Source: Microbispora corallina (GTDB taxonomy: Bacteria; Actinomycetota; Actinomycetes; Streptosporangiales; Streptosporangiaceae). Taken from it: a stretch of DNA of 64,000 nucleotides. The notes below the pieces were generated by a model. The model searched no databases and was not told the DNA's origin. It was given only the letters and a program-made list of their open reading frames with translations. The stretch covers positions 248,001 through 312,000 of the forward strand of contig NZ_BOOC01000014.1 in NCBI RefSeq assembly GCF_016863035.1, written 5' to 3'. Position 1 is the first letter of the stretch. The number at the start of each line of letters is the position of its first letter. Below are positions 1 to 64,000 of the stretch, piece by piece. The position numbers and the translations under genes were made by a program.

Positions 1-102
1 ACTCACATCAGGGCCGGTGAGGCCCTTGGGACAGCCGGCGGACGGCTGGCGAAACGTGTCGCCGGAGGCGACGGAACCGCGTGACGGACTACGGCACGGC
101 GG

Positions 103-633
103 TCACTGGACCCCGGCGCCAGGCTTGACGGTCACGGTCACGGTCACGGTCGGCCTCGGAGTCACGACGGTCGACGGGTCGTTGTTGTTCTCGGGCTCCG
201 TCTGCTGGTCCTGACGCGGTTCGGACGCCGTGTTCGTCCACTCCTGCTGGTTGTTCCGCGGGTGCACGCTGGCGTCCGTCTGCTGGTGGTTCCACGGAAT
301 CGCGGCCGCGGAGTTCTCGGCCTTCTGGAACGGCGTGAGCACCAGCGTGAAGTCCCGCATGAGGAACTGACGCTGGTTCTGGTACTGCCGTCCGTGCTGG
401 TGCTGCTTGTTCTTGTTCTTGGCCTTGGAGCCCTGGCCCTGCCGGTTGGACGCCACAGGGTAGTAGCTGCGGATGTAGTGGCGCGCGACCGGGCGGCCGC
501 CCCCGACGTTGCCGCCCATCACCGTGGCGGCGCTCGCGGAGGTACTGGTGACGGCCGTGCCGAGAGCGACGGCACCGCCGGTCATGGCGGCGCTCACAGC
601 GAGGAGGCCGACCAGGTTCTTCATCGTGGACAT
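103..633 (-). CDS. Secreted Gln/Asn-rich protein, paralog 1
   Basis: Function unknown; about 176 residues. The ATG at 633 is chosen because an AAGGAGAG ribosome site lies just upstream, and it gives a clean Sec signal peptide: basic start MSTMKN, a hydrophobic run, then an Ala-rich cleavage area ending ASA before ATVMGG at about residue 35. The mature part is rich in Gln, Asn and Lys and carries a conserved core RDFTLVLTPFQK. It ends in a Thr-Val run (TVTVTVTV) encoded by iterated GGTCAC units. The same layout is seen in the gene ending at 1128, so the two are tandem paralogs on the same strand. No enzyme motif, lipobox or sortase signal is visible. An exported structural or surface protein is a guess only. 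Confidence 0.75.
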   Translation of the reverse strand: MSTMKNLVGLLAVSAAMTGGAVALGTAVTSTSASAATVMGGNVGGGRPVARHYIRSYYPVASNRQGQGSKAKNKNKQHQHGRQYQNQRQFLMRDFTLVLTPFQKAENSAAAIPWNHQQTDASVHPRNNQQEWTNTASEPRQDQQTEPENNNDPSTVVTPRPTVTVTVTVKPGAGVQ

Positions 634-1127
634 GATGCTTCTCTCCTTGAAAATGCTCGCCCCCGCCCGGCGGGTCCGCCGTCGTGCCGGTTGTCCCGGG
701 ACGCCGGACGGCGGATGCGGGCCCCCTCCGGAGCACAGTCCGTGAGGAGAAGGACGCACGGCGGACCGCGCGTGAGCGTGAGGGCGTGTACTGCCGCCGC
801 GTGCGACGCGGCGCGAACACATGGCGTGATGCCGAGGGCCCGCCACCGGACGACCCGGAGGCGGGCCACGGCTCGGATCAGACGAGTGAGCGCCGCGGGT
901 GCCGCGCCGGCCCGCCGTGGACACCAGTCGCCGCGATGTCGTGCGCGGGACGAGCGGCCCCCCTCAGCAGGGCCTCCGCGCACGGGCGTCCGCGCCCGCC
1001 CGAGGTTCACCGTCACCCGGAAGGACCAGGGTCACGGGCGGGCGCTGACTCCCTTCTCATCGCGTCACTCCACGGCGTCGGGGCCGTTACGGCCGTTCAG
1101 GCGGCTGCTCGGCCCGGTCTCCCCGGA
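634..1127. other. 494-base gap between the secreted paralogs
   Basis: No credible gene is seen. Reading frames in this stretch are GC-biased shadows with Arg/Pro/Ala-rich translations. It must hold the promoter of the minus-strand gene starting at 633 and the end of the transcript starting at 1637, but I see no strong hairpin with a T-tract. Confidence 0.4.
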
Positions 1128-1637
1128 TCAGGGGACCATGGGCTTCGCGGTCACCGTCACGGTCACGGTCGGAGTCGGCTCGACCTTCTTCGACGGGTCG
1201 TTCTCGTTCTCCGCCTCGGCGTCCTGCTTCTGCTTCGGGTTCGAGCGGGTGTCCGTCTGCGAGTCCTGGCGGTTCCACGGCTGCGCCCGGGTGTCGGAGG
1301 CCTGCCAGTTGTACGGCAGGGCCCGCGAGTCGGTCTCCGTCTTCTGGAACGGCGTCAGGACCAGGGTGAAGTCACGCAGCAGGAACTGGTGCTGGTTCTG
1401 GTGCTGGCGCTCGTGCTGCCACTGCTTGTTCTTGTTCTTGTTCTTCGTGCCCTGGCCCTGCCGGTTGCTCAGGCGCGGGTAGGCACGGCTCACGTAGGAG
1501 GGGCCGCCGACGTAGCCACCCATGACGGTGGCGGCGTTCGCGGAGGTCGCGGTCACCACGTTGCCGAGGGCGACGGCGCCACCGGTCATCGCGGCGCTGA
1601 TCGCCAGGACCCCGACGAGGTTGTTCAACTTGGGCAT
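1128..1637 (-). CDS. Secreted Gln/Asn-rich protein, paralog 2
   Basis: About 169 residues, function unknown. The start at 1637 follows AGGGGG with a seven-base gap; a longer in-frame extension upstream lacks these signals. The signal peptide (MPKLNNLVGVLAISAAMTGG) ends near SANA before ATVMGG. The mature part repeats the design of the gene at 103-633: a Lys/Asn run (KNKNKNKQ), the shared core LRDFTLVLTPFQK, a Gln/Asp/Asn-rich region, and a C-terminal PTVTVTVT tail. The signal peptide and core are most conserved; the polar spacer has diverged. This suggests duplication with selection on the core. The protein should be exported by Sec. Confidence 0.75.
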   Translation of the reverse strand: MPKLNNLVGVLAISAAMTGGAVALGNVVTATSANAATVMGGYVGGPSYVSRAYPRLSNRQGQGTKNKNKNKQWQHERQHQNQHQFLLRDFTLVLTPFQKTETDSRALPYNWQASDTRAQPWNRQDSQTDTRSNPKQKQDAEAENENDPSKKVEPTPTVTVTVTAKPMVP

Positions 1638-2065
1638 TTCATTTCCCCCTAAGGATTTCTGCCCCGACACTCCGGCACTTTCCAAACAACCAGGAAAATG
1701 CCCTTTCTGACGACCCTTACGGATCATCCCTGCATTGTCTTGATTTCCTCGCCGCCCAAGGGACAAACGGCGATCGGCGGCTTTTGCCATCCGCTTATCG
1801 CTTTATTGACGAGGTTGGACGGCTACTGCTCACTTTGCTCGGAAATGTCATTCTTGTCGCATTTGAAATGTCCGAGTATGGGTGATTTGGCCGTTCCGTC
1901 GGAACCGTTGAATGCCGGGTTCGCGGCCCTCGCCATACGCATCAATGGGCCGTACGGCATCGGCCCGGCCCATCCCGGGTAGCGGGTGCGTCCGGCCGCC
2001 GTCCCCATGGGAAGGCGTACGGCGGGGGGTTATCGTCGGAACAGAAGTCGAACAGGGGAGGACGC
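1638..2065. other. 428-base divergent intergenic region, AT-richer than surroundings
   Basis: It separates the minus-strand secreted paralog from the plus-strand hydrolase. The part from about 1640 to 1910 is clearly lower in GC than the genes around it, as expected for a regulatory region. The small frames here have no family resemblance. The hydrolase is preceded by AGGGGAGG at its GTG start. No palindrome of obvious operator quality was noted. Confidence 0.45.
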
Positions 2066-2977
2066 GTGGATGTCGAGCCGATTCCGCAGTGGCCCGGCAG
2101 GCTCGTGGATGTGGGAGACGCGTCGCTCCATGTGCGGACGACGCCTGAGGGGCCCGGCGAGACGGCGGTGTACGTCCACGGCCTGGCCGGGTCCGCCACG
2201 AACTGGACCGATCTCATGGGCGAGCTGGCCGGCGACGTCCGGGGCGTCGCGGTCGACCTGCCGGGAGCGGGCTACTCCCCGGAGCCGGAGGACGGCGACT
2301 ACTCGGTCGCCGGGCACGCGAACGCGGTGGCGCGGCTCGTCGAGCACATCGGCGGCCCCGTCCACCTGCTCGGCAACTCGATGGGCGGCGCCGTCTCCGT
2401 CCGGGTCGCGGCCACCCGGCCCGACCTCGTCAAGACGCTGACCCTGGTCTCGCCCGCCCTGCCCGACCTCATGCCGCGGTACGGCCCGGCCCGGGTCGCC
2501 ATGTCCGCCGCGCCGCGACTGGGAGAGCTGGCCCTCCGGTGGCTCAGCGCGCTCCCGCCCGAGCGGCGTATGAGGGCGACGCTGAGCATGTGCTACGCCG
2601 ATGTCGGCCGCGTCCACCCCGAGCGGCTCCGCGAGGCCGTGGAGGAACTGCGGCGGCGGGACGGCCTGGCCTACTCGGGGACCGCCATGATCGAGTGCGC
2701 GCGGGCGATCGTGCGGGAGTACTTCCGCCTGGGGCCGGAGAACCTCTGGCGTCAGGCGGCCCGGGTGACGGCCCCCACCCTGGTGATATATGGGCGGCGG
2801 GACCGGCTCGTGCACGCCCGGATGGCGCACCGCGCCGGCCGGGTCTTCCCGGACGTGCGCCTCGTCACGCTTCCCGACGCCGGGCACGTGGCCCAGATGG
2901 AGTATCCGGAGATCGTCGCCGCCGAAGTCCGGCGCCTTCTGGACCAGACACGGATTCCGCTGCGCCGATCTGCGTGA
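2066..2977 (+). CDS. Alpha/beta-fold hydrolase
   Basis: 303 residues, GTG start with AGGGGAGG five bases upstream. It shows the alpha/beta hydrolase plan: an oxyanion-side HG in YVHGLAGSATNW, the nucleophile elbow LGNSMGGAV (GxSxG), an Asp in VIYGRRDRLV, and a late His in DAGHVAQMEYPE. Substrate cannot be told; likely an esterase or lipase of the LipV type. It sits just before moeZ, and M. tuberculosis has lipV (Rv3203) in the equivalent stretch, which supports that comparison. No signal peptide, so cytoplasmic. Confidence 0.85.
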   Translation: MDVEPIPQWPGRLVDVGDASLHVRTTPEGPGETAVYVHGLAGSATNWTDLMGELAGDVRGVAVDLPGAGYSPEPEDGDYSVAGHANAVARLVEHIGGPVHLLGNSMGGAVSVRVAATRPDLVKTLTLVSPALPDLMPRYGPARVAMSAAPRLGELALRWLSALPPERRMRATLSMCYADVGRVHPERLREAVEELRRRDGLAYSGTAMIECARAIVREYFRLGPENLWRQAARVTAPTLVIYGRRDRLVHARMAHRAGRVFPDVRLVTLPDAGHVAQMEYPEIVAAEVRRLLDQTRIPLRRSA

Positions 2978-3075
2978 TTGGGGAATGCGGGGCCACCCCG
3001 GTTAAGTTGTGAGAAGAGCTGTGATGGGCCCATGGAGCCGAGCGCGACCATTGGCACGAAAACGGGAGTGGGACT

Positions 3076-4254
3076 GTGTCGTTGCCACCGCTGGTAGAGC
3101 CGGCAGCTGAGCTGACCGTCGACGAGGTGCGCCGCTACTCGCGTCACCTGATCATCCCCGATGTGGGAATGGCGGGCCAGAAGCGCCTGAAGAACGCCAA
3201 GGTCCTGTGTGTGGGCGCGGGCGGCCTGGGCTCCCCCGCGCTGATGTACCTCGCCGCCGCCGGCGTCGGGACGCTGGGCATCGTGGACTTCGACGTCGTC
3301 GACGAGTCCAACCTGCAGCGCCAGGTCATCCACGGCCAGTCGGACGTCGGGCGCCTCAAGGCGGAGTCGGCGGCGGCCACCGTGCGGGAGATCAACCCGC
3401 TGGTCGACGTCGTCATCCACAACGTGGCCCTCACGACCGACAACGTGATGGACATCTTCTCCGGCTACGACCTGATCGTGGACGGCACCGACAACTTCGC
3501 GACCCGATACATGGTCAACGACGCGGCGGTGCTGCTCGGCAAGCCGTACGTCTGGGGGTCGATCTACCGGTTCGACGGGCAGGCCAGCGTGTTCTGGGCC
3601 GAGCACGGCCCCTGCTACCGCTGCCTCTACCCCGAGCCCCCGCCGCCCGGCATGGTCCCGAGCTGCGCCGAGGGCGGCGTCCTCGGCGTGCTGTGCGCGT
3701 CGATCGGCTCCATCCAGGTCACCGAGGCCATCAAGGTCCTCACCGGCATCGGCGAGCCGCTCGTCGGCCGGCTCATGATCTACGACGCCCTCGAGATGAA
3801 GTACCGGGATGTCAGGGTCCGCAAGGACCCCGAGTGCCCGCTGTGCGGCAAGAACCCGACGATCACCGAGCTGATCGACTACGAGGCGTTCTGCGGCACC
3901 ATCTCGGACGAGGCGCAGCAGGCGGCCGCGGGCAGCACGATCACCGCGGGCGAGCTCAAGGCCATGCAGGACCGCGGCGACAACATCTACGTGATCGACG
4001 TCCGCGAGCCGAACGAGTACGAGATCGTCAACATCCCCGGCGCCGTGCTCATCCCCAAGGGCGAGTTCCTGAACGGCTCCGCGCTCGAGGGGCTGCCGCA
4101 GGACAAGAAGATCGTCCTGCACTGCAAGTCGGGCGCCCGCTCGGCGGAGGTCCTGGCCGTGCTCAAGAACGCCGGCTTCTCCGACGCCGTCCACGTCGGC
4201 GGCGGCGTGCTGAGCTGGATCAAGACGATCGACCCCAGCCTGCCCACCTACTGA
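3076..4254 (+). CDS. moeZ: Adenylyltransferase/sulfurtransferase MoeZ
   Basis: 392 residues, GTG start. The N-terminal part is an E1-like ThiF/MoeB domain with nucleotide loop GAGGLGSP (about 47-54) and two zinc CxxC pairs (C180/C183 and C254/C257). The C-terminal part is a rhodanese domain with the active-site loop CKSGAR, Cys at about 350. Proteins of this fused type adenylate the C-terminal Gly-Gly of small sulfur carriers (MoaD, CysO, ThiS-like) and load them with sulfur for molybdopterin, cysteine and thioamide synthesis. moaE, which uses charged MoaD, is at 42438. The gene ends before a hairpin at 4267-4298 and converges with the regulator ending at 4316. Confidence 0.95.
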   Translation: MSLPPLVEPAAELTVDEVRRYSRHLIIPDVGMAGQKRLKNAKVLCVGAGGLGSPALMYLAAAGVGTLGIVDFDVVDESNLQRQVIHGQSDVGRLKAESAAATVREINPLVDVVIHNVALTTDNVMDIFSGYDLIVDGTDNFATRYMVNDAAVLLGKPYVWGSIYRFDGQASVFWAEHGPCYRCLYPEPPPPGMVPSCAEGGVLGVLCASIGSIQVTEAIKVLTGIGEPLVGRLMIYDALEMKYRDVRVRKDPECPLCGKNPTITELIDYEAFCGTISDEAQQAAAGSTITAGELKAMQDRGDNIYVIDVREPNEYEIVNIPGAVLIPKGEFLNGSALEGLPQDKKIVLHCKSGARSAEVLAVLKNAGFSDAVHVGGGVLSWIKTIDPSLPTY

Positions 4255-4266
4255 CGCGCCACGCGC

Positions 4267-4298
4267 ACGGCCGCCGCCCTCCACGGGGTGGCGGCCGT
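4267..4298. terminator. Hairpin between convergent genes
   Basis: ACGGCCGCC and GGCGGCCGT form a perfect 9-bp stem around a 14-nt loop. It lies between the stops of moeZ (plus) and the HTH regulator (minus), so it could end both transcripts. There is no long T-tract, which is common in high-GC actinobacteria. Confidence 0.5.
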
Positions 4299-4315
4299 TC
4301 GCCGTCTCCGGGCCC

Positions 4316-4624
4316 TCACGACTCCTCGGGCACGAGGCTGAGCCCGCTGGCGGACACGATCTTCTGCAGGTCGCGCACGTACAGGGTGAACGCGGCCCGG
4401 CCCACCTCCGTCAGCCGGAACCAGGTCTTCGGGCGCTTGCCCACGTGCCCCTTGCGGATGCGCACGTAGCCGGCGCTCTCCAGCGCGCTGCCGTGCTTCG
4501 ACAGGACCGAGTCGCTGATGCCGAGGGTGTCGCGCACGAAGCCGAACTCGGCCTCCTCCGCGGCCGCCAGCAGCGAGACGATCTGCAGCCGGGTGGGCGC
4601 GTGGATCAGTGGATCGAGGTCCAT
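4316..4624 (-). CDS. Winged-helix transcriptional regulator (ArsR/MarR-like)
   Basis: 102 residues. The start at 4624 makes a TGATG junction with the stop of the membrane-protein gene upstream, so the two are translationally coupled. The protein matches the small winged-helix family that opens with LDPLIHAPTRLQIVSLL, followed by a recognition helix region (ISDSVLSKHGSALESAGYV) and a basic wing (RIRKGHVGKRPKTWFRLT). Such proteins usually repress their own operon together with a small membrane protein. The palindromes at 5113-5163, just upstream of the operon, are the natural candidate operator. Effector unknown. Confidence 0.85.
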   Translation of the reverse strand: MDLDPLIHAPTRLQIVSLLAAAEEAEFGFVRDTLGISDSVLSKHGSALESAGYVRIRKGHVGKRPKTWFRLTEVGRAAFTLYVRDLQKIVSASGLSLVPEES

Positions 4625-5091
4625 CAGACGCTCTTCTCGATCTTCCTGGCCATCTGCCCGGAGATCCATCGGGCGACGAACGGCCCGGTGGCGGCCATCC
4701 AGCCCGTCATGGCCAGCCCGGCGTACGTGCGGGCGTAGGCCACCTCGGCGGCGTCGAGGCGCAGCGCGATCGCCAGGCAGATGCCGACGCCCGCGAGCAG
4801 CCACACGAGGAACGCGGCGATCCCCGCGGGCGAGACGGCGCTCCGGTGGGCCGTCATCCGCCGCGCCTTGACCAGCAGGGCGACGAGCGCCCCCAGGGCG
4901 GCCGTGAGCGCCACGCCGCCCGCCACGGTCACGGGGACCGGCGTACCCGGCTCGGTGACGAACTGGACGCCGGTCACGAGCAGTCCGACGCCGGCCGCGT
5001 ACCAGGTCGGGAACCAGGGCTGGGATCCGACCGCCTTCGCCTGCGTCGCCCGTATCGTCGCCAGGCTCCTGGCCGCTTCATCGGGGTTCAT
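4624..5091 (-). CDS. Small multi-pass membrane protein
   Basis: 155 residues, ATG at 5091 with GGGAG upstream. Four hydrophobic segments are visible (around YAAGVGLLVTGVQF, VAGGVALTAALGALVALLV, IAAFLVWLLAGVGICLAIAL and AGLAMTGWMAATGPFVARW). The N-terminus MNPDEAARSLATIRATQAKA is soluble. It is first in a two-gene operon with the winged-helix regulator. Membrane protein and regulator pairs of this kind are common in actinobacteria, but their role is not established. Function unknown. Confidence 0.8.
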   Translation of the reverse strand: MNPDEAARSLATIRATQAKAVGSQPWFPTWYAAGVGLLVTGVQFVTEPGTPVPVTVAGGVALTAALGALVALLVKARRMTAHRSAVSPAGIAAFLVWLLAGVGICLAIALRLDAAEVAYARTYAGLAMTGWMAATGPFVARWISGQMARKIEKSV

Positions 5092-5112
5092 GGGGGGCTC
5101 CCGTCTCTTCAG

Positions 5113-5163
5113 TTTCCACTGTGGAAAGTACTTTCCGCTTTCCGTAGCGTCAAGTACTTTCCG
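5113..5163. promoter_or_regulatory. Cluster of palindromes, putative operator
   Basis: Three overlapping or adjacent inverted repeats share the half-site TTTCC/GGAAA: TTTCCAC-T-GTGGAAA (5113-5127), the perfect 14-base palindrome GGAAAGTACTTTCC (5123-5136), and a partial copy AAGTACTTTCC (5152-5162). They lie in the 153-base gap between the regulator operon (starting at 5091, minus) and the gene at 5245 (plus). The likely ligand is the winged-helix protein encoded at 4316-4624; this is inference from position. Confidence 0.65.
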
Positions 5164-5244
5164 GGGTGATTTGGGAGGATGGCAGCCACTAGAGGGCGTT
5201 AAGGTCGCTGAGGGAGCCGCGACACGAAATGAGCGGAGGCGCCG

Positions 5245-5964
5245 GTGGGTGAGACGCGGACCTGGCCCGTCGTGGCCGTGGCCGCCGCGCTGACCCTGGT
5301 CTTCGCGGTCGTCGCGGGGGTCGCCGCGAGCGCCGCCGTCGCCGAGCTCACCCGTGGGCCGAGCGCCGCCGAGCTCCGCCGGGCGGCGGTGGAGGAGATC
5401 GCCGGGCGATGGGAGCGCTGGCCCGCCGGCCGCGTCTTCCCCGCCACGCTGCCGTACACGAGCGAGCAGGGCGGGCGGGAGCAGGCGCGCCGGGTCGGGA
5501 TCTCCTCCCACTACGACTGCCGGGGCGCGGTGGACACCGCGCTCCGCAAGCCCCTGGCGGCCGCCAGGTGCCGGGCCGTGCTCCGGGCGACCTACCTCGA
5601 CGCGCTGCAGGGCATCGAGATCACCGTAGGGGTGGCCGCGTTCCCCGACGAGTCCCAGGCCGCGGCCGCCAAGGCCTCCTTCCCCGAGAACGGCAGGCCG
5701 GCGCCGGGGCTGCGCGCGCTCGCCTTTCCCGGCACCGTCACCGACCGCTTCTCGCAGGCCGGACGCCAGTCGTCCAGCCTGCGCCAGGCGGGGCCGTACC
5801 TCGTCGTCACGACGGCGGGGCAGGTGGACGGGCGGCCGGCGCGGGCGATCGGCGCGCAGCGGCCCACGATGTTCTCGTTCACGGCCGACCTGGCCGAGGG
5901 GGTCGCCGCCGCGCTCACGGCACCCGCCCGGCCGGACTGCGCGGGCAGGGAGTGGCGGTGCTGA
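5245..5964 (+). CDS. Membrane-anchored protein paired with S8 protease, copy 1
   Basis: 239 residues, GTG start with GGAGG upstream. One N-terminal transmembrane segment (VVAVAAALTLVFAVVAGVAAS), then an extracytoplasmic domain with spaced Cys residues (YDCRGAVD, AARCRAVLRATY, PDCAGREWRC). Shared landmarks with the gene at 7242 are RWERWPAGRVFP versus RWHAWPVGMVFP, the AVLRATYLD versus TMLRATYVD region, and AFPGTVTDRFS versus AFPGTVTDTFG. The family function is not known to me. Its stop overlaps the next start as GTGCTGA, so it is co-translated with a subtilisin-like protease. Partner or substrate of that protease is a reasonable guess. Confidence 0.75.
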   Translation: MGETRTWPVVAVAAALTLVFAVVAGVAASAAVAELTRGPSAAELRRAAVEEIAGRWERWPAGRVFPATLPYTSEQGGREQARRVGISSHYDCRGAVDTALRKPLAAARCRAVLRATYLDALQGIEITVGVAAFPDESQAAAAKASFPENGRPAPGLRALAFPGTVTDRFSQAGRQSSSLRQAGPYLVVTTAGQVDGRPARAIGAQRPTMFSFTADLAEGVAAALTAPARPDCAGREWRC

Positions 5965-7232
5965 CCCGCCGCCGGCCCGGCGCGGGGGCGGGGCGGAGGG
6001 CCGCCGCGGCGCTCGCCGCGCTGCTGGCCGCGGGAACGCTCCTCGCGCCCGGGACCAGCCGCGCCGACGACGTCCGCCTGAGCCAGCGCGACGTGCTGCG
6101 CACCCTGGACGTCGACGACGCGTGGAAACTCACCCAGGGCAGAGGCGTGACCGTGGCGGTCCTGGACTCCGGCGTGGACCCCGACCACCGCGACCTGGCG
6201 GGCTCGGTCGTCACCGGCAAGGACTTCACGGCCGGCGCCAACCCCGGCGGGGTCGAGCCGGTCCGCCTGCACGGGACGTACATGGCCTCGCTCATCGCCG
6301 GGCACGGGCACGGCGCGGGCCGCGGCGACGGGATCATCGGCGTCGCCCCGCAGGCCCGGGTGCTGTCGGTGCGGGTGATCCTGGAGGACGAGGAGCCGGG
6401 CTTCCGCACGTTCAACTCCGACTCCCGCTTCGAGGGCGTCGTCGCCAAGGGCATCCGGTACGCCGTGGACCACGGCGCCGAGGTCATCAACCTGTCGATC
6501 TCGAAGGACCTGCCGACCGAGGCCGAGCGGGAGGCCATCCGCTACGCCATCTCCAAGGGCGTGGTCCTGGTGGCGGCCGCGGGCAACGACGGCGCGGGCA
6601 AGCGCACCGCCCCCTACTCGTACCCCGCCTCGATCCCCGGCGTGATCTCGGTGGCCGCGGTCACCCCCACGCTCCGGCGGGCCTCGTTCTCCAACCGGAA
6701 CTCCTCGGTCCTGGTGGCCGCCCCCGGCGTCGACGTGCTCGGGGCCGGGCCGCACGACGAGTACTGGGTCGGGCGCGGCACCTCCCAGGCCACCGCCCTC
6801 GTCTCCGGCGTGGCCGCCCTGATCAAGTCGCTGCACCCGCGCATGTCCCCGGCGCTGATCGCCCAGGCCCTCACGAAGTCGCCCGCCCGCAGGGACGCGT
6901 ACAACACCGGGACGGGGTTCGGGGTGGTCAACGCGTACCGGGCCCTCACCGTCGCGAGCGCCCTCGCCGGCCACCGGACCAGCGCCCCTTCGGGGCGGGG
7001 CGTGCAGGACCCGTCCCGGCCGCTCCGCTCGGAGGCGGGACGGCAGGAGCCCATCGTCCTGGTGCGGCGCGACCAGGGGGCCATGACGCTGTACGGCGGG
7101 GTCGCGCTGGCCGCCCTCGCCGGGGCGGCGGCCGGGCTGGCCGTGCTGATCCTCCTCATCCGGAGGACCCGGAGGGAAACGGACGGCACGCTGATGCCTC
7201 CGGCTCCCCGGCCGACGGGCTTGCCGACGTAG
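5958..7232 (+). CDS. Mycosin-like S8 serine protease, catalytically intact
   Basis: About 424 residues from GTG 5958, chosen for the seven-base GTGCTGA overlap with the preceding stop and the signal peptide that follows. Signal peptide: RRRPGAGAGRR then an Ala/Leu core to SRA. The subtilase domain carries Asp70 (VAVLDSGVD), His105 (LHGTYMASLIAG), the oxyanion Asn210 (AAAGNDG) and Ser276 (GRGTSQATALVSG). A single transmembrane helix (YGGVALAALAGAAAGLAVLILL) and a basic tail close the protein. That topology, exported with a C-terminal anchor, is that of mycosins of type VII secretion. No ESX component or WXG100 gene is in the window, so the link to secretion is by family only. Confidence 0.88.
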   Translation: MLTRRRPGAGAGRRAAAALAALLAAGTLLAPGTSRADDVRLSQRDVLRTLDVDDAWKLTQGRGVTVAVLDSGVDPDHRDLAGSVVTGKDFTAGANPGGVEPVRLHGTYMASLIAGHGHGAGRGDGIIGVAPQARVLSVRVILEDEEPGFRTFNSDSRFEGVVAKGIRYAVDHGAEVINLSISKDLPTEAEREAIRYAISKGVVLVAAAGNDGAGKRTAPYSYPASIPGVISVAAVTPTLRRASFSNRNSSVLVAAPGVDVLGAGPHDEYWVGRGTSQATALVSGVAALIKSLHPRMSPALIAQALTKSPARRDAYNTGTGFGVVNAYRALTVASALAGHRTSAPSGRGVQDPSRPLRSEAGRQEPIVLVRRDQGAMTLYGGVALAALAGAAAGLAVLILLIRRTRRETDGTLMPPAPRPTGLPT

Positions 7233-7241
7233 CATCGGAGT

Positions 7242-8117
7242 ATGCCGCCCGAGCAGTCCAGGACTCCGCCTGGTGGCCGGCGGGGACTGCCTCTCGGCGC
7301 GTCCGCCGGCCGCGCACGCGCGCGCCCCTGGCCCGCCTCGCGCGGGCGCGCGGCCGCCGCCAAAGCGGCCAAGGAGCGGGCCGAGCTGGAGCGGGGCATC
7401 CGGTTCCGCTCGATCTACCTGACGATCATGGGCGTGGTCCTCGCGGTCGCCGCCGTGAACGTCCTGCTCGGGTCCGTCGGGCTGGTCCAGGAGACCCGCT
7501 CGCGGCCGCTCACCGACTCCGAGCGCGCGGCGTACGTCGCGCAGGACGTGGCCCGTCGCTGGCACGCCTGGCCCGTCGGGATGGTCTTCCCCGAGGAGCT
7601 TCAGTATGTGGGCTTCGACCGGGCCCAGCAGTACGCCAGGAGGGTCGGCGTGGCCCCCGAGGCGGCCTGCGCGGCCGTCGTGGACGCCCCGGTGGCCTCG
7701 GTGCTGCGGCGGCACGGGTGCCTGACCATGCTGCGCGCCACCTACGTCGACCAGACCTCCACGTTCGCCGTCACCGTGGGCGTGGCCGTGCTCCAGGACG
7801 AGCAAGCCCGCGCCGACGCGGCGGCCGAGCTCCCCGTCGACGACCGGGTGGGCGTGCGGCCCGTGGCCTTCCCCGGCACCGTCACCGACACGTTCGGCGC
7901 GGCCCAGCGCCAGCGGACCGGCTGGGTCGGCGCCGGGCCGTACATCGTCTTCTCCACAGCGGGGTACACCGACGGCAGGAGCCGTGACTCCATCCCCCTG
8001 GAGGAGCAGGTGAACAACGAGATGTGGCCCGTGGCCGAGTCGATCGCCGGCCGCATCGCCCGCGCCCTCGGCGAGCCCCCCGACGTCCCGCGGTGCACCC
8101 AGGGGAACGTGTGCTGA
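7242..8117 (+). CDS. Membrane-anchored protein paired with S8 pseudoprotease, copy 2
   Basis: 291 residues, ATG start after CGGAGT. It is the paralog of the gene at 5245, with a longer basic cytoplasmic N-terminus (about 60 residues rich in Arg/Ala/Pro) before the single transmembrane helix YLTIMGVVLAVAAVNVLLG. The extracytoplasmic domain keeps the ARRWHAWPVGMVFP, LRATYVD and AFPGTVTDTFG landmarks and Cys residues. It begins 9 bases after the first protease and overlaps the second one as GTGCTGA, so the whole unit was duplicated in tandem. Function unknown. Confidence 0.75.
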   Translation: MPPEQSRTPPGGRRGLPLGASAGRARARPWPASRGRAAAAKAAKERAELERGIRFRSIYLTIMGVVLAVAAVNVLLGSVGLVQETRSRPLTDSERAAYVAQDVARRWHAWPVGMVFPEELQYVGFDRAQQYARRVGVAPEAACAAVVDAPVASVLRRHGCLTMLRATYVDQTSTFAVTVGVAVLQDEQARADAAAELPVDDRVGVRPVAFPGTVTDTFGAAQRQRTGWVGAGPYIVFSTAGYTDGRSRDSIPLEEQVNNEMWPVAESIAGRIARALGEPPDVPRCTQGNVC

Positions 8118-9265
8118 GGCCGGTCGCCCTGTGCGCGGCCCTCACCAGCGCGTTCGTGGCGGCCGCGCCGGCGTACGCGGACCCGGCGAACGACCACTGG
8201 GCGCTCGACGCGGTCAACGCGGCCAAGGCGTGGAAGGTCAGCAGGGGCGCGAACGTGACGGTGGCGATCCTCGGGTCGGCCCACCCCGACGACGGCGTGC
8301 CCGAGCTGAGGGGGAAGGTCGAGAAGGCGCCCGACATGACGGGCGCGATGTTCGGCGACGAGGTGCGCTCCGACGGCGGGGGCACCGGGCTGGCCGCGCT
8401 GATCGCCGGAAGCGGACGTGACGGCGGCGCCTCCGGCGTCGCGCCGGACGCCCGCCTGCTGTCGGTGCCGGTGGTCGCGCCCGCCATGGAGGGCGGCTAC
8501 CTCGACCCCGAGTCCGAGACCGGGGCGCCGGAGGACAGCCCGGTCGCCCGCGGCATCCGCTACGCCGCCAACCACGGCGCCTCGGTCATCTGCGTCCCCC
8601 TGTCCAGCTACGGCGTCCAGCGGGTGGACCGCGACGCCGTGGCGTACGCGCTGTCGCGGGGGGTCGTGCTGGTCGCGGCCGTCGGGGACGACGGGCAGTC
8701 GGGCTACACAAGGCAGACCGGCACCTCCTACTGGAAGTTCCCCGCGGGCTACCCCGGGGTGGTGGGCGTCGCCGCCGTCGACCGACAGGGGAAGAAGGCG
8801 TCGACCAGCAGCGACAACATGTCCGTGCTCGTGTCCGCGCCGGGGTACGAGGTCCCGGTGACGCTGGCCGGGGGGAAGCACGGCACGATGTCGGGAACCC
8901 CGGTGGCGACCGCGCTCGTCGCCGGCGCCGCCGCACTAATAAAAGCGAAATATCCGGATTTGGCGCCGGAATTGGTGGCGAGGGCGCTCTCCTCGACGTC
9001 CCGGCCGCACCCTCCCGCCGGTTACGACGACAAAGTCGGCTTCGGCGTCGTGGACGCGGCGGCCGCCCTGGGAAAGGCCGGAGAGCTGGCCGGATACGGC
9101 CGCGCGGTCCCCGTCGAGGACGGCTTGCATTTCGGAAAGGGCAAGGTATCCGGAGCACCCGCGCGCCCGGGCCCGGATCCGGTTAGGCTCTGGATCTACG
9201 GCATCGCCGTCGCCCTCGGCCTCGGCGGGTTCGCCGCCGCCGCTGTCGCGCTCAGCCGCCGGTGA
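8111..9265 (+). CDS. Subtilase pseudoprotease (catalytic residues lost)
   Basis: About 384 residues from GTG 8111, which repeats the GTGCTGA overlap of the first pair. It has a signal peptide (LCAALTSAFVAAAPAYA) and a C-terminal transmembrane helix. The subtilase fold is clear: VTVAILGS, GLAALIAGSG, VLVAAVGDDG and ATALVAGAAALIKAKYP align with the active protease at 5958. Every catalytic position has changed: Asp to Gly55, His to Gly90, oxyanion Asn to Asp193, and nucleophile Ser to Pro264. The frame is intact over its full length, so this looks like a maintained non-enzymatic protein, not simple decay. Codons 8936-8974 are unusually AT-rich for this genome. Confidence 0.85.
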   Translation: MLRPVALCAALTSAFVAAAPAYADPANDHWALDAVNAAKAWKVSRGANVTVAILGSAHPDDGVPELRGKVEKAPDMTGAMFGDEVRSDGGGTGLAALIAGSGRDGGASGVAPDARLLSVPVVAPAMEGGYLDPESETGAPEDSPVARGIRYAANHGASVICVPLSSYGVQRVDRDAVAYALSRGVVLVAAVGDDGQSGYTRQTGTSYWKFPAGYPGVVGVAAVDRQGKKASTSSDNMSVLVSAPGYEVPVTLAGGKHGTMSGTPVATALVAGAAALIKAKYPDLAPELVARALSSTSRPHPPAGYDDKVGFGVVDAAAALGKAGELAGYGRAVPVEDGLHFGKGKVSGAPARPGPDPVRLWIYGIAVALGLGGFAAAAVALSRR

Positions 9266-9366
9266 TCACATGTTGGCCGCCGTTTGGCCGCGTTTCGGAT
9301 GCGGTCTTCGGGATGTTGGCCTTTTCGGTGACAGAGCCGGGTCAAGTTTCGCTATGGTCCCGCCTC

Positions 9367-9738
9367 ATGGGGTACGAGCTGCGCGTAGAGCGTGATGCAC
9401 CGCTCGCCTACGCCGAACTCGCGAGCGTGGTTTCGGCGCAGGCCGGATTGGAGTTGCGCGGGTCGCACGAGGCCGGCGAGGTTGTCGCGCGGCACGGCGA
9501 CTCCGTGCACCACGTCGCGACCTGGTCGGGACGGCTGGTCGGCACGCCGGGGTCGGACTGGCAGGTGGCGCAGCTCGCCCGCCTGACCGACGTCATCGGC
9601 GCCCGCCTGATCGGCGAGGACGGCGAGAGCTACGGCATCCGCAACGGCGTCGTGGAGCAGATCAACGGCTCGTCCAGCTACGAGTTCGGCAAGCTCGAAG
9701 AGATCATCGAGGCCGGGCCCACCGAGTGGAGCGCCTGA
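9367..9738 (+). CDS. Conserved small protein of unknown function
   Basis: 123 residues. ATG 9367 (MGYELRVERDAPLAYAEL) is preferred over an upstream in-frame start, whose extra 35 residues look random. The protein is soluble and acidic with no motif I recognise. It overlaps the next gene by 13 bases, so it is co-expressed with the alkyltransferase-like protein. Confidence 0.65.
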   Translation: MGYELRVERDAPLAYAELASVVSAQAGLELRGSHEAGEVVARHGDSVHHVATWSGRLVGTPGSDWQVAQLARLTDVIGARLIGEDGESYGIRNGVVEQINGSSSYEFGKLEEIIEAGPTEWSA

Positions 9739-10049
9739 GAGACGGTCGCGGCGAGCCCCCGCCGTACGCGGAACGGGTCCTGGACGTCGTGGAGCGCATC
9801 CCGCCGGGGAAGGTCATGTCCTACGGCGACGTGGCCGAGTACCTGGGCGAGGGCGGCCCCCGCCAGGTCGGCCGGGTCATGGCCCTGTGGGGCGGGGCCG
9901 TGCCGTGGTGGCGGGTGATCAGAACTGATGGAACTCCCGCGCCGGGTCTCGAAGAGGAATGTTTCGCCAGGTGGCGGGAGGAGGGCACCCCCATGCGGGG
10001 CCTCCGGGCGGACATGAGGTCGGCCCGATGGGACGGGCGGACTCTGTGA
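9726..10049 (+). CDS. Alkyltransferase-like (ATL) DNA repair protein
   Basis: 107 residues, GTG start inside the end of the preceding gene. It has the MGMT C-terminal fold signature: a DNA-binding helix region (IPPGKVMSYGDVAEYLG), the Arg finger area (RQVGRVMAL), and VPWWRVIRTDG where active methyltransferases have PCHRV. Replacement of the acceptor Cys by Trp defines ATL proteins, which bind O6-alkylguanine without repairing it and pass the lesion to nucleotide excision repair. M. tuberculosis Rv3204, in the same neighbourhood, is of this type. Confidence 0.88.
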   Translation: MERLRDGRGEPPPYAERVLDVVERIPPGKVMSYGDVAEYLGEGGPRQVGRVMALWGGAVPWWRVIRTDGTPAPGLEEECFARWREEGTPMRGLRADMRSARWDGRTL

Positions 10050-10100
10050 CCGGCATTACCATTTCTAGAACACCGGTCTCCGAAGGGTGGTGCCTCCCTT

Positions 10101-12998
10101 ATGACACCCGCACCCACGAGCGACGCCGTCGCCGAGCGACTGCGGGCTGTCCAGGAGCAATATGATCGCGGCGAGCCCATCGACGCCCTCGTCGCGCTCG
10201 TCCGCGCCGAGGGACTGACCCCCGCCCAGCGGAGGGAGATCGACCGCGAGGTGCTCGTGGGGCCCCTCGGACTCCGGCTCGACGCGGCCGCCAAGCGCGG
10301 TCCCGCTCGCCGGCGTCAGGCGATCGACGTGCTCCGGCCCTACCTCGCCGAGGTCGACCCGAAGGTCAAGCGCGACCTGCCGGTGGGCCGCCGGGTCGCC
10401 TGTCACCTGATCGAGACCCGCGACCCGGGGGAGCTGGCCGACAGCGACGCCCTCACCAAGCTCGCCGCCGCGGCCGCCGAGCCGTCCCGCCGGGTGCGCA
10501 AGGGCCTGCGGTGGTACGCCGACCTGCCGGTGGAGGTCGGCGACCAGTCGCTGCTGCGGCTGCGCGCCGCCGACCTCGTCCCGGTCACCCAGATCGACGA
10601 CATCTCCTGGACCGGCAACCGGCTGCGGATCACCGGGCACGCGTACATCGCCGGGCTGTCGGTCCGCAGCGGCCGCTTCAACCGGGCCACCGTCGTGCTG
10701 CGCGGCCCGCGCTGGCTGCCGCGGGTCACGCTGAAGACGAGGCGCGTGTATCGGCCCGAGGCGACCCACGCCGCCCGCGAGCCCGGCTGCAACTACGACT
10801 GGGCCGGGTTCACCGCCGAGCTCAACCCGCTGTCGCTGCGCTGGCGGGCCGGCCTGCGGGCCGTGGCCCGCGGCGCCAAGCGCGTGCTGCGCCGCCGCCA
10901 CACCGTCCAGGACACCACGACCTGGCGGGCCGAGATCGTCATCTGGAGCCGTGCGGCCCGGGCCCGCGGCGTCCTGCGCGGCCCGGCCATCGGCCGCACC
11001 GAGCGCCCCGCCGGGCTGCGGGTGCGCCCCCGCTGGTGGGTGCGCCCCGTCTGGACGTCCGACAAGGCCCTGCAGGTGGTGCTCCAGCCCACCCGGGCCG
11101 AGCTGACCGGGGTCCGCCTCGACGGCGACACGATCGAGATCACCGGCTTCCTCCCGGGACGGCCGGTCAACCGCGGCAAGGCCCGCGTCGGCGGCCACCG
11201 CATGTCGGCCGACTTCACGCCCGTCGACGACGGCACCCGCTTCTCGCTGGCGCTCGCCGTGCAGACGGTCATGAACGCCGAGGCCCGGCGGCTGTGGGTC
11301 GAGCCCAAGGGCGACCCGGCCGCCGCGGTCATGCTGGAGGGCGCCGAGGAGACCCGGCTGCTGCTCGGTGACCGGGAGATCACCGTCCAGGGCGACCGGC
11401 GCGACCGGGTCGTCATCTCGGGCCACCGGGTGCTCCCCGTGATCACGGCCGCGGAGTGGCACGACGAGTCGCTGACGCTGGCCGGGCGCTACCCCGACCC
11501 CGACCCGGGTCCCCGTGACCTCGTGCTGCGGCACCGGGGCGGCCTCACGATCCGCGTCCCGCTCGAGCGCGACGGCGACCGCTTCACCGTCACGCTGTCG
11601 CCCGGGGCGATGCCGCGCTTCGGCTGGGCCGTCCCGCTCGCCGAGGGCACCTGGAACATCTCGGTGGCGCCCCCCGGCAAGTACGGCCCGGCGATGGTGC
11701 CGGCCCGGTTCGACCACCCCGGGCTCGACGTTCTCGACGAGGAGCCGCGCACGATCGGCGGCCGGGTGTACCGGTTCGTCGCCACCCGGTTCGACGTGCC
11801 CGTGCTGGTGGCCGCCGAGGACCGGCCGGGCGACGAGCGCAGCGCCGCCGGCCTGTGGGCGCTCAGCCGGACCTTCTACCCGGCCGAGCGCGCCCGCCCG
11901 CTTCGCGACGCCACGGTGTACGTCTCCTTCGACGGCCGGTCCTACTCCGACAACCCCCGTGCCGTCTACGAGGAGCGGCTGCGCCGCGGCGACGAGGGCG
12001 AGCACATCTGGGTCGTCAGGGACGGCGCGTTCGTGCCGCCGGGGTCGCGCGAGCTGGGGCTCGGCGACGGCGTCGTGCCCACGGTCGTCCGCGAGGGCAG
12101 CCGGGAGCACTACGAGGCCCTGGCCCGGGCCCGCTACATCGTGGCCAACCAGTTCCTGCCGCAGTGGTTCCGCACCCGTGAGGACCAGGTGTGCGTGCAG
12201 ACCTGGCACGGCACGCCCGTCAAGCACATCGGCCGCGACCAGGCCCACATGAAGCGGGAGCCCCGGCCCCCGGTCTGGCACCGCCAGGCCGTGGAGGTCC
12301 GCGGGTGGGACCTGCTCGTCTCCCAGAGCCCCTGGGCCTCCTCTGTCCTGCGGAAGGCCTTCGGCTACGAGGGCGAGATCCTGGAGTGCGGCTACCCGCG
12401 CAACGACGTGCTGGTCTCCGGCGACCGCGACGCCCTGGCCGCCGCGATCCGCCGCCGGATCGGCATCCCCGACGGCAAGCGGGTGATCCTGTACGCCCCG
12501 ACCTTCCGGGACTACGACCGCAGGAACGCCTCGGTGCGGCTCGACCTGGCCGAGGCGAAGCGCGCTCTCGGCGACGACCACGTGGTGCTGGTCCGCGGCC
12601 ACATGATGCAGGCGTTCCCGCACGTCCTCTCGCACGACGGGTTCGCCTTCGACGTCACGACATACCCGGACACGGCCGACCTGCTGGTGATCGCCGACGT
12701 GCTGGTGACCGACTACTCGTCCGTGATGTTCGACTTCGTCGCCACCGGCCGCCCGGTCGTGCTGTTCACCCCCGACCTGGCGAAGTACAGGTCGAGCCGC
12801 GGACTCTACCTGGACCTGGAGTCTCAGCGGCCGGGGCCGCGTCTGGAGACGTCGGCCGAGGTGGTGGAGGCCCTGCGCAACATCGGCCCGGTGACGGCGA
12901 AGCTCGCCGACCGCTACGCCGCCTTCACCCGCACCTACGCCCCCCACGACAACGGCAAGGCCACCGCCCGCCTCGTCGAGCACGTGTTCTCCTCCTGA
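10101..12998 (+). CDS. CDP-glycerol:glycerophosphate glycerophosphotransferase family protein
   Basis: 965 residues, ATG start. The last 400 or so residues are the glycerophosphotransferase domain of TagF/TagB type: VQTWHGTPVKHIG, YPRNDVLVS, ILYAPTFRDYD and the sugar-nucleotide-binding VLVTDYSSVMFDFVATGRPVVLF. The first 500 or so residues hold a short helical segment followed by beta-rich repeats, as in large actinobacterial members. No transmembrane segments; expected at the cytoplasmic face of the membrane, polymerising glycerol- or ribitol-phosphate type wall polymers. The gene stands alone, so the exact polymer cannot be told. A 12-bp hairpin follows. Confidence 0.85.
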   Translation: MTPAPTSDAVAERLRAVQEQYDRGEPIDALVALVRAEGLTPAQRREIDREVLVGPLGLRLDAAAKRGPARRRQAIDVLRPYLAEVDPKVKRDLPVGRRVACHLIETRDPGELADSDALTKLAAAAAEPSRRVRKGLRWYADLPVEVGDQSLLRLRAADLVPVTQIDDISWTGNRLRITGHAYIAGLSVRSGRFNRATVVLRGPRWLPRVTLKTRRVYRPEATHAAREPGCNYDWAGFTAELNPLSLRWRAGLRAVARGAKRVLRRRHTVQDTTTWRAEIVIWSRAARARGVLRGPAIGRTERPAGLRVRPRWWVRPVWTSDKALQVVLQPTRAELTGVRLDGDTIEITGFLPGRPVNRGKARVGGHRMSADFTPVDDGTRFSLALAVQTVMNAEARRLWVEPKGDPAAAVMLEGAEETRLLLGDREITVQGDRRDRVVISGHRVLPVITAAEWHDESLTLAGRYPDPDPGPRDLVLRHRGGLTIRVPLERDGDRFTVTLSPGAMPRFGWAVPLAEGTWNISVAPPGKYGPAMVPARFDHPGLDVLDEEPRTIGGRVYRFVATRFDVPVLVAAEDRPGDERSAAGLWALSRTFYPAERARPLRDATVYVSFDGRSYSDNPRAVYEERLRRGDEGEHIWVVRDGAFVPPGSRELGLGDGVVPTVVREGSREHYEALARARYIVANQFLPQWFRTREDQVCVQTWHGTPVKHIGRDQAHMKREPRPPVWHRQAVEVRGWDLLVSQSPWASSVLRKAFGYEGEILECGYPRNDVLVSGDRDALAAAIRRRIGIPDGKRVILYAPTFRDYDRRNASVRLDLAEAKRALGDDHVVLVRGHMMQAFPHVLSHDGFAFDVTTYPDTADLLVIADVLVTDYSSVMFDFVATGRPVVLFTPDLAKYRSSRGLYLDLESQRPGPRLETSAEVVEALRNIGPVTAKLADRYAAFTRTYAPHDNGKATARLVEHVFSS

Positions 12999-13005
12999 GT
13001 CCCGT

Positions 13006-13039
13006 ACGGCACCGGCGTGATCACACGCGCCGGTGCCGT
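13006..13039 (+). terminator. Intrinsic terminator-like hairpin
   Basis: ACGGCACCGGCG (13006-13017) and CGCCGGTGCCGT (13028-13039) form a perfect 12-bp stem with a 10-base loop. It starts 8 bases after the transferase stop. No T-tract follows, which is usual for actinobacterial terminators. Confidence 0.65.
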
Positions 13040-13162
13040 CGCGTTTCCGTGACCAGACCGTGACGGCATGGACGGCGTGTCGCGGAGGTGGGGGAGACCA
13101 CATCACGCTGTACTGGTCAATCAGGCACGATCTACCCCAGTGTTCTGATGGAATGCTGAGTT

Positions 13163-16100
13163 GTGAGTGGTCAGAACTACCGGCTGGTGCGGCGCGGAGG
13201 TGTGGGACGCCGGACGGCGCCCGTGCTGGACGAGCACCAGCGGGCCGTCGTCGATCACGAGAGCGGCCCGCTGCTCGTGCTGGCCGGGCCCGGCACCGGG
13301 AAGACCACCACGATCGTCGAGACCGTGGTCGACCGGATCGAACGGCGAGGGGTGGACCCGGAGCGGGTGCTGGTCCTCACGTTCAGCCGCAAGGCCGCCG
13401 GCGAGCTGCGCGAGCGGATCACCGGCCGTCTGCGCAGGACGACCCGGACCCCACTGGCCCTCACCTTCCACAGCTACGCGTACGCCCTGCTGCGCCGGGA
13501 GGCGGTGCTGGCGGGTGAGGAGCCGCCGCGGCTGCTGAGCGGCCCGGAGCAGCTGCTGGAGATCCGCCGCCTGCTCCACGGCGAGCTGGAGGACGGCGCC
13601 CGGCACTGGCCCCCGGGGATGCGTGAGCTGCTCAAGACGCGGGGGTTCGCCGAGGAGCTGCGCGACCTCCTGTCCCGGGCGGCCGAGCGCGGCCTGGACG
13701 GCGAGGCCCTCGTGCACCTGGGCCGCGAGCACGGCCGTCCCGACTGGGAGGCCGCCGGGCTGTTCTCCTTCCGCTACCAGGACCGCTTCGACCTCGACCC
13801 GGTCCCCTCGCTCGACTACTCCGAGCTGATCCGGGAGGCGGCCGGGCTGCTGACCGACGGCGAGGTGCGGCGGCGCGAGCGGGACGCGTACGACGTGGTG
13901 CTGGTCGACGAGTACCAGGACACCGACCCCGCCCAGGAGTACCTGCTCCAGCAGCTGGCGGGCGAGGGGCGCGACCTCGTCGCCGTCGGCGACCCCGACC
14001 AGTCGATCTACGGCTTCCGCGGCGCCGACGTGCAGGGCATCCTCCGCTTCCCCGAGCGCTTCCGCACCCGCGACGGGCGGGAGGCCCCCGTCGTCGCCCT
14101 GCGCGTGTGCCGCAGGAGCGGCCCCGCCCTGCTGGAGGCGTCCCGGCGGGTGGCCTCGCGCCTGCCCGCCGTGCCGGCGCCGGCGTCCACGGGCGGGCGG
14201 GCCGCGGGCGGGCACCGCGACCTGGCGCCGCTGCCCGAGGCGGACCCGGGCGAGGTCAAGGTGCTGCTCGCGGACAGCGCGAGCCAGGAGGCCGCCGTGG
14301 TGGCCGACACGCTGCGCCGCGCCCACCTGCTCGACGGGGTGCCGTGGTCGCGGATGGCCGTGCTCGTGCGCAGCGCCGCCGTCCAGGTGCCGCTGCTGCG
14401 GCGCGCCCTGGTCACGGCCGGGGTGCCGGTGGTCGTCGCGGGCGACGAGGTCCCGCTCGTCCAGGAGCCGGGCGTGCGGCCGCTGATCACGCTCCTCAGC
14501 GTGGCCGTACGGCCGTCGTCGCTCGACGTGGCGACCGCCGAGGAGCTGCTGACCGGCCCGCTGGGCGGCACGGACATGATCGGCGTGCGCCGCCTGCGCC
14601 GCGCCCTGCGGATCGCCGAGCACGAGGCCGCCGCCGCGTCCCTCGAGGCCGGGGAGGGCGGCCAGCCCACACTGCCGTTCACCCCCCGCTCGTCGGACGA
14701 GCTCCTGGTCGCCGCGCTGCGCGACGCCCGGGAGCTGATCCCCGTCGAGCCGCACGTCGGGGCGCCCGCCGAGCGGGTCGCCCGCCTGCTCAAGGCGGCC
14801 CGGGACGCCGTACGGCGGGGCAGCGGCGCGGAGGACGTGTTGTGGGAGGTCTGGCAGGCGAGCGGCCTGGCCGAGCGGTGGAGCGAGGCGAGCCTGCACG
14901 GCGGCTCGCGGGGAGCCCAGGCCGACCGCGACCTCGACGGCGTGGTGGCCCTGTTCGACCACGCGGCCCGCTTCACCGACCGGCTCCCCAGAGCGGGGGT
15001 GGAGGTCTTCCTCGACGACCTCACCTCGCAGGAGATCGCCGGCGACTCCCTCGCCGAGACGGCCCCCGAGGGCGACGCCGTACGGATCCTCACGGCGCAC
15101 CGGTCGAAGGGCCTGGAGTGGGACGTGGTCGTGGTCGCGGGCGTCCAGGAGGGGCTGTGGCCCGACCTGCGGCTGCGCGGGTCGCTGCTCGGCACCGAGG
15201 CGCTGGTCGAGCTGGCCGCGGGGACCGCGCTCGACACCACGCAGGTCGCGGCGGCGGCGCTCGCGTCGAAGCTGCTGGCCGAGGAGCGCCGGCTGTTCTA
15301 CGTGGCCGCCACCCGGGCCCGCAGGAGGCTCGTCGTCACCGCGGTCGGCGGCGAGGACACCGACGAGCGCCCCTCCCGGTTCCTCACCGAGCTGCTGCCC
15401 GGCGGCGTCGAGGAGGCCACGGTTGACGACCGGGCGCGCTGGCTCAGCATGCCGGCCCTCGTCGCCGACCTGCGGGCGGCCGTCTGCGACGCCACCCGCC
15501 CCGAGCCGGTGCGCCGCGAGGCCGCCGCGCACCTCGCCCGGCTGGCCCAGGCGGGGGTGCAGGGGGCGAGCCCCGCGGAGTGGTACGCCACCACCCCCCT
15601 GTCCGACGACCGGCCGCTGGGGTGGCCGGACGACATCGTGCAGATCTCGCCGTCCGCGGTGGAGAACTTCACCAAGTGCGGGCTGCGCTGGGTGCTGGAG
15701 ACGGCCGTGGGCGCGGGGAGCACGAGCGTCACCCAGAGCCTCGGCACCGTCATCCACGCGATCGCCGTCCTGGCCGCCGAGGACGGCCCCGACCTGGCCA
15801 AGCGGCTCGACGACGTGTGGGAGCAGTTCGACTTCGGCGGCGTGTGGTTCAACCGCAAGCAGCGCAGGGTCGCCGAGCAGATGGTCGAGCGGTTCGTCCG
15901 GTGGCACAAGCAGAACCCCCGTGAGCTGGTGGCCCAGGAGGAGTCCTTCACGGCCGTGGTGTCCGAGGGCGTGCACATCAAGGGCCGGGTGGACCGGGTG
16001 GAGCGCGACGGCGACGGCCGGGCCGTGATCATCGACATCAAGACCGGAGGCTCCAAGCCGAAGGACGAGGAGATCGACCGGCATCCGCAGCTGGGGGTCT

Positions 16101-16390
16101 ACCAGCTCGCCACGTTGCTGGGCGCGTTCAAGCGCCACGGGCTGGTCGAGCCGGGAGGCGCGTCGCTCGTCCAGGTCGGCAAGGCGGCAGGCGTCTCCGA
16201 GGTGGCGCGTGAGCAGGCGCAGCGGGCGCTCGGCGACGACCCCGAGCCCGGCTGGGCGCAGGATCTGGTCGAGACCGTGGCCGCGGGCATGTCCGCCAAC
16301 GTGTTCGTCGCCAAGGTGAACGACGGCTGCCGCACGTGCGCGGCCAAGATCGCCTGCCCGGTGAACGACAACGGAGGACAGGTGTGCTGA
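13163..16390 (+). CDS. adnA: AdnA-like helicase-nuclease subunit
   Basis: 1075 residues, GTG start (a downstream GTG before the motor is an alternative). The N-terminal part is an SF1A UvrD-like motor with Walker A GPGTGKT (42-48), VLTFSRKAAGELRER, VDEYQDTDPAQ, VGDPDQSIYGFRG and VRILTAHRSKGLEWDVVVVAG. The C-terminal part is a RecB-like PD-(D/E)XK nuclease: IIDIKTG (D958, K960) and HPQLGVYQL. Four Cys residues (839, 1056, 1059, 1065) frame it in the AddB-type iron-sulfur pattern. AdnAB is the actinobacterial end-resection enzyme for double-strand breaks. The stop overlaps the next start as GTGCTGA, fitting a stoichiometric heterodimer. Confidence 0.92.
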   Translation: MSGQNYRLVRRGGVGRRTAPVLDEHQRAVVDHESGPLLVLAGPGTGKTTTIVETVVDRIERRGVDPERVLVLTFSRKAAGELRERITGRLRRTTRTPLALTFHSYAYALLRREAVLAGEEPPRLLSGPEQLLEIRRLLHGELEDGARHWPPGMRELLKTRGFAEELRDLLSRAAERGLDGEALVHLGREHGRPDWEAAGLFSFRYQDRFDLDPVPSLDYSELIREAAGLLTDGEVRRRERDAYDVVLVDEYQDTDPAQEYLLQQLAGEGRDLVAVGDPDQSIYGFRGADVQGILRFPERFRTRDGREAPVVALRVCRRSGPALLEASRRVASRLPAVPAPASTGGRAAGGHRDLAPLPEADPGEVKVLLADSASQEAAVVADTLRRAHLLDGVPWSRMAVLVRSAAVQVPLLRRALVTAGVPVVVAGDEVPLVQEPGVRPLITLLSVAVRPSSLDVATAEELLTGPLGGTDMIGVRRLRRALRIAEHEAAAASLEAGEGGQPTLPFTPRSSDELLVAALRDARELIPVEPHVGAPAERVARLLKAARDAVRRGSGAEDVLWEVWQASGLAERWSEASLHGGSRGAQADRDLDGVVALFDHAARFTDRLPRAGVEVFLDDLTSQEIAGDSLAETAPEGDAVRILTAHRSKGLEWDVVVVAGVQEGLWPDLRLRGSLLGTEALVELAAGTALDTTQVAAAALASKLLAEERRLFYVAATRARRRLVVTAVGGEDTDERPSRFLTELLPGGVEEATVDDRARWLSMPALVADLRAAVCDATRPEPVRREAAAHLARLAQAGVQGASPAEWYATTPLSDDRPLGWPDDIVQISPSAVENFTKCGLRWVLETAVGAGSTSVTQSLGTVIHAIAVLAAEDGPDLAKRLDDVWEQFDFGGVWFNRKQRRVAEQMVERFVRWHKQNPRELVAQEESFTAVVSEGVHIKGRVDRVERDGDGRAVIIDIKTGGSKPKDEEIDRHPQLGVYQLATLLGAFKRHGLVEPGGASLVQVGKAAGVSEVAREQAQRALGDDPEPGWAQDLVETVAAGMSANVFVAKVNDGCRTCAAKIACPVNDNGGQVC

Positions 16391-19300
16391 GTCCCGGCGA
16401 GCTCGCGGGCAGGCTCGGGATCCTCCCGCCGACGCCGGAGCAGGCGGCCGTCATCGAGGCGCCGCTGGAGCCCGCCGTCGTCGTGGCCGGCGCCGGGTCC
16501 GGCAAGAGCGAGACGATGGCCGGCCGGGTGGTGTGGCTGGTGGCCAACGGCCTGGCGCGCCCCGAGCAGATCCTCGGCCTCACGTTCACCCGCAAGGCCG
16601 CCGCCGAGCTCACCGAGCGCGTCCGCAGGCGGCTCGACGGGCTTGCCGCCGCCGGGCTCGTCGAGGCGGAGCTGCTCGACACCGAGCCGACGATCTCGAC
16701 GTACCACGCCTATGCGGCCCGGCTGGTGACCGACCACGCGCTGCGCGAGGGGCTGGAGCCCACCATGCGCCTGGTCACCCCCGCCGTCGCCTGGCAGATG
16801 GCCGCGCGGGTCGTGGGGCGGTACGACGGGCCGATGGACCGGGTCGACCTCGCGCCGCCGAGCGTCACCGCGGCCGTGCTGGAGCTCGCCGGGGAGATGG
16901 CCGAGCATCTGCGGGGGCCCGGGGAGGTGCGCGAGGTCGGCGACTGGCTGCGCGACCGGCTCGCCGAGGTCCCCGGGCGCACCACGCTCGCCCAGCAGCG
17001 GCCGGTCAAGACCCAGGCGATGCGCGAGCAGCTGTTACCGCTGGTTGAGGCGTACGAACGGCTGAAGCGCGGCAGAGAGGTCATCGACTACGGCGACCAG
17101 ATGGCGCTGGCCGCCCGGATCGCCTCCCGGCACCCGGAGGTGGGGGCGTCAGAGCGGTCCCGGTTCTCCGTGGTGCTGCTCGACGAGTACCAGGACACGA
17201 GCCACGCCCAACTTGTGCTGCTGCGGGCCCTCTACGCCGGCGGCCACCCGGTGACCGCGGTCGGCGACCCCTGCCAGTCGATCTACGGCTGGCGCGGGGC
17301 GTCGGCCGGCAACCTGTCCCGCTTCCCGCGGGACTTCCCGGCCGCCTCGGGCGACCCCGCCCCCGTACGGCAGCTGTCGGTCAGCTTCCGCAACGGCGAG
17401 CGGGTGCTGGACGTGGCCGCGCGCATCCAGGCGCCGCTGCGCCGCGAGGCGCGGCAGGTGCCCGTCCTCGTCCCGGGGGCGAACCGGGCCGGGCGCGGCC
17501 GGGTGGTCTGCGCGTTCCACCCCACGGCCGAGGACGAGGCCGAGTGGATCGCGGAGGGCGTGGCCGGGATGCTCGGGGTCGACGGCGCGCCCGACGGCCT
17601 GCCGTGGGGCGAGGGCGAGCGGCTCAGGCGCGGCCAGTTCGTGCCGTCGCTGCAGCCGCAGGACGTGGCGATCCTCGCCCGCAAGCGCGCGCAGTTCCCC
17701 GCGTTGCGGCGGGCGCTGGAGGCGCGGGGCGTCCCGGTCGAGGTGGTCGGCCTGGGCGGCCTGCTCACCGTCCCGGAGGTCGCCGACATCGTGGCCACGC
17801 TCCGGACGCTGTACGACCCGACGGCGGGCGACGCGCTGGTCCGGCTGCTCGCCGGGCCGCGGTGGCGGATCGGCCCGGCGGACCTGAAGGTCCTCGGCGA
17901 GTGCGCCAGGGAGCTCAACCGGGAGATCCGGCGCGGGCCGCGCGAGGGGGACCCGCTCGACCAGGCGGTGGCCGACCTCGCGGAGGAGCGCGGCAGCCTG
18001 GTCGACGCGCTCGACGAGCTGCCGGACCGGCCCGCATGGCTGGAGGCGTTCTCGCCGGTCGCCCGGGTGCGGCTGCCGGCCCTCGCGCTGGAGCTGCGCA
18101 CGCTGCGCGCCCACGCCGGGCAGCCGCTGCCGGACCTGATCAGCGAGGTCGAGCGGCGGCTCGGCCTCGACGTCGAGGTGGCCGCCCGGGGCGGCAGCCC
18201 CCTCGCGGCCCGGGCCGACCTCGACGCCTTCCTCGACGCGGCGGCCCGCTTCGCCGGCGACTCCGAGGACCCGACGCTGGGCGCGTTCCTCGCCTACGTC
18301 AAGGCCGCGGAGACCGAGGAGTTCGGGCTGGAGGCCGGGCGGGTCGGCGACACCAACAGCGTCAAGCTGATGACCGTCCACGCGTCCAAGGGCCTGGAGT
18401 GGCCTGTCGTCGTCGTGCCGGGGCTGTCGCAGCTCACGACGCAGAAGGGCGGCCTGGCCAGGGGAAGCGTGTTCCCCGCCACCCCGGTCACCAACTCCCG
18501 CTGGACCGAGAACCCGCGCAAGCTGCCGTACCCGCTGCGGGGGGACCGGACCGACCTGCCCGAGCTGACGGGGCTCGGCAAGGAGGCGCTCGGGGAGTTC
18601 GAGGAGCGCTGCCGCGACCGGGACCTCATGGAGGAGCGCCGCCTGGCCTACGTCGCCGTGACCCGGGCCCACTACCTGCTCATCGCGTCCGGGTACCGGT
18701 GGGGGTCGTCGTCCAAGCCGCTGGAGCCGTCCGAGTTCCTGGTCGAGGTCCGCGAGGCCGGGGCCCGGGTGGTGCGCTGGGACGAGGGCGAGGCCCTGGA
18801 GAACCCCCTGCTCGCCGAGCCGCCCGAGGCGGCCTGGCCTGCCGTGCCCGTGCGGGAGCCCGTGCTGGACGGCGCCCGGCTCGTCGAGGAGGCCATGCTG
18901 GGCCTCGCCGGCGAGCAGGACACGGCGACCGGGCCCGACGGGCGAGCCGAGCTGAGGGAGCGCGACCGGGAACGGATGCGGGCCTGGGCCCGGGACGCCG
19001 ACCTGCTGCTGCGGGAGCGGGAGGCGAGCCGCCGCCGCGGCGGCGCGGTGGTCGACCTGCCGTCCAAGCTGACGGTGTCGTCGCTGGTCACGCTGGCGAG
19101 CGACCCGTCGGCGTTCGCCCGGCAGGTGCGCCGTCCGGTGCCGCGCAGGCCGGCGCCGCTGGCCCGCCGGGGCACGGCCTTCCACCGGTGGCTGGAGTCG
19201 CGGTGGGGCCAGCAGCGCCTGCTGGACGAGCTGGAGCTGCCGGGGGCGGCCGACGAGCCGTCCGAGGCCGACGTCCAGCTCGCGGAGCTGCAGGAGCGGT

Positions 19301-19650
19301 TCGAGGAGAGCGAGTGGGCCGGGCGGGAGCCGCTCGACCTGGAGGTGCCGTTCGAGACGATGATCGCCGACCGGCTGCTGCGCGGCCGGATGGACGCCGT
19401 CTTCCGTGAGGGCGACGGCTACGTGGTGGTCGACTGGAAGACCGGCGAACGCCCGCACGGCAGGGCCGCGGAGACGGCCTCGATCCAGCTCGCGGCCTAC
19501 CGGATCGCCTGGGCGGCGCTCGCCGGCGTGCCGCTGGCGAAGGTGGGCGCGGCCTTCCACTACGTCCGCTCGAACGAGACGGTCCGCCCGGTCGACCTCC
19601 TCGACGCCGACGGCCTCACCGCGCTGATCCACCGGGTCCCTGAGGAGTGA
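16384..19650 (+). CDS. adnB: AdnB-like helicase-nuclease subunit
   Basis: 1088 residues from GTG 16384, chosen for GGAGG upstream and the seven-base overlap with adnA. The motor domain shows Walker A GAGSGKS (36-42), LGLTFTRKAAAELTER, LLDEYQDTSHAQ, VGDPCQSIYGWRGASAGN, KLMTVHASKGLEWPVVVVPG and YVAVTRAHYLLIASG. The nuclease domain ends with VVVDWKTGERPHG (D1017, K1019) and QLAAYRIAW. It lacks the Cys cluster seen in adnA. The two subunits form the heterodimer that unwinds and trims DNA ends. Codon 218 (17035-17037) is TTA, the rarest leucine codon in such genomes. Confidence 0.92.
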   Translation: MLSPGELAGRLGILPPTPEQAAVIEAPLEPAVVVAGAGSGKSETMAGRVVWLVANGLARPEQILGLTFTRKAAAELTERVRRRLDGLAAAGLVEAELLDTEPTISTYHAYAARLVTDHALREGLEPTMRLVTPAVAWQMAARVVGRYDGPMDRVDLAPPSVTAAVLELAGEMAEHLRGPGEVREVGDWLRDRLAEVPGRTTLAQQRPVKTQAMREQLLPLVEAYERLKRGREVIDYGDQMALAARIASRHPEVGASERSRFSVVLLDEYQDTSHAQLVLLRALYAGGHPVTAVGDPCQSIYGWRGASAGNLSRFPRDFPAASGDPAPVRQLSVSFRNGERVLDVAARIQAPLRREARQVPVLVPGANRAGRGRVVCAFHPTAEDEAEWIAEGVAGMLGVDGAPDGLPWGEGERLRRGQFVPSLQPQDVAILARKRAQFPALRRALEARGVPVEVVGLGGLLTVPEVADIVATLRTLYDPTAGDALVRLLAGPRWRIGPADLKVLGECARELNREIRRGPREGDPLDQAVADLAEERGSLVDALDELPDRPAWLEAFSPVARVRLPALALELRTLRAHAGQPLPDLISEVERRLGLDVEVAARGGSPLAARADLDAFLDAAARFAGDSEDPTLGAFLAYVKAAETEEFGLEAGRVGDTNSVKLMTVHASKGLEWPVVVVPGLSQLTTQKGGLARGSVFPATPVTNSRWTENPRKLPYPLRGDRTDLPELTGLGKEALGEFEERCRDRDLMEERRLAYVAVTRAHYLLIASGYRWGSSSKPLEPSEFLVEVREAGARVVRWDEGEALENPLLAEPPEAAWPAVPVREPVLDGARLVEEAMLGLAGEQDTATGPDGRAELRERDRERMRAWARDADLLLREREASRRRGGAVVDLPSKLTVSSLVTLASDPSAFARQVRRPVPRRPAPLARRGTAFHRWLESRWGQQRLLDELELPGAADEPSEADVQLAELQERFEESEWAGREPLDLEVPFETMIADRLLRGRMDAVFREGDGYVVVDWKTGERPHGRAAETASIQLAAYRIAWAALAGVPLAKVGAAFHYVRSNETVRPVDLLDADGLTALIHRVPEE

Positions 19651-19657
19651 CCCGGCG

Positions 19658-20196
19658 TCAGCCGAACAGCGCCCCCGTCTCGATCTTGATCCCGAACGGC
19701 TCGGGCAGCTCCAGCGCCTCGCCCTCCTCCGCGATGACGACCTCCTGGTACGGCTGCCGCGTGTCGAAGGGTTCGAGATCGGGGAGCGGGTCGCTCATCA
19801 GCGTCACCGTGCGCGGATCCGCCACGGGGTCGACGATCATGAAGAGGGGCACCCCGCCCGCGCGTAGTCGAGCGGCTTCTCCCGCCAGTCGACGACCCGG
19901 GTGCCGCCGGGCGAGCACACCTCCACCACCAGCAGCGCGCTGTGCCCGCGGACCCGCATGTCGTCGTACTGCTCGGCAGCGTCCGGGGTGACCATCAGGT
20001 CGGGCAGCCGGAGGTCGGGCAGTGGCGGGATGTGCACCCCCCAGCACTGATAGAAACGCCAGCCGTTCGCCGGCTTCAGGGGGTACAGAACGTCGCAGAG
20101 CCGGTCGACGATGTCGGCACTCTTCCTGCCCATCGGAGGGCTCACGACGACCTGCCCCAGGCGGATCTTGTAGCAGCGATCGGTGGAGGTGGGCAT
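19658..20196 (-). pseudogene. Uma2-family (DUF820) protein, frameshifted
   Basis: The protein is split between two frames. The first half (start 20196) runs GQVVVSPPMGRKSADIVDRL through ALLVVEVCSPGG and DWREKPLDYARAG, then hits a stop. The second half continues in another frame with GVPLFMIVDPVADPRTVTLMSDP to the end at 19658. Joining them at the run of C/G at 19852-19855 by adding one base restores a normal Uma2 product (VVEV, EKPLDYARAGVPLFMIVDP). The family has a restriction-endonuclease-like fold with unclear role. Either a real pseudogene or a sequencing error in the homopolymer. The N-terminus also looks short. Confidence 0.8.
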
Positions 20197-20260
20197 CTGG
20201 GCCGGAGGGGCGTGGGGGGAGGATCTCCTCCGTGGAGGGGGAAAGGTCCTCCCGGTCGCG

Positions 20261-21346
20261 TCAGCGGAGATGGTGGAACGCCGGTTTCGGGTGCATCAGG
20301 AAGTCGTGGTGGGAGATGTTCCAGGCGTACGCCCCGGCCATCGCGAAGGCCACCACGTCGCCGACGCCGAGGGACGCCGGGACCTTCCGGGCGAAGACGT
20401 CCTTGGGCGTGCACAGCCGGCCCACGAGCGTGGTGGGCTCCGCGGGGGAGCCTCCGCCGAGGACCGCGAACGGCTGGTCGTGGCCCTTCGTCACCGGGGT
20501 CCGCAGGTGGTGGGTGCCGCCGGACAGGACGGCGAACCGCTCGCCGTGGACCCGCTTCACGTCGATGACCGTGGTCAGGTACCAGCCGCAGTAGGCGGTC
20601 AGGGCCCGGCCCGGCTCGATGCGCAGCGTCTCCCCGGGCCGCGCCCGCTCCCGCAGCCCGGCGCCGTAGGCGGCCCAGTCGAACCGCGCGTCCGGGTCGT
20701 CGTACGCGACCGCCATCCCGCCGCCCAGGTTGATCTCGGCGACGCCGAGGCCGCGGGCGTATGCCAGGACGGCGTCGGCGAGGGCGAGCAGGGCGGGCGC
20801 CGCGAGGCCACTCGCCAGATGGGCGTGGATCCCGCGGAGCCGTACAGACGAGGAGGCGAGCGAGGCGAGGCACTCGGCGACGCCGGCGGGGTCCATCCCG
20901 AACGGCGTGGCCCCGCCGCCCATGGCGAGCGAGGCCCCGGAGACCGGGACGTCGAGGTTGACCCGCAGCAGCACCTCGGCCGGTCCGGCGAGACGGCGCA
21001 GCTCGGCCGGGCTCTCCACGTGCCAGCGGTACGCGGACGGCGCCAGGGCCAGCTCGTCCGCCGTCTTCCCCGGGCCGCCGACGCTGACCGGCATGTCCGG
21101 CAGGACGGACCTGACGTGGGCGAACTCCCCGCCGGACGCCACCTCGAGCCCGTCCACGTGCGGCGCGAGCGTGTGGAGGACCTCGGGGTCGGGGTTGGCC
21201 TTCACGGCGTAGTGGATCTCCACGCCCTCGGTCGCGGCCCGTACGGCGGCCGCGTGGGCGTCGAGGGCGGCCAGGTCGTAGACGTACGCGGGGACGTCGC
21301 CGAGCGACCAGGCGACGGCCGCCACGCCCTCCGGGACCTCGATCAT
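20261..21346 (-). CDS. PLP-dependent decarboxylase of NIS siderophore cluster (PvsE-like)
   Basis: About 361 residues from ATG 21346; a GTG at 21361 that overlaps the upstream stop is possible. It is a fold-type III Orn/DAP/Arg decarboxylase: PLP lysine in HYAVKANPDPEVL, GLEVASGGEFAH, the HAHLASGL histidine, the phosphate loop INLGGGMAV, EPGRALTAYCGWY, and the C-terminal Cys/Asp pair in CTPKDVFAR. In vibrioferrin and staphyloferrin pathways an enzyme of this type makes the amine building block by decarboxylating an amino acid. It is last in a four-gene operon after two NIS synthetases and an ATP-grasp gene. Substrate not determined. Confidence 0.87.
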   Translation of the reverse strand: MIEVPEGVAAVAWSLGDVPAYVYDLAALDAHAAAVRAATEGVEIHYAVKANPDPEVLHTLAPHVDGLEVASGGEFAHVRSVLPDMPVSVGGPGKTADELALAPSAYRWHVESPAELRRLAGPAEVLLRVNLDVPVSGASLAMGGGATPFGMDPAGVAECLASLASSSVRLRGIHAHLASGLAAPALLALADAVLAYARGLGVAEINLGGGMAVAYDDPDARFDWAAYGAGLRERARPGETLRIEPGRALTAYCGWYLTTVIDVKRVHGERFAVLSGGTHHLRTPVTKGHDQPFAVLGGGSPAEPTTLVGRLCTPKDVFARKVPASLGVGDVVAFAMAGAYAWNISHHDFLMHPKPAFHHLR

Positions 21347-21350
21347 TCGC

Positions 21351-23009
21351 TCACACTCCACGGAAGGGGTTGTCCACGAGGACGTATCCGGCGTGCCGGT
21401 CGGCCGCCCTCGCCCACCGCACGCCGAGGTTGGCCTTCGCGGGCAGCGGCTCCCCGGCCAGCACGCGGGCGAGGGGCGCTGCCGGTCCGGGGGCGTGCTC
21501 TTCGGCGTACCGGGCGAGGACGTCCCGGGCGACCGCCCACAGCTCCCGCAGCAGGCGGTCCTCGTCGCCGCCCGCGGTCTCCGCGACGGTGGCGGCGGTC
21601 TCGGCCAGGGTGTTGACCATCAGGCAGTACGCGACCCGGTTCCAGGCCCGGCCGGGCTCGTACGCGAGTCCCTCGGCCACCCGGCGCGGCAGCCCGCCGA
21701 GGTCGTGGCGCCCGGCGACGAGCTTGGCGCCCTCCATGTCGCGGAACACCGCCTCGGCCGGCAGACCGCCGGGGTCGGTCCCGACCAGGACGTTCTGCAG
21801 GTGGGCCTCCAGCACGACGCCGTGGCGGAAGAACGCGTCGAGGACCGGGCGGGCCACCCGCTCGACGTACGCCCGCCACCAGCCGGTGGGGTCCGCCGCC
21901 CGCCGGGCCCGGACGGCCTCGGGCACCCCGTCGCCTCCGGGGGCGGCCAGCGCGGCGGCGAGGACCGGCGTGACGCCGGGCCCGCACACCTCCCACGGTC
22001 CCGTTCGGACGATGACCCCGAGGCCCTCCAGCAGGCGGGTGCCGAGCGCGGCCGACCGGTAGCCGGGCTCGGGCAGCCATCGGGTGCCGGGGAACCGGCG
22101 GGCCAGGCGGTCGAACACCGGCCCGAGCCGCCGGGTCAGCTCGACCGCGCCGGACAGCTCGTACCAGGCGTTCTTGCGCACGCAGTTGGTGATCCGCACG
22201 TCCAGGCTGAACTTAAGGCACGTCCCGGTCGCCGGGTCGTACACCGTCCGGACGGAGGAGGTGGGGACGACGGAGCCGGAGGTGGGCCCGAGGTCGAGCA
22301 GCCGCCCGTCGGCGAGCGGCGCGGCCAGGTCGGCCGCGAGCAGGTCCACCTGCCAGGGGTGCGCGGGCAGCGGCACGTACCCCGCCGGCACCGCCGCACC
22401 AAGCGCAGCACCGCCGAGCGCGCCCGCACCGAGCGCGGCCCCGTCGAGCCCGGACGTGTCGCCCTCCTCCGCCACGAGGTCGGCGCGCACGCCGAGCAGC
22501 CGCAGGGGGAACCGGGCGTGCACCTCGGGGGCGTACCGCTCCCAGTCGCGGCCGGACCGCGCCTTGGGGGAGGGGTGGAACGGGTGGCCGGTCACCAGCG
22601 CCTGCTCCGAGGCGAGCCACGGGTCGGCCGGAGCGGACGCCGGGTCGCGGGCGGCCAGGATGCGGGCGACCGCCTCCCTGCTGGCCTCCACCTGCTCCGC
22701 GAACTCGGCGTTGCCCGCGCCGCCCCCGGCGCGCAGGTCCTCGTGGACGAGGCCCGCGAGCGCCGCGGAGGTGAGGGGCGCCCAGGAGCCGTCCACGAGC
22801 CGTTCGGCCGGTCCCGCGGCCCGCAGCGCGATGCCGCCGCGCGCCCGCACGCGCACGAGCGTCCCGCCCAGGCGCAGCAGCAGGTACGGCCCGGCGGACC
22901 ACGCGCGGCCGCCCGCCGCGCCGAGTTCGCGCAGGCAGCAGCGCAGCAGAGCGCCAAGCGTCGCCTCCTCGGCCTTGGCGGCGTGCGGGTCGAGCAGGAG
23001 GCTGTCCAT
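21351..23009 (-). CDS. NIS siderophore synthetase (IucA/IucC family), second of two
   Basis: 552 residues, ATG 23009. Family landmarks in order: VTGHPFHPSPKARSG (ATP and substrate site), PLPAHPWQ, PTSSVRTVYDP, LKFSLDVRITNCVRKN, the metal site in EAHLQNVLVG and FRDMEG. These enzymes adenylate a carboxylate of citrate or 2-oxoglutarate and condense it with an amine or alcohol, giving NRPS-independent siderophores. Position third in the operon corresponds to pvsD. Its start is 42 bases downstream of the previous stop. The acyl acceptor cannot be read from sequence. Confidence 0.92.
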   Translation of the reverse strand: MDSLLLDPHAAKAEEATLGALLRCCLRELGAAGGRAWSAGPYLLLRLGGTLVRVRARGGIALRAAGPAERLVDGSWAPLTSAALAGLVHEDLRAGGGAGNAEFAEQVEASREAVARILAARDPASAPADPWLASEQALVTGHPFHPSPKARSGRDWERYAPEVHARFPLRLLGVRADLVAEEGDTSGLDGAALGAGALGGAALGAAVPAGYVPLPAHPWQVDLLAADLAAPLADGRLLDLGPTSGSVVPTSSVRTVYDPATGTCLKFSLDVRITNCVRKNAWYELSGAVELTRRLGPVFDRLARRFPGTRWLPEPGYRSAALGTRLLEGLGVIVRTGPWEVCGPGVTPVLAAALAAPGGDGVPEAVRARRAADPTGWWRAYVERVARPVLDAFFRHGVVLEAHLQNVLVGTDPGGLPAEAVFRDMEGAKLVAGRHDLGGLPRRVAEGLAYEPGRAWNRVAYCLMVNTLAETAATVAETAGGDEDRLLRELWAVARDVLARYAEEHAPGPAAPLARVLAGEPLPAKANLGVRWARAADRHAGYVLVDNPFRGV

Positions 23010-23050
23010 CGGTCGAGATGCCCCTTCGCGCGGCGGAGAGGAGGAAGGCG

Positions 23051-24724
23051 TCACCAGCGGAGGTAGTTGGGGCCGGTCGTGCCGTAGAACTTGTTCACGT
23101 CCCGGGCGCCGGTCCGCTCCTTGTCGACGAGGGTGCCGGCGACCAGCATCGACTTGCCCACGAGGCGGGCCGCGTCCAGCGTCCTCGCCCGCAGCAGCCG
23201 GGCCGCCGGGTCGTCCCCGTACGGTTCCAGGGCGGCGGCGAGCGCCTCCCTGACCAGGCCGGGCGCGGCGCCGGGGACGGCGCCGTGCGCGACGGCCATG
23301 GCCGCCAGGTGGAGCGTGATGGTGACGAAGACGTCGGCGAGCGCATACGGGTCGTCGGTCAGCATGCGCTCGTCGGCGAAGTCGGGAACGGCGAGCCCGG
23401 CCCGGCGCAGCCGGTCGGGGGAGGCGAGCAGCCCGTCGCCGTCCTTCACGACCAGCCGCGGCGGGCCGTCCCCGAACAGCAGCGACAGGTTCTGCTGGTG
23501 GGCCTCCAGGGCGACGCCGTACTCGACGAACAGCGTGACGTTCCAGCGCATCAGGACGCCCAGGTAGTCGCGCAGCAGGGCCGTCACGTCGCCGCCGTGG
23601 ACGCGGCCGGCGAGGTGTTCCAGCACGGTCACCCGGCGTCCCGGCGGCGACGGGAACTCCGCCAGGAGGGCCGCCACCGGCACGTTCTCGCCCTCCGGGA
23701 GGCGGCGGACCAGCCAGCCCAGGTACTCGTGTCCCGCGTGGCCGTACTCCTGCTCGCCCGCGAGGACGACCCGCGCCCCGGGTTCGCGGCGCAGGATCTC
23801 CCGGAGCAGCCGTTCGGCCAGGGCGCCGTCGCGCAGCGTCCCCGGCTTGATCGACCGCCGGTTGCGCAGGCCGAGCGTGCTCGTGGGCAGCGGCAGCTTC
23901 AGGTGGGTCCGCCCGTCGACCTCGACCGTCCGCATGGACAGTGTCGGCCGGACCGTCAGGTACGGCTTGGGGGCGGCCTCGGCCCACGACATCCTGTCCA
24001 CCACCGGCACGGTGAGGGGGTGGACGGGGAAGAGCACGTGGGTCGCCGCCAGCCGCGGGGAGAGCCCGACGTCCCCCGGCTCCGGCCACCACTCGGGGAG
24101 ACGCGGCTCGGACAGCGTCACCCGCTCGCGCGGCACGGCCGCCCAGGCCAGGTCGAACCGCGGGCCGAACTCGGGGGCGTGGGCGAGCAGGTCGTCTCCG
24201 GAGATCCCCAGGCGGCAGCGGCCGGTGGGGTAGATCGGGTGGTCGAGCCCGGCGGCCAGCGACTCGTAGAACACGCCGGAGGCGCCCCCGCCGGCCGTGG
24301 GCGGCCCGTCCTCGCGGAGCAGGCGGGCGGCGACCGCGTCCCGATGGGCGGCGTGCAGGCCGGCGGCGGCGAGGGCCTCCCGGCACTCGGCCGCGTACGC
24401 CGCCACCCCGGCCGCGTCGGCGGGGTCGGCGACCGCCTCCAGCGTCCGCAGCACCTCCTCCAGCCCGAGTGGCCCGGTCCCGGACCGCCCGCCCGCGGGC
24501 GGCTCTCCCAGAACGGGCCCTTCCTGAAGCGGCTCCGCCGGGACCGCGAAGTCCTGGAACGGGCTGCCCGTGACCGGCCGCACCCGGCGTCCCGAGGCGA
24601 GGACGAGCGCGACGCCGTCCTTGTCGTGGGTGAGACGGGACATGACGCCGCCGTAGTCCTCCCGGAGCAGCGCGTTCAGCACGCGGACCGCCAGGTGGTG
24701 CTCCCCGGCCGGCACCCGGGTCAC
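23051..24724 (-). CDS. NIS siderophore synthetase (IucA/IucC family), first of two
   Basis: 557 residues. GTG 24724 forms a GTGA overlap with the stop of the ATP-grasp gene; a much longer reading frame upstream is only the shadow of that gene. Landmarks: DHPIYPTGRCRLG, FPVHPLTVP, RPTLSMRTVEVDGRTHLKLPL, LRNRRSIKPG, EAHQQNLSLLFG and VVKDGDG. The first motif (HPIYP, CRLG) differs from HPFHPSPKARSG of the other synthetase, so the two probably act on different intermediates. It corresponds to pvsB by order. Confidence 0.92.
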   Translation of the reverse strand: MTRVPAGEHHLAVRVLNALLREDYGGVMSRLTHDKDGVALVLASGRRVRPVTGSPFQDFAVPAEPLQEGPVLGEPPAGGRSGTGPLGLEEVLRTLEAVADPADAAGVAAYAAECREALAAAGLHAAHRDAVAARLLREDGPPTAGGGASGVFYESLAAGLDHPIYPTGRCRLGISGDDLLAHAPEFGPRFDLAWAAVPRERVTLSEPRLPEWWPEPGDVGLSPRLAATHVLFPVHPLTVPVVDRMSWAEAAPKPYLTVRPTLSMRTVEVDGRTHLKLPLPTSTLGLRNRRSIKPGTLRDGALAERLLREILRREPGARVVLAGEQEYGHAGHEYLGWLVRRLPEGENVPVAALLAEFPSPPGRRVTVLEHLAGRVHGGDVTALLRDYLGVLMRWNVTLFVEYGVALEAHQQNLSLLFGDGPPRLVVKDGDGLLASPDRLRRAGLAVPDFADERMLTDDPYALADVFVTITLHLAAMAVAHGAVPGAAPGLVREALAAALEPYGDDPAARLLRARTLDAARLVGKSMLVAGTLVDKERTGARDVNKFYGTTGPNYLRW

Positions 24725-25902
24725 GCGACCGTCCAGGGGTGGAGCCTCCCGAACGCCGTCACGGCCGCGTCGACGCTCGCCCGGCCGGGGCCGGTGGCGC
24801 GCACGATGCCGAGGAAGTCGCGGTTGGTGCCGGTGAGGTCGACCCGGTCGCCGGCGGCGCGCAGCGGGTGATGCCACAGCCGCACGCCGTCCCCCGCCCA
24901 GGGCTCGTCCCCGTTCGGCGCGATCTCGGGCGGGGCCGCGGTCACGACGCCCGAACGCCCGGCGACGACGGCCACCGATGCGCCGTGCCGCGTCCGGTCC
25001 CGGCGGACGGCGGGAGCGACGGGGAGGGGCTCCCCGGCGTGCACGCGGAGGATCCACTCGTGCACGGGGACGCCCGCCAGGTCGGCCAGCAGGAAGTCGC
25101 AGTCGTCGCCGATGAGGCGGTAGTTGATCTCGATGATGCGGGGGCCGTCCGGCGTGACGGCGTACTCGGTGTGGCAGGCGCCGAAGCCCGCCCCGATCGC
25201 CCGGAGCGCGGCCAGGACGTGGCGGACGTGCTCCTCCACCGGTGCGGGGTCCCAGTCGAGCCGCTCCTCGACGAAGTGCGGGAGCGGCCCCAGCGTGGTC
25301 CGGAAGCCGCCGAGCACCCGGACGCCCGACGCGTCGCCGAGCGTCTCCAGCGTGTGGACCGGGCCGTCCAGGAACTCCTCCGCGACCAGCACGTCGTCCG
25401 GGCGCCGGGTCCTGATGTCCGCGACCGCCGCGGCGAGGTCCGCCTCGCCGGCGGCCAGCACGACGTCCTCGCTGGCCACGCCCAGCGCGGGCTTCACCAC
25501 CACCGGGTACGGCAGATCGGCGGGGAGGGGGGCGCCGGGCGCGAGCCGTACGGACCGGACGGGGTCCACGGCCGCGAGGGCGGCGCGCGCCAGGGCCTTG
25601 TTCTTGGCCGTGACGCAGGCCCGCCAGTCCTTCGCGGGCAGGCCGAAGTACGCCGCGGCGATGGCCGTCTCGGCCTGGAGGTGGTCGGAGTTGGAGAACA
25701 CGGCGCCGGGCGGGTGGTGCGCGGCGACGGCCTCGATCACGGCGCGGGGGTTCCGCACGTCGACGGCGAGGGCCTCGTGGTCCGGGTAGTCGCCGGGCCG
25801 GTCGGTCAGGATCGTCACGTCCCAGCCCAGGGCCGCCGCGGCGGGAAGGAACCCGCCCGTCACCGAGGCGGTCGGGTTGAGCGCCGTGAGGTACAGCCGC
25901 AA
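24721..25902 (-). CDS. ATP-grasp ligase of NIS siderophore cluster (PvsA-like)
   Basis: 393 residues, TTG start with GGAGGAACG directly upstream. ATP-grasp features: VVVKPALGVASEDVVL (nucleotide-binding strand and loop), VLVAEEFLDGPVHTLETLG, and the metal-binding IIEINYRLIGDDCDFLL. It is first in the operon, directly after an iron box, and overlaps the next gene as GTGA. In vibrioferrin synthesis PvsA is an ATP-grasp ligase of similar length, also first in its operon. It probably adds an amino acid or similar unit to the citrate backbone; the exact reaction here is inferred. Confidence 0.85.
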   Translation of the reverse strand: MRLYLTALNPTASVTGGFLPAAAALGWDVTILTDRPGDYPDHEALAVDVRNPRAVIEAVAAHHPPGAVFSNSDHLQAETAIAAAYFGLPAKDWRACVTAKNKALARAALAAVDPVRSVRLAPGAPLPADLPYPVVVKPALGVASEDVVLAAGEADLAAAVADIRTRRPDDVLVAEEFLDGPVHTLETLGDASGVRVLGGFRTTLGPLPHFVEERLDWDPAPVEEHVRHVLAALRAIGAGFGACHTEYAVTPDGPRIIEINYRLIGDDCDFLLADLAGVPVHEWILRVHAGEPLPVAPAVRRDRTRHGASVAVVAGRSGVVTAAPPEIAPNGDEPWAGDGVRLWHHPLRAAGDRVDLTGTNRDFLGIVRATGPGRASVDAAVTAFGRLHPWTVA

Positions 25903-25911
25903 ACGTTCCTC

Positions 25912-25930
25912 CGAGGTAAGGCTAACCTAA
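25912..25930 (-). promoter_or_regulatory. Iron box (IdeR/DmdR-type operator)
   Basis: Read on the minus strand the site is TTAGGTTAGCCTTACCTCG, 15 of 19 matches to the actinobacterial iron-box consensus TTAGGTTAGGCTAACCTAA. It lies immediately upstream of the ribosome site of the ATP-grasp gene, so an Fe(II)-loaded DtxR/IdeR-family repressor should shut the siderophore operon under iron sufficiency. The site also sits about 100 bases upstream of nudC on the other strand. Confidence 0.88.
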
Positions 25931-26025
25931 GTCGCGCCATCCTATCCCCGTGGCCGGCCCTCGCGCCGGGGAATCCGCCCGGGGACCGGCGTTGTTCCCT
26001 GAGCCACCCGTGGAAGGATGACGCC

Positions 26026-26931
26026 GTGGAAATCTCGGACGGACTGCTCGGCCCTCTGCTCCTGGCGCGCAGCGCCATCGACCGTTCGGCGGGGTTGCGC
26101 GGCGACGAGGCGTGGCTGGAGCGGGCGTGGGCCGCGGAGAAGACGCGCGTCCTGCTGGTCCACGAGGGGCAGACGTTGATCCGCCGGTTCACCGACGGGG
26201 CCGCGCTGGTGCTGATGGCCCCCGCCGAGGCTCCCGAGGGCCCCCGCTACCTGCTCGGCGTCGACGACGACGGCGTGCCCTACTTCGCGGTCCGGGCGCC
26301 GCTGCCGCCCGGCGAGGCGGCGGGCCTCAGGAACGCGGCGGTCCTGCTCGACGACCGTGACGCCGGGCTGCTCGTCTACGCCGTGGCCCTGGAGGCGTGG
26401 CACGCGAGCCATGAGCACTGTCCCCGCTGCGGCACCCGTACGGAGATCACGGCCTCCGGCCACATGCGCGTCTGCCCCAGGGACGGCAGCCAGCACTTCC
26501 CCCGGGTCGACCCGGCGGTGATCATGCTGATCCACGACGACGACGACCGCGTCCTGCTGGCGCGCGGCCCGGAGTGGCCCGAGGGCCGCATGTCCGTCCT
26601 GGCCGGGTTCGTCGAGCCGGGGGAGTCGCTGGAGCACGCGGTGGTGCGCGAGGTCCTGGAGGAGGTCGGGGTCGCGGTCACCGCGCCCCGCTACATGGGC
26701 AGCCAGCCGTGGCCGTTCCCCCGCAGCCTGATGCTGGGGTTCGTGGCACGGGCCGCCACGACCGAGTTGCGCCCCGACCACGAGGAGATCGCCGAGGCGC
26801 GCTGGCTGTCGCGGGAGGAGCTCACCGCCCAGGTGGAGTCGGGGGAGCTTCGCCTGCCCGGCCAGGTCTCGATCGCCCGCAGGCTCATCGAGACCTGGTA
26901 CGGGGGCCCGATCGCCGACCTCGACGGCTGA
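26026..26931 (+). CDS. nudC: NADH pyrophosphatase NudC
   Basis: 301 residues, GTG 26026 after GGAAGG. A zinc-ribbon region CPRCGTRTEITASGHMRVC precedes the catalytic domain; the expected fourth Cys is absent, as is common in actinobacterial members. The Nudix box GFVEPGESLEHAVVREVLEE with EVG occupies about 194-216. The downstream SQPWPFPRSLMLGF motif is the NudC signature for NAD(H) specificity. The enzyme hydrolyses NADH to NMNH and AMP and removes NAD caps from RNA. It converges with mrx1, 11 bases away, the same arrangement of neighbours as in mycobacteria. Confidence 0.93.
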   Translation: MEISDGLLGPLLLARSAIDRSAGLRGDEAWLERAWAAEKTRVLLVHEGQTLIRRFTDGAALVLMAPAEAPEGPRYLLGVDDDGVPYFAVRAPLPPGEAAGLRNAAVLLDDRDAGLLVYAVALEAWHASHEHCPRCGTRTEITASGHMRVCPRDGSQHFPRVDPAVIMLIHDDDDRVLLARGPEWPEGRMSVLAGFVEPGESLEHAVVREVLEEVGVAVTAPRYMGSQPWPFPRSLMLGFVARAATTELRPDHEEIAEARWLSREELTAQVESGELRLPGQVSIARRLIETWYGGPIADLDG

Positions 26932-26942
26932 CGCCGGGAGGC

Positions 26943-27182
26943 TCAGCAGGCGCCCTGGAGGTGGCGCTTGACCTCGGCGACGGACGGGTTGGTCATGGTG
27001 TGGCAGTCGGCCACCACGGTGGGCACGACCCGGTTGCCGTTGTTGACGCTCATGACGAACGCGGCCGCATCGGGGTCGCTCTCGACGTCGACCTCGCTGT
27101 AGGCGATGCCCTCGCGGGTCAGCTGGCTCTTGAGTCGCTTACAGGGACCGCACCAGGTCGCGGTGTAGACCGTGAGCGCCAT
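26943..27182 (-). CDS. mrx1: Mycoredoxin-type glutaredoxin
   Basis: 79 residues, ATG 27182. Glutaredoxin fold with active site TWCGPCKRLK near the N-terminus, cis-proline region NRVVPTVVADCHTMTNPS, and a C-terminal helix. It matches mycoredoxin-1 (Rv3198A) in length, in the SVNNGNR and TNPS motifs and in location between nudC and uvrD2. Mrx1 uses mycothiol to reduce mixed disulfides, so this organism probably makes mycothiol. The motif is CGPC, whereas the mycobacterial protein has CGYC; two extra Cys residues occur (VADC and the last residue). Confidence 0.88.
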   Translation of the reverse strand: MALTVYTATWCGPCKRLKSQLTREGIAYSEVDVESDPDAAAFVMSVNNGNRVVPTVVADCHTMTNPSVAEVKRHLQGAC

Positions 27183-27333
27183 GTTCGTTCCTTCCGTGCG
27201 CCGAGGCCGGTAATGCCGAGCAGTCCTGCAAACACCGCCTCCCCGCAGGGTGTTCCCGTACGGGACCCCTGTCATGTCGGGCGCCGACCCCACGCCCCGA
27301 GGCCCCCGGCCCCGGCCCGGCGCCCGCCGCGGC

Positions 27334-28308
27334 TCAGTGGCCGAGGCGGGCCACGATCCACGCGTCGACGGCCTCGGCCACGCCCCGCTCGCGGTAGAGC
27401 GGCGCGCTGTGCTGCACGCCCGGCATCGTCTTGATCGTCATGGGCACGCCCACCTCGGCGAGGGCCTGCTTGAGCGCCTCGCTCTCGTACGGCGGGACGA
27501 ACTCGTTCTCCGAGTGGACGGTGAAGACCGGGGCGTCCCCGGGCGACGCGTGGAACGGCACCTCCATGCTCGACCACGTCTTCGGGCACTGGTCGGGCGT
27601 GCAGCCGCCGGCCAGCGCCACGGCGGCCGCGCGGAGCTTGCGCTGCTCCGCGCCGCCGACGCCCGGCTCGCCGTCGGCGTACGCCGCCAGGGGCGAGACC
27701 ACGGGCGAGACCCCGACGATCCCGCGCAGGCCCGGCAGGCCGTCGCCGTACGTCCCGACGGCGGTGGCGATGTGCCCGCCGGCGGAGAAGCCGACCACCA
27801 CGTAGCGGTCGGGGTCGGTGTTGAACAGCGCGGCGTGGCGGCGGACGGTGGTGATCGCGTCGAGGGCGTCGCTCCGCTGGGCCGGCCAGGGGGCGTCGCC
27901 GGAGAGCCGGTAGTCGATGTTCACGACCGTGTACCCGAGCTGGGAGTAGCTGCGGCTCACCTGCGTCATGTACTTCTTGTCGCCGCCGGACCACCAGCCG
28001 CCGTGGATCACGAAGACGGCCGGTCTGCGCGCGCCTTCGGTGTGCCACCAGACGTCCATGCGCTGCCGGGCGTGCGACCCGTACGCGAACGTCCTGATCC
28101 TGACGTCCGCCGTCGCGGACGCCGAGGCGCTCGGGGAGGGGCTCGCCGAGGGGGTGGGGGAGGCCGTCGCGCCCGGGGCCGGATCGGCGTGCATGGCCGC
28201 GACGGCCGTGGTGGCGCCCGCGCTCCCCGGGGCGGCCACGACGGCCGCGAGCGCCAGCGCCCCGACCCCCAACGCCGCCCTCACCGCTGTGGTCACGGCT
28301 GTCCTCAC
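27334..28308 (-). CDS. Secreted alpha/beta-hydrolase (esterase)
   Basis: About 324 residues from GTG 28308, preceded by GAGGAACGGAG; a longer frame upstream is the shadow of uvrD2. A signal peptide (AALGVGALALAAVVAAPGSAGA) is followed by a Pro/Ser/Ala linker (PTPSASPSPSASASA) and a BD-FAE/HSL-type hydrolase domain. That domain has the oxyanion motif VIHGGWWSGG, nucleophile VGFSAGGHIA, and a late His in GVQHSAPLY. A CxxxxC pair (CTPDQC) may be a disulfide. It is divergent from uvrD2. Likely an exported esterase of unknown substrate. Confidence 0.82.
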   Translation of the reverse strand: MRTAVTTAVRAALGVGALALAAVVAAPGSAGATTAVAAMHADPAPGATASPTPSASPSPSASASATADVRIRTFAYGSHARQRMDVWWHTEGARRPAVFVIHGGWWSGGDKKYMTQVSRSYSQLGYTVVNIDYRLSGDAPWPAQRSDALDAITTVRRHAALFNTDPDRYVVVGFSAGGHIATAVGTYGDGLPGLRGIVGVSPVVSPLAAYADGEPGVGGAEQRKLRAAAVALAGGCTPDQCPKTWSSMEVPFHASPGDAPVFTVHSENEFVPPYESEALKQALAEVGVPMTIKTMPGVQHSAPLYRERGVAEAVDAWIVARLGH

Positions 28309-28423
28309 GGCTCCGTTCCTCCCCGATGTCGCCGTCGCGCCGACCGTCCCCGGGACAGGTCCCGTCGGCTGCTGGAAGGATGATGCCAGTAATGTCCTCC
28401 GCATCGCATGTTGGGAGCACCCC

Positions 28424-30472
28424 TTGGACGTCCTGGAGGGTCTGGATCCCGAGCAGCGCGAGGTCGCCCAGGCGGTGCGCGGCCCGGTCTGCGTGCTGGC
28501 CGGCGCGGGCACCGGCAAGACGCGGGCCATCACCCACCGGATCGCCTACGCCGTCCAGACCGGGGTGGTCGAGCCGCAGGGCGTGCTCGCCGTGACCTTC
28601 ACCACGCGCGCGGCCGCCGAGCTCAAGCAGCGGCTGCGCCGTCTCGGGGCGTCCGGCGTGCAGGCCCGCACCTTCCACGCGGCGGCCCTGCGGCAGCTCA
28701 GCTACTTCTGGCCGCGCGTCATCGGCGGCGACACCCCGCAGGTCGTGGAGTCGAAGCTGCCGCTGCTCGTCGAGGCGTGCCGCCGCATGCGCAGGAACCC
28801 CGACCGGGGCGAGCTGCGCGACGTGGCGAGCGAGATCGAGTGGGCCAAGGTCACCCAGGTAGGCCCGGAGGACTACCCGGCCGCCGCGGTCAAGGCCCGG
28901 CGCACCCCTCCCATCGCGCCGGAGGAGGTGGCCCGGCTGTACGAGGGGTACGAGGCGCTGCGCCGCCAGCGCAACCTCATCGACTTCGAGACCATCCTGG
29001 AGCTCACGGCCGCCGTGATGACCGAGCACCGGGAGGTCGCCGGCCAGATCCGCCAGCAGTACCGCTACTTCGTGGTCGACGAGTTCCAGGACGTCAACCC
29101 GCTGCAGAAGCTGCTGCTCGACACCTGGCTCGGCGGGCGCGACGACCTGTGCGTGGTGGGCGACCCCAACCAGACGATCTACTCGTTCACCGGCGCCACC
29201 CCCCATTACCTGACCAACTTCGCGGTCGAGCACCCCTCGGCCGCCGTGATCCGCCTCGTGCGCGACTACCGCTCGACGCCGCAGGTCGTCACGATGGCCA
29301 ACCGGATCATGGCCCGCTCGCCGCACCGGCTCGAGCTCGTCGCCCAGCGGCCTGCCGGTCCCGAGCCCGTCTTCACCGAGTACGACGACGAGGGCGCCGA
29401 GGCGCTCGGGGTCGCGCTGACGGTCAAGAAGCTGATGGCCGACGGCGTCCCGGCCCGGGAGATCGCCGTGCTGTTCCGCGTCAACGCCCAGTCGGAGGCG
29501 TACGAGCAGGCGTTCGCGGACGCGGGCGTGTCGTACCAGCTGCGCGGGGCGGAGCGCTTCTTCGAGCGGCCCGAGGTGCGCCAGGCCGTGGTGCTGCTGC
29601 GCGGGGCCGCGCGGGCGGCCGACGAGGGGGAGCCGCTGGCCCCCGCCGTCCACGCGATCCTGTCCGGGATCGGGCTCACCCCCGAGCCGCCGGGCGGCGG
29701 CAAGGCCAGGGAGAAGTGGGAGTCCCTGCGCGCCCTCGCCGAGCTGGCCGAGGACATGGCCTCCGAGGGCGGCACGCTCGGCGGCTTCGTGGCCGAGCTG
29801 GAGCGGCGGGCGAGCGAGCAGCACGCGCCGCCCGTCGAGGGCGTCACGCTCGCCTCGCTGCACGCGGCCAAGGGCCTGGAGTGGGACGCCGTCTTCCTCG
29901 TCGGCCTCACCGACGGCATGGTCCCGATCGTGTACGCCGAGACGCCCGACCAGGTCGAGGAGGAGCGCCGCCTGCTGTACGTGGGCGTCACCCGGGCGCG
30001 CGAGCACCTCCACCTGTCCTGGGCGCTGGCCCGCTCGCCGGGCGGCCGCCGGGCCCGCCGGCCGTCGCGGTTCCTCGACGGGCTGTCGCACCGCACGACC
30101 GGCGTCGCGAGGCCCGAGCGGACCGCCGCACGGGGGAAGAAGCCGGCCGCGCCGCTCCACTGCCGGATCTGCGGCAAGACGCTCGCGGTCGCCGCGGAGC
30201 AGAAGCTGGGCCGCTGCGCGACCTGCCCGGCGGACTACGACGAGGCGCTGCTGGAGCGGCTCAGGGCGTGGCGGACGGGGGCCGCCAAGGAGGCCAAGGT
30301 GCCGGCGTACGTCGTGTTCACCGACGTGACCCTGCAGGCGATCGCGGAACGGGTGCCGACCTCGGAGGAGGACCTGCTCGCGATCGCCGGCATCGGACGC
30401 GTCAAACTTGAGCGGTACGGCGACGCGGTGCTCGAGCTGTGCCGCGGCGCCGATAGTGTTACCGGCGAGTAA
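28424..30472 (+). CDS. uvrD2: ATP-dependent DNA helicase UvrD2
   Basis: 682 residues from TTG 28424, preceded by GGGAG; the frame continues upstream but over the esterase gene. SF1A motor: Walker A GAGTGKT (27-33), VTFTTRAAAELKQR, VVDEFQDVNPLQ, VGDPNQTIYSFTGA, LASLHAAKGLEWDAVFLVG and YVGVTRAREHLHL. It then has the UvrD2-specific tetracysteine module CRICG...CATC (C580, C583, C598, C601) and a C-terminal HRDC domain (about 610-675). In mycobacteria UvrD2 is essential and partners in DNA unwinding through that module. It is followed after 23 bases by tesB. Confidence 0.93.
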   Translation: MDVLEGLDPEQREVAQAVRGPVCVLAGAGTGKTRAITHRIAYAVQTGVVEPQGVLAVTFTTRAAAELKQRLRRLGASGVQARTFHAAALRQLSYFWPRVIGGDTPQVVESKLPLLVEACRRMRRNPDRGELRDVASEIEWAKVTQVGPEDYPAAAVKARRTPPIAPEEVARLYEGYEALRRQRNLIDFETILELTAAVMTEHREVAGQIRQQYRYFVVDEFQDVNPLQKLLLDTWLGGRDDLCVVGDPNQTIYSFTGATPHYLTNFAVEHPSAAVIRLVRDYRSTPQVVTMANRIMARSPHRLELVAQRPAGPEPVFTEYDDEGAEALGVALTVKKLMADGVPAREIAVLFRVNAQSEAYEQAFADAGVSYQLRGAERFFERPEVRQAVVLLRGAARAADEGEPLAPAVHAILSGIGLTPEPPGGGKAREKWESLRALAELAEDMASEGGTLGGFVAELERRASEQHAPPVEGVTLASLHAAKGLEWDAVFLVGLTDGMVPIVYAETPDQVEEERRLLYVGVTRAREHLHLSWALARSPGGRRARRPSRFLDGLSHRTTGVARPERTAARGKKPAAPLHCRICGKTLAVAAEQKLGRCATCPADYDEALLERLRAWRTGAAKEAKVPAYVVFTDVTLQAIAERVPTSEEDLLAIAGIGRVKLERYGDAVLELCRGADSVTGE

Positions 30473-30495
30473 TATCCCCGTTGTTGGAGGCCCCC

Positions 30496-31380
30496 GTGAA
30501 CTCGGCTCTCAAGGAGCTGCTGGACTTGCTCGACCTGGAGCAGATCGAGCTCGACATCTTCCGGGGGCGCAGCCCCGAGGAGCGCATCCAGCGGGTCTTC
30601 GGCGGCCAGGTCGCGGCCCAGGCGCTGGTCGCCGCCGGTCGCACGGTCCCCGGCGACCGGATGGTCCACTCGCTGCACGCCTACTTCATCCGGCCCGGCG
30701 ACCCGGCCGTGCCGATCATCTACAACGTCGACCGCGTGCGCGACGGGCGCTCGTTCACGACCCGGCGCATCACCGCCATCCAGCACGGCAAGGCGATCTT
30801 CTCGATGTCGGCGTCGTTCCACATCCACGAGGAGGGCGTCAGCCACCAGGCGGCCGTCATGCCCGCCGTCCCCGAGCCGGAGACCCTGCCGACCTTCCAG
30901 CAGCGCATGCTCACCGCGCTGGGGGACGAGCCGGCGCTGCGCGAGTGGCTGTCGCGGCCCCGGCCGGTCGACTCGCGTTATGTGAACGCGCTGCCGTGGG
31001 AGGCGTACCGCGACCCGAGCCTGATCAGCCCGGAGAACCACGTCTGGTTCCGGTACGACGCCGACCTGCCCGACGACCCGCTGCTGCACATCGTGCTCGC
31101 GGCCTACGCGTCGGACTTCACGCTGGTCGACACCGTGCTGCTCGCGCACGGCATGGCCTGGGGCGCGTCCAACGTGACCGGGGCGTCGCTCGACCACGCG
31201 ATGTGGTTCCACCGGCCGTTCCGGGCCGACGAATGGCTGCTGTACGCCCAGGAGTCGCCGTGGTCGGGGAACGCCCGCGGGCTGGCGCGCGGGCAGATGT
31301 TCACGGCCTCCGGGCAACTGGCGGTGTCGGTGGTTCAGGAGTGCATGATCCGGGTGAGCGACGGTGTCACGAAGTCGTGA
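30496..31380 (+). CDS. tesB: Acyl-CoA thioesterase II (TesB)
   Basis: 294 residues, GTG 30496 after TTGGAGG. It has the double hot-dog fold signatures: QRVFGGQVAAQAL near the N-terminus, VHSLHAYFIRPGD, the central ASDFTLVDT with catalytic Asp, LDHAMWFHRPFRADEWLLY, and the C-terminal GQLAVSVVQE with catalytic Gln. It hydrolyses acyl-CoA to free acid and CoA in the cytoplasm. No terminator is obvious between it and the whiB7 promoter. Confidence 0.93.
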   Translation: MNSALKELLDLLDLEQIELDIFRGRSPEERIQRVFGGQVAAQALVAAGRTVPGDRMVHSLHAYFIRPGDPAVPIIYNVDRVRDGRSFTTRRITAIQHGKAIFSMSASFHIHEEGVSHQAAVMPAVPEPETLPTFQQRMLTALGDEPALREWLSRPRPVDSRYVNALPWEAYRDPSLISPENHVWFRYDADLPDDPLLHIVLAAYASDFTLVDTVLLAHGMAWGASNVTGASLDHAMWFHRPFRADEWLLYAQESPWSGNARGLARGQMFTASGQLAVSVVQECMIRVSDGVTKS

Positions 31381-31393
31381 AAATCGCAGGTAG

Positions 31394-31431
31394 AAAATAG
31401 GTTGCCCACCCTGCCGCCGCACGTTTAGGGT
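31394..31431 (+). promoter_or_regulatory. WhiB7-type promoter
   Basis: TTGCCC (31402-31407) and TAGGGT (31426-31431) are 18 bases apart, a good sigma-70-type promoter. AAAAT (31394-31398) lies three bases upstream of the -35 element. WhiB7 promoters are known for an AT-rich patch just upstream of the -35 that is contacted by the WhiB7 AT-hook, so autoactivation is likely. Transcription should start near 31438, giving a leader of roughly 470 bases. Confidence 0.72.
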
Positions 31432-31443
31432 CTTGACCAAGCC

Positions 31444-31465
31444 GGTCGGACGGTCCCGTCCGACC
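31444..31465 (+). other. 5' leader hairpin
   Basis: GGTCGGACG and CGTCCGACC form a perfect 9-bp stem with a four-base loop. It lies at the predicted 5' end of the whiB7 leader RNA and just before the ribosome site of the upstream ORF. It may stabilise the RNA or present the ribosome site. Confidence 0.6.
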
Positions 31466-31491
31466 ATCGAGAGGAATCGGAGGTGAGTCCA

Positions 31492-31791
31492 GTGAGGAAC
31501 ATGACCACGATCACGTTTGCCACGCCGTGGCTCGCTTCCGCATGCCCGGTCGCCGCCGTCGCGCAGGTGAAACTGCCGATCGCCGACGCCGCCATCCGTG
31601 CCGATGTCCCGTCCCTGACGGGGCGCGGTTCGGCCTTCGCCGGCGCCATGGCCGGCGTGGCCGGCCACGGCACGCCCGCCTACCTCCCGGTCCGTACGGA
31701 CCGGCCGGTGAGCGATGAGCAGACCAACCGCACCGCCAATGGCGGAGTGCAGGGTCCGCGTTACGCCTGGAGAGAACCAGTCACAACCTGA
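31492..31791 (+). CDS. whiB7 leader peptide (upstream ORF)
   Basis: 99 residues from GTG 31492, eight bases after GGAGG; GTG 31483 and ATG 31501 are other possible starts. The sequence begins VRNMTTITFATPWLASAC and has no domain. Its role is inferred from context: in whiB7/wblC genes, translation of an upstream ORF controls a transcription attenuator in the leader. Here the last 14 codons cover the antiterminator arm (31752-31760), and the stop lies 16 bases before the terminator stem. A ribosome finishing this ORF would therefore mask that arm. Confidence 0.7.
   Translation: MRNMTTITFATPWLASACPVAAVAQVKLPIADAAIRADVPSLTGRGSAFAGAMAGVAGHGTPAYLPVRTDRPVSDEQTNRTANGGVQGPRYAWREPVTT
31752..31760 (+). 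promoter_or_regulatory. Putative antiterminator arm in the whiB7 leader
   Basis: GGGTCCGCG can pair over all nine bases (one G-U) with CGCGGATCC at 31811-31819, the 5' arm of the terminator. It is near-identical to the terminator's own 3' arm (GGATCCGCG), so the two structures are mutually exclusive. It lies inside the leader ORF. A ribosome stalled upstream by an antibiotic would leave it free and favour read-through into whiB7. Confidence 0.65.
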
Positions 31792-31807
31792 CCGGTCACC
31801 TCTTCCA

Positions 31808-31845
31808 GGCCGCGGATCCGCACAGGATCCGCGGCCTTCTTTTTT
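31808..31845 (+). terminator. Intrinsic terminator/attenuator upstream of whiB7
   Basis: GGCCGCGGATCC, loop GCACA, GGATCCGCGGCC: a perfect 12-bp GC-rich stem followed by TTCTTTTTT. It is the most classical rho-independent terminator noticed in the window, yet it lies between the promoter and the start of whiB7, so it must act as an attenuator. Confidence 0.9.
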
Positions 31846-31909
31846 GTCGGCCACGAATCCACCCGCCACGAGGACAACCAGACCAGACCCAATCGAAGAG
31901 GTGACGCAG

Positions 31910-32173
31910 ATGGCGGCCCCGGTCATGGACCTGATCGAAGCCGAAATCCCCTGCCGTACCGAGCCCGACCTGTGGTTCGCCGAGTCTCCCGAGGACGTGG
32001 AGTTCGCCAAGGCGCTCTGCGGAGGCTGCCCGATCCAGAAGGCCTGCCTGGCCCGCGCGCTGGAGCGCGAGGAGCCATGGGGCGTCTGGGGCGGCGAGCT
32101 GATCCTGCGGGGGGTCGTCGTTCCCCGCAAGCGGCCGAGGGGGCGCCCGCGCAAGTCCCCCGTCGCTGCCTGA
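31910..32173 (+). CDS. whiB7: Redox-sensing regulator WhiB7
   Basis: 87 residues, ATG 31910 after AGAGG. The four cluster cysteines are C15, C37, C40 and C46 (CxxCx5C), followed by the PWGVWGGE turn (about 56-63) and a C-terminal AT-hook RPRGRPRKS. The AT-hook distinguishes WhiB7/WblC from other Wbl proteins. WhiB7 binds the sigma factor through its 4Fe-4S region and activates intrinsic resistance genes against ribosome-targeting antibiotics. It lies downstream of uvrD2, as in mycobacteria. Regulation by attenuation is described in the leader entries. Confidence 0.95.
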   Translation: MAAPVMDLIEAEIPCRTEPDLWFAESPEDVEFAKALCGGCPIQKACLARALEREEPWGVWGGELILRGVVVPRKRPRGRPRKSPVAA

Positions 32174-32214
32174 ACCACCGTACGAACAGCATCAATCCGG
32201 AAGGACCTACTCAG

Positions 32215-32397
32215 ATGAACATCTCCCCGGCTACCTCCCTGTATCTGCATCAAGAACTGGTCCACGAGCGAATACGAACCCTCCACCGGGAGGCGGAGGA
32301 GGAGCGGATCGCCAGCAGGGTCAGGAGCGTGCGCAAGGCGCGCCGGCAGGCCGAGCGCGCCGCCGCGCGCCTGAGCTCCGCGCTGTCGCGCATCTGA
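32215..32397 (+). CDS. Small basic helical protein
   Basis: 60 residues, ATG 32215 with AAGGA nine bases upstream and 41 bases after whiB7. The sequence is strongly helical and charged (LVHERIRTLHREAEEERIAS then RSVRKARRQAERAAARL). No recognised domain. Similar short Arg-rich proteins occur singly in many actinobacteria. It ends before the hairpin at 32473-32502 and is probably co-transcribed with whiB7. Confidence 0.65.
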   Translation: MNISPATSLYLHQELVHERIRTLHREAEEERIASRVRSVRKARRQAERAAARLSSALSRI

Positions 32398-32472
32398 CAC
32401 CCGCTCACGACCGGTGACCTCGATCAGGCGGGACGGCCTGACCTCCGCGAGGCTCGCGGACGAGTGAACGAC

Positions 32473-32502
32473 GAAGGCCCGGGCCTGATGGCCCGGGCCT
32501 TC
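32473..32502. terminator. Bidirectional hairpin terminator
   Basis: GAAGGCCCGGGCC, loop TGAT, GGCCCGGGCCTTC: a perfect 13-bp stem lying between the convergent small basic protein gene and the VOC protein gene. Short T/C runs follow on the plus strand. Confidence 0.75.
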
Positions 32503-32534
32503 TCCGTGTTGTGGGGTCGTCCGGTTGTTTTCCG

Positions 32535-32921
32535 TCAGGGGCGCAGCACGCAGAACTCGTTGCCCTCCGGGTCGGCGAGCGTCACCCAGTGGTCGTACGT
32601 GCCCAGTTCCCGCGCCCCCAGGGCGGTCAGCCGGGCGATCTCGGCGTGGAGGTCGTCGCAGGCCACGTCGATGTGGACGCGGTTCTTGCCGGTCTTGCCC
32701 TCCGGCACCCGCTGGAACCAGATGCGGGGGGTGACGCCGGGGCCCGCCTCCACCAGCACGGTCGGGTCGTCCTCGGGGTCGTCGATCCCGGCGGCGCGCA
32801 GCCGTTCCAGCTCGGCGTCGTCGTACGGGGCGACCTGGTAGCCGTCCAGCGCGGCCGCCCAGAAACGGGCGAGCGACGCGGGGTGCCCGCAGTCGATCAC
32901 GATGTCCTTGATCCTGGCCAT
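32535..32921 (-). CDS. VOC (glyoxalase/bleomycin-resistance fold) protein
   Basis: 128 residues, ATG 32921. A single-domain vicinal-oxygen-chelate protein of the subgroup beginning VIDCGHPASLARFWAAAL, with PRIWFQRVPEGKTGKNRVHIDVAC and a C-terminal LADPEGNEFCVLRP. These usually dimerise and bind small molecules or metals; several act as drug-binding proteins. Its true substrate is unknown. It starts 34 bases downstream of the ABC1-like gene on the same strand. Confidence 0.82.
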   Translation of the reverse strand: MARIKDIVIDCGHPASLARFWAAALDGYQVAPYDDAELERLRAAGIDDPEDDPTVLVEAGPGVTPRIWFQRVPEGKTGKNRVHIDVACDDLHAEIARLTALGARELGTYDHWVTLADPEGNEFCVLRP

Positions 32922-32955
32922 GGCCTCATGCTGCCCCGCCGGGATCACGCCGTCG

Positions 32956-34302
32956 TCACACCAGGGCGAGGGTGCTGCCCTCCGGGTCGCCCGGGTCGTC
33001 GTCGGCGAAGCCGGGCACCCAGCGGACGACCTCGTCGCGGAACCGGGCCGTCGCCCCGAGCTGGCAGAGCACGCCCACGCCGGCGGCGTGGACCCGGTGG
33101 ACCAGCACGTACGACGCGGGGAGGTTGAGCTGGCGCACCACGTTGGTGGGCCGCAGGTCGGCGGCGGTCGCCGCCTGCTGCCGCAGCCACTCCCGGCTGA
33201 AGGTGAACTCCTCCACCCGCGTCGGCTCGACGTACGGCGCGAGGAACGCGCGGAGGGCGTCGGCGTCGACCTCGATGTGCGGGCGGATGAACCCCTCCTC
33301 GCGCAGCCCCCGCACCACGGCCTCCATGTCGCCCTGGTTGAAGATCCGGGTCAGCGTGCCGAAGACGACGGGGTAGCCGTCGGGCAGCCGGTTGACGGCG
33401 CCGAAGTCGAGCACGCCGAGCCGGCCGTCCTCCATGACGCGGAAGTTGCCGGGGTGGGGGTCGGCGTGCAGCATGCCCACCCGGGCCGGGGAGCTGAACA
33501 GGAACCGGACGAGCTGCAGTCCGGCCCGGTTGCGCTCCTCCTGAGTGCCGTCGGTGATGATCCGGGACAGCGGGGTGCCGGTCATCCACTCGCTGACCAG
33601 GATCTGCTCGTTGGCGGCGATCACGTCGGGCACGTGGAAGTCGGGGTCGTCCCGGAACTCCTGGGCGAAGGCGTGCTGGGCCTCGGCCTCCTTCAGGTAG
33701 TCGAGCTCCTCGGCCACCCGCTCCTTGAGCTCGGCGAGGACCGGCTTGATGTCGAGGCCCGGCAGCATCGCCCCGAACAGCTTGCCGAGCCGCGCGAGCT
33801 GGTTGAAGTCAGCGATCAGCGCCTTGCCGGCGCCCGGGTACTGGATCTTCACGGCCACCGGGCGGCCGTCGTGCCAGACCGCGCGGTGGACCTGACCGAT
33901 GGACGCGGCGGCCGTGGGAGCGTCGTCGAACTCCCGGAAGTTCTCCCGCCAGTCGTCGCCGAGCTGCTCGGCGAGGACCCGGTGGACGGTCGCCGCCGGC
34001 AGCGGCGGCGCGGCGTCCTGCAGCCGGGTCAGTGTGGCGCGGTACGGGCCGGCGATCTCGGGAGGCAGCGCGGCCTCGAAGATCGACAACGCCTGGCCGA
34101 GCTTCATGGCGCCGCCCTTGAGCTCGCCGAGGACCTTGAAGATCTGGTCGGCCGTCCGCTGCTGGATCTCCTGGGCCACCCGCTCCGCCGGAGCGCCCCC
34201 GAGCCGTCTGCCCAGCCCGAGCGCGGTGCGGCCGGCGAACCCCAGGGGGAGCGTGGCGAGCTTGGCCGAGCGGGTCACGGCACGGTGGGGAAGGTCACTC
34301 AC
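32956..34302 (-). CDS. ABC1/AarF/UbiB-family kinase-like protein
   Basis: About 448 residues if it begins at GTG 34302 (VSDLPHRAVTRSAKLA), the form expected from homologs; a TTG at 34341 is an alternative and the ribosome site is poorly spaced for both. UbiB features: KxGQ motif GGAMKLGQALS, ASIGQVHRA (Ala-rich P-loop analog), VAVKIQYPG (Lys), LHADPHPGNF (catalytic Asp/Asn) and GVLDFGAV. The family is atypical kinase/ATPase linked to isoprenoid lipid metabolism. Its M. tuberculosis counterpart Rv3197 is next to whiB7 and reported in the WhiB7 regulon. Confidence 0.85.
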   Translation of the reverse strand: MSDLPHRAVTRSAKLATLPLGFAGRTALGLGRRLGGAPAERVAQEIQQRTADQIFKVLGELKGGAMKLGQALSIFEAALPPEIAGPYRATLTRLQDAAPPLPAATVHRVLAEQLGDDWRENFREFDDAPTAAASIGQVHRAVWHDGRPVAVKIQYPGAGKALIADFNQLARLGKLFGAMLPGLDIKPVLAELKERVAEELDYLKEAEAQHAFAQEFRDDPDFHVPDVIAANEQILVSEWMTGTPLSRIITDGTQEERNRAGLQLVRFLFSSPARVGMLHADPHPGNFRVMEDGRLGVLDFGAVNRLPDGYPVVFGTLTRIFNQGDMEAVVRGLREEGFIRPHIEVDADALRAFLAPYVEPTRVEEFTFSREWLRQQAATAADLRPTNVVRQLNLPASYVLVHRVHAAGVGVLCQLGATARFRDEVVRWVPGFADDDPGDPEGSTLALV

Positions 34303-34493
34303 CTCCCCATTGTCGGCGATGACGAGTGCTTTCGACCACAATTTCCGTTCGTCTTGACTTGAGGAGGGCGGACAAACGGAGGTCGTCCGGGGAATCCCGC
34401 CTCCTCCGCCTCACCGGCAGCACAGCTCACGCGGCCTCCGCTCTCGATCACGCGGCTTCGGTCACCGGCCTCCGCTCCTGTCCGTTCTCGGGG

Positions 34494-35573
34494 TCACGCG
34501 GCTTCGGCTTCGGGCGCCGGGGGAAGACCGGCGCGGGAGGCGGCGCGGCAGTCGCACTCGGGGTGCGGCTGCCAGGTGCGGCGGCGCCAGTGCCAGCCGG
34601 GGGCCACGTCCCATGTGCTGCCCGGCACCTCGCCGCGGTCGAGGTAGTCGAGCGCGTGGGCCGCGGCCTGGGCGGCGACCAGCGACGCGAGCGCGACGTC
34701 GCACGCGATCTCGCCCGGCGGGTAGCCGCCGAGCCGCGCGACCACAGCCGGCCAGGACGGGTCGCGGTCGCGGCGGACCAGGTCGAGGCACCGCAGGCAG
34801 GGCGTGACCCCCGGGACGACGAGCGGGCCGGCGCAGCCGTGCCCCTCGAACGCGGCCGCCAGCAGATGGGGGACGCCCCCCGTGACCAGGTCGCGGACGA
34901 GGACCGGGTCGAGTGGGCCGACGGGGGCCAGGACCACGAGGTCGGGCCCGGGCGCGTGATCCCCCAGCCGGGACGCCGAGCGGCCCGGCCACGCGGTGAT
35001 CCCCGGCGCGATCTCCCGAAGGAGCGCGACGGCGGCGTCCTCCCGCGACCCGCCGAGCGCCACCCGGCCGAGGCCACCGGGCGCGAGATCCTCCGGCCGG
35101 GCGGCGCCGGGGTCGACGACGCACACATGGCCGACGCCCGCGGCGGCGAACAATGCGGCCACCTGCGCGCCGACCCGCCCCGCGCCGTAGATCCGGACCC
35201 GTCCGGCGCGCCTGGCGGCCATGGCCCGCATGCCGCCGTCGGACGAGGTGAGGGACAGCCGCGCGAGGTCGGGCCGGAGCCGGTCGCGCTCGGCGACGGT
35301 CAGCCCGGCGAGGGCGTCGGGCCGGACGGCTGCGTCCTCGATCAGGCCGCGCTCGGCGAGCCGGTCGACCACCTCGCGGGCCGACCCCTCGTCGAGGCCG
35401 CCCTCGGCCGCGGCCTGCCGGAGCGTCCGCGTGCCGTCGAGGCCGTCGATCAGGCGCCGTACGGGCGGCTCGACGTCGATGAGCACGACGGCGCGGAGCG
35501 GGTGGACGCCGAACTGGAGGGTGCGGCCGTCGCGCTCGACGCGCCGCAGGGCGGGCTTCACACGGGGTCTCAT
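34494..35573 (-). CDS. ThiF/E1-like adenylyltransferase homolog
   Basis: 359 residues, ATG 35573. An N-terminal winged-helix-like segment (VEPPVRRLIDGLDGTRTLRQAA, DRLAERGLIEDAAV) is followed by a Rossmann E1 core (VRIYGAGRVGAQVAALF) and a zinc-type CLRCLD pair with HPECDC near the C-terminus. This layout resembles proteins annotated as TOMM precursor leader-peptide-binding or cyclodehydratase-related. No precursor peptide, YcaO or dehydrogenase is nearby, so a role in peptide modification is not supported. The catalytic Arg/Asp set of true E1 enzymes is not obvious. Function unknown. Confidence 0.75.
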   Translation of the reverse strand: MRPRVKPALRRVERDGRTLQFGVHPLRAVVLIDVEPPVRRLIDGLDGTRTLRQAAAEGGLDEGSAREVVDRLAERGLIEDAAVRPDALAGLTVAERDRLRPDLARLSLTSSDGGMRAMAARRAGRVRIYGAGRVGAQVAALFAAAGVGHVCVVDPGAARPEDLAPGGLGRVALGGSREDAAVALLREIAPGITAWPGRSASRLGDHAPGPDLVVLAPVGPLDPVLVRDLVTGGVPHLLAAAFEGHGCAGPLVVPGVTPCLRCLDLVRRDRDPSWPAVVARLGGYPPGEIACDVALASLVAAQAAAHALDYLDRGEVPGSTWDVAPGWHWRRRTWQPHPECDCRAASRAGLPPAPEAEAA

Positions 35574-35773
35574 AGTCGCCAGACCTTGTCACAGCCAGGG
35601 CCGCCCGGGATTGGAAACCATCGGGGCTGTGGATAATTACCGGGGTGTTCGTTGCCGCTGAACAACCGGAATCGCGACGTTTTCACGCCCGCAAGGTCAT
35701 GTTCGCCCGATTGACCAGGGAGAACGTGTATCACCCCCTGTGGAATTCGGCGCGTGTCGGCTACCTTTCATAT

Positions 35774-36289
35774 GTGCCCCCCGAGACAGTCGAGGTTCGT
35801 CGGAGCGCACGACGGCGGCGAACCGTTTCCGCGTACCGCGATGGCGACAAAACCATCGTGTTGCTTCCGGCTGGTCTGAGCACGACCGACGAGGAGCAGT
35901 GGGTGCGCCGCATGCTCGACCGCCTCGCGGCCAAGGAGCAGCGAAAACGCCCCAGCGACGACGATTTGCTCGACCGGGCGATGGAGCTGTCGGCGCGCTA
36001 CCTGGACGGACGGGCCATCCCGACGAGCGTGCGCTGGGTGGAGAACCAGTTGCACCGCTGGGGATCCTGCACGCCCGACCACGGCACGATCAGGCTGTCG
36101 GCCCGGCTGCGGGGCATGCCCGCCTGGGTCGTAGATTACGTGATCATGCATGAGCTGGTCCACCTGCTCGTCCCGAGTCACGGCCCCCGGTTCTGGGCCC
36201 TCGTCGAGCGCTACCCGCGCGCGGAACGTGCCAGGGGATTCCTCGAGGGCTACTCGATGGCGGCCAACGGCTCGACGGAGGAGTGTTGA
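35774..36289 (+). CDS. YgjP-like (M48-type) metallopeptidase
   Basis: About 171 residues from GTG 35774 (VPPETVEVRRSARRRRTVSA), the start seen in homologs; ATG 35699 or an earlier start in the same frame are possible, and no ribosome site decides. The zinc site is complete: IMHELVHLLVPSHGPRFW (HExxH with third His), preceded by RWGSCTPDHGTIRLSARL, the hallmark of the DUF45/YgjP family. Soluble. It overlaps the next gene by seven bases. Confidence 0.83.
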   Translation: MPPETVEVRRSARRRRTVSAYRDGDKTIVLLPAGLSTTDEEQWVRRMLDRLAAKEQRKRPSDDDLLDRAMELSARYLDGRAIPTSVRWVENQLHRWGSCTPDHGTIRLSARLRGMPAWVVDYVIMHELVHLLVPSHGPRFWALVERYPRAERARGFLEGYSMAANGSTEEC

Positions 36290-36861
36290 GCCGTGTCGCC
36301 GCGGTCCTGGTCTCGGCCGGGATGGCCGGCGGCGCGCCTCCGGGCGTCGACCCCGGCGAATTCCTCCTGGCCGTCGCCGAGGACACCTACGAGATGGTCG
36401 CCGGGCTGGAGCTGGTCCGGCCGGTGATCCTCTCCGTGGGCGTCCCGGGGCTCGACGAGATCGCCTGGCCGGGCACGCCGGTGATCGAGATCGGCTCCCC
36501 GGCCGACGCCTTCGCCGCCCTGCCGTCCGCCGACGAGGGGGTGGTGGTCAGCGGCGACGCCCCCGACCTGCCGCCGCTGCTGATCGGCAAGCTGTTCCGC
36601 GAGCTCGGCCGCGCGCCGGTCGCCGTCTGCCCCGCCGAGGGCGGTGGAGCCGCCGCCGTCGCGGCCCGGCTGCCGCTGCCCGGCTGGGCCACGCCCGACT
36701 TCGACGAGCCCGACCTCGTCGGGACGCTCCGCGGCCGGGCCCCCGGGCGCCGCATGGTCGCCACCGGTCCCGGCTGGCACCGCCTCCGCGCTCCGGCGGA
36801 CGTCGCCCGGCTCGACCTCGGCCTGGAGGGCTGGGACAACACCCGCGCCCTGCTCACCTGA
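36283..36861 (+). CDS. Conserved protein of unknown function
   Basis: 192 residues, GTG 36283 after GGAGG; TTG 36286 is equally placed. It is Ala/Pro/Gly-rich with alternating strands (PVILSVGVPGLDEIAWPGTPVIEIG, FDEPDLVGTLRGRAPGRRMVATG). This may be a degenerate nucleotidyltransferase or glycosyltransferase-A-like fold, but no DxD or GxG motif convinces me. It is co-translated with the YgjP-like peptidase. Confidence 0.6.
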   Translation: MLSRVAAVLVSAGMAGGAPPGVDPGEFLLAVAEDTYEMVAGLELVRPVILSVGVPGLDEIAWPGTPVIEIGSPADAFAALPSADEGVVVSGDAPDLPPLLIGKLFRELGRAPVAVCPAEGGGAAAVAARLPLPGWATPDFDEPDLVGTLRGRAPGRRMVATGPGWHRLRAPADVARLDLGLEGWDNTRALLT

Positions 36862-36867
36862 CACGAC

Positions 36868-36900
36868 GCCGTCGATCAGGCGCCGTACGGGCGGCTCGAC
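36868..36900. repeat. 33-base direct repeat, intergenic copy
   Basis: These 33 bases are identical to 35442-35474 inside the ThiF-like gene, where the minus strand encodes VEPPVRRLIDG. The intergenic copy lies just past the stop at 36861 and has no reading frame of its own. It looks like a fragment duplicated from the nearby gene. Confidence 0.8.
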
Positions 36901-36933
36901 TCGGACCGGACGCGCACCGGCGTCCGGCCGTCC

Positions 36934-37173
36934 TCATCCCTTCCTCAGGCGGGAGGACAGCCGTCGCAGCCGCGGCACCAGCACGTAGACGACGATCGGG
37001 ACCGTCAGCGTCGCCATGATCGGGGGCTGCGCGTACGACGGAAGCCCGCGGAGAAGCCCGCCGAGGACGAACTGCAGGACGCTCAGCGTGGGCAGGACGG
37101 CGGCCCAGACCAGCAGGGCCTGCTGGTGCACCGAGGGCTCGGCCGGCCGCCGGGGTGTGGTGCTCGCGCTCAT
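36934..37173 (-). CDS. Small two-helix membrane protein
   Basis: 79 residues, ATG 37173 with GGAG upstream. Two transmembrane segments (LLVWAAVLPTLSVLQFVLGGLL and PPIMATLTVPIVVYVLVPRL) and a basic C-terminus (RRLSSRLRKG). It resembles small actinobacterial membrane proteins found next to regulators. It is divergent from the LysR gene and is that regulator's most likely target. Function unknown. Confidence 0.7.
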   Translation of the reverse strand: MSASTTPRRPAEPSVHQQALLVWAAVLPTLSVLQFVLGGLLRGLPSYAQPPIMATLTVPIVVYVLVPRLRRLSSRLRKG

Positions 37174-37275
37174 CGGGACTCCTCCGGTATCCGGGACGGC
37201 GGGGGCGCCGTGCTCATGACTTCACCTTGCGGCCTGCCGACGCAGAAGTCCAAGATATGGATGAACTGACTACCT

Positions 37276-37290
37276 ATAAGGAACGCTTAT
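37276..37290. promoter_or_regulatory. LysR-type operator
   Basis: ATAAG-GAACG-CTTAT is a perfect inverted repeat that fits the LysR T-N11-A rule. It lies in the 115-base gap between the divergent membrane protein and LysR genes and overlaps the LysR start codon, suggesting autorepression. Confidence 0.6.
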
Positions 37291-38209
37291 GGAGCTGCGC
37301 CAGCTGCTCTACTTCGTGGCGACGGCCGAGGAGGGGAGCTTCACCCGGGCCGCCGTGCGGGTCCACGTCGCCCAACCGGCGATCAGCCAGCAGATCGCGC
37401 AGTTGGAGCGCGAGCTCGGAGACAGGCTGTTCGACCGATCGGAACGGCGCGTGCGGCTGACCCCGGCGGGGGAGGCGTTCCTCCCGCACGCGCGCGCCGC
37501 TCTGGAGGCGGCCGGTGCCGGGAAGGACGCCGTCAGCTCGCTGCGCGGGGAGCTGACGGGGCGGCTGGCGATCGGCGCCGTCCCCTGCCCGCCCGACTGG
37601 CTGACGGAGCGGCTGGCCGATTTCCGCCGCCGCCACCCCCGGGTGCGTCTCACGCTCCGCACCGGCGATCCGCAGGACCTCACCGCGGCCGTGGCCGGGA
37701 GCGTCCTGGACGCCGCGGTCATCGGGCTCGTGGGCGGGCGGCTGCCGGCGGGGCCGGCGGGTCAGCGGCTTCCCGCCGTGCTCGCCGCCCAGGACCTCGA
37801 GGACGAGCCGCTCGTCGTCGCCCTAGCCCCAGGCCATCGGCTCGCGGGAGCCTCGGAGCTGTCGCTGCGCGAGCTGCGCGACGAGCCCGTCGTCACGCTG
37901 GTCGAGGGCTCTGGCCTTCGGGACGTCCTGGAGAGTGCCTGCGCCGAGGCCGGGTTCGTCCCCCGGGTCGAGGCCGAGACCGACGACCTGCACAGTGTGG
38001 CCGATCTCGTCGCCCACAGGTTCGGCGTCGCCGTCCTCCCCCGGTCGGCGGCGCGGCGGACGCGGCGGGAGCTCGTGATCGCCGGGCTGCGCGATCCCGG
38101 CCTGCGGCGTTCGACGGCGCTCGTCTGGCACCGCGGCCGGATCTCCCTCCCGGGGCGGGCCTTCCTCGACCTCGTGGAGGCCCGGGAGACGCCGGCCCGT
38201 CCCGGATGA
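37289..38209 (+). CDS. LysR-family transcriptional regulator
   Basis: 306 residues, ATG 37289 (MELRQLLYFVATAEEGSFTR). The classical N-terminal winged helix-turn-helix runs through AAVRVHVAQPAISQQIAQLERELGDRLFDR, followed by a linker helix and the substrate-binding domain with LRTGDPQDL and the PLVVALAPGHRLA segments. It probably controls the divergent small membrane protein and itself. Effector unknown. Confidence 0.9.
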   Translation: MELRQLLYFVATAEEGSFTRAAVRVHVAQPAISQQIAQLERELGDRLFDRSERRVRLTPAGEAFLPHARAALEAAGAGKDAVSSLRGELTGRLAIGAVPCPPDWLTERLADFRRRHPRVRLTLRTGDPQDLTAAVAGSVLDAAVIGLVGGRLPAGPAGQRLPAVLAAQDLEDEPLVVALAPGHRLAGASELSLRELRDEPVVTLVEGSGLRDVLESACAEAGFVPRVEAETDDLHSVADLVAHRFGVAVLPRSAARRTRRELVIAGLRDPGLRRSTALVWHRGRISLPGRAFLDLVEARETPARPG

Positions 38210-38218
38210 GGGCACGCC

Positions 38219-39211
38219 TCACGGCCCGGGCAGACGCAGCTCCGCGAAGAGGGCGCGGTGGTCGGTGCCCGGAACGGCGTGCACGCTCGTGGCGACGGCC
38301 GACGCCCGCCGGTCCACCAGCACGTGGTCGATGGTGATGAACGGCGGCATCCGCTTGTTGGCGGGCCAGGTGGCGAGCAGGCCGTTCCCCGTCTCGTCCG
38401 CCGCGTCGGCGTACCCCTTGGCCAGCACGTCGCGCAGCGCCGCGTGGTCGAGGCTGGCGTTGAAGTCGCCGGACAGCACGCGCACGGCCCCGGAGGCGGG
38501 CGCCGGCAGTGACCTCAGGTCGGCGGTCCAGGCGGCCACGTCCGGCCCCAGCGGCGCGAGCGTGTGCACGTCGACGATCTCCACGGCCCGGCCGCCGGGC
38601 AGGGTGAGCCTCGCCGCCGGCATGTGGTGGCCGCCCTCGGGCGCGAAGTCCGGCAGGTCGGTCAGCGGGAGACGGGAGAAGATCCCGCTGCCCTCCGGGC
38701 CGTACCCCTCCTCGACGTCGCGGTACGGCAGCAGCGCGCCGATCCCGGCCGCGTCCAGGGCCGCGACCTCGTCCGGGTCGAGCTCCTGGGTGGTGAGGAC
38801 GTCGGGACGCAGGCGCCGTACGAGGTCGACGACGGTCGGGGCGTCGCCGTTGCCGAAGAACAGATTGACGGTGAGGATCCGCAGCGCGGGACCGGTCGCC
38901 GTGGGCGTGGAGGCGAACGCGCGCGGCAGCACGGCGCACCCGAGGAGCACGGCCGCCGCCACCGCCGTCGCGATCGCGGCCCGGCTGCGCGCCGCCACGG
39001 CCGCCAGCGCCGCGAACGGCGACACCAGGGCGACGTACGGCGTGGCCGTCATGAGCTCGACGATCACCGGACCGCGGTCGAGCCCGGCCAGCCGGGCCAC
39101 GGCCCAGAACGCGACCGGCGCCACGACCGCCCAGGCGAGCGGCCGGGACACGCGCAGCCGCCCGCGTGGGGGAGCGGCGATCTCGCCGCCGACGTCCGCC
39201 TCGGTGGTCAT
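38219..39211 (-). CDS. Membrane-anchored endonuclease/exonuclease/phosphatase-family protein
   Basis: 330 residues, ATG 39211 (MTTEADVGGE); a longer frame upstream lacks support. Three transmembrane segments (about residues 20-105) precede an extracytoplasmic EEP domain with LRILTVNLFFGNGD, the metal site TTQELDPDEV, GSGIFSRLPL, VLSGDFNASLDH, ITIDHVLVD and the terminal GTDHRALFAEL. All catalytic positions of the DNase I-like fold appear present. Substrate may be nucleic acid, a lipid phosphate or a sugar phosphate. It ends 9 bases from the LysR gene. Confidence 0.82.
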   Translation of the reverse strand: MTTEADVGGEIAAPPRGRLRVSRPLAWAVVAPVAFWAVARLAGLDRGPVIVELMTATPYVALVSPFAALAAVAARSRAAIATAVAAAVLLGCAVLPRAFASTPTATGPALRILTVNLFFGNGDAPTVVDLVRRLRPDVLTTQELDPDEVAALDAAGIGALLPYRDVEEGYGPEGSGIFSRLPLTDLPDFAPEGGHHMPAARLTLPGGRAVEIVDVHTLAPLGPDVAAWTADLRSLPAPASGAVRVLSGDFNASLDHAALRDVLAKGYADAADETGNGLLATWPANKRMPPFITIDHVLVDRRASAVATSVHAVPGTDHRALFAELRLPGP

Positions 39212-39287
39212 GATCTCGACCCTAGCCAGCGGCCGCGAAAGCCGTCGTGAGGCCGATGTGCGTGTTCCGTGCAGAACCGGCCGGGAC

Positions 39288-39833
39288 TCAGGCGGCGGTG
39301 AGGAGGGCGCGGGCACGCCTGGCCAGCCGCCGGGTGGCCTCGTCGCTCAGCTCGGGGATCCCGTCCACGGGGAACCAGCGCAGGTCGAGCGACTCGTCGC
39401 TGATCACCGCCTCGGCGCCGGGCGGGGCGATCGCGCCGTACTCCACGTCGAGGTGCCAGCTGTGCGGGGGGTGGCACCAGACCTTGTGCCGGTCGAGGGC
39501 GAGCGGCCCGTCGAGCAGCACGAGCCCGGGGATGCCGGACTCCTCGGTCGCCTCGCGCAGGGCGACCCCGGCGAGCGTCGCGTCCGTGACCTCGCAGTGC
39601 CCGCCCATCGGCAGCCACATCCCGGCCTTGGGATGCAGGGTCAGCAACACCTTCGTGCCGTCGTGCGACAGGACCGCCGTCGTCGCCGTCAGGTGGCCGG
39701 GCGCGCACTCGCGCCACATCCCGTTCTCGTACGCCTCCAGGTGGGCCACGAACTCGGCGCGGAGGGCCTCCTCGTCGGGAGTCGGCGCGGTCCACCCGGC
39801 CAGTACGGCGTGCGCGTCACGATGCAGGCTCAC
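39288..39833 (-). CDS. Nudix hydrolase
   Basis: 181 residues, GTG 39833. The Nudix motif region is MGGHCEVTDATLAGVALREATEESG; the REATEESG helix is intact, with one extra residue between the glycine loop and the helix as in the GHxExxDxSL subgroup. The N-terminus (LRAEFVAHLEAYENGMWRECAPGHLT) is typical of that subgroup. It should hydrolyse a nucleoside diphosphate-linked substrate. Specificity cannot be read. Confidence 0.87.
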   Translation of the reverse strand: MSLHRDAHAVLAGWTAPTPDEEALRAEFVAHLEAYENGMWRECAPGHLTATTAVLSHDGTKVLLTLHPKAGMWLPMGGHCEVTDATLAGVALREATEESGIPGLVLLDGPLALDRHKVWCHPPHSWHLDVEYGAIAPPGAEAVISDESLDLRWFPVDGIPELSDEATRRLARRARALLTAA

Positions 39834-39895
39834 CGGCGCAGCCTACCCACCCCCGGCGACACGCCCGCCGCGCGCCCGTCCGGCCCCGCACCGGG

Positions 39896-41176
39896 TCAGC
39901 CGGCGTCGCGGGGGCCGTCCTCCTCGCCCGGCTGCTCGGGCTCCTCGAGGTCGGACAGGCCGGACAGGTCGAACTCGGCCTCGCCCTTGACGAACCGGCC
40001 CGGGTCGTCGAGGTCCTCGGCATTGGGCATGAGGTCGGGGTGGCCCCACACGGCGTCGCGGCCCTCGACGCCGCGCTCGTCGGCCAGCGCCTTCCACAGC
40101 GCCGCGGCCTCGCGCAGCCGCCGGGGCCGCAGCTCCAGGCCGACCAGGGTGGCGAAGGTCCGCTCCGCGGGGCCTCCCGTCGCCCGGCGCCGCCGCACGG
40201 TCTCGGCGAGCGCCGTCGCGGACGGCAGCTTGCCGTCGGCAGCGGCGTCCACCACGGTGGCGACCCAGCCCTCGACCAGCGCGAGCGCGGTCTCCAGCCG
40301 GCTCAGCGCCGCCTTCTGCCGCTCGGTCTCCTCGGGCTTGAGCAGCTCGCCGCCGCCCAGGACCTCCTGGATCTGGGCCGGGTTGCTCAGGTCGAGCCCC
40401 TGGAGCTTCTCCTCCAGGGCGGACACGTCCACCGTGATCCCCTGGGCGTACTCCTCCACGGCCCCGAGCAGGTGCGCCCGCAGCCACGGGACGTGCTGGA
40501 ACAGCCGGTGGTGCGCCGCCTCGCGGAGCGCCAGGTAGAGCCTGATCTCGTCCGAGGGCGTCTCGAGTCCCTGGCTGAACGCGGCGACGCCGCCGGGGAG
40601 CAGCGCGGCCGTGTCGGACAGCGGCAGCCCGATGTCGGAGGAGCCGACCACCTCGCGGGCGAGCGAGCCGAGGGCCTGGCCGATCTGCTGGCCGACCATC
40701 ATGCTGCCCATCTGCTTGAGCATGCCCATCAGCGGCCCCGCCATGGCCTGGGCCTCGGGGGGCAGCCCGGACGCGCCGAGCGTGCCGCCCATGGTCTCCA
40801 CCATGCGCGCGGCGACCGGGTCGGCGAGCTGCTTCCACACCGGCACGGTCTTCTCGATCCACTCCGACCGGCTCCACGCCTGCGGGTTGACCACGCCGCT
40901 CGGCAGCGTCGTCACCTCGTTCAGCCACAGGTCGGCCAGGTTGAGGGCCTCGACGATCTGGCGCCGCTCGCCCTCCATGACGCTCGGGTCGCCCTCGGCG
41001 ACCACCGCGTGCCTCGCGATGTTCTTCGCCATCTCCCAGTTGACGGGTCCGGCGTCCGGCGAGGCGGACAGCATGTCCGCGAACTGCCGCATGGCCGCGG
41101 CGATCTGCTCCGGGCTGCCGAACATGGCGAACGGATTGTCGTTGGGGTCGTTTTCGCGACCTGGCAGGTCAGTCAC
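39896..41176 (-). CDS. DUF2342-family zinc-dependent metalloprotease-like protein
   Basis: 426 residues, GTG 41176 after GAGGTGG. The start NPFAMFGSPEQIAAAMRQFADML and the internal LREAAHHRLFQHVPWL are family signatures; the latter replaces the HExxH zinc motif with EAAHHRLF, as in other members. It is soluble with an acidic tail (DLEEPEQPGEEDGPRDAG). The M. tuberculosis counterpart is Rv3195. It is divergent from the epimerase gene. Enzymatic activity is not proven for the family. Confidence 0.85.
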   Translation of the reverse strand: MTDLPGRENDPNDNPFAMFGSPEQIAAAMRQFADMLSASPDAGPVNWEMAKNIARHAVVAEGDPSVMEGERRQIVEALNLADLWLNEVTTLPSGVVNPQAWSRSEWIEKTVPVWKQLADPVAARMVETMGGTLGASGLPPEAQAMAGPLMGMLKQMGSMMVGQQIGQALGSLAREVVGSSDIGLPLSDTAALLPGGVAAFSQGLETPSDEIRLYLALREAAHHRLFQHVPWLRAHLLGAVEEYAQGITVDVSALEEKLQGLDLSNPAQIQEVLGGGELLKPEETERQKAALSRLETALALVEGWVATVVDAAADGKLPSATALAETVRRRRATGGPAERTFATLVGLELRPRRLREAAALWKALADERGVEGRDAVWGHPDLMPNAEDLDDPGRFVKGEAEFDLSGLSDLEEPEQPGEEDGPRDAG

Positions 41177-41258
41177 CGCGCCACCTCGTGCAGGATGGAG
41201 GAGTCCACATCCGCCACGTTATCCGCCGCGGGGCGGATCAGTGCAAAGTGAGGACCTC

Positions 41259-42329
41259 GTGCCTACCTCGAAACGCCTCCGCTCGCCCGTCGTCGCCGTC
41301 ACGGGCGCCGCCTCCGGAACAGGCAGGGCGTTCCTCACGAGAGTGGCCTCGTCTGCGGATTTCCGCCGCGTCGTGGCGATCGACGAGCAACGGGGCGACG
41401 TCCCGGACGTCACCTGGAGGGTGCTCGACATCCGCGATCCGCTCTTGGCGAACCGCATCTCGGACGTGGACGTCCTGGTCCACCTGGGCACCGACGAGTC
41501 GCTCGACACCGACCCGGCCGAGCGCCGCCGGTACAACCTGCGGGCGGCCCAGACCGTGCTCACGGCCTGCGCCGCCGCCCGCGTCCGCCGGGTCGTGCTG
41601 GTGACGAGCGCCATGGTGTACGGCGCGGCCGCCGAGAACCCGGTCCCGCTGCCCGAGGACGCCCCCGTCGCCGCCGAGCCGGACACCGGCATGGTCGGCG
41701 ACCACCTGGAGATCGAGGCCCTCGTCCGGCGGTCGCTGCGCTCGCACCCGGGCCTGGAGGTGACGGTCCTGCGGCCCGCCGCCCTGGTCGGGCCGGGCGT
41801 GGACACGGTCGTCACCCGCCACTTCGAGGCGCCCCGGCTGCTCGTGGTGAAGGGCTGCCTGCCGCGCTGGCAGTTCTGCCACATCGACGATCTGGTCTCC
41901 GCGCTGGAGGCGGCGGCGCTCGGGAAGGTCGGCGGCGTCGTCGCGGTCGGCTCCGAGGGGTGGCTGGAGATGGACCAGGTCGAGGAGATCTCCGGCCTGC
42001 GCCGGTTCGAGCTGCCCGCCGCGCTGACGTTCGGCACGGCCCAGCGGCTGCACCGCCTCGGGGTCACCCCGGCCCCGGCCACGGACCTCCACTACGTCGT
42101 CTACCCGTGGGTGGTCGACGGGGCGTCGCTGCGCGAGGCCGGGTGGAAGCCCACCTGGACCAACGAGGCGGCGCTGCGCGAGCTGCTGGAGCTCCGCGAA
42201 GGCAGGCACGCCGTCGTCGGCCGGCGCCTGTCGGGCAAGGAGGCCACGATCACGGCCGCCGGCGCGACCGTCGCCGTCATCGGCACGGCCGCCATCGTCC
42301 GCGCCGCCCGCCGCAAGCGCCGCACCTGA
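41259..42329 (+). CDS. NAD-dependent epimerase/dehydratase-family protein
   Basis: 356 residues from GTG 41259, five to six bases after GAGG; a GTG 18 bases upstream is in frame. Extended SDR fold: VVAVTGAASGTGRAF (nucleotide loop), LVHLG, the Ser/Tyr region VTSAMVYGAAAENP with YxxxN in place of YxxxK, and LRPAALVGPG. A C-terminal hydrophobic helix (ITAAGATVAVIGTAAIVRAARRK) suggests membrane attachment. The missing lysine makes classical SDR catalysis doubtful. Confidence 0.83.
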   Translation: MPTSKRLRSPVVAVTGAASGTGRAFLTRVASSADFRRVVAIDEQRGDVPDVTWRVLDIRDPLLANRISDVDVLVHLGTDESLDTDPAERRRYNLRAAQTVLTACAAARVRRVVLVTSAMVYGAAAENPVPLPEDAPVAAEPDTGMVGDHLEIEALVRRSLRSHPGLEVTVLRPAALVGPGVDTVVTRHFEAPRLLVVKGCLPRWQFCHIDDLVSALEAAALGKVGGVVAVGSEGWLEMDQVEEISGLRRFELPAALTFGTAQRLHRLGVTPAPATDLHYVVYPWVVDGASLREAGWKPTWTNEAALRELLELREGRHAVVGRRLSGKEATITAAGATVAVIGTAAIVRAARRKRRT

Positions 42330-42437
42330 CGCCGCCCGCTCCGAGGCTCGGGCGCCCGCCGCGAGCGCCGCGCCTGACGCCACCCGCGAGCGGCGGGTGG
42401 CGGGCGGCGACGGGACCGGGCGTAATACCCTCGGGGC

Positions 42438-42863
42438 GTGGACGTCATCCGATTGCTGGGCATCCGCGACACCCCGCTGTCCGTCGACGAGGTCATGGCG
42501 GCCGTGGGGGACCACGCGGCCGGCGGCACGGCGGTCTTCGTCGGCACGGTCCGCGAGCAGGACGGAGGCCGGCCGGTGACGCTGCTCACCTACTCGGCCC
42601 ACCCGTCCGCCGAGGAGCACCTGCGCCGGGTCGCGGAGAAGGTGGCGGCCGACCACCAGGCGACCGCGCTCGCGGCCGTCCACCGGGTCGGCGACCTGCG
42701 GCTGGGCGAGATCGCCGTGATCGTGGCCGCGGCCTGCCCGCACCGCGGGGAGGCGTTCGACGCCTGCCGCCGGCTGATCGACGACCTCAAGCGCGAGGTG
42801 CCGATCTGGAAGCACCAAATCTTCGCCGACGGCGACGCCGAGTGGGTCGGGGCCTGCGATTAG
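42438..42863 (+). CDS. moaE: Molybdopterin synthase catalytic subunit MoaE
   Basis: 141 residues, GTG 42438. Landmarks: TAVFVGTVREQDGG, LTYSAHPSAEEHL, the conserved VHRVGDLRLGEIAVIVAAACPHRG, and the catalytic-lysine region KREVPIWKHQIFADG. It transfers sulfur from MoaD thiocarboxylate to precursor Z to form molybdopterin. MoaD is not in the window, but moeZ (3076), which would charge it, is. It stands 28 bases before the PDZ protease gene. Confidence 0.95.
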   Translation: MDVIRLLGIRDTPLSVDEVMAAVGDHAAGGTAVFVGTVREQDGGRPVTLLTYSAHPSAEEHLRRVAEKVAADHQATALAAVHRVGDLRLGEIAVIVAAACPHRGEAFDACRRLIDDLKREVPIWKHQIFADGDAEWVGACD

Positions 42864-42891
42864 CGCCGCGCGGACGGCATAGAGTTCGACC

Positions 42892-43938
42892 ATGTCCCGA
42901 CGCTCCCTGACCCTGCTGGTGGCGGGCTTCCTCACGCTCGCGCTCGCGGTCGTCGGCGCCGTGCTCCCGGTGCCGTACGTGGTGCTGAGCCCCGGCCCGA
43001 CCGAGAACACGATCGGGGACGTCAAGGGCAAGCCCGTGATCAGCATCTCGGGCCACGAGACCTACCCCACCGACGGCAGGCTCAGCCTGGTCACGGTCGC
43101 CTACCAGGGCGGCCCGGACAACCGGCTCGACCTCGTCACGGCCCTGCGCGGCTGGCTCGATCCGACGGTGGCGGTCGTCCCGGAGGAGACGCTCTTCCCG
43201 AGGACGTCCTCCGCGAAGGAGGTCGAGGAGCAGAACACCCAGGAGATGACCGACTCGCAGCAGTCGGCCACCGCCGCCGCGCTGAACGCGCTGAAGATCC
43301 CCATCCAGAAGACGATCTCGGTGGCGGCCACCGACAAGGGCGCGCCCGCGGACGGCAGGCTGAAGCCCGGCGACGAGATCACGGCCGTGGACGGCGCCCC
43401 CGCCGGGGCGCTGGAGTCGGTGGCGGCGGCCGTGCAGAAGCACAAGCCGGGCGAGCAGGTCACGTTCACCGTCAAGCGGGGAACCACCACCAGCGACGTC
43501 GTCGTCGGCACGAAGCAGGGCCCGGACGGCCACGCCGTGGTCGGGGTCCGCATGCGCTCGGCGTACCGCTTCCCGTTCAAGGTCGACATCAGCGTGGGCG
43601 AGGTGGGCGGCCCGAGCGCCGGGCTCATGTTCTCGCTCGGGATCTACGACAAGCTCACGCCGGGGTCGCTCACCGGCGGGAAGTCGGTGGCCGGCACCGG
43701 CACCATCGACCCCACGGGCGTCGTCGGCCCGATCGGGGGCATCGAGCAGAAGATGGTCGGCGCCAGGAAGGCCGGGGCCACCGTCTTCCTCACCCCCTCG
43801 GGCAACTGCGCCGACGCGGTGCGGGCGGTGCCCGCGGGCATGCGACTGGTCAAGGTCGACACGCTCGACGGCGCGATCAAGGCGCTGGACGCGCTGCGCA
43901 GCGGCTCGGCGAACCTGCCGTCCTGCCCCGCCTCCTGA
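42892..43938 (+). CDS. PDZ and Lon-like serine protease (YlbL family)
   Basis: 348 residues, ATG 42892. A single N-terminal transmembrane helix anchors an extracytoplasmic PDZ domain (LKPGDEITAVDGAPAG) and a C-terminal Lon-type proteolytic domain. The Ser-Lys dyad is intact: Ser242 in GGPSAGLMFSLGIYDKL and Lys287 in GIEQKMVGARKAGA. The M. tuberculosis counterpart is Rv3194c, which likewise precedes the UPF0182 gene. Likely a membrane-associated quality-control protease. Confidence 0.9.
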   Translation: MSRRSLTLLVAGFLTLALAVVGAVLPVPYVVLSPGPTENTIGDVKGKPVISISGHETYPTDGRLSLVTVAYQGGPDNRLDLVTALRGWLDPTVAVVPEETLFPRTSSAKEVEEQNTQEMTDSQQSATAAALNALKIPIQKTISVAATDKGAPADGRLKPGDEITAVDGAPAGALESVAAAVQKHKPGEQVTFTVKRGTTTSDVVVGTKQGPDGHAVVGVRMRSAYRFPFKVDISVGEVGGPSAGLMFSLGIYDKLTPGSLTGGKSVAGTGTIDPTGVVGPIGGIEQKMVGARKAGATVFLTPSGNCADAVRAVPAGMRLVKVDTLDGAIKALDALRSGSANLPSCPAS

Positions 43939-44139
43939 CTTCCGGACAACCCGGCGAGTGGCTGTCCTGGACCGGCCACCGGAGGCGCCGGCGACCCCGG
44001 CCGGGCGGCGGGAAGCGGCGTGACGTGGCCGTTTGCACGGCGTACCGGCTCGGATGAACCCGATGCTCGGATCACGACCTCGGCTGTCGCGGTGTAGGTT
44101 TCCAAGCACGGACCGTTGCTCTATGACAAGGGGTTGGCG

Positions 44140-47091
44140 TTGAGCTTCCGGAGCCCCGGAGCCGGACGGGCGATGCGCTTGCCCCGACGGCCGAGACTTC
44201 TCATACCCGTCACGATCGCCGTCGTCGCGCTCGTGGTCTTACTTCTCATCTTCACCGGGATCTACACCGACTTCCTCTGGTACGACTCGGTGGGCTTCAC
44301 GTCGGTGTTCTCGACCCTGCTGTTCACGCAGATCGTGCTGTTCCTGGTGGGCGCGGCGCTGATGGTGGCGGTCGTGGGCGGCAACATGATGATCGCCCAC
44401 CGGACCCGGCCCATGTTCGGCCCGGGCATGTTCGGCAGCCCCCAGGGGGCCGACCGCTACCGCATGGCCCTCGACCCCCACCGCCGGCTGGTCTTCCTGA
44501 TCGGCATGGGCGTGCTGGCGCTGTTCACCGGCTCGTCGACGGCCGGGCAGTGGAAGACGTGGCTGCTGTTCGTGAACTCCACGCCGTTCGGGACCAAGGA
44601 CGCGCAGTTCGGCCTCGACGTGTCGTTCTTCATGTTCACCTATCCGTTCCTGCGGATGGTGCTCAACTTCCTGTTCACGGCCGTGATCCTGTCGATCCTG
44701 GCCGCGGCGGTCGTCCACTACCTGTACGGCGGCTTCCGCTTCCAGTCCCCCGGCGGACTGCACGCCACCCGGGCGGCCCGCGCCCACCTGTCGGTGCTGC
44801 TGGGCGTGTTCGTGCTGCTCAAGGCCCTGGCGTACCTGCTCGACCGCTACGAGCTGGTGTTCTCCACACGCGGCTTCGTCGACGGCGCCTCCTACACCGA
44901 CGTCAACGCCGTGCTGCCCGCCAAGGGCATCCTGGCGGTCATCGCGCTGATCTGCGCCCTGATCTTCTTCGCCGGCGTCCTGCGGCCCGGCGGCATGTGG
45001 CCGGGCGTCGCGTTCGGCCTGCTGGTCCTGTCAGCCATCCTGATCGGCAGCGTCTACCCGGCGCTCGTCGAGCAGTTCCAGGTCCGGCCCAACCAGCAGG
45101 GCAAGGAGGCGACGTACATCAGCCGCAACATCGCCGCGACCCGCGAGGCGTACGGCGTGGCGGATGTGAAGGTCGTGCCGTACCAGGCGCAGGGCACCCC
45201 CGACCAGGGCGAGGCGGCCAACGACAAGACCGTCTCCGGGGTGCGCCTGCTCGACCCGGCGCTGGTCGCCAAGACCTTCCAGCAGGAGCAGCGGGTCAAG
45301 GGCTACTACGACTTCGCCGACTCCCTCGACGTCGACCGCTACAAGGCGGCCGACGGCTCGGTGAGCGACCATATCGTCGCCGTCCGTGAGCTGACCGGCC
45401 CCCAGTTCGACAACTGGATCAACCGCCACCTCGTCTACACCCACGGGTACGGCTTCGTCGCGGCCCCCGGCAACAAGGTCACCTCCCAGGGCCTGCCCGA
45501 CTTCGACGCGAAGGACATGCCGGTGACCGGCCCGCTCGTGACGTCGGCCGGCCTCAAGGAGCCCCGCGTCTACTTCGGCGAGCGCGGCAGCGACTACGTC
45601 ATCGCGCCGAGCGGCTCCAAGGAGCTCGACTACCCGGGCAACGACCGCACCGGCCAGGTGAACACCACCTACACGGGCAAGGGCGGGGTGCCCATCGGCG
45701 GCCTGCTCAACCGCCTGCTCTACTCCATCAAGTACGGCGAGAAGAACCTGCTGCTGTCGGGCGACATCAACAGCCAGTCCCGGATCCTGTACGACCGGAA
45801 CCCGGCCGAGCGGGTGGCCAAGGTGGCGCCGTTCCTCACGCTCGACTCCGACCCCTACCCGGCCATCGTGGACGGCAAGATCGTCTGGATCATCGACGGG
45901 TACACGACGGCCGACGAGTACCCGTACTCGCAGAGCCGGAGCCTGTCGGACATGATCCGGGACACGGCGACCAACCCCGGCGCCATCACCCCGCAGCCGC
46001 GCGACCAGATCAACTACATCCGCAACTCGGTCAAGGCCACGGTCGACGCCTACGACGGCACGGTGACGCTCTACGAGTGGGACTCGGGCGACCCGGTGCT
46101 GAAGTCCTGGGAGAAGGCGTTCCCGGGCCTCGTTCAGCCGAAGGAGCGGATGAGCCCGCAGCTCCAGGAGCACCTCCGCTACCCGGAGGACCTGTTCAAG
46201 GTGCAGCGCGACATCCTGTCCAGCTACCACATCTCCGACGCCCCGTCCTTCTACGGCAACCAGGACTTCTGGAACGTCCCGGACGACCCGTCGGAGAAGA
46301 ACATCAAGCAGCCGCCGTACTTCGTCTCGGTCAAGATGCCGGGCGCGGAGGCCGCGTCGTTCTCCCTCACCACGACGTTCGTGCCGCAGAAGGGGCCCGG
46401 CAACCTGGCCGCATTCATGGCGGTCGACGCCACCCCCGGCCCCGACTACGGCAAGCTGCAGCTTCTGCGCATGCCGGCGAGCACGACCATTCCCGGTCCC
46501 GGCCAGGTGCAGAACACGTTCACCAACCGGTTCTCCGGGGAGCTGAACATCCTGGGCCTCGGAAAGGCGCAGATCCTCTACGGCAACCTGTTGACGCTGC
46601 CGTTCGCCGGCGGCCTGGTCTACGTCGAGCCGGTCTACGTGCAGGCGCCCGCCGGAGCCGGGCAGGAGCCGTACCCGATCCTGCGCCGGGTACTGGTGAT
46701 GTTCGGCGACAAGGTGGGGTCGGCCGACACCCTCGACCAGGCACTCGCCCAGGTCTTCGGCGGGGCGCAGCAGCCGCAGCAGCCGCCGCCGGGGCAGCAG
46801 CCGCCTGCCGGTCAGCAGCCGCAGCAGCCGCCGGCGAACGCGAACTCGCTGGCCGCGGTGGCCCAGCGGGCCCAGCAGGCGTACGACGACGCCCAGAAGG
46901 CCCTGTCGGACAGCCCGCCGGACTGGGACGCGTACGGCAAGGCCCAGGCGGCGCTGAAGCAGGCGCTGGACGACCTGAGCCGGCTCCAGCAGCAGGGGGG
47001 CGCCACCCCGCCGGCCACTCCGCCGGCCACGGCGTCGCCGTCCCCGAGCGCGAGCCCTCCGGCGAGCCCGAGTCCGACGCCGAGCGGCTGA
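44140..47091 (+). CDS. UPF0182 large membrane protein
   Basis: About 983 residues from TTG 44140, chosen because AAGGGG lies six bases upstream; ATG 44173 and TTG 44116 are alternatives. Seven or so transmembrane helices occupy the first 330 residues, followed by a large extracytoplasmic domain with family motifs (NQQGKEATYISRNI, YTHGYGFVAAPGN, NRLLYSIKYGEKNLLLS, KIVWIIDGYTT). The C-terminus is low-complexity Gln/Pro then Pro/Ser (QQPQQPPPGQQPPAGQQPQQ). Counterpart of Rv3193c; no established function. Codon 34 is TTA. Confidence 0.88.
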   Translation: MSFRSPGAGRAMRLPRRPRLLIPVTIAVVALVVLLLIFTGIYTDFLWYDSVGFTSVFSTLLFTQIVLFLVGAALMVAVVGGNMMIAHRTRPMFGPGMFGSPQGADRYRMALDPHRRLVFLIGMGVLALFTGSSTAGQWKTWLLFVNSTPFGTKDAQFGLDVSFFMFTYPFLRMVLNFLFTAVILSILAAAVVHYLYGGFRFQSPGGLHATRAARAHLSVLLGVFVLLKALAYLLDRYELVFSTRGFVDGASYTDVNAVLPAKGILAVIALICALIFFAGVLRPGGMWPGVAFGLLVLSAILIGSVYPALVEQFQVRPNQQGKEATYISRNIAATREAYGVADVKVVPYQAQGTPDQGEAANDKTVSGVRLLDPALVAKTFQQEQRVKGYYDFADSLDVDRYKAADGSVSDHIVAVRELTGPQFDNWINRHLVYTHGYGFVAAPGNKVTSQGLPDFDAKDMPVTGPLVTSAGLKEPRVYFGERGSDYVIAPSGSKELDYPGNDRTGQVNTTYTGKGGVPIGGLLNRLLYSIKYGEKNLLLSGDINSQSRILYDRNPAERVAKVAPFLTLDSDPYPAIVDGKIVWIIDGYTTADEYPYSQSRSLSDMIRDTATNPGAITPQPRDQINYIRNSVKATVDAYDGTVTLYEWDSGDPVLKSWEKAFPGLVQPKERMSPQLQEHLRYPEDLFKVQRDILSSYHISDAPSFYGNQDFWNVPDDPSEKNIKQPPYFVSVKMPGAEAASFSLTTTFVPQKGPGNLAAFMAVDATPGPDYGKLQLLRMPASTTIPGPGQVQNTFTNRFSGELNILGLGKAQILYGNLLTLPFAGGLVYVEPVYVQAPAGAGQEPYPILRRVLVMFGDKVGSADTLDQALAQVFGGAQQPQQPPPGQQPPAGQQPQQPPANANSLAAVAQRAQQAYDDAQKALSDSPPDWDAYGKAQAALKQALDDLSRLQQQGGATPPATPPATASPSPSASPPASPSPTPSG

Positions 47092-47110
47092 CCTGCGCGG
47101 TCGTCGTTCC

Positions 47111-47143
47111 GGAGCCCCGCACCCGGCACGGGTGCGGGGCTCC
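47111..47143 (+). terminator. Strong hairpin after the UPF0182 gene
   Basis: GGAGCCCCGCACCCG, loop GCA, CGGGTGCGGGGCTCC: a perfect 15-bp stem 19 bases after the stop. It should insulate the downstream initiator tRNA. Confidence 0.8.
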
Positions 47144-47186
47144 GGTTTGCCTCTCGCCGCCGGGACGGATAGTCTCGTAGAGCCGA

Positions 47187-47260
47187 CGCGGGGTGGAGCA
47201 GCTCGGTAGCTCGCTGGGCTCATAACCCAGAGGTCGCAGGTTCAAATCCTGTCCCCGCTA
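47187..47260 (+). tRNA. Initiator tRNA-fMet (CAT)
   Basis: A 74-base tRNA without encoded CCA. The anticodon loop is CTCATAA, closed by GGG/CCC, the three G-C pairs that mark initiators. The acceptor stem pairs GCGGGG with CCCCGC, leaving C1 unpaired opposite T72; the 1:72 mismatch is the other initiator hallmark. D loop AGCTCGGTAGCT and T loop TTCAAAT are normal. A hairpin at 47271-47294 follows. Confidence 0.97.
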
Positions 47261-47270
47261 CTGATCGAAG

Positions 47271-47294
47271 GGCCCGGAGGATCGCCTCCGGGCC
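47271..47294 (+). terminator. Terminator of the initiator tRNA
   Basis: GGCCCGGAGG, loop ATCG, CCTCCGGGCC, then TTT: a 10-bp GC-rich stem starting 11 bases after the tRNA. Position and tail fit intrinsic termination. Confidence 0.75.
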
Positions 47295-47449
47295 TTTCGC
47301 GTTTCCTGGGGTGTATCGTCCCTGTTCAACGGCCGGTAACTCGCCTGAAACAAGGCATATGGGCCTTTGTCGTGATACGACAACAAATGCCGCACCGGTG
47401 TCGCAGGGGCACATTGAGCGGGGACGGCCCGGTGGTGAAGGCTCCCCGC

Positions 47450-48526
47450 ATGCAGGCCCGCATCACACTGGACGACGTCGCCGCGCTCGCCCGCGGCTGT
47501 GCCGTGCTCGGAACCGGGGGCGGCGGCGACGTCCGCTCCGGTGCCATCGCCGCGCGCAGGGCGATCCGCGAGCGCGGAGAGGTGCCCCTCGTCACCCTCG
47601 GCGACCTTCCCGACGACGCGCTCGTACTGCCGCTGTCCGGCATCGGCGCCCCGACGGTCAGCCACGAGATGATCCACGCCGAGGACGAGCCGGTCCGGAT
47701 CAAGGAGGAGATCGAGCGCATCTTCGGCCGGGGCCCGGCGGCCGTCATGTCCTCCGAGATCGGCGGCGCCAACGGCGTGGCCCCGGTGGCCTGGGCCGCG
47801 CGGCTCGGCCTGCCGCTGCTCGACGCCGACGCGATGGGCCGGGCCTTCCCCGAGGTCCAGATGGTGTCCCTGTACGTGGCCGGCATCCCGGCCAACCTCG
47901 TGATCATGTCGGACGCCGTGGGCAACGTCGTCACGATCCGCCCGGTCGACGGCCTGTGGTCGGAGGCCATCGCGCGGGCCGTCTGCGTGGCCTCCGGGTC
48001 GAGCGCGCTCATGGCCGACTACGTGCTGACCGCAAAGGAGTGCGCGGGCGCGGTGATCGAGGGCACGGTCACCCGCGCCCTCGCGATCGGCCGGGCCACC
48101 GAGGGCGCCCAGGACCCGCTCGGGGCCCTGACCGCCGAGCTCGGCGCCGTACGGCTGCTCACCGGCAAGGTGACGGACCTCGAACGCCGGACGACCGGCG
48201 GCTTCGCCCGGGGCACGGTGACGGTCGAGGGAACCGGCGACGACCGGGGCAGGACGCTGACGCTGGAGATCCAGAACGAGAACCTCGTGGCCGTCGAGGA
48301 CGGCGTGGTGCGTGCGATGGTGCCCGATTTGATCACAGTTGTGGATACCCAGGCGGCGACGGCGATCCAGACCGAGGGGCTGCGCTACGGTCAGCGGGTG
48401 ACCGTGCTCGCCTGGCCGTGCGATCCGCTGTGGCGCACGCCCAAGGGCCTGGAGACCGCCGGCCCGCGGGCCTTCGGCTACGACCTCGACTACCGTCCCG
48501 TCGAGACGATCGCGGGGCGGGCATGA
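47450..48526 (+). CDS. DUF917-family protein
   Basis: 358 residues from ATG 47450, preceded by GAAGG; in-frame starts further upstream are weaker. It begins ITLDDVAALARGCAVLGTGGGGD, a typical DUF917 N-terminus, and keeps AVMSSEIGGANGVAPVAWAARLGLP. DUF917 proteins are usually encoded next to a HyuA-type ATPase, exactly as here (ATGA overlap with the next gene), and are thought to form two-component hydantoinase/oxoprolinase-like enzymes. Substrate unknown. Confidence 0.85.
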   Translation: MQARITLDDVAALARGCAVLGTGGGGDVRSGAIAARRAIRERGEVPLVTLGDLPDDALVLPLSGIGAPTVSHEMIHAEDEPVRIKEEIERIFGRGPAAVMSSEIGGANGVAPVAWAARLGLPLLDADAMGRAFPEVQMVSLYVAGIPANLVIMSDAVGNVVTIRPVDGLWSEAIARAVCVASGSSALMADYVLTAKECAGAVIEGTVTRALAIGRATEGAQDPLGALTAELGAVRLLTGKVTDLERRTTGGFARGTVTVEGTGDDRGRTLTLEIQNENLVAVEDGVVRAMVPDLITVVDTQAATAIQTEGLRYGQRVTVLAWPCDPLWRTPKGLETAGPRAFGYDLDYRPVETIAGRA

Positions 48527-50073
48527 GCGAGCACGCCATCGCGGCGGACGCGAGGCTGCGGATCGGCATCGACGTCGGCGGCACCAACACCGACGCCGTC
48601 GTCCTCGACGAGGCCGACCGGGTGGTGGCCAAGGCCAAGCGGCCGACCAGCCCGGACGTGACCGAGGGGCTGCGGGCCGCGCTCGACGCCGTCCTTGGCG
48701 AGCTGCCCGAGCCCGGCCTGGTCACCCGGGTGATGCTGGGCACGACCCACGCCACGAACGCGATCCTCGAACGGCGGTCCCTCGGCCGGGTGGCCGTGCT
48801 GCGGCTCGGCGCCCCGGCGACGACGTCCGTGCCGCCGCTCAGCGAGTGGCCGGAGGACCTGGCCAAGACGGTGTCGGCCGGGGCGGCCGTCGTCCGCGGC
48901 GGGCACTTCGTCGACGGCCGGGCCATCGCCCCGCTCGACGAGGACGCCGTGCGGCGGTTCCTCGCGGCGACCCCCGCCGACGCGATCGCGGTCACCGGCG
49001 TCTTCAGCCCGGCCAGCGCCGACCAGGAGAACCGGGTCGCCGAGATCATCCAGGCCGAGCTGGGCGAGGTCCCGGTGAGCCTGAGCCACGAGATCGGCTC
49101 GCTCGGGCTGCTGGAGCGGGAGAACGCCGCCATCCTCAACGCGGCCCTGTACGGCGTGGCCCGCGACGTGACCGGCGCGCTGCAGGAGGCCCTGCGGGCG
49201 AGGGGCCTGCGGGTGGAGACGTTCTTCGCGCAGAACGACGGCACGCTGATGGCGGTCGACTACGCGGCGCGGTACCCCGTGCTCACGATCGGGTCGGGCC
49301 CGGCCAACTCCCTGCGCGGCGCGGCGTACCTGTCCGGCGTGAAGGACGCGATCGTGGCCGACGTGGGCGGCACCTCGACCGACCTCGGCGTGCTCGTCGG
49401 CGGGTTCCCCCGGGAGTCGGCCGCGGCCGTCGAGATCGGCGGCGTCACCACCAACTTCCGCATGCCCGACATCCTGTCCATCGCCCTGGGCGGCGGCACG
49501 ATCGTCGGCGCGGAGCCGCGCTCGGTCGGCTACCGGATCGGGCGGGAGGCGCTCGTCTTCGGCGGCACGACCCCCACCATGACCGACGCCGCCGTGGCGG
49601 CCGGGCGGGGGTCGGTCGGCGCCCACGCGGTGCCCGCGGAGTGGCACGACCGTCTGGCCGCGGCCGTCCGGCGGGCCGACGACCTGGTGGCCGACGCGGT
49701 CGACCGGGTGGCGCTCGGCAAGGCCGACCTGCCGCTCGTCGCGGTCGGCGGCGGGGCGTTCCTGCTGGCGCCGCGGATCCCCGGCGCGCCCGAGGTGATC
49801 CGGCCGGAGCACGCGGAGGTGGCCAACGCCGTGGGGGCCGCCATCGCGCTCGCCAGCGGGCGGCTGGAAACGATCGTGCCCGCCGCCGGAGCGGGAAACG
49901 GCAGGGCTACATTGATCGAAAAAGCTAAGGAGGAGGCGGCCGCCCGGGCCGTCGCCGCCGGGGCCGACCCCGCCTCGGTCGAGATCGTCGAGCTCAGCGA
50001 GATCCCGCTCAGCTACCTGCCTGAGCCCGCTGTGCGCCTGCACGTCAAGGCCGCCGGTCCCCTCGCCCGGTAG
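48523..50073 (+). CDS. Hydantoinase/oxoprolinase HyuA-type ATPase
   Basis: 516 residues, ATG 48523 overlapping the DUF917 stop. ASKHA ATPase landmarks: GIDVGGTNTDAVVLDE near residue 14, LGTTHATNAILERR, DVGGTSTDLGVLVGG and ALGGGTIVGAEP. It is shorter than the HyuA at 56839, matching the subgroup that works with DUF917 and not with HyuB. It probably drives ATP-dependent cleavage of a lactam, cyclic imide or similar ring. It leads directly into the ABC transporter genes, 28 bases away. Confidence 0.87.
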   Translation: MSEHAIAADARLRIGIDVGGTNTDAVVLDEADRVVAKAKRPTSPDVTEGLRAALDAVLGELPEPGLVTRVMLGTTHATNAILERRSLGRVAVLRLGAPATTSVPPLSEWPEDLAKTVSAGAAVVRGGHFVDGRAIAPLDEDAVRRFLAATPADAIAVTGVFSPASADQENRVAEIIQAELGEVPVSLSHEIGSLGLLERENAAILNAALYGVARDVTGALQEALRARGLRVETFFAQNDGTLMAVDYAARYPVLTIGSGPANSLRGAAYLSGVKDAIVADVGGTSTDLGVLVGGFPRESAAAVEIGGVTTNFRMPDILSIALGGGTIVGAEPRSVGYRIGREALVFGGTTPTMTDAAVAAGRGSVGAHAVPAEWHDRLAAAVRRADDLVADAVDRVALGKADLPLVAVGGGAFLLAPRIPGAPEVIRPEHAEVANAVGAAIALASGRLETIVPAAGAGNGRATLIEKAKEEAAARAVAAGADPASVEIVELSEIPLSYLPEPAVRLHVKAAGPLAR

Positions 50074-50101
50074 CCCGGTGAAAGGAAAGGAACCCCCTCA
50101 C

Positions 50102-51721
50102 ATGCGCTGGCACAAGCGTCTTCTCGCGGCGGGAGCCGTGGCCGCCGTGACCCTCACCGCCGCGGCCTGCGCCGGCGGGAAGGTCCGCGGCGCGGAAGGC
50201 TCCCCCCAGCCGGGCGCGTCCCAGAGCGCGGCCGACGCGACGTTCGTCTACGTGCCCAACCTGGACGTCGTCACCGACTGGGACCCCGCGAGCTCGTATT
50301 CCAACGAGATCATCGCGATGGAGAACATCTACGAGTCGCTGACCCGGTACAACCCGCAGACGAAGAAGGCCGAGCCGCGGCTGGCCACCTCGTGGACGTC
50401 CTCGCCCGACGGCAAAAAGTGGACGTTCACCCTGCGGTCCGGCGCGACCTTCCACACCGGCAAGCCGGTCGACGCGGCCGCGGCGAAGGCCTCGATCGAG
50501 CGCACGATGAAGATCGGGCAGGGGGCGGCCTACATCTGGGGCGCGGTCGACAAGATCGAGGCCCCGAGCCCCACCACGCTGGAGTTCACGCTCAAGTACC
50601 CGACCCCGCTCGACCTGATCGCCTCGGCGGGCTACGCGTCGTACATCTACGACACGACGGCCGAGTCCGGCGACCTGAAGAAGTGGTTCGGCGAGGGCCA
50701 CGACGCCGGCTCCGGGCCGTACACGATCGACAGCTGGCAGAAGGGCCAGGAGACCGAGCTCACGCTCAAGGCGTACGACGCCTACTGGGGCGGCTGGAGC
50801 GGCCCGCACTACAAGAAGATCGCCTACCGGGTCACGCCCGAGCTCACCACCGCGTGGCAGCTGCTGCAGCGCGGCGAGGTGACGTTCGTGCAGCGGCTCA
50901 ACGCCCAGCTGTTCGCGCAGGCCAGCTCCACGCCGACCGTGCAGACGTCGCAGACGCCGTCGTTCCAGAACCTGCTCACGCTGTTCAACACCGTGAGCGG
51001 CCCCCTCAAGGACGTGCGCCTGCGCCAGGCCGTGCAGAAGGCGATCGACTACGACGGCCTGGTGGCCGCGATGAAGGGCTCCGGCGTCGCGGCGAGCGGC
51101 CTGGTGCCGGAGGGCCTGCTCGGCTACTCCACCAGCCAGACCCCGAAGCAGGACCTCCCGGGCGCCGAGGCCCTGCTCAAGCAGGCCGGGTACGGCCCCG
51201 GCGGCAAGCGGCTCGACCTCACCCTGACGTACGCGCAGGGCGACAGCGACCAGGACCTGCTGGTCACGCTGCTCAGCTCGGCCCTCGACAAGCTGAACGT
51301 GAAGCTCACGGCCAAGCCGCTGCAGTGGACCACCCAGTGGGACCAGGGCAAGGCGAAGGACCCGTCCAAGCGGCAGGACATCTTCGTCATGTACTGGTAC
51401 CCGGACTACGCCGACGCCTACTCGTGGTTCGTGAACGTGTTCCACAGCGCCGAGCCGATCTCGTTCAATCTCTCGTACCTCAAGGACGCGGGGATCGACA
51501 AGGAGATCGACGAGCTCCCGGCGCTCACGGCGACCGACAAGACGGCCGCGGAGAAGGCGTACGGCGACCTGCAGAACAAGATCATCAACGAGAAGGCCGC
51601 GGTGGCGGTGCCGTACGTGCAGAACTACCAGCGGGCCTTCGCCAAGTCCGTCCAGGGGTACACCGACAACCCGGCCTACCCGAACGTCGTCTTCGTGTAC
51701 GACCTCAAGCCCGGTGCCTGA
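50102..51721 (+). CDS. ABC transporter substrate-binding lipoprotein (SBP family 5), copy 1
   Basis: 539 residues, ATG 50102; an in-frame GTG at 50078 is less likely since AAAGGAAAGGA upstream acts as ribosome site. Signal peptide ending LTAAACAGG, a lipobox-like Cys although position -3 is Ala. The body is a family 5 peptide/nickel binding protein: ENIYESLTRYNPQ, GSGPYTIDSWQKG, and DVRLRQAVQKAIDYDGLV. It closely resembles the protein starting at 63114. It is the first gene of a complete dipeptide-type importer and probably delivers the substrate of the flanking hydantoinase-like enzymes. Confidence 0.92.
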   Translation: MRWHKRLLAAGAVAAVTLTAAACAGGKVRGAEGSPQPGASQSAADATFVYVPNLDVVTDWDPASSYSNEIIAMENIYESLTRYNPQTKKAEPRLATSWTSSPDGKKWTFTLRSGATFHTGKPVDAAAAKASIERTMKIGQGAAYIWGAVDKIEAPSPTTLEFTLKYPTPLDLIASAGYASYIYDTTAESGDLKKWFGEGHDAGSGPYTIDSWQKGQETELTLKAYDAYWGGWSGPHYKKIAYRVTPELTTAWQLLQRGEVTFVQRLNAQLFAQASSTPTVQTSQTPSFQNLLTLFNTVSGPLKDVRLRQAVQKAIDYDGLVAAMKGSGVAASGLVPEGLLGYSTSQTPKQDLPGAEALLKQAGYGPGGKRLDLTLTYAQGDSDQDLLVTLLSSALDKLNVKLTAKPLQWTTQWDQGKAKDPSKRQDIFVMYWYPDYADAYSWFVNVFHSAEPISFNLSYLKDAGIDKEIDELPALTATDKTAAEKAYGDLQNKIINEKAAVAVPYVQNYQRAFAKSVQGYTDNPAYPNVVFVYDLKPGA

Positions 51722-51724
51722 GGA

Positions 51725-52741
51725 ATGACGCGGTACCTGATCCGCCGGCTCGGCCAGGCCGCCCTGGTCGTGGCCGGCGTGGTCACCCTCACGTTCGTCA
51801 TCATGCGGCTGGTCCCCGGCGACCCGGCCGTGGCGTACGCGGGACCCAGGGCGTCCCCGGCCGAACTGGCGGCGGCCCGCCGCCAGTTCGGCCTGGACGA
51901 CCCGCTGCCGGTGCAGCTGTGGACCTACGTCCGCGACCTGCTCGGCGGGGACTGGGGGACGAGCCTGCACACCAGGCGGCCGGTGCGCGACGACCTGTTC
52001 CAGGCGTTCCCGGCCTCGCTCGAACTCGTCGGCGCGGCGCTCGTCGTCGCCGTCGTGGTGGGGATCCCGCTCGGGGTCGCCGCCGCCCGCTACAAGGGCA
52101 GGCTGCCCGACCTGTCCATCCGGCTGTCATCGATGCTGGCGGTGTCGGTGCCGGTGTTCTGGCTGGCCCTGGCCCTGCAGACGGTCTTCGCCAGCGGGCT
52201 CGGCTGGTTCCCCGTGGCGGGGGAGTACGACACGAACCTCGACCGCACCAGCCCCCTGCACGTCTACACCAACGTCACCGCCGTGGACGCCCTGTTCACC
52301 GGCAACTGGCCGATCCTGGCGAGCACGCTGTCGCACCTCGTGCTGCCCGCCCTGGTGATCGCCGCCTACCCGGCCGGGGTGGTGGCCCAGATGACGAGGG
52401 CCGCCCTCATCGAGGAGTCGGCCCGCGACCACGCCCGGCTGGAGCGCGCCCTCGGCTTCGGGGAGACCGCCGTGCTCACCCGCTTCGCGCTGCGGCCGGC
52501 CCTCAACCCGGTGCTGTCGCTCGTCGCGCTCGTGTTCGCGTACTCGATCGTGAACGGCTTCCTCGTGGAGGCCGTCTTCAACTGGCCGGGCCTCGGCCGG
52601 TACGCCGCCGACTCGATCAGGTCGCTCGACACCCCCTCGATCGCCGGGGTGACGCTGCTCGTCGCCGTCCTCTACGTGGCGGCCAACCTCGCCGTGGACC
52701 TGCTCCAGGGCGTCGTCGACCCGAGGGTGAGGGCGCGATGA
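51725..52741 (+). CDS. ABC transporter permease (DppB type)
   Basis: 338 residues, ATG three bases after the SBP stop. Six transmembrane helices, the N-terminal MTRYLIRRLGQAALVVAGVV of DppB/OppB, and the cytoplasmic EAA loop (EESARDHARLERALGFGETAVLTRFALRPAL). It pairs with the next permease to form the import channel. Confidence 0.93.
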   Translation: MTRYLIRRLGQAALVVAGVVTLTFVIMRLVPGDPAVAYAGPRASPAELAAARRQFGLDDPLPVQLWTYVRDLLGGDWGTSLHTRRPVRDDLFQAFPASLELVGAALVVAVVVGIPLGVAAARYKGRLPDLSIRLSSMLAVSVPVFWLALALQTVFASGLGWFPVAGEYDTNLDRTSPLHVYTNVTAVDALFTGNWPILASTLSHLVLPALVIAAYPAGVVAQMTRAALIEESARDHARLERALGFGETAVLTRFALRPALNPVLSLVALVFAYSIVNGFLVEAVFNWPGLGRYAADSIRSLDTPSIAGVTLLVAVLYVAANLAVDLLQGVVDPRVRAR

Positions 52742-53598
52742 CGGCCCCCGGAGGCGTCCTGCCCCTGCGCCGCACGCCGCTGCGCCGCCTCGCCGGGGTG
52801 GACCGGCTCGCGGTCGCCGGGGCCGTGCTGCTCGCGCTCGTCGTGCTCGCGGCGCTGCTCGCGCCGTGGATCGCGCCCTACCCGGACGACGGCGGCTCGG
52901 CCACCCATCCGCTGGAGGCGCTGGTCCCGCCGAGCGGCGCCCACTGGTTCGGCACCGACCAGGTCGGCCGCGACGTGCTCAGCCGCGTGCTGTTCGGCGC
53001 CCGCACGTCCCTGCTGATCGCCGTCGCGGTCCTCGTGATCTCCGGCGTGGCCGGCGTCGTGCTGGGCGTGGTCGCCGGGTACGCCGGCGGCTGGGTCCGC
53101 GACGTCATCATGCGGGTGACCGACGTGTTCCTGGCGTTCCCCGCGCTGCTGCTGTCGCTCGCGCTGGCCGTGGTGCTCCAGCCCAGCGTGACGACCGTGA
53201 TCGTGGCCATCGCCGTGACCTGGTGGCCCTGGTACGCCCGGCTCACGGCCTCGGTGGCGGCCTCGGTGGCCACCCGGGGGTTCGTCGACTCGGCCCGCTG
53301 CCTGGGCGTGCCGGCCCCCGTCATCGTCTTCCGCCACGTGCTGCCGAACTCGCTCACGCCCGTGCTCGTCCAGCTGTCGCTCGACGGCGGCGGGGTCATC
53401 CTCACCGCGGCCGCCCTGTCGTACCTCGGGCTGGGGGCTCACGAGCCGACCTCGGAGTGGGGGCTGATGGTCCAGCAGGGCCAGTCGCTGTTCACCACCG
53501 ACTGGTGGGTCGTGACGTTCCCCGGGCTGGCCATCCTGCTCACCGCGTTCGCGTTCAACGTGCTGGGCGAGGGGCTGAGGGCGAGGCTGGCGCGATGA
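52738..53598 (+). CDS. ABC transporter permease (DppC type)
   Basis: 286 residues, ATG 52738 in an ATGA overlap with dppB; longer frames over this stretch are shadows. DppC signatures: a long first helix after LRRLAGVDRLA, HWFGTDQVGRDVLSRVLFGAR, and the EAA loop FVDSARCLGVPAPVIVFRHVLPN. Five to six transmembrane helices. Channel partner of DppB. Confidence 0.93.
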   Translation: MTAPGGVLPLRRTPLRRLAGVDRLAVAGAVLLALVVLAALLAPWIAPYPDDGGSATHPLEALVPPSGAHWFGTDQVGRDVLSRVLFGARTSLLIAVAVLVISGVAGVVLGVVAGYAGGWVRDVIMRVTDVFLAFPALLLSLALAVVLQPSVTTVIVAIAVTWWPWYARLTASVAASVATRGFVDSARCLGVPAPVIVFRHVLPNSLTPVLVQLSLDGGGVILTAAALSYLGLGAHEPTSEWGLMVQQGQSLFTTDWWVVTFPGLAILLTAFAFNVLGEGLRARLAR

Positions 53599-54371
53599 TC
53601 AGGATCAGGGACCTGGCGGTCCGGATCGGCGACCGGGTGATCGCGTCGGTCCCGGAGCTCGACGTGGCGCCCGGGGAGTGCGTCGCCGTCGTCGGCGAGA
53701 GCGGCTCGGGCAAGACCACCACCCTGCTCGCCACGCTCGGCCTCGTCCACGGCGCCCAGGTGACCGGGACGATCACGGTCGGCGGCGTCGACGTTCTCAC
53801 GGCCGGCCCGGCGCAGCTGCGGGCGATCCGCGGCTCACGGGCGGCGCTCGTCATGCAGAGCCCGCAGGCCGCCCTCAACCCCACGATGCGGCTCGGCACG
53901 CTGATGCGGCGCGCCCTCGCCCGGCACGGCGTCAAGGGGGCGGACGCCCAGGCCCGGGCCGAGGAGGCCGTCCGGGCCGTCCTGCTGGACCCGGAGATCC
54001 TGCGCCGCTACCCCCACCAGGTGTCCGGCGGCCAGGCCCAGCGGTTCGCGATCGCGCTGGCGCTCGCCCTCGGCGCCGAGGTCGTGCTGGCCGACGAGCC
54101 GACCAGCGCGCTCGACGTGACCGTGCAGGCCGAGGTGGTGGGCGTGCTGCGGCGGCTGCGCGACGAGCGCGGGCTCGCCGTCCTGCTCGTCTCCCACGAC
54201 CTCGCGCTGGTGTCCACCATCGCCGATCGGGTGGTGGTGATGCGGGACGGCGCGGTGGTCGAGAGCGGCGCCGCCGCGGAGCTGTTCTCCCGGCCGTCCG
54301 ACGCCTACACGCGCGAGCTGATCGCCGCCGTCCCCCGGCTTCCCGGCGACCCAGGCGAGGAGGGGCCATGA
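53595..54371 (+). CDS. ABC transporter ATP-binding protein (DppD type)
   Basis: 258 residues, ATG 53595, ATGA overlap. Walker A GESGSGKTTT, Q-loop VMQSPQAALNP, signature VSGGQAQR, Walker B VVLADEPTSALD, and switch His in LVSHDLALV. It lacks the C-terminal oligopeptide-ABC tail present in the next ATPase. Works as one half of the heterodimeric motor. Confidence 0.93.
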   Translation: MIRIRDLAVRIGDRVIASVPELDVAPGECVAVVGESGSGKTTTLLATLGLVHGAQVTGTITVGGVDVLTAGPAQLRAIRGSRAALVMQSPQAALNPTMRLGTLMRRALARHGVKGADAQARAEEAVRAVLLDPEILRRYPHQVSGGQAQRFAIALALALGAEVVLADEPTSALDVTVQAEVVGVLRRLRDERGLAVLLVSHDLALVSTIADRVVVMRDGAVVESGAAAELFSRPSDAYTRELIAAVPRLPGDPGEEGP

Positions 54372-55399
54372 CCGGCCAGGAGGTGCTGGCCGCGGAGGGC
54401 GTGACCCTCGCGTACGGCCCGACCGCGGTCGTCCACGACGTGACCCTGCCCGTGGACGAGGGCGGCGTCGGCCTCATCGGCGAGAGCGGCTCGGGCAAGA
54501 CCACGCTGGCCCGCGGGCTGCTGGGCCTGCTGCGCCCCCGCTCCGGCGTCATACGGTACGGCTCCCGCGACCTCGCCTCCCTCGACAGGAGGGGGCGGGC
54601 GGAGTTCCGCCGGGCCGTCCAGCCCGTCTTCCAGGACGGTAGCGAGGCCCTCGACCCCCGCATGACGGCCGAGGCGTCCATCGCGGAGGCGCTGACCACC
54701 CACCACCGCATGGGCCGGGACGAGCGGCGCGGGCGGGTCCGCGACCTGCTGGCCGCCGTCGGCCTGGACGCGGCGCTCGCCGGGCGGAGGCCGCACGAGA
54801 TGTCCGGCGGGCAGCGGCAGCGCGTCGCGATCGCCCGCGCCCTCGCCGTCGAGCCGCGACTGCTCGTGCTCGACGAGCCGACAAGCGCGCTCGACGTGAC
54901 CGTGCAGGCCCGGATCCTCGACCTGCTTGAGGGCCTGGCGGACGAGCGCGGCCTGGGCTATCTGCTGATCACGCACAACCTCGGAGTGGTCGGCCGCCTG
55001 TGCCGCACCTCCCACGTCATGTTCGCCGGGCGGATCGTCGAGTCGGGGCCGACCCGGGACCTGCTCACCCGGCCGGCCCACCCGTACACGCTGGCGCTGC
55101 GCGACGCGGTGCCGCGCCTGGGCGGCGAGCCGCCCCGGGCGTCCGGACGCACCGAGGCCGCGCCCGCCGGGACCGGATGCCCCTTCCGGCTGCGCTGCCC
55201 GTTCGCGGTCGACCGCTGCCGCGAGGAGGCGCCCGCGCCGCGCGAGGTGGAGGGGCGTAACGTGGCCTGTCACCGCGCGGAGGAGGTGCTCACCGGCCTC
55301 GCCCCCGACGCCGTCCCCGTCCCCGGGGCGGCGCCGTCCCCGGGCGCCGGCCCCCGCCAGGACGACCGAGGTGATGCCCCCGATGCGCCACGTCAGTGA
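54368..55399 (+). CDS. ABC transporter ATP-binding protein (DppF type)
   Basis: 343 residues, ATG 54368, ATGA overlap. Walker A GESGSGKTTL, signature MSGGQRQR, Walker B LLVLDEPTSALD, switch His in LITHNLGVV. A C-terminal oligo/dipeptide tail with the Cys motif CPFRLRCPFAVDRC, then a low-complexity Pro/Ala end. It overlaps the start of the PucR gene, so the regulator is translated with the transporter. Confidence 0.92.
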   Translation: MTGQEVLAAEGVTLAYGPTAVVHDVTLPVDEGGVGLIGESGSGKTTLARGLLGLLRPRSGVIRYGSRDLASLDRRGRAEFRRAVQPVFQDGSEALDPRMTAEASIAEALTTHHRMGRDERRGRVRDLLAAVGLDAALAGRRPHEMSGGQRQRVAIARALAVEPRLLVLDEPTSALDVTVQARILDLLEGLADERGLGYLLITHNLGVVGRLCRTSHVMFAGRIVESGPTRDLLTRPAHPYTLALRDAVPRLGGEPPRASGRTEAAPAGTGCPFRLRCPFAVDRCREEAPAPREVEGRNVACHRAEEVLTGLAPDAVPVPGAAPSPGAGPRQDDRGDAPDAPRQ

Positions 55400-56795
55400 C
55401 CTGCTGAGGACGCCCGCGGGCCGCCGGCTGACGCTCGTCGCCGGCCCCTGGGACGCCCGTCCCGTCGAGAGCGTCGTGCTCGTCGACGAGATGCGCGACC
55501 TGGAGACCGCCCCGCCCGGCGCGCTGGCGATCCTGTCGCGCCACGCCACGCAGGGCTGCGGAGTGCTCGACGCGCTGCGGGTCGCGGGACGCGGCGACCT
55601 CGCCGGGATCGTGCTGCCGGGACCGTCCGGCACCTCGCCCGACATCGTGGAGGTCGCCCGCCGGGCCCGGGTGGCCCTGCTCGCCGGCGCCTCCGACCAG
55701 TCGCTGTCGGAGACCGTGCTCGGGCTCAGCGCCGCCGTTCGGGCCGACCCGGGCCTGCTGCTGCGCCGCACCCGCGAGGCGATCGACGGGCTCGGCGCCA
55801 TCGAGGGCGCGGGCGAGGACGACATCCTGCGCGCCGCGTCCGCCTCCATCGGGGTCCGGTACGGCGTGGCGGAGCTCGCGGACCCGGCGGCCAACGCCGC
55901 CGTCATCCGGGTGGACGGGCGGCCCGACGGCTACGTGCGCTGGGACGGCCAGGACCCGGCGGCCGCCATCGTCGGGCAGGTCGTCGCGACCACGCTCGGC
56001 CGGGTGCGGGCCGCCGCCAGGGCGGCCGAGCGCGCCCGGGAGGCCGCGCTGCTCGCCCTGCTGCGGGCCGGGACCAAGGACGTCCGGGCCGCCGCCCGCC
56101 GGGCCCGGCACGAGGGCGTGCCCGTGGACGGGTGGCACGTCGCCGTGTTCCTGCGCGGGCCCCTGCCGCCCGGAGGCGAGGCCGCGCTCCGCCAGGCCCG
56201 CCGGGCCGCCCTCCGGGCGTTCGACGGGGAGGACCTGGCGGCGCCGCCGCTCGTCGCCCCCTGGCAGGGCGGCCTGCTGGTGGTCCTCAGCACCGACGAG
56301 CGGGCCGCGGGCGTCCCCTCGGGCGACGGCTGGCCGCCCCTCGGCATCGGGATCGGCACCAGCCAGGGCGGCGCCGACGGGCTGCGCCGCACCGCCTCGC
56401 AGGCGCGGGCGGCGGCCGGGCGGGCCCCGGCGGGCCAGGTGGTGCGGTTCGACCGGCTGGGCGTCCACGCGATCCTCGCGGAGCTGACCGGCAGCGAGAG
56501 CGCCATCGTGGCGGCCCGCGACATGCTCGCCCCCCTCGACCGCCTGGGCGCGCTGTCGGCCCACGCGGTGCCCACGCTCAAGGCGTACCTCGACAGCTGG
56601 GGGTCGCGGACGCGGGCGGCGGAGCTGCTCAACCTGCACCCCAACGCGGTCGCCCACCGGATCCGGCGCATCGCGGAGGCCCTGGAGGCCGACCTGTCGG
56701 ACCCGCAGACCCGCCTCGCGCTGCAACTGGCCTGCCACGTCGTGGCCGACCGTGACTGTCTCCCGGGCACAACAACGGCGATCACGTCGTCGTGA
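55383..56795 (+). CDS. PucR-family transcriptional regulator
   Basis: About 470 residues from ATG 55383, 11 bases after GAGG; GTG 55371 and ATG 55374 are also in frame. The N-terminal PucR domain begins HVSDLLRTPAGRRLTLVAG, a GGDEF-like middle region follows, and the C-terminal HTH is LKAYLDSWGSRTRAAELLNL then HPNAVAHRIRRIAEALE. PucR proteins regulate purine, hydantoin or amino-acid catabolism. Its place between the importer and hyuAB makes it the likely regulator of this block. Confidence 0.9.
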   Translation: MRHVSDLLRTPAGRRLTLVAGPWDARPVESVVLVDEMRDLETAPPGALAILSRHATQGCGVLDALRVAGRGDLAGIVLPGPSGTSPDIVEVARRARVALLAGASDQSLSETVLGLSAAVRADPGLLLRRTREAIDGLGAIEGAGEDDILRAASASIGVRYGVAELADPAANAAVIRVDGRPDGYVRWDGQDPAAAIVGQVVATTLGRVRAAARAAERAREAALLALLRAGTKDVRAAARRARHEGVPVDGWHVAVFLRGPLPPGGEAALRQARRAALRAFDGEDLAAPPLVAPWQGGLLVVLSTDERAAGVPSGDGWPPLGIGIGTSQGGADGLRRTASQARAAAGRAPAGQVVRFDRLGVHAILAELTGSESAIVAARDMLAPLDRLGALSAHAVPTLKAYLDSWGSRTRAAELLNLHPNAVAHRIRRIAEALEADLSDPQTRLALQLACHVVADRDCLPGTTTAITSS

Positions 56796-56838
56796 GGCCA
56801 CATCGACGGGCCCCGCGCCGCGTCCTACGTTGCCAGGC

Positions 56839-58839
56839 ATGACAACGGTCATCGGAGTGGACGTCGGCGGCACCTTCACCGACCTCGTCCTGCACGACGC
56901 GGCGACCGGCGAGATCAGGGTCGCCAAGCAGCCCACGACGCCGGCGGCGCCGGAGCTCGGGGTGCTGGCCGCCGTGGACGCCGCCGTGCCCGCCGGCCTG
57001 CTCGCGCGCTGCGCCCACTTCGTCCACGGCACCACGGTCGGCCTGAACGCGCTGCTGGAAAGTCGCGGGGCCGCCGTCGGCCTGATCACGACCCGGGGTT
57101 TCCGCGACGTCCTGGAGATCCGCCGGGGCGACCGCGACGACCCGTACGACCTGTTCTGGACCCCGCCGCCGCCGCTCGTGCCGAGGCGGCTGCGGGCGGA
57201 GGCGTCCGAGCGGGTGGCGGCCGACGGCTCGGTCGTCGGCGGGCTCGACGAGGACGACGTGCTCCGGGCGGCGCGGCTGTTCGCCGAGGAGGGCGTCGAG
57301 GCGGTCGCGATCGTCCTGGTCAACTCCTACGCCAACCCCGGCCACGAGCTGCGCGCCGCCGAACTGCTGCGGGAGGCCGGGTTCACGGGCCCGGTCTCGC
57401 TGTCGCACGAGGTGTCGGGGGAGTACCGCGAGTACGAGCGCACGTGCACCACCGTCGTCGACGCCTTCGTCCGCCACCGGATGGGCCCCTACCTGCACAA
57501 CCTCGACCGGGAGCTGCGTTCCCGCGGGTTCGGCGGCGAGCTGCTGGTCACCCGTTCCGGCGGGGGCGCGCTGACGCTGGCCGAGGCGGCCGCGCGGCCG
57601 TTCGAGACGATCCTGTCCGGCCCGGTCGCCGGCGCCGCCGCCACCGCGCGGCTGGCGGCGACCCTGGGCCTCGGCACCGCCGTCGCCGCCGACGTGGGCG
57701 GCACGAGCTTCGACACGGCCCTGATCGAGGACGGCCGGCTGCCGCTGCTCTACCAGGGTGAGGTCGTGGGGCTGCCGCTGCAGAGCCCGTGGGTGGACGT
57801 CCGCTCGGTGGGCGCGGGCGGAGGCTCCATCGCGTACGCCGACTCCGGCGGCCTGCTCCGGGTCGGGCCGCGCAGCGCGGGCGCCGACCCCGGTCCCGCC
57901 TGCTACGGCCGGGGCGGCGCCGAGCCCACAGTCACCGACGCCGCCCTGCACCTTGGCATGATCCCGGCCTGGCACATCTCCGGCGGCATCGAGCTGTCGG
58001 CGGACGCCGCCGCGGACGCCCTCGCGCCGCTGGCCGGACCGACCGGCATCGCGGACGCGGACACCGTGGCCGAGGGCGTCGTCCGGATCGCGGCGGCCCA
58101 CATGGCCCAGGCCGTCCGGGGCGTGACGGTCGAGCGCGGCGTGGACGCCCGGGGCGCCGCCATCGTCGCCTTCGGCGGCGCCGGCCCGCTGTTCGGCTGC
58201 CTCATCGCCGACGAGCTCGACGTGGACACGGTCGTCGTGCCGCCCAACGCGGGCAACTTCTCGGCGGTCGGGCTGGTGCAGGCGGACGTCGTCCGCTCGG
58301 CCGCCCGCACGCTCGTACGGCCCCTCGACGCGGACGCGCTCCCGGTGATCGAGGGACTGGCCGCCGCGCTGTTCGACCGCCTCGACGGCGCTGGCGCCGT
58401 ACGGGAGGTGGACCTCGACCTGCGGCACCGGGGGCAGGAGCACACGCTCACCGTCCCCGTACGGCTGGAGGAGGACGACGTGGAGGCCATCGGGGCCCGC
58501 TTCTCCGCGGCCTACCACCGGAGCTTCGGCCACCGGCTGCCCGACCCGCTGGAGGTCGTCACCGTGCGGGCGACGACCCGCGTGGTGCTCGACGCCGACC
58601 GCCCGCTGGTGCCCGCGCCCCCCTCAGGGGAGGCCGCCGGGGGCGCCACCCGGCTCTGGTCGTTCCGCCGCCGCGCCTGGGCCGAGGCCCCGGTGCTGGC
58701 GCGCGAGGGCTTCACCGGCCCGGCCGAGGGGCCGCTGCTGGTGATCGAGCCGACCGCCACGACGTACGTGGACGCCGGGTTCGCCGTGGAGGCCCACGGC
58801 AGCGGCTGCCTCATGATCACACGGAAGGACCGCGGATGA
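56839..58839 (+). CDS. hyuA: HyuA: ATP-dependent hydantoinase/oxoprolinase subunit A
   Basis: 666 residues, ATG 56839; no strong ribosome site is seen. It has VIGVDVGGTFTDLVLHDAAT, FVHGTTVGLNALLESRGA, SHEVSGEYREYERTCTTVVDAF, AADVGGTSFDTALIEDG, and the terminal GAGGGSIA and FGGAGPLFG motifs. With HyuB it hydrolyses cyclic imides or 5-oxoproline-like rings using ATP. It is coupled to hyuB by ATGA. Full family length, unlike the short HyuA-type ATPase at 48523. Confidence 0.92.
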   Translation: MTTVIGVDVGGTFTDLVLHDAATGEIRVAKQPTTPAAPELGVLAAVDAAVPAGLLARCAHFVHGTTVGLNALLESRGAAVGLITTRGFRDVLEIRRGDRDDPYDLFWTPPPPLVPRRLRAEASERVAADGSVVGGLDEDDVLRAARLFAEEGVEAVAIVLVNSYANPGHELRAAELLREAGFTGPVSLSHEVSGEYREYERTCTTVVDAFVRHRMGPYLHNLDRELRSRGFGGELLVTRSGGGALTLAEAAARPFETILSGPVAGAAATARLAATLGLGTAVAADVGGTSFDTALIEDGRLPLLYQGEVVGLPLQSPWVDVRSVGAGGGSIAYADSGGLLRVGPRSAGADPGPACYGRGGAEPTVTDAALHLGMIPAWHISGGIELSADAAADALAPLAGPTGIADADTVAEGVVRIAAAHMAQAVRGVTVERGVDARGAAIVAFGGAGPLFGCLIADELDVDTVVVPPNAGNFSAVGLVQADVVRSAARTLVRPLDADALPVIEGLAAALFDRLDGAGAVREVDLDLRHRGQEHTLTVPVRLEEDDVEAIGARFSAAYHRSFGHRLPDPLEVVTVRATTRVVLDADRPLVPAPPSGEAAGGATRLWSFRRRAWAEAPVLAREGFTGPAEGPLLVIEPTATTYVDAGFAVEAHGSGCLMITRKDRG

Positions 58840-60545
58840 CCATCGTCCGGACCGTCTACACGGAGGCGAACCCGGGACTGGCCGAGGGGGCCGACCCCGT
58901 CGTCACCGAGATCATCCGGCAGGGCCTCAACGCGGCCGCCGACCAGATGAAGCAGTCGCTGATCCGCACCGCCTTCTCGCCGATCATCTACGAGGCGCTC
59001 GACTTCGCCGTCGCCTTCTACGACGCCGACCTGTGCATGCTCGCCCAGGCCCCCACCCTGCCCGCGTTCATGGGGACGCTGGGCTTCTGCGTGCGGGAGG
59101 CCGTCGACGGCGTCGGCGGTCCCGCCGCCCTCGCCTCCGGCGACGTCATCCTCTACAACGACCCGTACGGCACCGGCTCGCACCCCCAAGACGCCGCGAT
59201 GGTCGTGCCGATCTTCCACGAGGACGTGCTCGTCGGCTACTCGGCCATCAAGGCCCACTGGCTCGACATCGGCGGCAAGGACCCGTACTGCACCGACACG
59301 GTCGACGTGCACCAGGAGGGCACGATCTTCCCGGGCGTCAAGCTGTACGACGCCGGGCGCCTGGTGACCGACATCTACCGGATGATCCTGGCCAACAGCC
59401 GGATGCCGGAGATGGTCATCGGCGACATCAACGCCATGGTCGCGGGGGCGAGGACGGGAGCCGAGGCCCTCGCCGCCCTCGTCCGCCGCCACGGCCTGGA
59501 CACCTTCCGCCGCTCGGTGGCCCGCATGTACGCGCACGGGGAGGCGCTGGTGCGCGCCTGGTTCGAGCGGCTGCCGGACGGCGTCTACACGGCCGACAGC
59601 GTGATCGACTCCGACGGCGTGAACCAGGAGCCGATTCCGTTCGGCGTGACGGTCACCGTGGACGGGTCGTCGGTGACCGTCGACCTCACCGACTGCCCCG
59701 ACCAGGTCGGCGGGCCGGTCAACTGCCCGCTGCCGTCCACCGTGGCCGCCGTGCGGATCGCGGTCGCCTTCCTCGCCGGCGCGGGCGAGCAGCCCAACGA
59801 GGGCCACTTCCGCCCCCTCGAACTGGTCACCCGGCTCGGCTCGCTGTTCCATCCCGTACGGCCGGCCCCCTGCTTCATGTACGGCATCCCGTCCGACCAC
59901 GCCATCGAGCTGATCATCCGGTCGCTCGCCGAGGCCGTCCCCGACTCGGTGCCCGCGGCGAGCGGCGGCGACATCAACGCCCTGGTGTGGTGGGGCACCC
60001 GGGAGGGCACCGGCGAGCCCTGGGCCGACGGCGCCCCCCACCCGGTGGGCCAGGGGGCCTCGCGGTCGGCCGACGGCGCCAGCGCGCTCATGTACATCTC
60101 GGAGTCGGCCACCCGCTTCACCCCCGCCGAGGTGTGGGAGGCGCGCAACCCCTGGCGGATCGAGCGCCTGGCTCTCGCCGCCGATTCGGGCGGCCCCGGG
60201 CGCTTCCGCGGCGGCCTCGGGCTCGATTTGTCCTTCCGGGTCCTGGAGGACCAGTACCTGACGTCCGGCCTCGCCCGGACCGCGCTCGCGCCGTGGGGTC
60301 TCGAGGGCGGCCTGCCGGGACGGCCCAACCGGCTCACGGTCGAGTACCCCGACGGCCGGGCCGAGGACTTCTCGCTGAAGACGCGGGTCTTCCTGCCCAA
60401 GGGCGCGGTCGTGCACCTGCGCACCGGCTCAGGCGGCGGGTACGGCCCGCCCTCCGAGCGCGACCCCGAGGCCGTACGGGCGGACCTGCGGGAGGGCTAC
60501 ATCACCCCCGAGCACGCGCGGCGGCACTACCCCCACGCGTTCTGA
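58836..60545 (+). CDS. hyuB: HyuB: hydantoinase/oxoprolinase subunit B
   Basis: 569 residues, ATG 58836. Signatures: DPVVTEIIRQGLNAAADQM, RTAFSPIIYEALDFAVAFYD, ILYNDPYGTGSHPQDAAM, a metal-binding His in AHWLDIGGKDP, INAMVAGARTG, and the C-terminal RTGSGGGYGPPSERDPEAV. Forms the hydrolytic complex with HyuA. It ends 6 bases from the convergent DUF742 gene with no room for a separate terminator. Confidence 0.92.
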   Translation: MTIVRTVYTEANPGLAEGADPVVTEIIRQGLNAAADQMKQSLIRTAFSPIIYEALDFAVAFYDADLCMLAQAPTLPAFMGTLGFCVREAVDGVGGPAALASGDVILYNDPYGTGSHPQDAAMVVPIFHEDVLVGYSAIKAHWLDIGGKDPYCTDTVDVHQEGTIFPGVKLYDAGRLVTDIYRMILANSRMPEMVIGDINAMVAGARTGAEALAALVRRHGLDTFRRSVARMYAHGEALVRAWFERLPDGVYTADSVIDSDGVNQEPIPFGVTVTVDGSSVTVDLTDCPDQVGGPVNCPLPSTVAAVRIAVAFLAGAGEQPNEGHFRPLELVTRLGSLFHPVRPAPCFMYGIPSDHAIELIIRSLAEAVPDSVPAASGGDINALVWWGTREGTGEPWADGAPHPVGQGASRSADGASALMYISESATRFTPAEVWEARNPWRIERLALAADSGGPGRFRGGLGLDLSFRVLEDQYLTSGLARTALAPWGLEGGLPGRPNRLTVEYPDGRAEDFSLKTRVFLPKGAVVHLRTGSGGGYGPPSERDPEAVRADLREGYITPEHARRHYPHAF

Positions 60546-60551
60546 CGGCGG

Positions 60552-60923
60552 CTACAGCGCCCGCAGGCCCGAGATCACCTCGGTGAGGATGCTGGCGCTG
60601 GGCAGCTGCGACACGTTGGCGGGCGGGCGCACCTGGACGAGTCCCTGCTCGTGCAGGTCGCCCACCAGGACGCGGACGACGCCGAGGGGCAGGTCGATCG
60701 CCGCGGCGATGTCGGCCAGGGGGGTCGCCCGGGCGCACAGGCTGAGGATCATCCACTGCTCGGGACCGAGGCTGACCGGGGTCGGGCCACCGGTGGCGGT
60801 CACGATGGCCACCAGGTCGATGGCCTTGTTCGAGGGCCGGACTCGACCCTTGGTCAGCGCGTACGCCGGGACGATCGGTCCGGCGTCGTCGTCCAGCCAC
60901 TGGTCTTGGATCCGGTCGGTCAC
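60552..60923 (-). CDS. DUF742 protein (conservon CvnC type)
   Basis: 123 residues, GTG 60923 in a GTGA overlap with the kinase stop, preceded by GAGGAGTC. It has the DUF742 pattern: IVPAYALTKGRVRPS, WMILSLCARATPLADIAAAI and LPLGVVRVLVGDLHEQGLV, a winged-helix-like fold. In conservons it works with a kinase (CvnA), a roadblock protein (CvnB) and a Ras-like GTPase (CvnD). Here the last two are absent, and the next gene on this side is hyuB on the other strand. Confidence 0.88.
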   Translation of the reverse strand: MTDRIQDQWLDDDAGPIVPAYALTKGRVRPSNKAIDLVAIVTATGGPTPVSLGPEQWMILSLCARATPLADIAAAIDLPLGVVRVLVGDLHEQGLVQVRPPANVSQLPSASILTEVISGLRAL

Positions 60924-62929
60924 GACTCCTCCTCGCCCGGCCGCTCGGTGTTCTGGCTCCCCCGGTTGAGGGAGGCGAGGATGATGTCCTCAGGGGTGAC
61001 CTCCTCCTCCGCAAGGCGGGCGAGGTCCGGGTCCTTCGGGTAGACCATGAGCACGGATGGGATCAGCACGATGGCGGTCGTTCCTCCGTAGGGCGAGGGG
61101 CGCAGCGTGACCCTGATCTCCCGTCGCGCGGCGAGCCGGGCGACGACGAACAGGCCCATGCGGTCGGTGTCCGCGATGTCGAACTCGGGCGGGTTGGTCA
61201 GCCGCTCGTTGAGCTCGGCCAGCCGGCCGGCCGCCATGCCGAGCCCGCGGTCCTCGATCTCCACGACGAAGCCGTTCCCGACCAGCTCCCCGCGGACCGA
61301 CACCGCGGTGTGCGGGGGCGAGTAGATGGTGGCGTTCTCGATCAGCTCGGCGATGAGGTGGATCACGTCGGCGACGGCGGCGCCGTCGAGGCCGTGCTCC
61401 TCCATCGGCAGCACGTTCACCCGGGCGTAGTCCTCGACCTCGGCGGCCGCCCCGCGCACCACGTCGTACATCGGGACCGGCTTGCGCCAGGCCCGGCCGG
61501 GCGCCGCGCCGGACAGGATGATCAGGCCCTCCGCGTGACGCCGCATGCGGGTGGTCAGGTGGTCGAGGCGGAACAGCTCCTCCAGCACGTCCGGCTCGGT
61601 CGTGTGCCGCTGCATGTTGTGCAGCTGCGTCCGCTGCCGGTGGAGCAGCGTCTGGCTGCGCCGCGCGAGGTTGAGGAAGACCTGGCTGACGCCCCGCTGG
61701 AGGCGCGCCTGGCCGATCGCGGCCTCGACGGCCGTCTGCTGGACCGTCGAGAAGGCCACCCCGACGTCCTCGATTTCCGCGGTGCCGCCGAGGATCCCGA
61801 TCGGGGGCGCCTCGGTCGCCACGTCGACGTCGTCGCCCTTCTTGAGCTTCTCCAGGACCCCGGGCAGCCGTACGTTCGCGAGGTCGAGCGCGGCCTGCCG
61901 CAGGCCCGCCAGCTCGCGGGCGAGCCGGGAGCCGAACCGCAGGGAGATCAGGATCGAGGCGACGACCGCGAGGAGACCGAAGCCGCCGGCGAGCACCGCC
62001 CGCAGGAGGATCGAGTCGGCGATCGGCGCGGCGCGCTCGGCGAGCAGCGCGCCCGCCTCGCTCTGGGCCTTCTGGAACGACTCGGCCAGGTCGTCGGAGG
62101 TGGACTGCCAGGTGCGCTGGGTGCGCGGCGAGATCCGCTCACCGGCGATGATCTTCTCTTCCTGCAGCCGCAGCCGCTGGTACAGCGGCGTCGTGATGAG
62201 GTTCACGTGCAGCTGCCGCAGGCTCGCGTCGAGCTCGGGGAGCGCCTGGTCGATGAGGAAGCGCCGGTTCCCGACGAGCTGGGTGAAGAGCTTGCGCTCC
62301 TCCTCGGTCATCCCGCCCGACGCGGAGGAGGCGGCCTCCAGGGCCTGCTCCCGCGTCAGCAGCTCCTTGGCGTACCCGAGGGAGATCACGACGCGCGACT
62401 GCTGGTAGATCGGGATGTCGTCGATCAGCGCCAGGCTGTAGTGCATCCGGTAGATCGAGTCGCTGACGAGGTTGTACGTCTCGATGGCGCGCAGGCGGTT
62501 GGACAGGCCCTCGTCGATCTCCGCCCGGATCTCGTCGATCTGGCTGAGCCCGGCCAGCATCTCGTCGACCTGGGACCGCATCGCGGGGGTCGTCGCCGCC
62601 CGGGACGAGTCCGACAGGGCGAGCTTCCTGACGTTGTCGCGGGCGGTGTTGGTCCGCAGCCGCTGCGCGTTCATCTCCGACCGGTCGCCGTGGTCCTGCG
62701 AGCCGAGGTACTGCGCCGACGCCAGCCGCTCCCGCTGGAGCTCCACGATCAACCCGTCGGCGGGCTGGCGCAGCGTCGACCACAGCGTGTTGTACGTCCG
62801 GAGGTGGAGGCTGTCCCCGATCGTCACGCCCGCGGTGACCACCCATAGCCCGATGAGGGAGAAGAGCGGCACAAGGAGCAGGCCGATGAGCCTGTACCTG
62901 ATCGGCCGTCCGCGCCTTCGGGGACCCAT
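60920..62929 (-). CDS. Nitrate-sensor-type histidine kinase-like protein (CvnA type)
   Basis: 669 residues, ATG 62929. Two transmembrane helices (about 13-37 and 308-330) flank an extracytoplasmic NIT-type helical sensor. A cytoplasmic linker leads to a dimerisation region with LFRLDHLTTRMRRHAEGLIILSG and an HATPase domain: ELIENATIYSPP (N box), EDRGLGM and GLFVVARLAAR. This is the CvnA conservon architecture. No response regulator is nearby. It overlaps the DUF742 gene by four bases. Confidence 0.9.
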   Translation of the reverse strand: MGPRRRGRPIRYRLIGLLLVPLFSLIGLWVVTAGVTIGDSLHLRTYNTLWSTLRQPADGLIVELQRERLASAQYLGSQDHGDRSEMNAQRLRTNTARDNVRKLALSDSSRAATTPAMRSQVDEMLAGLSQIDEIRAEIDEGLSNRLRAIETYNLVSDSIYRMHYSLALIDDIPIYQQSRVVISLGYAKELLTREQALEAASSASGGMTEEERKLFTQLVGNRRFLIDQALPELDASLRQLHVNLITTPLYQRLRLQEEKIIAGERISPRTQRTWQSTSDDLAESFQKAQSEAGALLAERAAPIADSILLRAVLAGGFGLLAVVASILISLRFGSRLARELAGLRQAALDLANVRLPGVLEKLKKGDDVDVATEAPPIGILGGTAEIEDVGVAFSTVQQTAVEAAIGQARLQRGVSQVFLNLARRSQTLLHRQRTQLHNMQRHTTEPDVLEELFRLDHLTTRMRRHAEGLIILSGAAPGRAWRKPVPMYDVVRGAAAEVEDYARVNVLPMEEHGLDGAAVADVIHLIAELIENATIYSPPHTAVSVRGELVGNGFVVEIEDRGLGMAAGRLAELNERLTNPPEFDIADTDRMGLFVVARLAARREIRVTLRPSPYGGTTAIVLIPSVLMVYPKDPDLARLAEEEVTPEDIILASLNRGSQNTERPGEEES

Positions 62930-63043
62930 GGCAACCCTCGTCCCAGGAAGCCGTTGCTTCCCGCAAAGCTCTTATGAGACAGGATCAGAGGTTAGCAGCG
63001 CAGTGGGGCGAGAAGAGAGTTCTGAGATCAGATATCAGGAAAT

Positions 63044-63061
63044 ATCACGTCGATTCGTGAT
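63044..63061. promoter_or_regulatory. Inverted repeat upstream of the second SBP gene
   Basis: ATCACG-TCGATT-CGTGAT, a perfect 6+6 inverted repeat in the 184-base divergent gap between the kinase gene and the SBP gene, 52 bases before the SBP start. It may be an operator (possibly for PucR or a GntR-type protein) but this is not established. Confidence 0.45.
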
Positions 63062-63113
63062 CTTGCAGTAGCTTCGATCATGGTAGTTCATGGTGAAAGG
63101 AACCCCCCACCGC

Positions 63114-64000
63114 ATGCGCCGTATCCTCATCCTGGGAGTCGTGGCCGTGCTGGCCCTTGCCGGCTGCGGGGGCGGGGAGGTCCGCGACACGTCGGCGGCG
63201 AGCCTGCCGACGACGAAGGACGCCACCTTCGTCTACCTGGACAACCTCGACATCGTCACCGACTGGGACCCCGCGACCTCGTACTCCAACGAGATCGTCG
63301 CGATGCAGAACATCTACGACTCGCTGACGGTCTACAACCCGAACACCCGCCGCGCGGGCCCCCGTCTGGCCGAGCGCTGGCAGACGTCGCCGGACGGCAG
63401 GACGTGGACGTTCACCCTGCGCAACGGGCTGTTCTTCCACACGGGACGGCCGGTCGACGCGACGGCGGTGAAGGCGTCCATAGAGCGGACCCGCCGGCTC
63501 GGGCAGGGCGCGGCCTACATCTGGGACGCCGTCCAGCAGATCACGGTCAAGGACCCGCTCACCGTCGAGTTCCGGCTGAAGTACCCGGCGCCGCTCGACC
63601 TCATCGCCTCGGCCGACTACGCCGCCTACATCTACGACACCCAGGCGGCCGGATCTGGCGACCTCGGCAAGTGGTTCCAGCAGGGCAGGGACGCGGGCTC
63701 GGGGCCGTACACGGTCGCGAGCTGGCAGAAGGGCCGCGAGAAGGAACTGGTGCTGCGGGCCTTCGACAAGTACTGGGGCGGCTGGGAGGGACCGCACTAC
63801 CGCAACGTCGAGTACCGCGTGACGCCCGACCTCAACACGTCGTGGCAGCTTCTCCTGCGAGGGGAGGCGAGCTTCGTGGAGCGGCTCAACCCCGCGCTGT
63901 TCCAGAAGGCCAAGGCCACCGCCGGGGTGCGGACCCTGCAGGTGCCGTCGTTCCAGAACATGCTCGTGCTGTTCAACACCGCCTCCGGACCCCTCGCCGA
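63114..64000 (+). CDS. ABC transporter substrate-binding lipoprotein (SBP family 5), copy 2, partial
   Basis: N-terminal 295 residues; runs off the window. ATG 63114 with AAAGGAA upstream. A perfect lipobox LALAGC follows MRRILILGVVAV. The body is collinear with the protein at 50102: shared VTDWDP, TSYSNEIVAMQNIYDSL, GQGAAYIWDAV, GSGPYTVASWQKG and PSFQNMLVLFNT. Even the leader (GTGAAAGGAA then C-rich, then CATGCGC) is alike. It probably opens a second importer operon beyond the edge. Confidence 0.9.
   Translation, partial: MRRILILGVVAVLALAGCGGGEVRDTSAASLPTTKDATFVYLDNLDIVTDWDPATSYSNEIVAMQNIYDSLTVYNPNTRRAGPRLAERWQTSPDGRTWTFTLRNGLFFHTGRPVDATAVKASIERTRRLGQGAAYIWDAVQQITVKDPLTVEFRLKYPAPLDLIASADYAAYIYDTQAAGSGDLGKWFQQGRDAGSGPYTVASWQKGREKELVLRAFDKYWGGWEGPHYRNVEYRVTPDLNTSWQLLLRGEASFVERLNPALFQKAKATAGVRTLQVPSFQNMLVLFNTASGPLA

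Follow-up and report, generated by a model that had tools for sequence, protein, structure and literature searches.

Expression of whiB7/wblC is known to be controlled by attenuation mediated by an upstream open reading frame (uORF), a system described by Lee, Lee and Roe (2022; doi 10.1111/mmi.14834, as cited in PMC11550727, PMC10727445, PMC13393426, PMC12121999 and PMC13236596). As summarized in a review, translation of the uORF promotes formation of the terminator and its disruption that of the antiterminator (PMC11550727). The gene is reported to be induced by amino acid starvation (PMC12121999, citing Lee et al. 2022; PMC12421871), and in the account given in PMC12121999 ribosome stalling within the whiB7/wblC uORF under antibiotics had gone untested. 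The position described for the WblC site in S. coelicolor is GAAAWY placed 3 nt upstream of the -35 (PMC7157823).

The window analyzed here (a 64,000-nt stretch of DNA from Microbispora corallina, genome size 8.36 Mb) contains a complete whiB7 leader located between an acyl-CoA thioesterase gene and whiB7. It comprises a WhiB7-type promoter, a 99-codon uORF and a 12-bp terminator with a T-tract, followed by whiB7 itself. The identified features are:

30481-31380: acyl-CoA thioesterase gene, the upstream neighbour
31393-31398, plus strand: GAAAAT, a WblC/WhiB7-type site 3 nt upstream of the -35, fitting the GAAAWY rule
31402-31431, plus strand: promoter, with -35 TTGCCC (31402-31407), 18-nt spacer and -10 TAGGGT (31426-31431)
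31444-31465, plus strand: hairpin close to the leader RNA's 5' end; the fold of 31438-31491 has an energy of -22.6 kcal/mol
31479-31487, plus strand: Shine-Dalgarno sequence GGAGGTGAG
31492-31791, plus strand: uORF with GTG start (31492) and TGA stop (31789-31791), 99 aa, all 20 amino acids
31731-31749, plus strand: hairpin CACCGCCAATGGCGGAGTG, just upstream of the antiterminator strand, seen in folds, with a putative role
31752-31760, plus strand: antiterminator strand AT1, GGGTCCGCG, pairing with 31811-31819
31766-31772, plus strand: antiterminator strand AT2, CCTGGAG, pairing with 31803-31809, with compensated variants in relatives
31776-31796, plus strand: stop-codon hairpin, spanning the uORF stop inside the antiterminator loop
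31803-31809, plus strand: AT2 partner TTCCAGG, whose final GG is shared with the start of the terminator 5' arm
31808-31836, plus strand: intrinsic terminator, arms 31808-31819 and 31825-31836, perfect 12-bp stem, 5-nt loop, -27.3 kcal/mol
31837-31847, plus strand: T-tract TTCTTTTTTGT, directly after the terminator
31910-32173, plus strand: whiB7/wblC, 87 aa, Pfam PF02467 (Whib), E 4.7e-14

All the parts named in the initial annotation of this region (promoter, hairpin, uORF, terminator, T-tract and whiB7) were found where it had placed them. The leader is a member of the published uORF-mediated whiB7/wblC attenuation system: it combines a WhiB7-type Wbl gene, a uORF with a ribosome site, an intrinsic terminator and an antiterminator in which the end of the uORF pairs with the 5' arm of the terminator. 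The encoded protein carries a C-terminal RGRPRK, which we take to be an AT-hook. Sequence comparison placed WhiB7 nearest to its homologs from Planotetraspora and Microtetraspora among named relatives, and orthologues at E <= 1e-22 are present in 147 of 150 genomes of the host's family. The promoter string, GAAAAT-AGG-TTGCCC, has the GAAAWY site 3 nt upstream of the -35, as in an autoregulated promoter, and transcription of the leader probably starts near 31438. The pattern GAAAWY-N3-TTG was found upstream of 78 of the 94 called uORFs of the host's order, compared to 0.0005 per shuffled sequence; its strict form occurs in just 11 of 104 cases in other clades.

A model of the leader matched 246 of the 249 genomes of the order. 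When the three genomes without a match were searched again, two again yielded none and the third only one with E 0.03. Eleven of the matched genomes gave a second, weaker match. Those of five g4 (Nonomuraea-like) genomes and of genome G133 represent a different attenuator, placed before what is apparently one common gene; the gene downstream of second match L242 belongs to Pfam DAHP_synth_1 (1.6e-80). Match L245 corresponds to the whiB7 site read in antisense and L249 looks unrelated, and for those inspected the second matches were rejected as further whiB7-type leaders. A search for the leader before other genes of the host's own genome gave one strong match, the next ones having E values of 0.35 (antisense of that same site) and 1.04. 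None of the nine Rfam matches listed for 30500-33000 reached the gathering score.

Loci with identical 500-nt upstream sequences were dropped before counting, as were those in which no hairpin with three or more T after it was detected (9 of 170; 3 of 133 in the order set); outside the order some of the terminator hairpins are doubtful (e.g. L070). A uORF was called in 129 of the 133 order loci, 94 of them by a strict rule demanding a strong Shine-Dalgarno sequence and 35 added by a relaxed rule.

The initial annotation had proposed the 9-base segment 31752-31760 as the antiterminator. This strand (AT1) does pair with 31811-31819, through eight Watson-Crick pairs and one G-U pair. However, 61 of 400 Markov-shuffled leaders also contained a complement to the terminator arm of at least 9 nt, and AT1 alone is therefore not beyond chance; the 9-base pairing on its own was rejected as evidence. 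It proved to be half of a longer, two-part pairing (31752-31772 with 31803-31819), with a folding energy of -29.5 kcal/mol, which was reached in 0 of 500 shuffles; the best of 298 same-length windows of the leader attained -18.1 kcal/mol.

The conservation of this pairing was examined in an alignment of 67 representatives of 127 leaders. The two-part pairing holds in 82.2% of cells (80.1 ± 0.3 when shuffled, 0/500; 28-52% in slid versions) and shows 23 further pair types (16.9 shuffled, 0/500) and five pairs changed on both sides (3.1 shuffled, 24/500). By the bare count of double-change cells, two slid versions surpass the true pairing, with 25 and 20 compared to 12. Because some leaders are shifted by one base in the alignment, each leader was also tested as a duplex of its own strands. 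Native duplexes averaged -29.8 kcal/mol and those with strands swapped between species -26.3, and none of 5000 permutations was as strong, a count that is optimistic in that the sequences are related. The same was observed for AT2 alone (-13.8 native, -11.1 swapped) and AT1 alone (-15.2 native, -14.5 swapped), each with 0/5000 permutations. The two-part pairing thus passed the covariation check proposed for whiB7 leaders in the initial annotation, with the exception of the last of the nine original pairs, 31760-31811, which is absent in most relatives (paired in 18 of 67). Plain compensated variants include CCACGG::CCGTGG, CCUUGAG::CUCAAGG and CCCGG::CCGGG; some relatives (e.g. L163, L172, L174, L189 and L192) have a weak AT2 or lack it.

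The stop-codon hairpin is also widespread, with a mean z of -2.84 against base shuffles and all 67 relatives below -5 kcal/mol; the window copy has one A.C mismatch. The uORF stop codon lies within the hairpin span in all 43 representatives with a called uORF. The terminator stem is paired in 98.3% of cells in the 67 relatives. Automatic consensus folding recovered the terminator only, as would be expected because the structures are mutually exclusive. Taken together, comparison of the relatives indicates that the predicted antiterminator covaries and encloses the stop-codon hairpin. As a separate observation, inverted repeats resembling the hairpin at 31731-31749 are visible by eye in many of the aligned relatives.

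Folding models of the growing transcript gave AT1 pairing with a probability of 0.99-1.00 (AT2 0.79) from the point at which 31819 is out until 31830, before the terminator 3' arm emerges. For the finished leader without a ribosome, the terminator reached 0.69-0.94 in four of the five spans folded; in the fifth (31740-31846) it reached 0.14, and AT1 0.86. A model ribosome footprint was then placed at each of the 99 codons. In growing RNA ending at 31824, AT1 exceeded 0.5 with the ribosome at any of codons 1-81 (81/81). In the full leader at equilibrium, the antiterminator was formed with the ribosome at codons 71-81 (11/11), and the terminator with the ribosome at codons 82-97 (16/16, AT1 above 0.5 in 0/16). 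For codons 1-70, AT1 exceeded 0.5 in 13 of 70 positions and the terminator did so in 49; restricting pairing to RNA downstream of the ribosome made these early positions no better (9/70). When the ribosome was placed with the stop codon in its A site, masking 31772-31803, the antiterminator formed in growing RNA, and the full leader favoured the terminator at 0.70.

These results support, together with the covariation, the proposed attenuation by an antiterminator of the uORF end and the terminator 5' arm, and they qualify its details. The claim that a finishing ribosome masks the antiterminator agrees with the model for codons 82-97, but one halted at the stop codon masks it imperfectly and was rejected as the only mask. 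Likewise, exposure of the antiterminator by an earlier stall is reproduced for codons 71-81 and in growing RNA, but at equilibrium not for most of codons 1-70. Since the terminator is favoured at equilibrium for 49 of these 70 early positions, the switch would have to be kinetic. The models suggest that late stalls (codons 71-81) favour read-through outright and that early stalls (codons 1-70) need a kinetically trapped antiterminator. Such switching fits the wording of the review, in which uORF translation leads to the terminator and its disruption to the antiterminator (PMC11550727).

The initial annotation had regarded the leader ORF as unusually long. This was not confirmed: the called uORFs of the family have a median length of 99 aa (range 72-124; calling rule 40-130 aa; 92 called of 127 loci, 65 of them non-redundant). 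A property that it had overlooked, in addition to the second antiterminator strand, is that the window uORF holds all 20 amino acids. Its interpretation was thus largely right but incomplete. The set is complete by residue 76, and the antiterminator strand starts at codon 87. Cys, His and Lys occur once each and Trp, Tyr and Phe twice each; no run of codons for one sensed amino acid is present in this uORF, and its product gave no match in Pfam or NCBIfam.

Analysis of the relatives revealed that complete uORFs, i.e. those with all 20 amino acids, are far more frequent than in the controls. In the family, 50 of 65 non-redundant uORFs are complete, compared to 14.3 ± 3.2 under a pooled-composition null. 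In the order the count is 49 of 64, compared to 6.2 ± 2.4 in protein fragments of the same length (taken from 206 neighbouring ORFs accepted as genes by codon-position GC), 7.0 ± 2.4 in codon-position shuffles, 21.8 ± 3.3 in alignment-column shuffles that keep conserved motifs (0/500), and 0 and 0 in the other two reading frames; these nulls overstate the significance, as the sequences are related and column shuffles do not model the tree. Relaxed start calls gave a similar excess in the order (72/96 complete, compared to 22.9 ± 4.0). The 15 incomplete uORFs of the order include ten that miss Cys. The stretch before AT1 is by itself complete in 33 of 64 (6.5 ± 2.3 expected). From most counts of completeness, and from those of dispersion and single copies, uORFs longer than 130 aa were left out; near-identical ones were removed by a similarity threshold.

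The scarce residues are under-dispersed in the order, with a variance/mean ratio of 0.21-0.66 for C, W, Y, H, F, K and N. Per uORF the ratio is 0.37 for Cys, 0.21 for Trp and 0.28 for Tyr, the counts clustering around one or two. The position of a sole copy varies: the sole Tyr occupies 18 alignment columns across 31 order uORFs, the sole Phe 14 columns in 21 and the sole His 12 in 25. The sole Cys is found mostly in one column (31/42). Sole copies are somewhat better conserved than redundant ones (z 2.4 and 3.2 in two order bands, 2.1 elsewhere), these z values being inflated because each pair of nearest relatives was read in both directions. Singletons of F and N in the order (and of C in one band), and of E, Q, D and I in other clades, do not show this added conservation. 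Overall, it looks as though the presence of the scarce residues, rather than their place, were kept in the order. What sequence analysis shows is therefore the set of leader parts, an antiterminator that covaries, a surplus of complete uORFs and, within the order, the turnover of scarce residues.

A similar excess was observed outside the order. In the Streptomyces-like group 21 of 22 uORFs are complete, compared to 2.8 in fragments and 13.3 in column shuffles (0/500), and the other frames gave one and zero of 22. The uORFs of clade f19 are complete in four of seven cases at 68-78 aa (0.2 in fragments; column shuffle 0.8, 1/500) and those of f24 in five of ten at 58-95 aa (0.4 in fragments; column shuffle 1.3, 1/500). 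The counts for f17 (2/4) and f34 (0/1) are not beyond chance in the former case (77/1000) and nil in the latter. The remaining clades contributed 14 complete uORFs of 35 (3.2 ± 1.6 expected). Pooling all clades at below 50% similarity gave 51 of 98 (12.9 ± 3.2 expected). Among uORFs of 60-74 aa from all clades, eight of 18 are complete, compared to 0.6 by chance; among those shorter than 60 aa none of nine is, chance expecting 0.1. From the seven f6 loci two uORFs were called, which are 54 aa long, alanine-rich and incomplete.

The stretch before AT1, delimited in other clades by the geometry of the window, is complete in none of the 22 Streptomyces-like uORFs, and Trp is absent from it in all 22. 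It is complete in one of seven f19 uORFs and in one of ten from f24, where the count is not beyond chance (93/1000) and Tyr is missing in seven. The sole Cys (18/19) and sole Tyr (14/18) of the Streptomyces-like uORFs mostly keep one column, and no turnover is seen there.

We consider it probable that the leader is a ribosome-mediated whiB7 attenuator whose uORF is kept as a 20-amino-acid test strip, early stalls acting through kinetic trapping. Under selection the uORF would retain one or more codons for every one of these amino acids, and the length of the uORF would follow from this role as a test strip. Shortage of any charged tRNA, whether through starvation or a synthetase inhibitor, or the presence of a ribosome-binding drug, would stall a ribosome in the uORF. 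The growing leader RNA is predicted to fold first into the two-part antiterminator. Ribosomes running freely to the uORF end would open its 5' strand, so that the terminator folds and ends transcription near 31846. Stalling of a ribosome before about codon 82 would leave this strand free, and the antiterminator, formed before the terminator 3' arm exists, would let RNA polymerase read into whiB7; WhiB7 would then activate its own promoter by way of GAAAWY. With a ribosome stalled in the first 70 codons, kinetic trapping of the antiterminator would be required, because the finished leader often prefers the terminator. We infer both that completeness has been selected for starvation sensing and that each dynamic step takes place in M. 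corallina. With slightly more reserve, we lean towards the view that many actinobacteria have in their whiB7 uORF a universal amino-acid sensor in which all 20 residues are kept by selection and which may report any uncharged tRNA, arising from starvation or from a synthetase inhibitor.

The diversity of the uORFs could have another origin. Varied codon and nascent-chain contexts might serve to catch many context-dependent ribosome drugs, starvation sensing being a by-product; WhiB7 is best known, in the sources consulted, as a responder to many ribosome drugs, and long, diverse uORFs would offer many contexts. In the order, however, sole residues shift about the alignment, which keeps their presence but not their context. 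Context-dependent ribosome drugs need particular motifs and not one copy per residue. We regard this explanation as unlikely, though not negligible. Less likely still is that completeness merely comes with an ORF that is long, under weak constraint and relaxed in its codon usage, and that serves through its length as a transcription/translation timer. This would account for the lower GC3 of the uORFs (0.78, compared to 0.95 in control ORFs), for the strong divergence of their middle parts among relatives and for equilibrium folds that disfavour read-through for most early stalls, but nulls built from the uORFs' own composition, from codon-position base use and from alignment columns all yield far too few complete uORFs.

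By eye, conservation of the uORF product appears highest at its C-terminal end, whose motif GP.PWR could stall the ribosome or act within a working microprotein. This end, however, encodes the antiterminator strand, and the motif changes in step with the RNA pairing (the CCACGG::CCGTGG and CCUUGAG::CUCAAGG variants noted above); with a product unmatched in either protein family database, an arrest peptide or microprotein appears very improbable. We give hardly any credence to a constitutive terminator with whiB7 controlled only by its autoregulated promoter. The conservation of the promoter site in the order and the preference of most finished-leader folds for the terminator would agree with it, but the alternative pairing covaries in 67 leaders and uORF attenuation has been published, according to the citing literature, for S. 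coelicolor and mycobacteria.

If the uORF is indeed a 20-amino-acid test strip, the whiB7 leaders would form a class of attenuators distinct from single-amino-acid leaders, and the length and variability of whiB7 uORFs, as well as the response of one regulator to many unlike stresses, would be explained. "Anything that stalls ribosomes" would become twenty separate testable predictions, and the leader would offer a ready-made general reporter of tRNA charging. Aminoacyl-tRNA synthetase inhibitors, some of which are made by soil actinomycetes, would fall within the reach of WhiB7. Attenuation and induction by antibiotics and starvation are already known, and the new part would be the probable design of the uORF. 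No report of a whiB7 uORF with all 20 amino acids was found in the literature searched, in which Lee et al. (2022) and Poulton et al. (2024) were represented through papers citing them.

The present leader resembles the system of Lee et al. (2022), as described in the papers citing it, in its gene, uORF, terminator, autoregulated promoter and an antiterminator that combines the end of the uORF with the terminator; antibiotics and starvation are reported as the inducers of that system. Judged from the same citing papers, it differs in the two-part covarying antiterminator with its stop-codon hairpin, in the host's order and in the all-20 uORF. The mycobacterial whiB7 leader likewise responds to the shortage of an amino acid, alanine starvation turning whiB7 on (Poulton et al. 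2024, cited in PMC11550727 and PMC10727445); the short, alanine-rich and incomplete f6 uORFs, which we take as mycobacterial, contrast with the long and mostly complete ones of the window's family. The E. coli toiL uORF, as presented in PMC12121999, is similar in that a single uORF senses several classes of ribosome drugs, but it belongs to a different gene and organism, and the account given there does not mention amino acid completeness. Attenuators of amino acid operons (trp, his and ilvB; for M. tuberculosis ilvB1, see the description in PMC13236596) share with the whiB7 leader an ORF read by the ribosome and a choice between terminator and antiterminator. Their leader ORFs, however, contain clustered codons for one or a few amino acids, whereas the whiB7 uORF contains one to many codons for each of the 20.

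The codon usage of the uORF preceding whiB7 (window 31492–31791, + strand) and of its counterparts in relatives differs from that of control ORFs. GC3 was 0.78 in the uORFs, compared to 0.95 in the controls, and the codons TAT, GAT, GAA and AAA were more common in the former. Such an unusual codon choice may slow the ribosomes and thereby sharpen sensing.

Within the terminators of Streptomyces and Nocardioides leaders (e.g. loci L093, L097, L099 and L113), a recurrent A.A mismatch was observed (5′ arm ..CGGAACCC; 3′ arm GGGATCCG..). This is perhaps because the 5′ arm also has to pair with the antiterminator strand.

Two further features were identified in the window beyond whiB7:

32215–32397, + strand: 60-aa ORF shortly 3′ of whiB7, whose product starts MNISPATSLYLHQELVHERIRTL...
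32472–32503: strong GC-rich inverted repeat, past the whiB7 region

The small ORF is retained next to whiB7 in relatives, as a tblastn search across 2.5 kb of each locus gave matches in 89 of 186 loci, the 186 including duplicates and non-whiB7 loci. Its product had no match in Pfam or NCBIfam. The inverted repeat, which accounts for several sub-threshold Rfam matches, is likely a bidirectional terminator.

Six genomes of the comparison set (G011, G019, G032, G036, G492 and G539) each encode two close WhiB7 homologs.

The comparison set also contained a separate attenuator:

L242, 1492–1560: leader peptide and then a strong terminator, ahead of a gene for DAHP synthase (match to Pfam DAHP_synth_1 at 1.6e-80)

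The leader peptide of this locus contains the motif AFLFxYG, and similar loci, alike at the DNA level, are L243, L244, L246, L247 and L248. The hosts of this attenuator are Nonomuraea-like genomes and one other genome.
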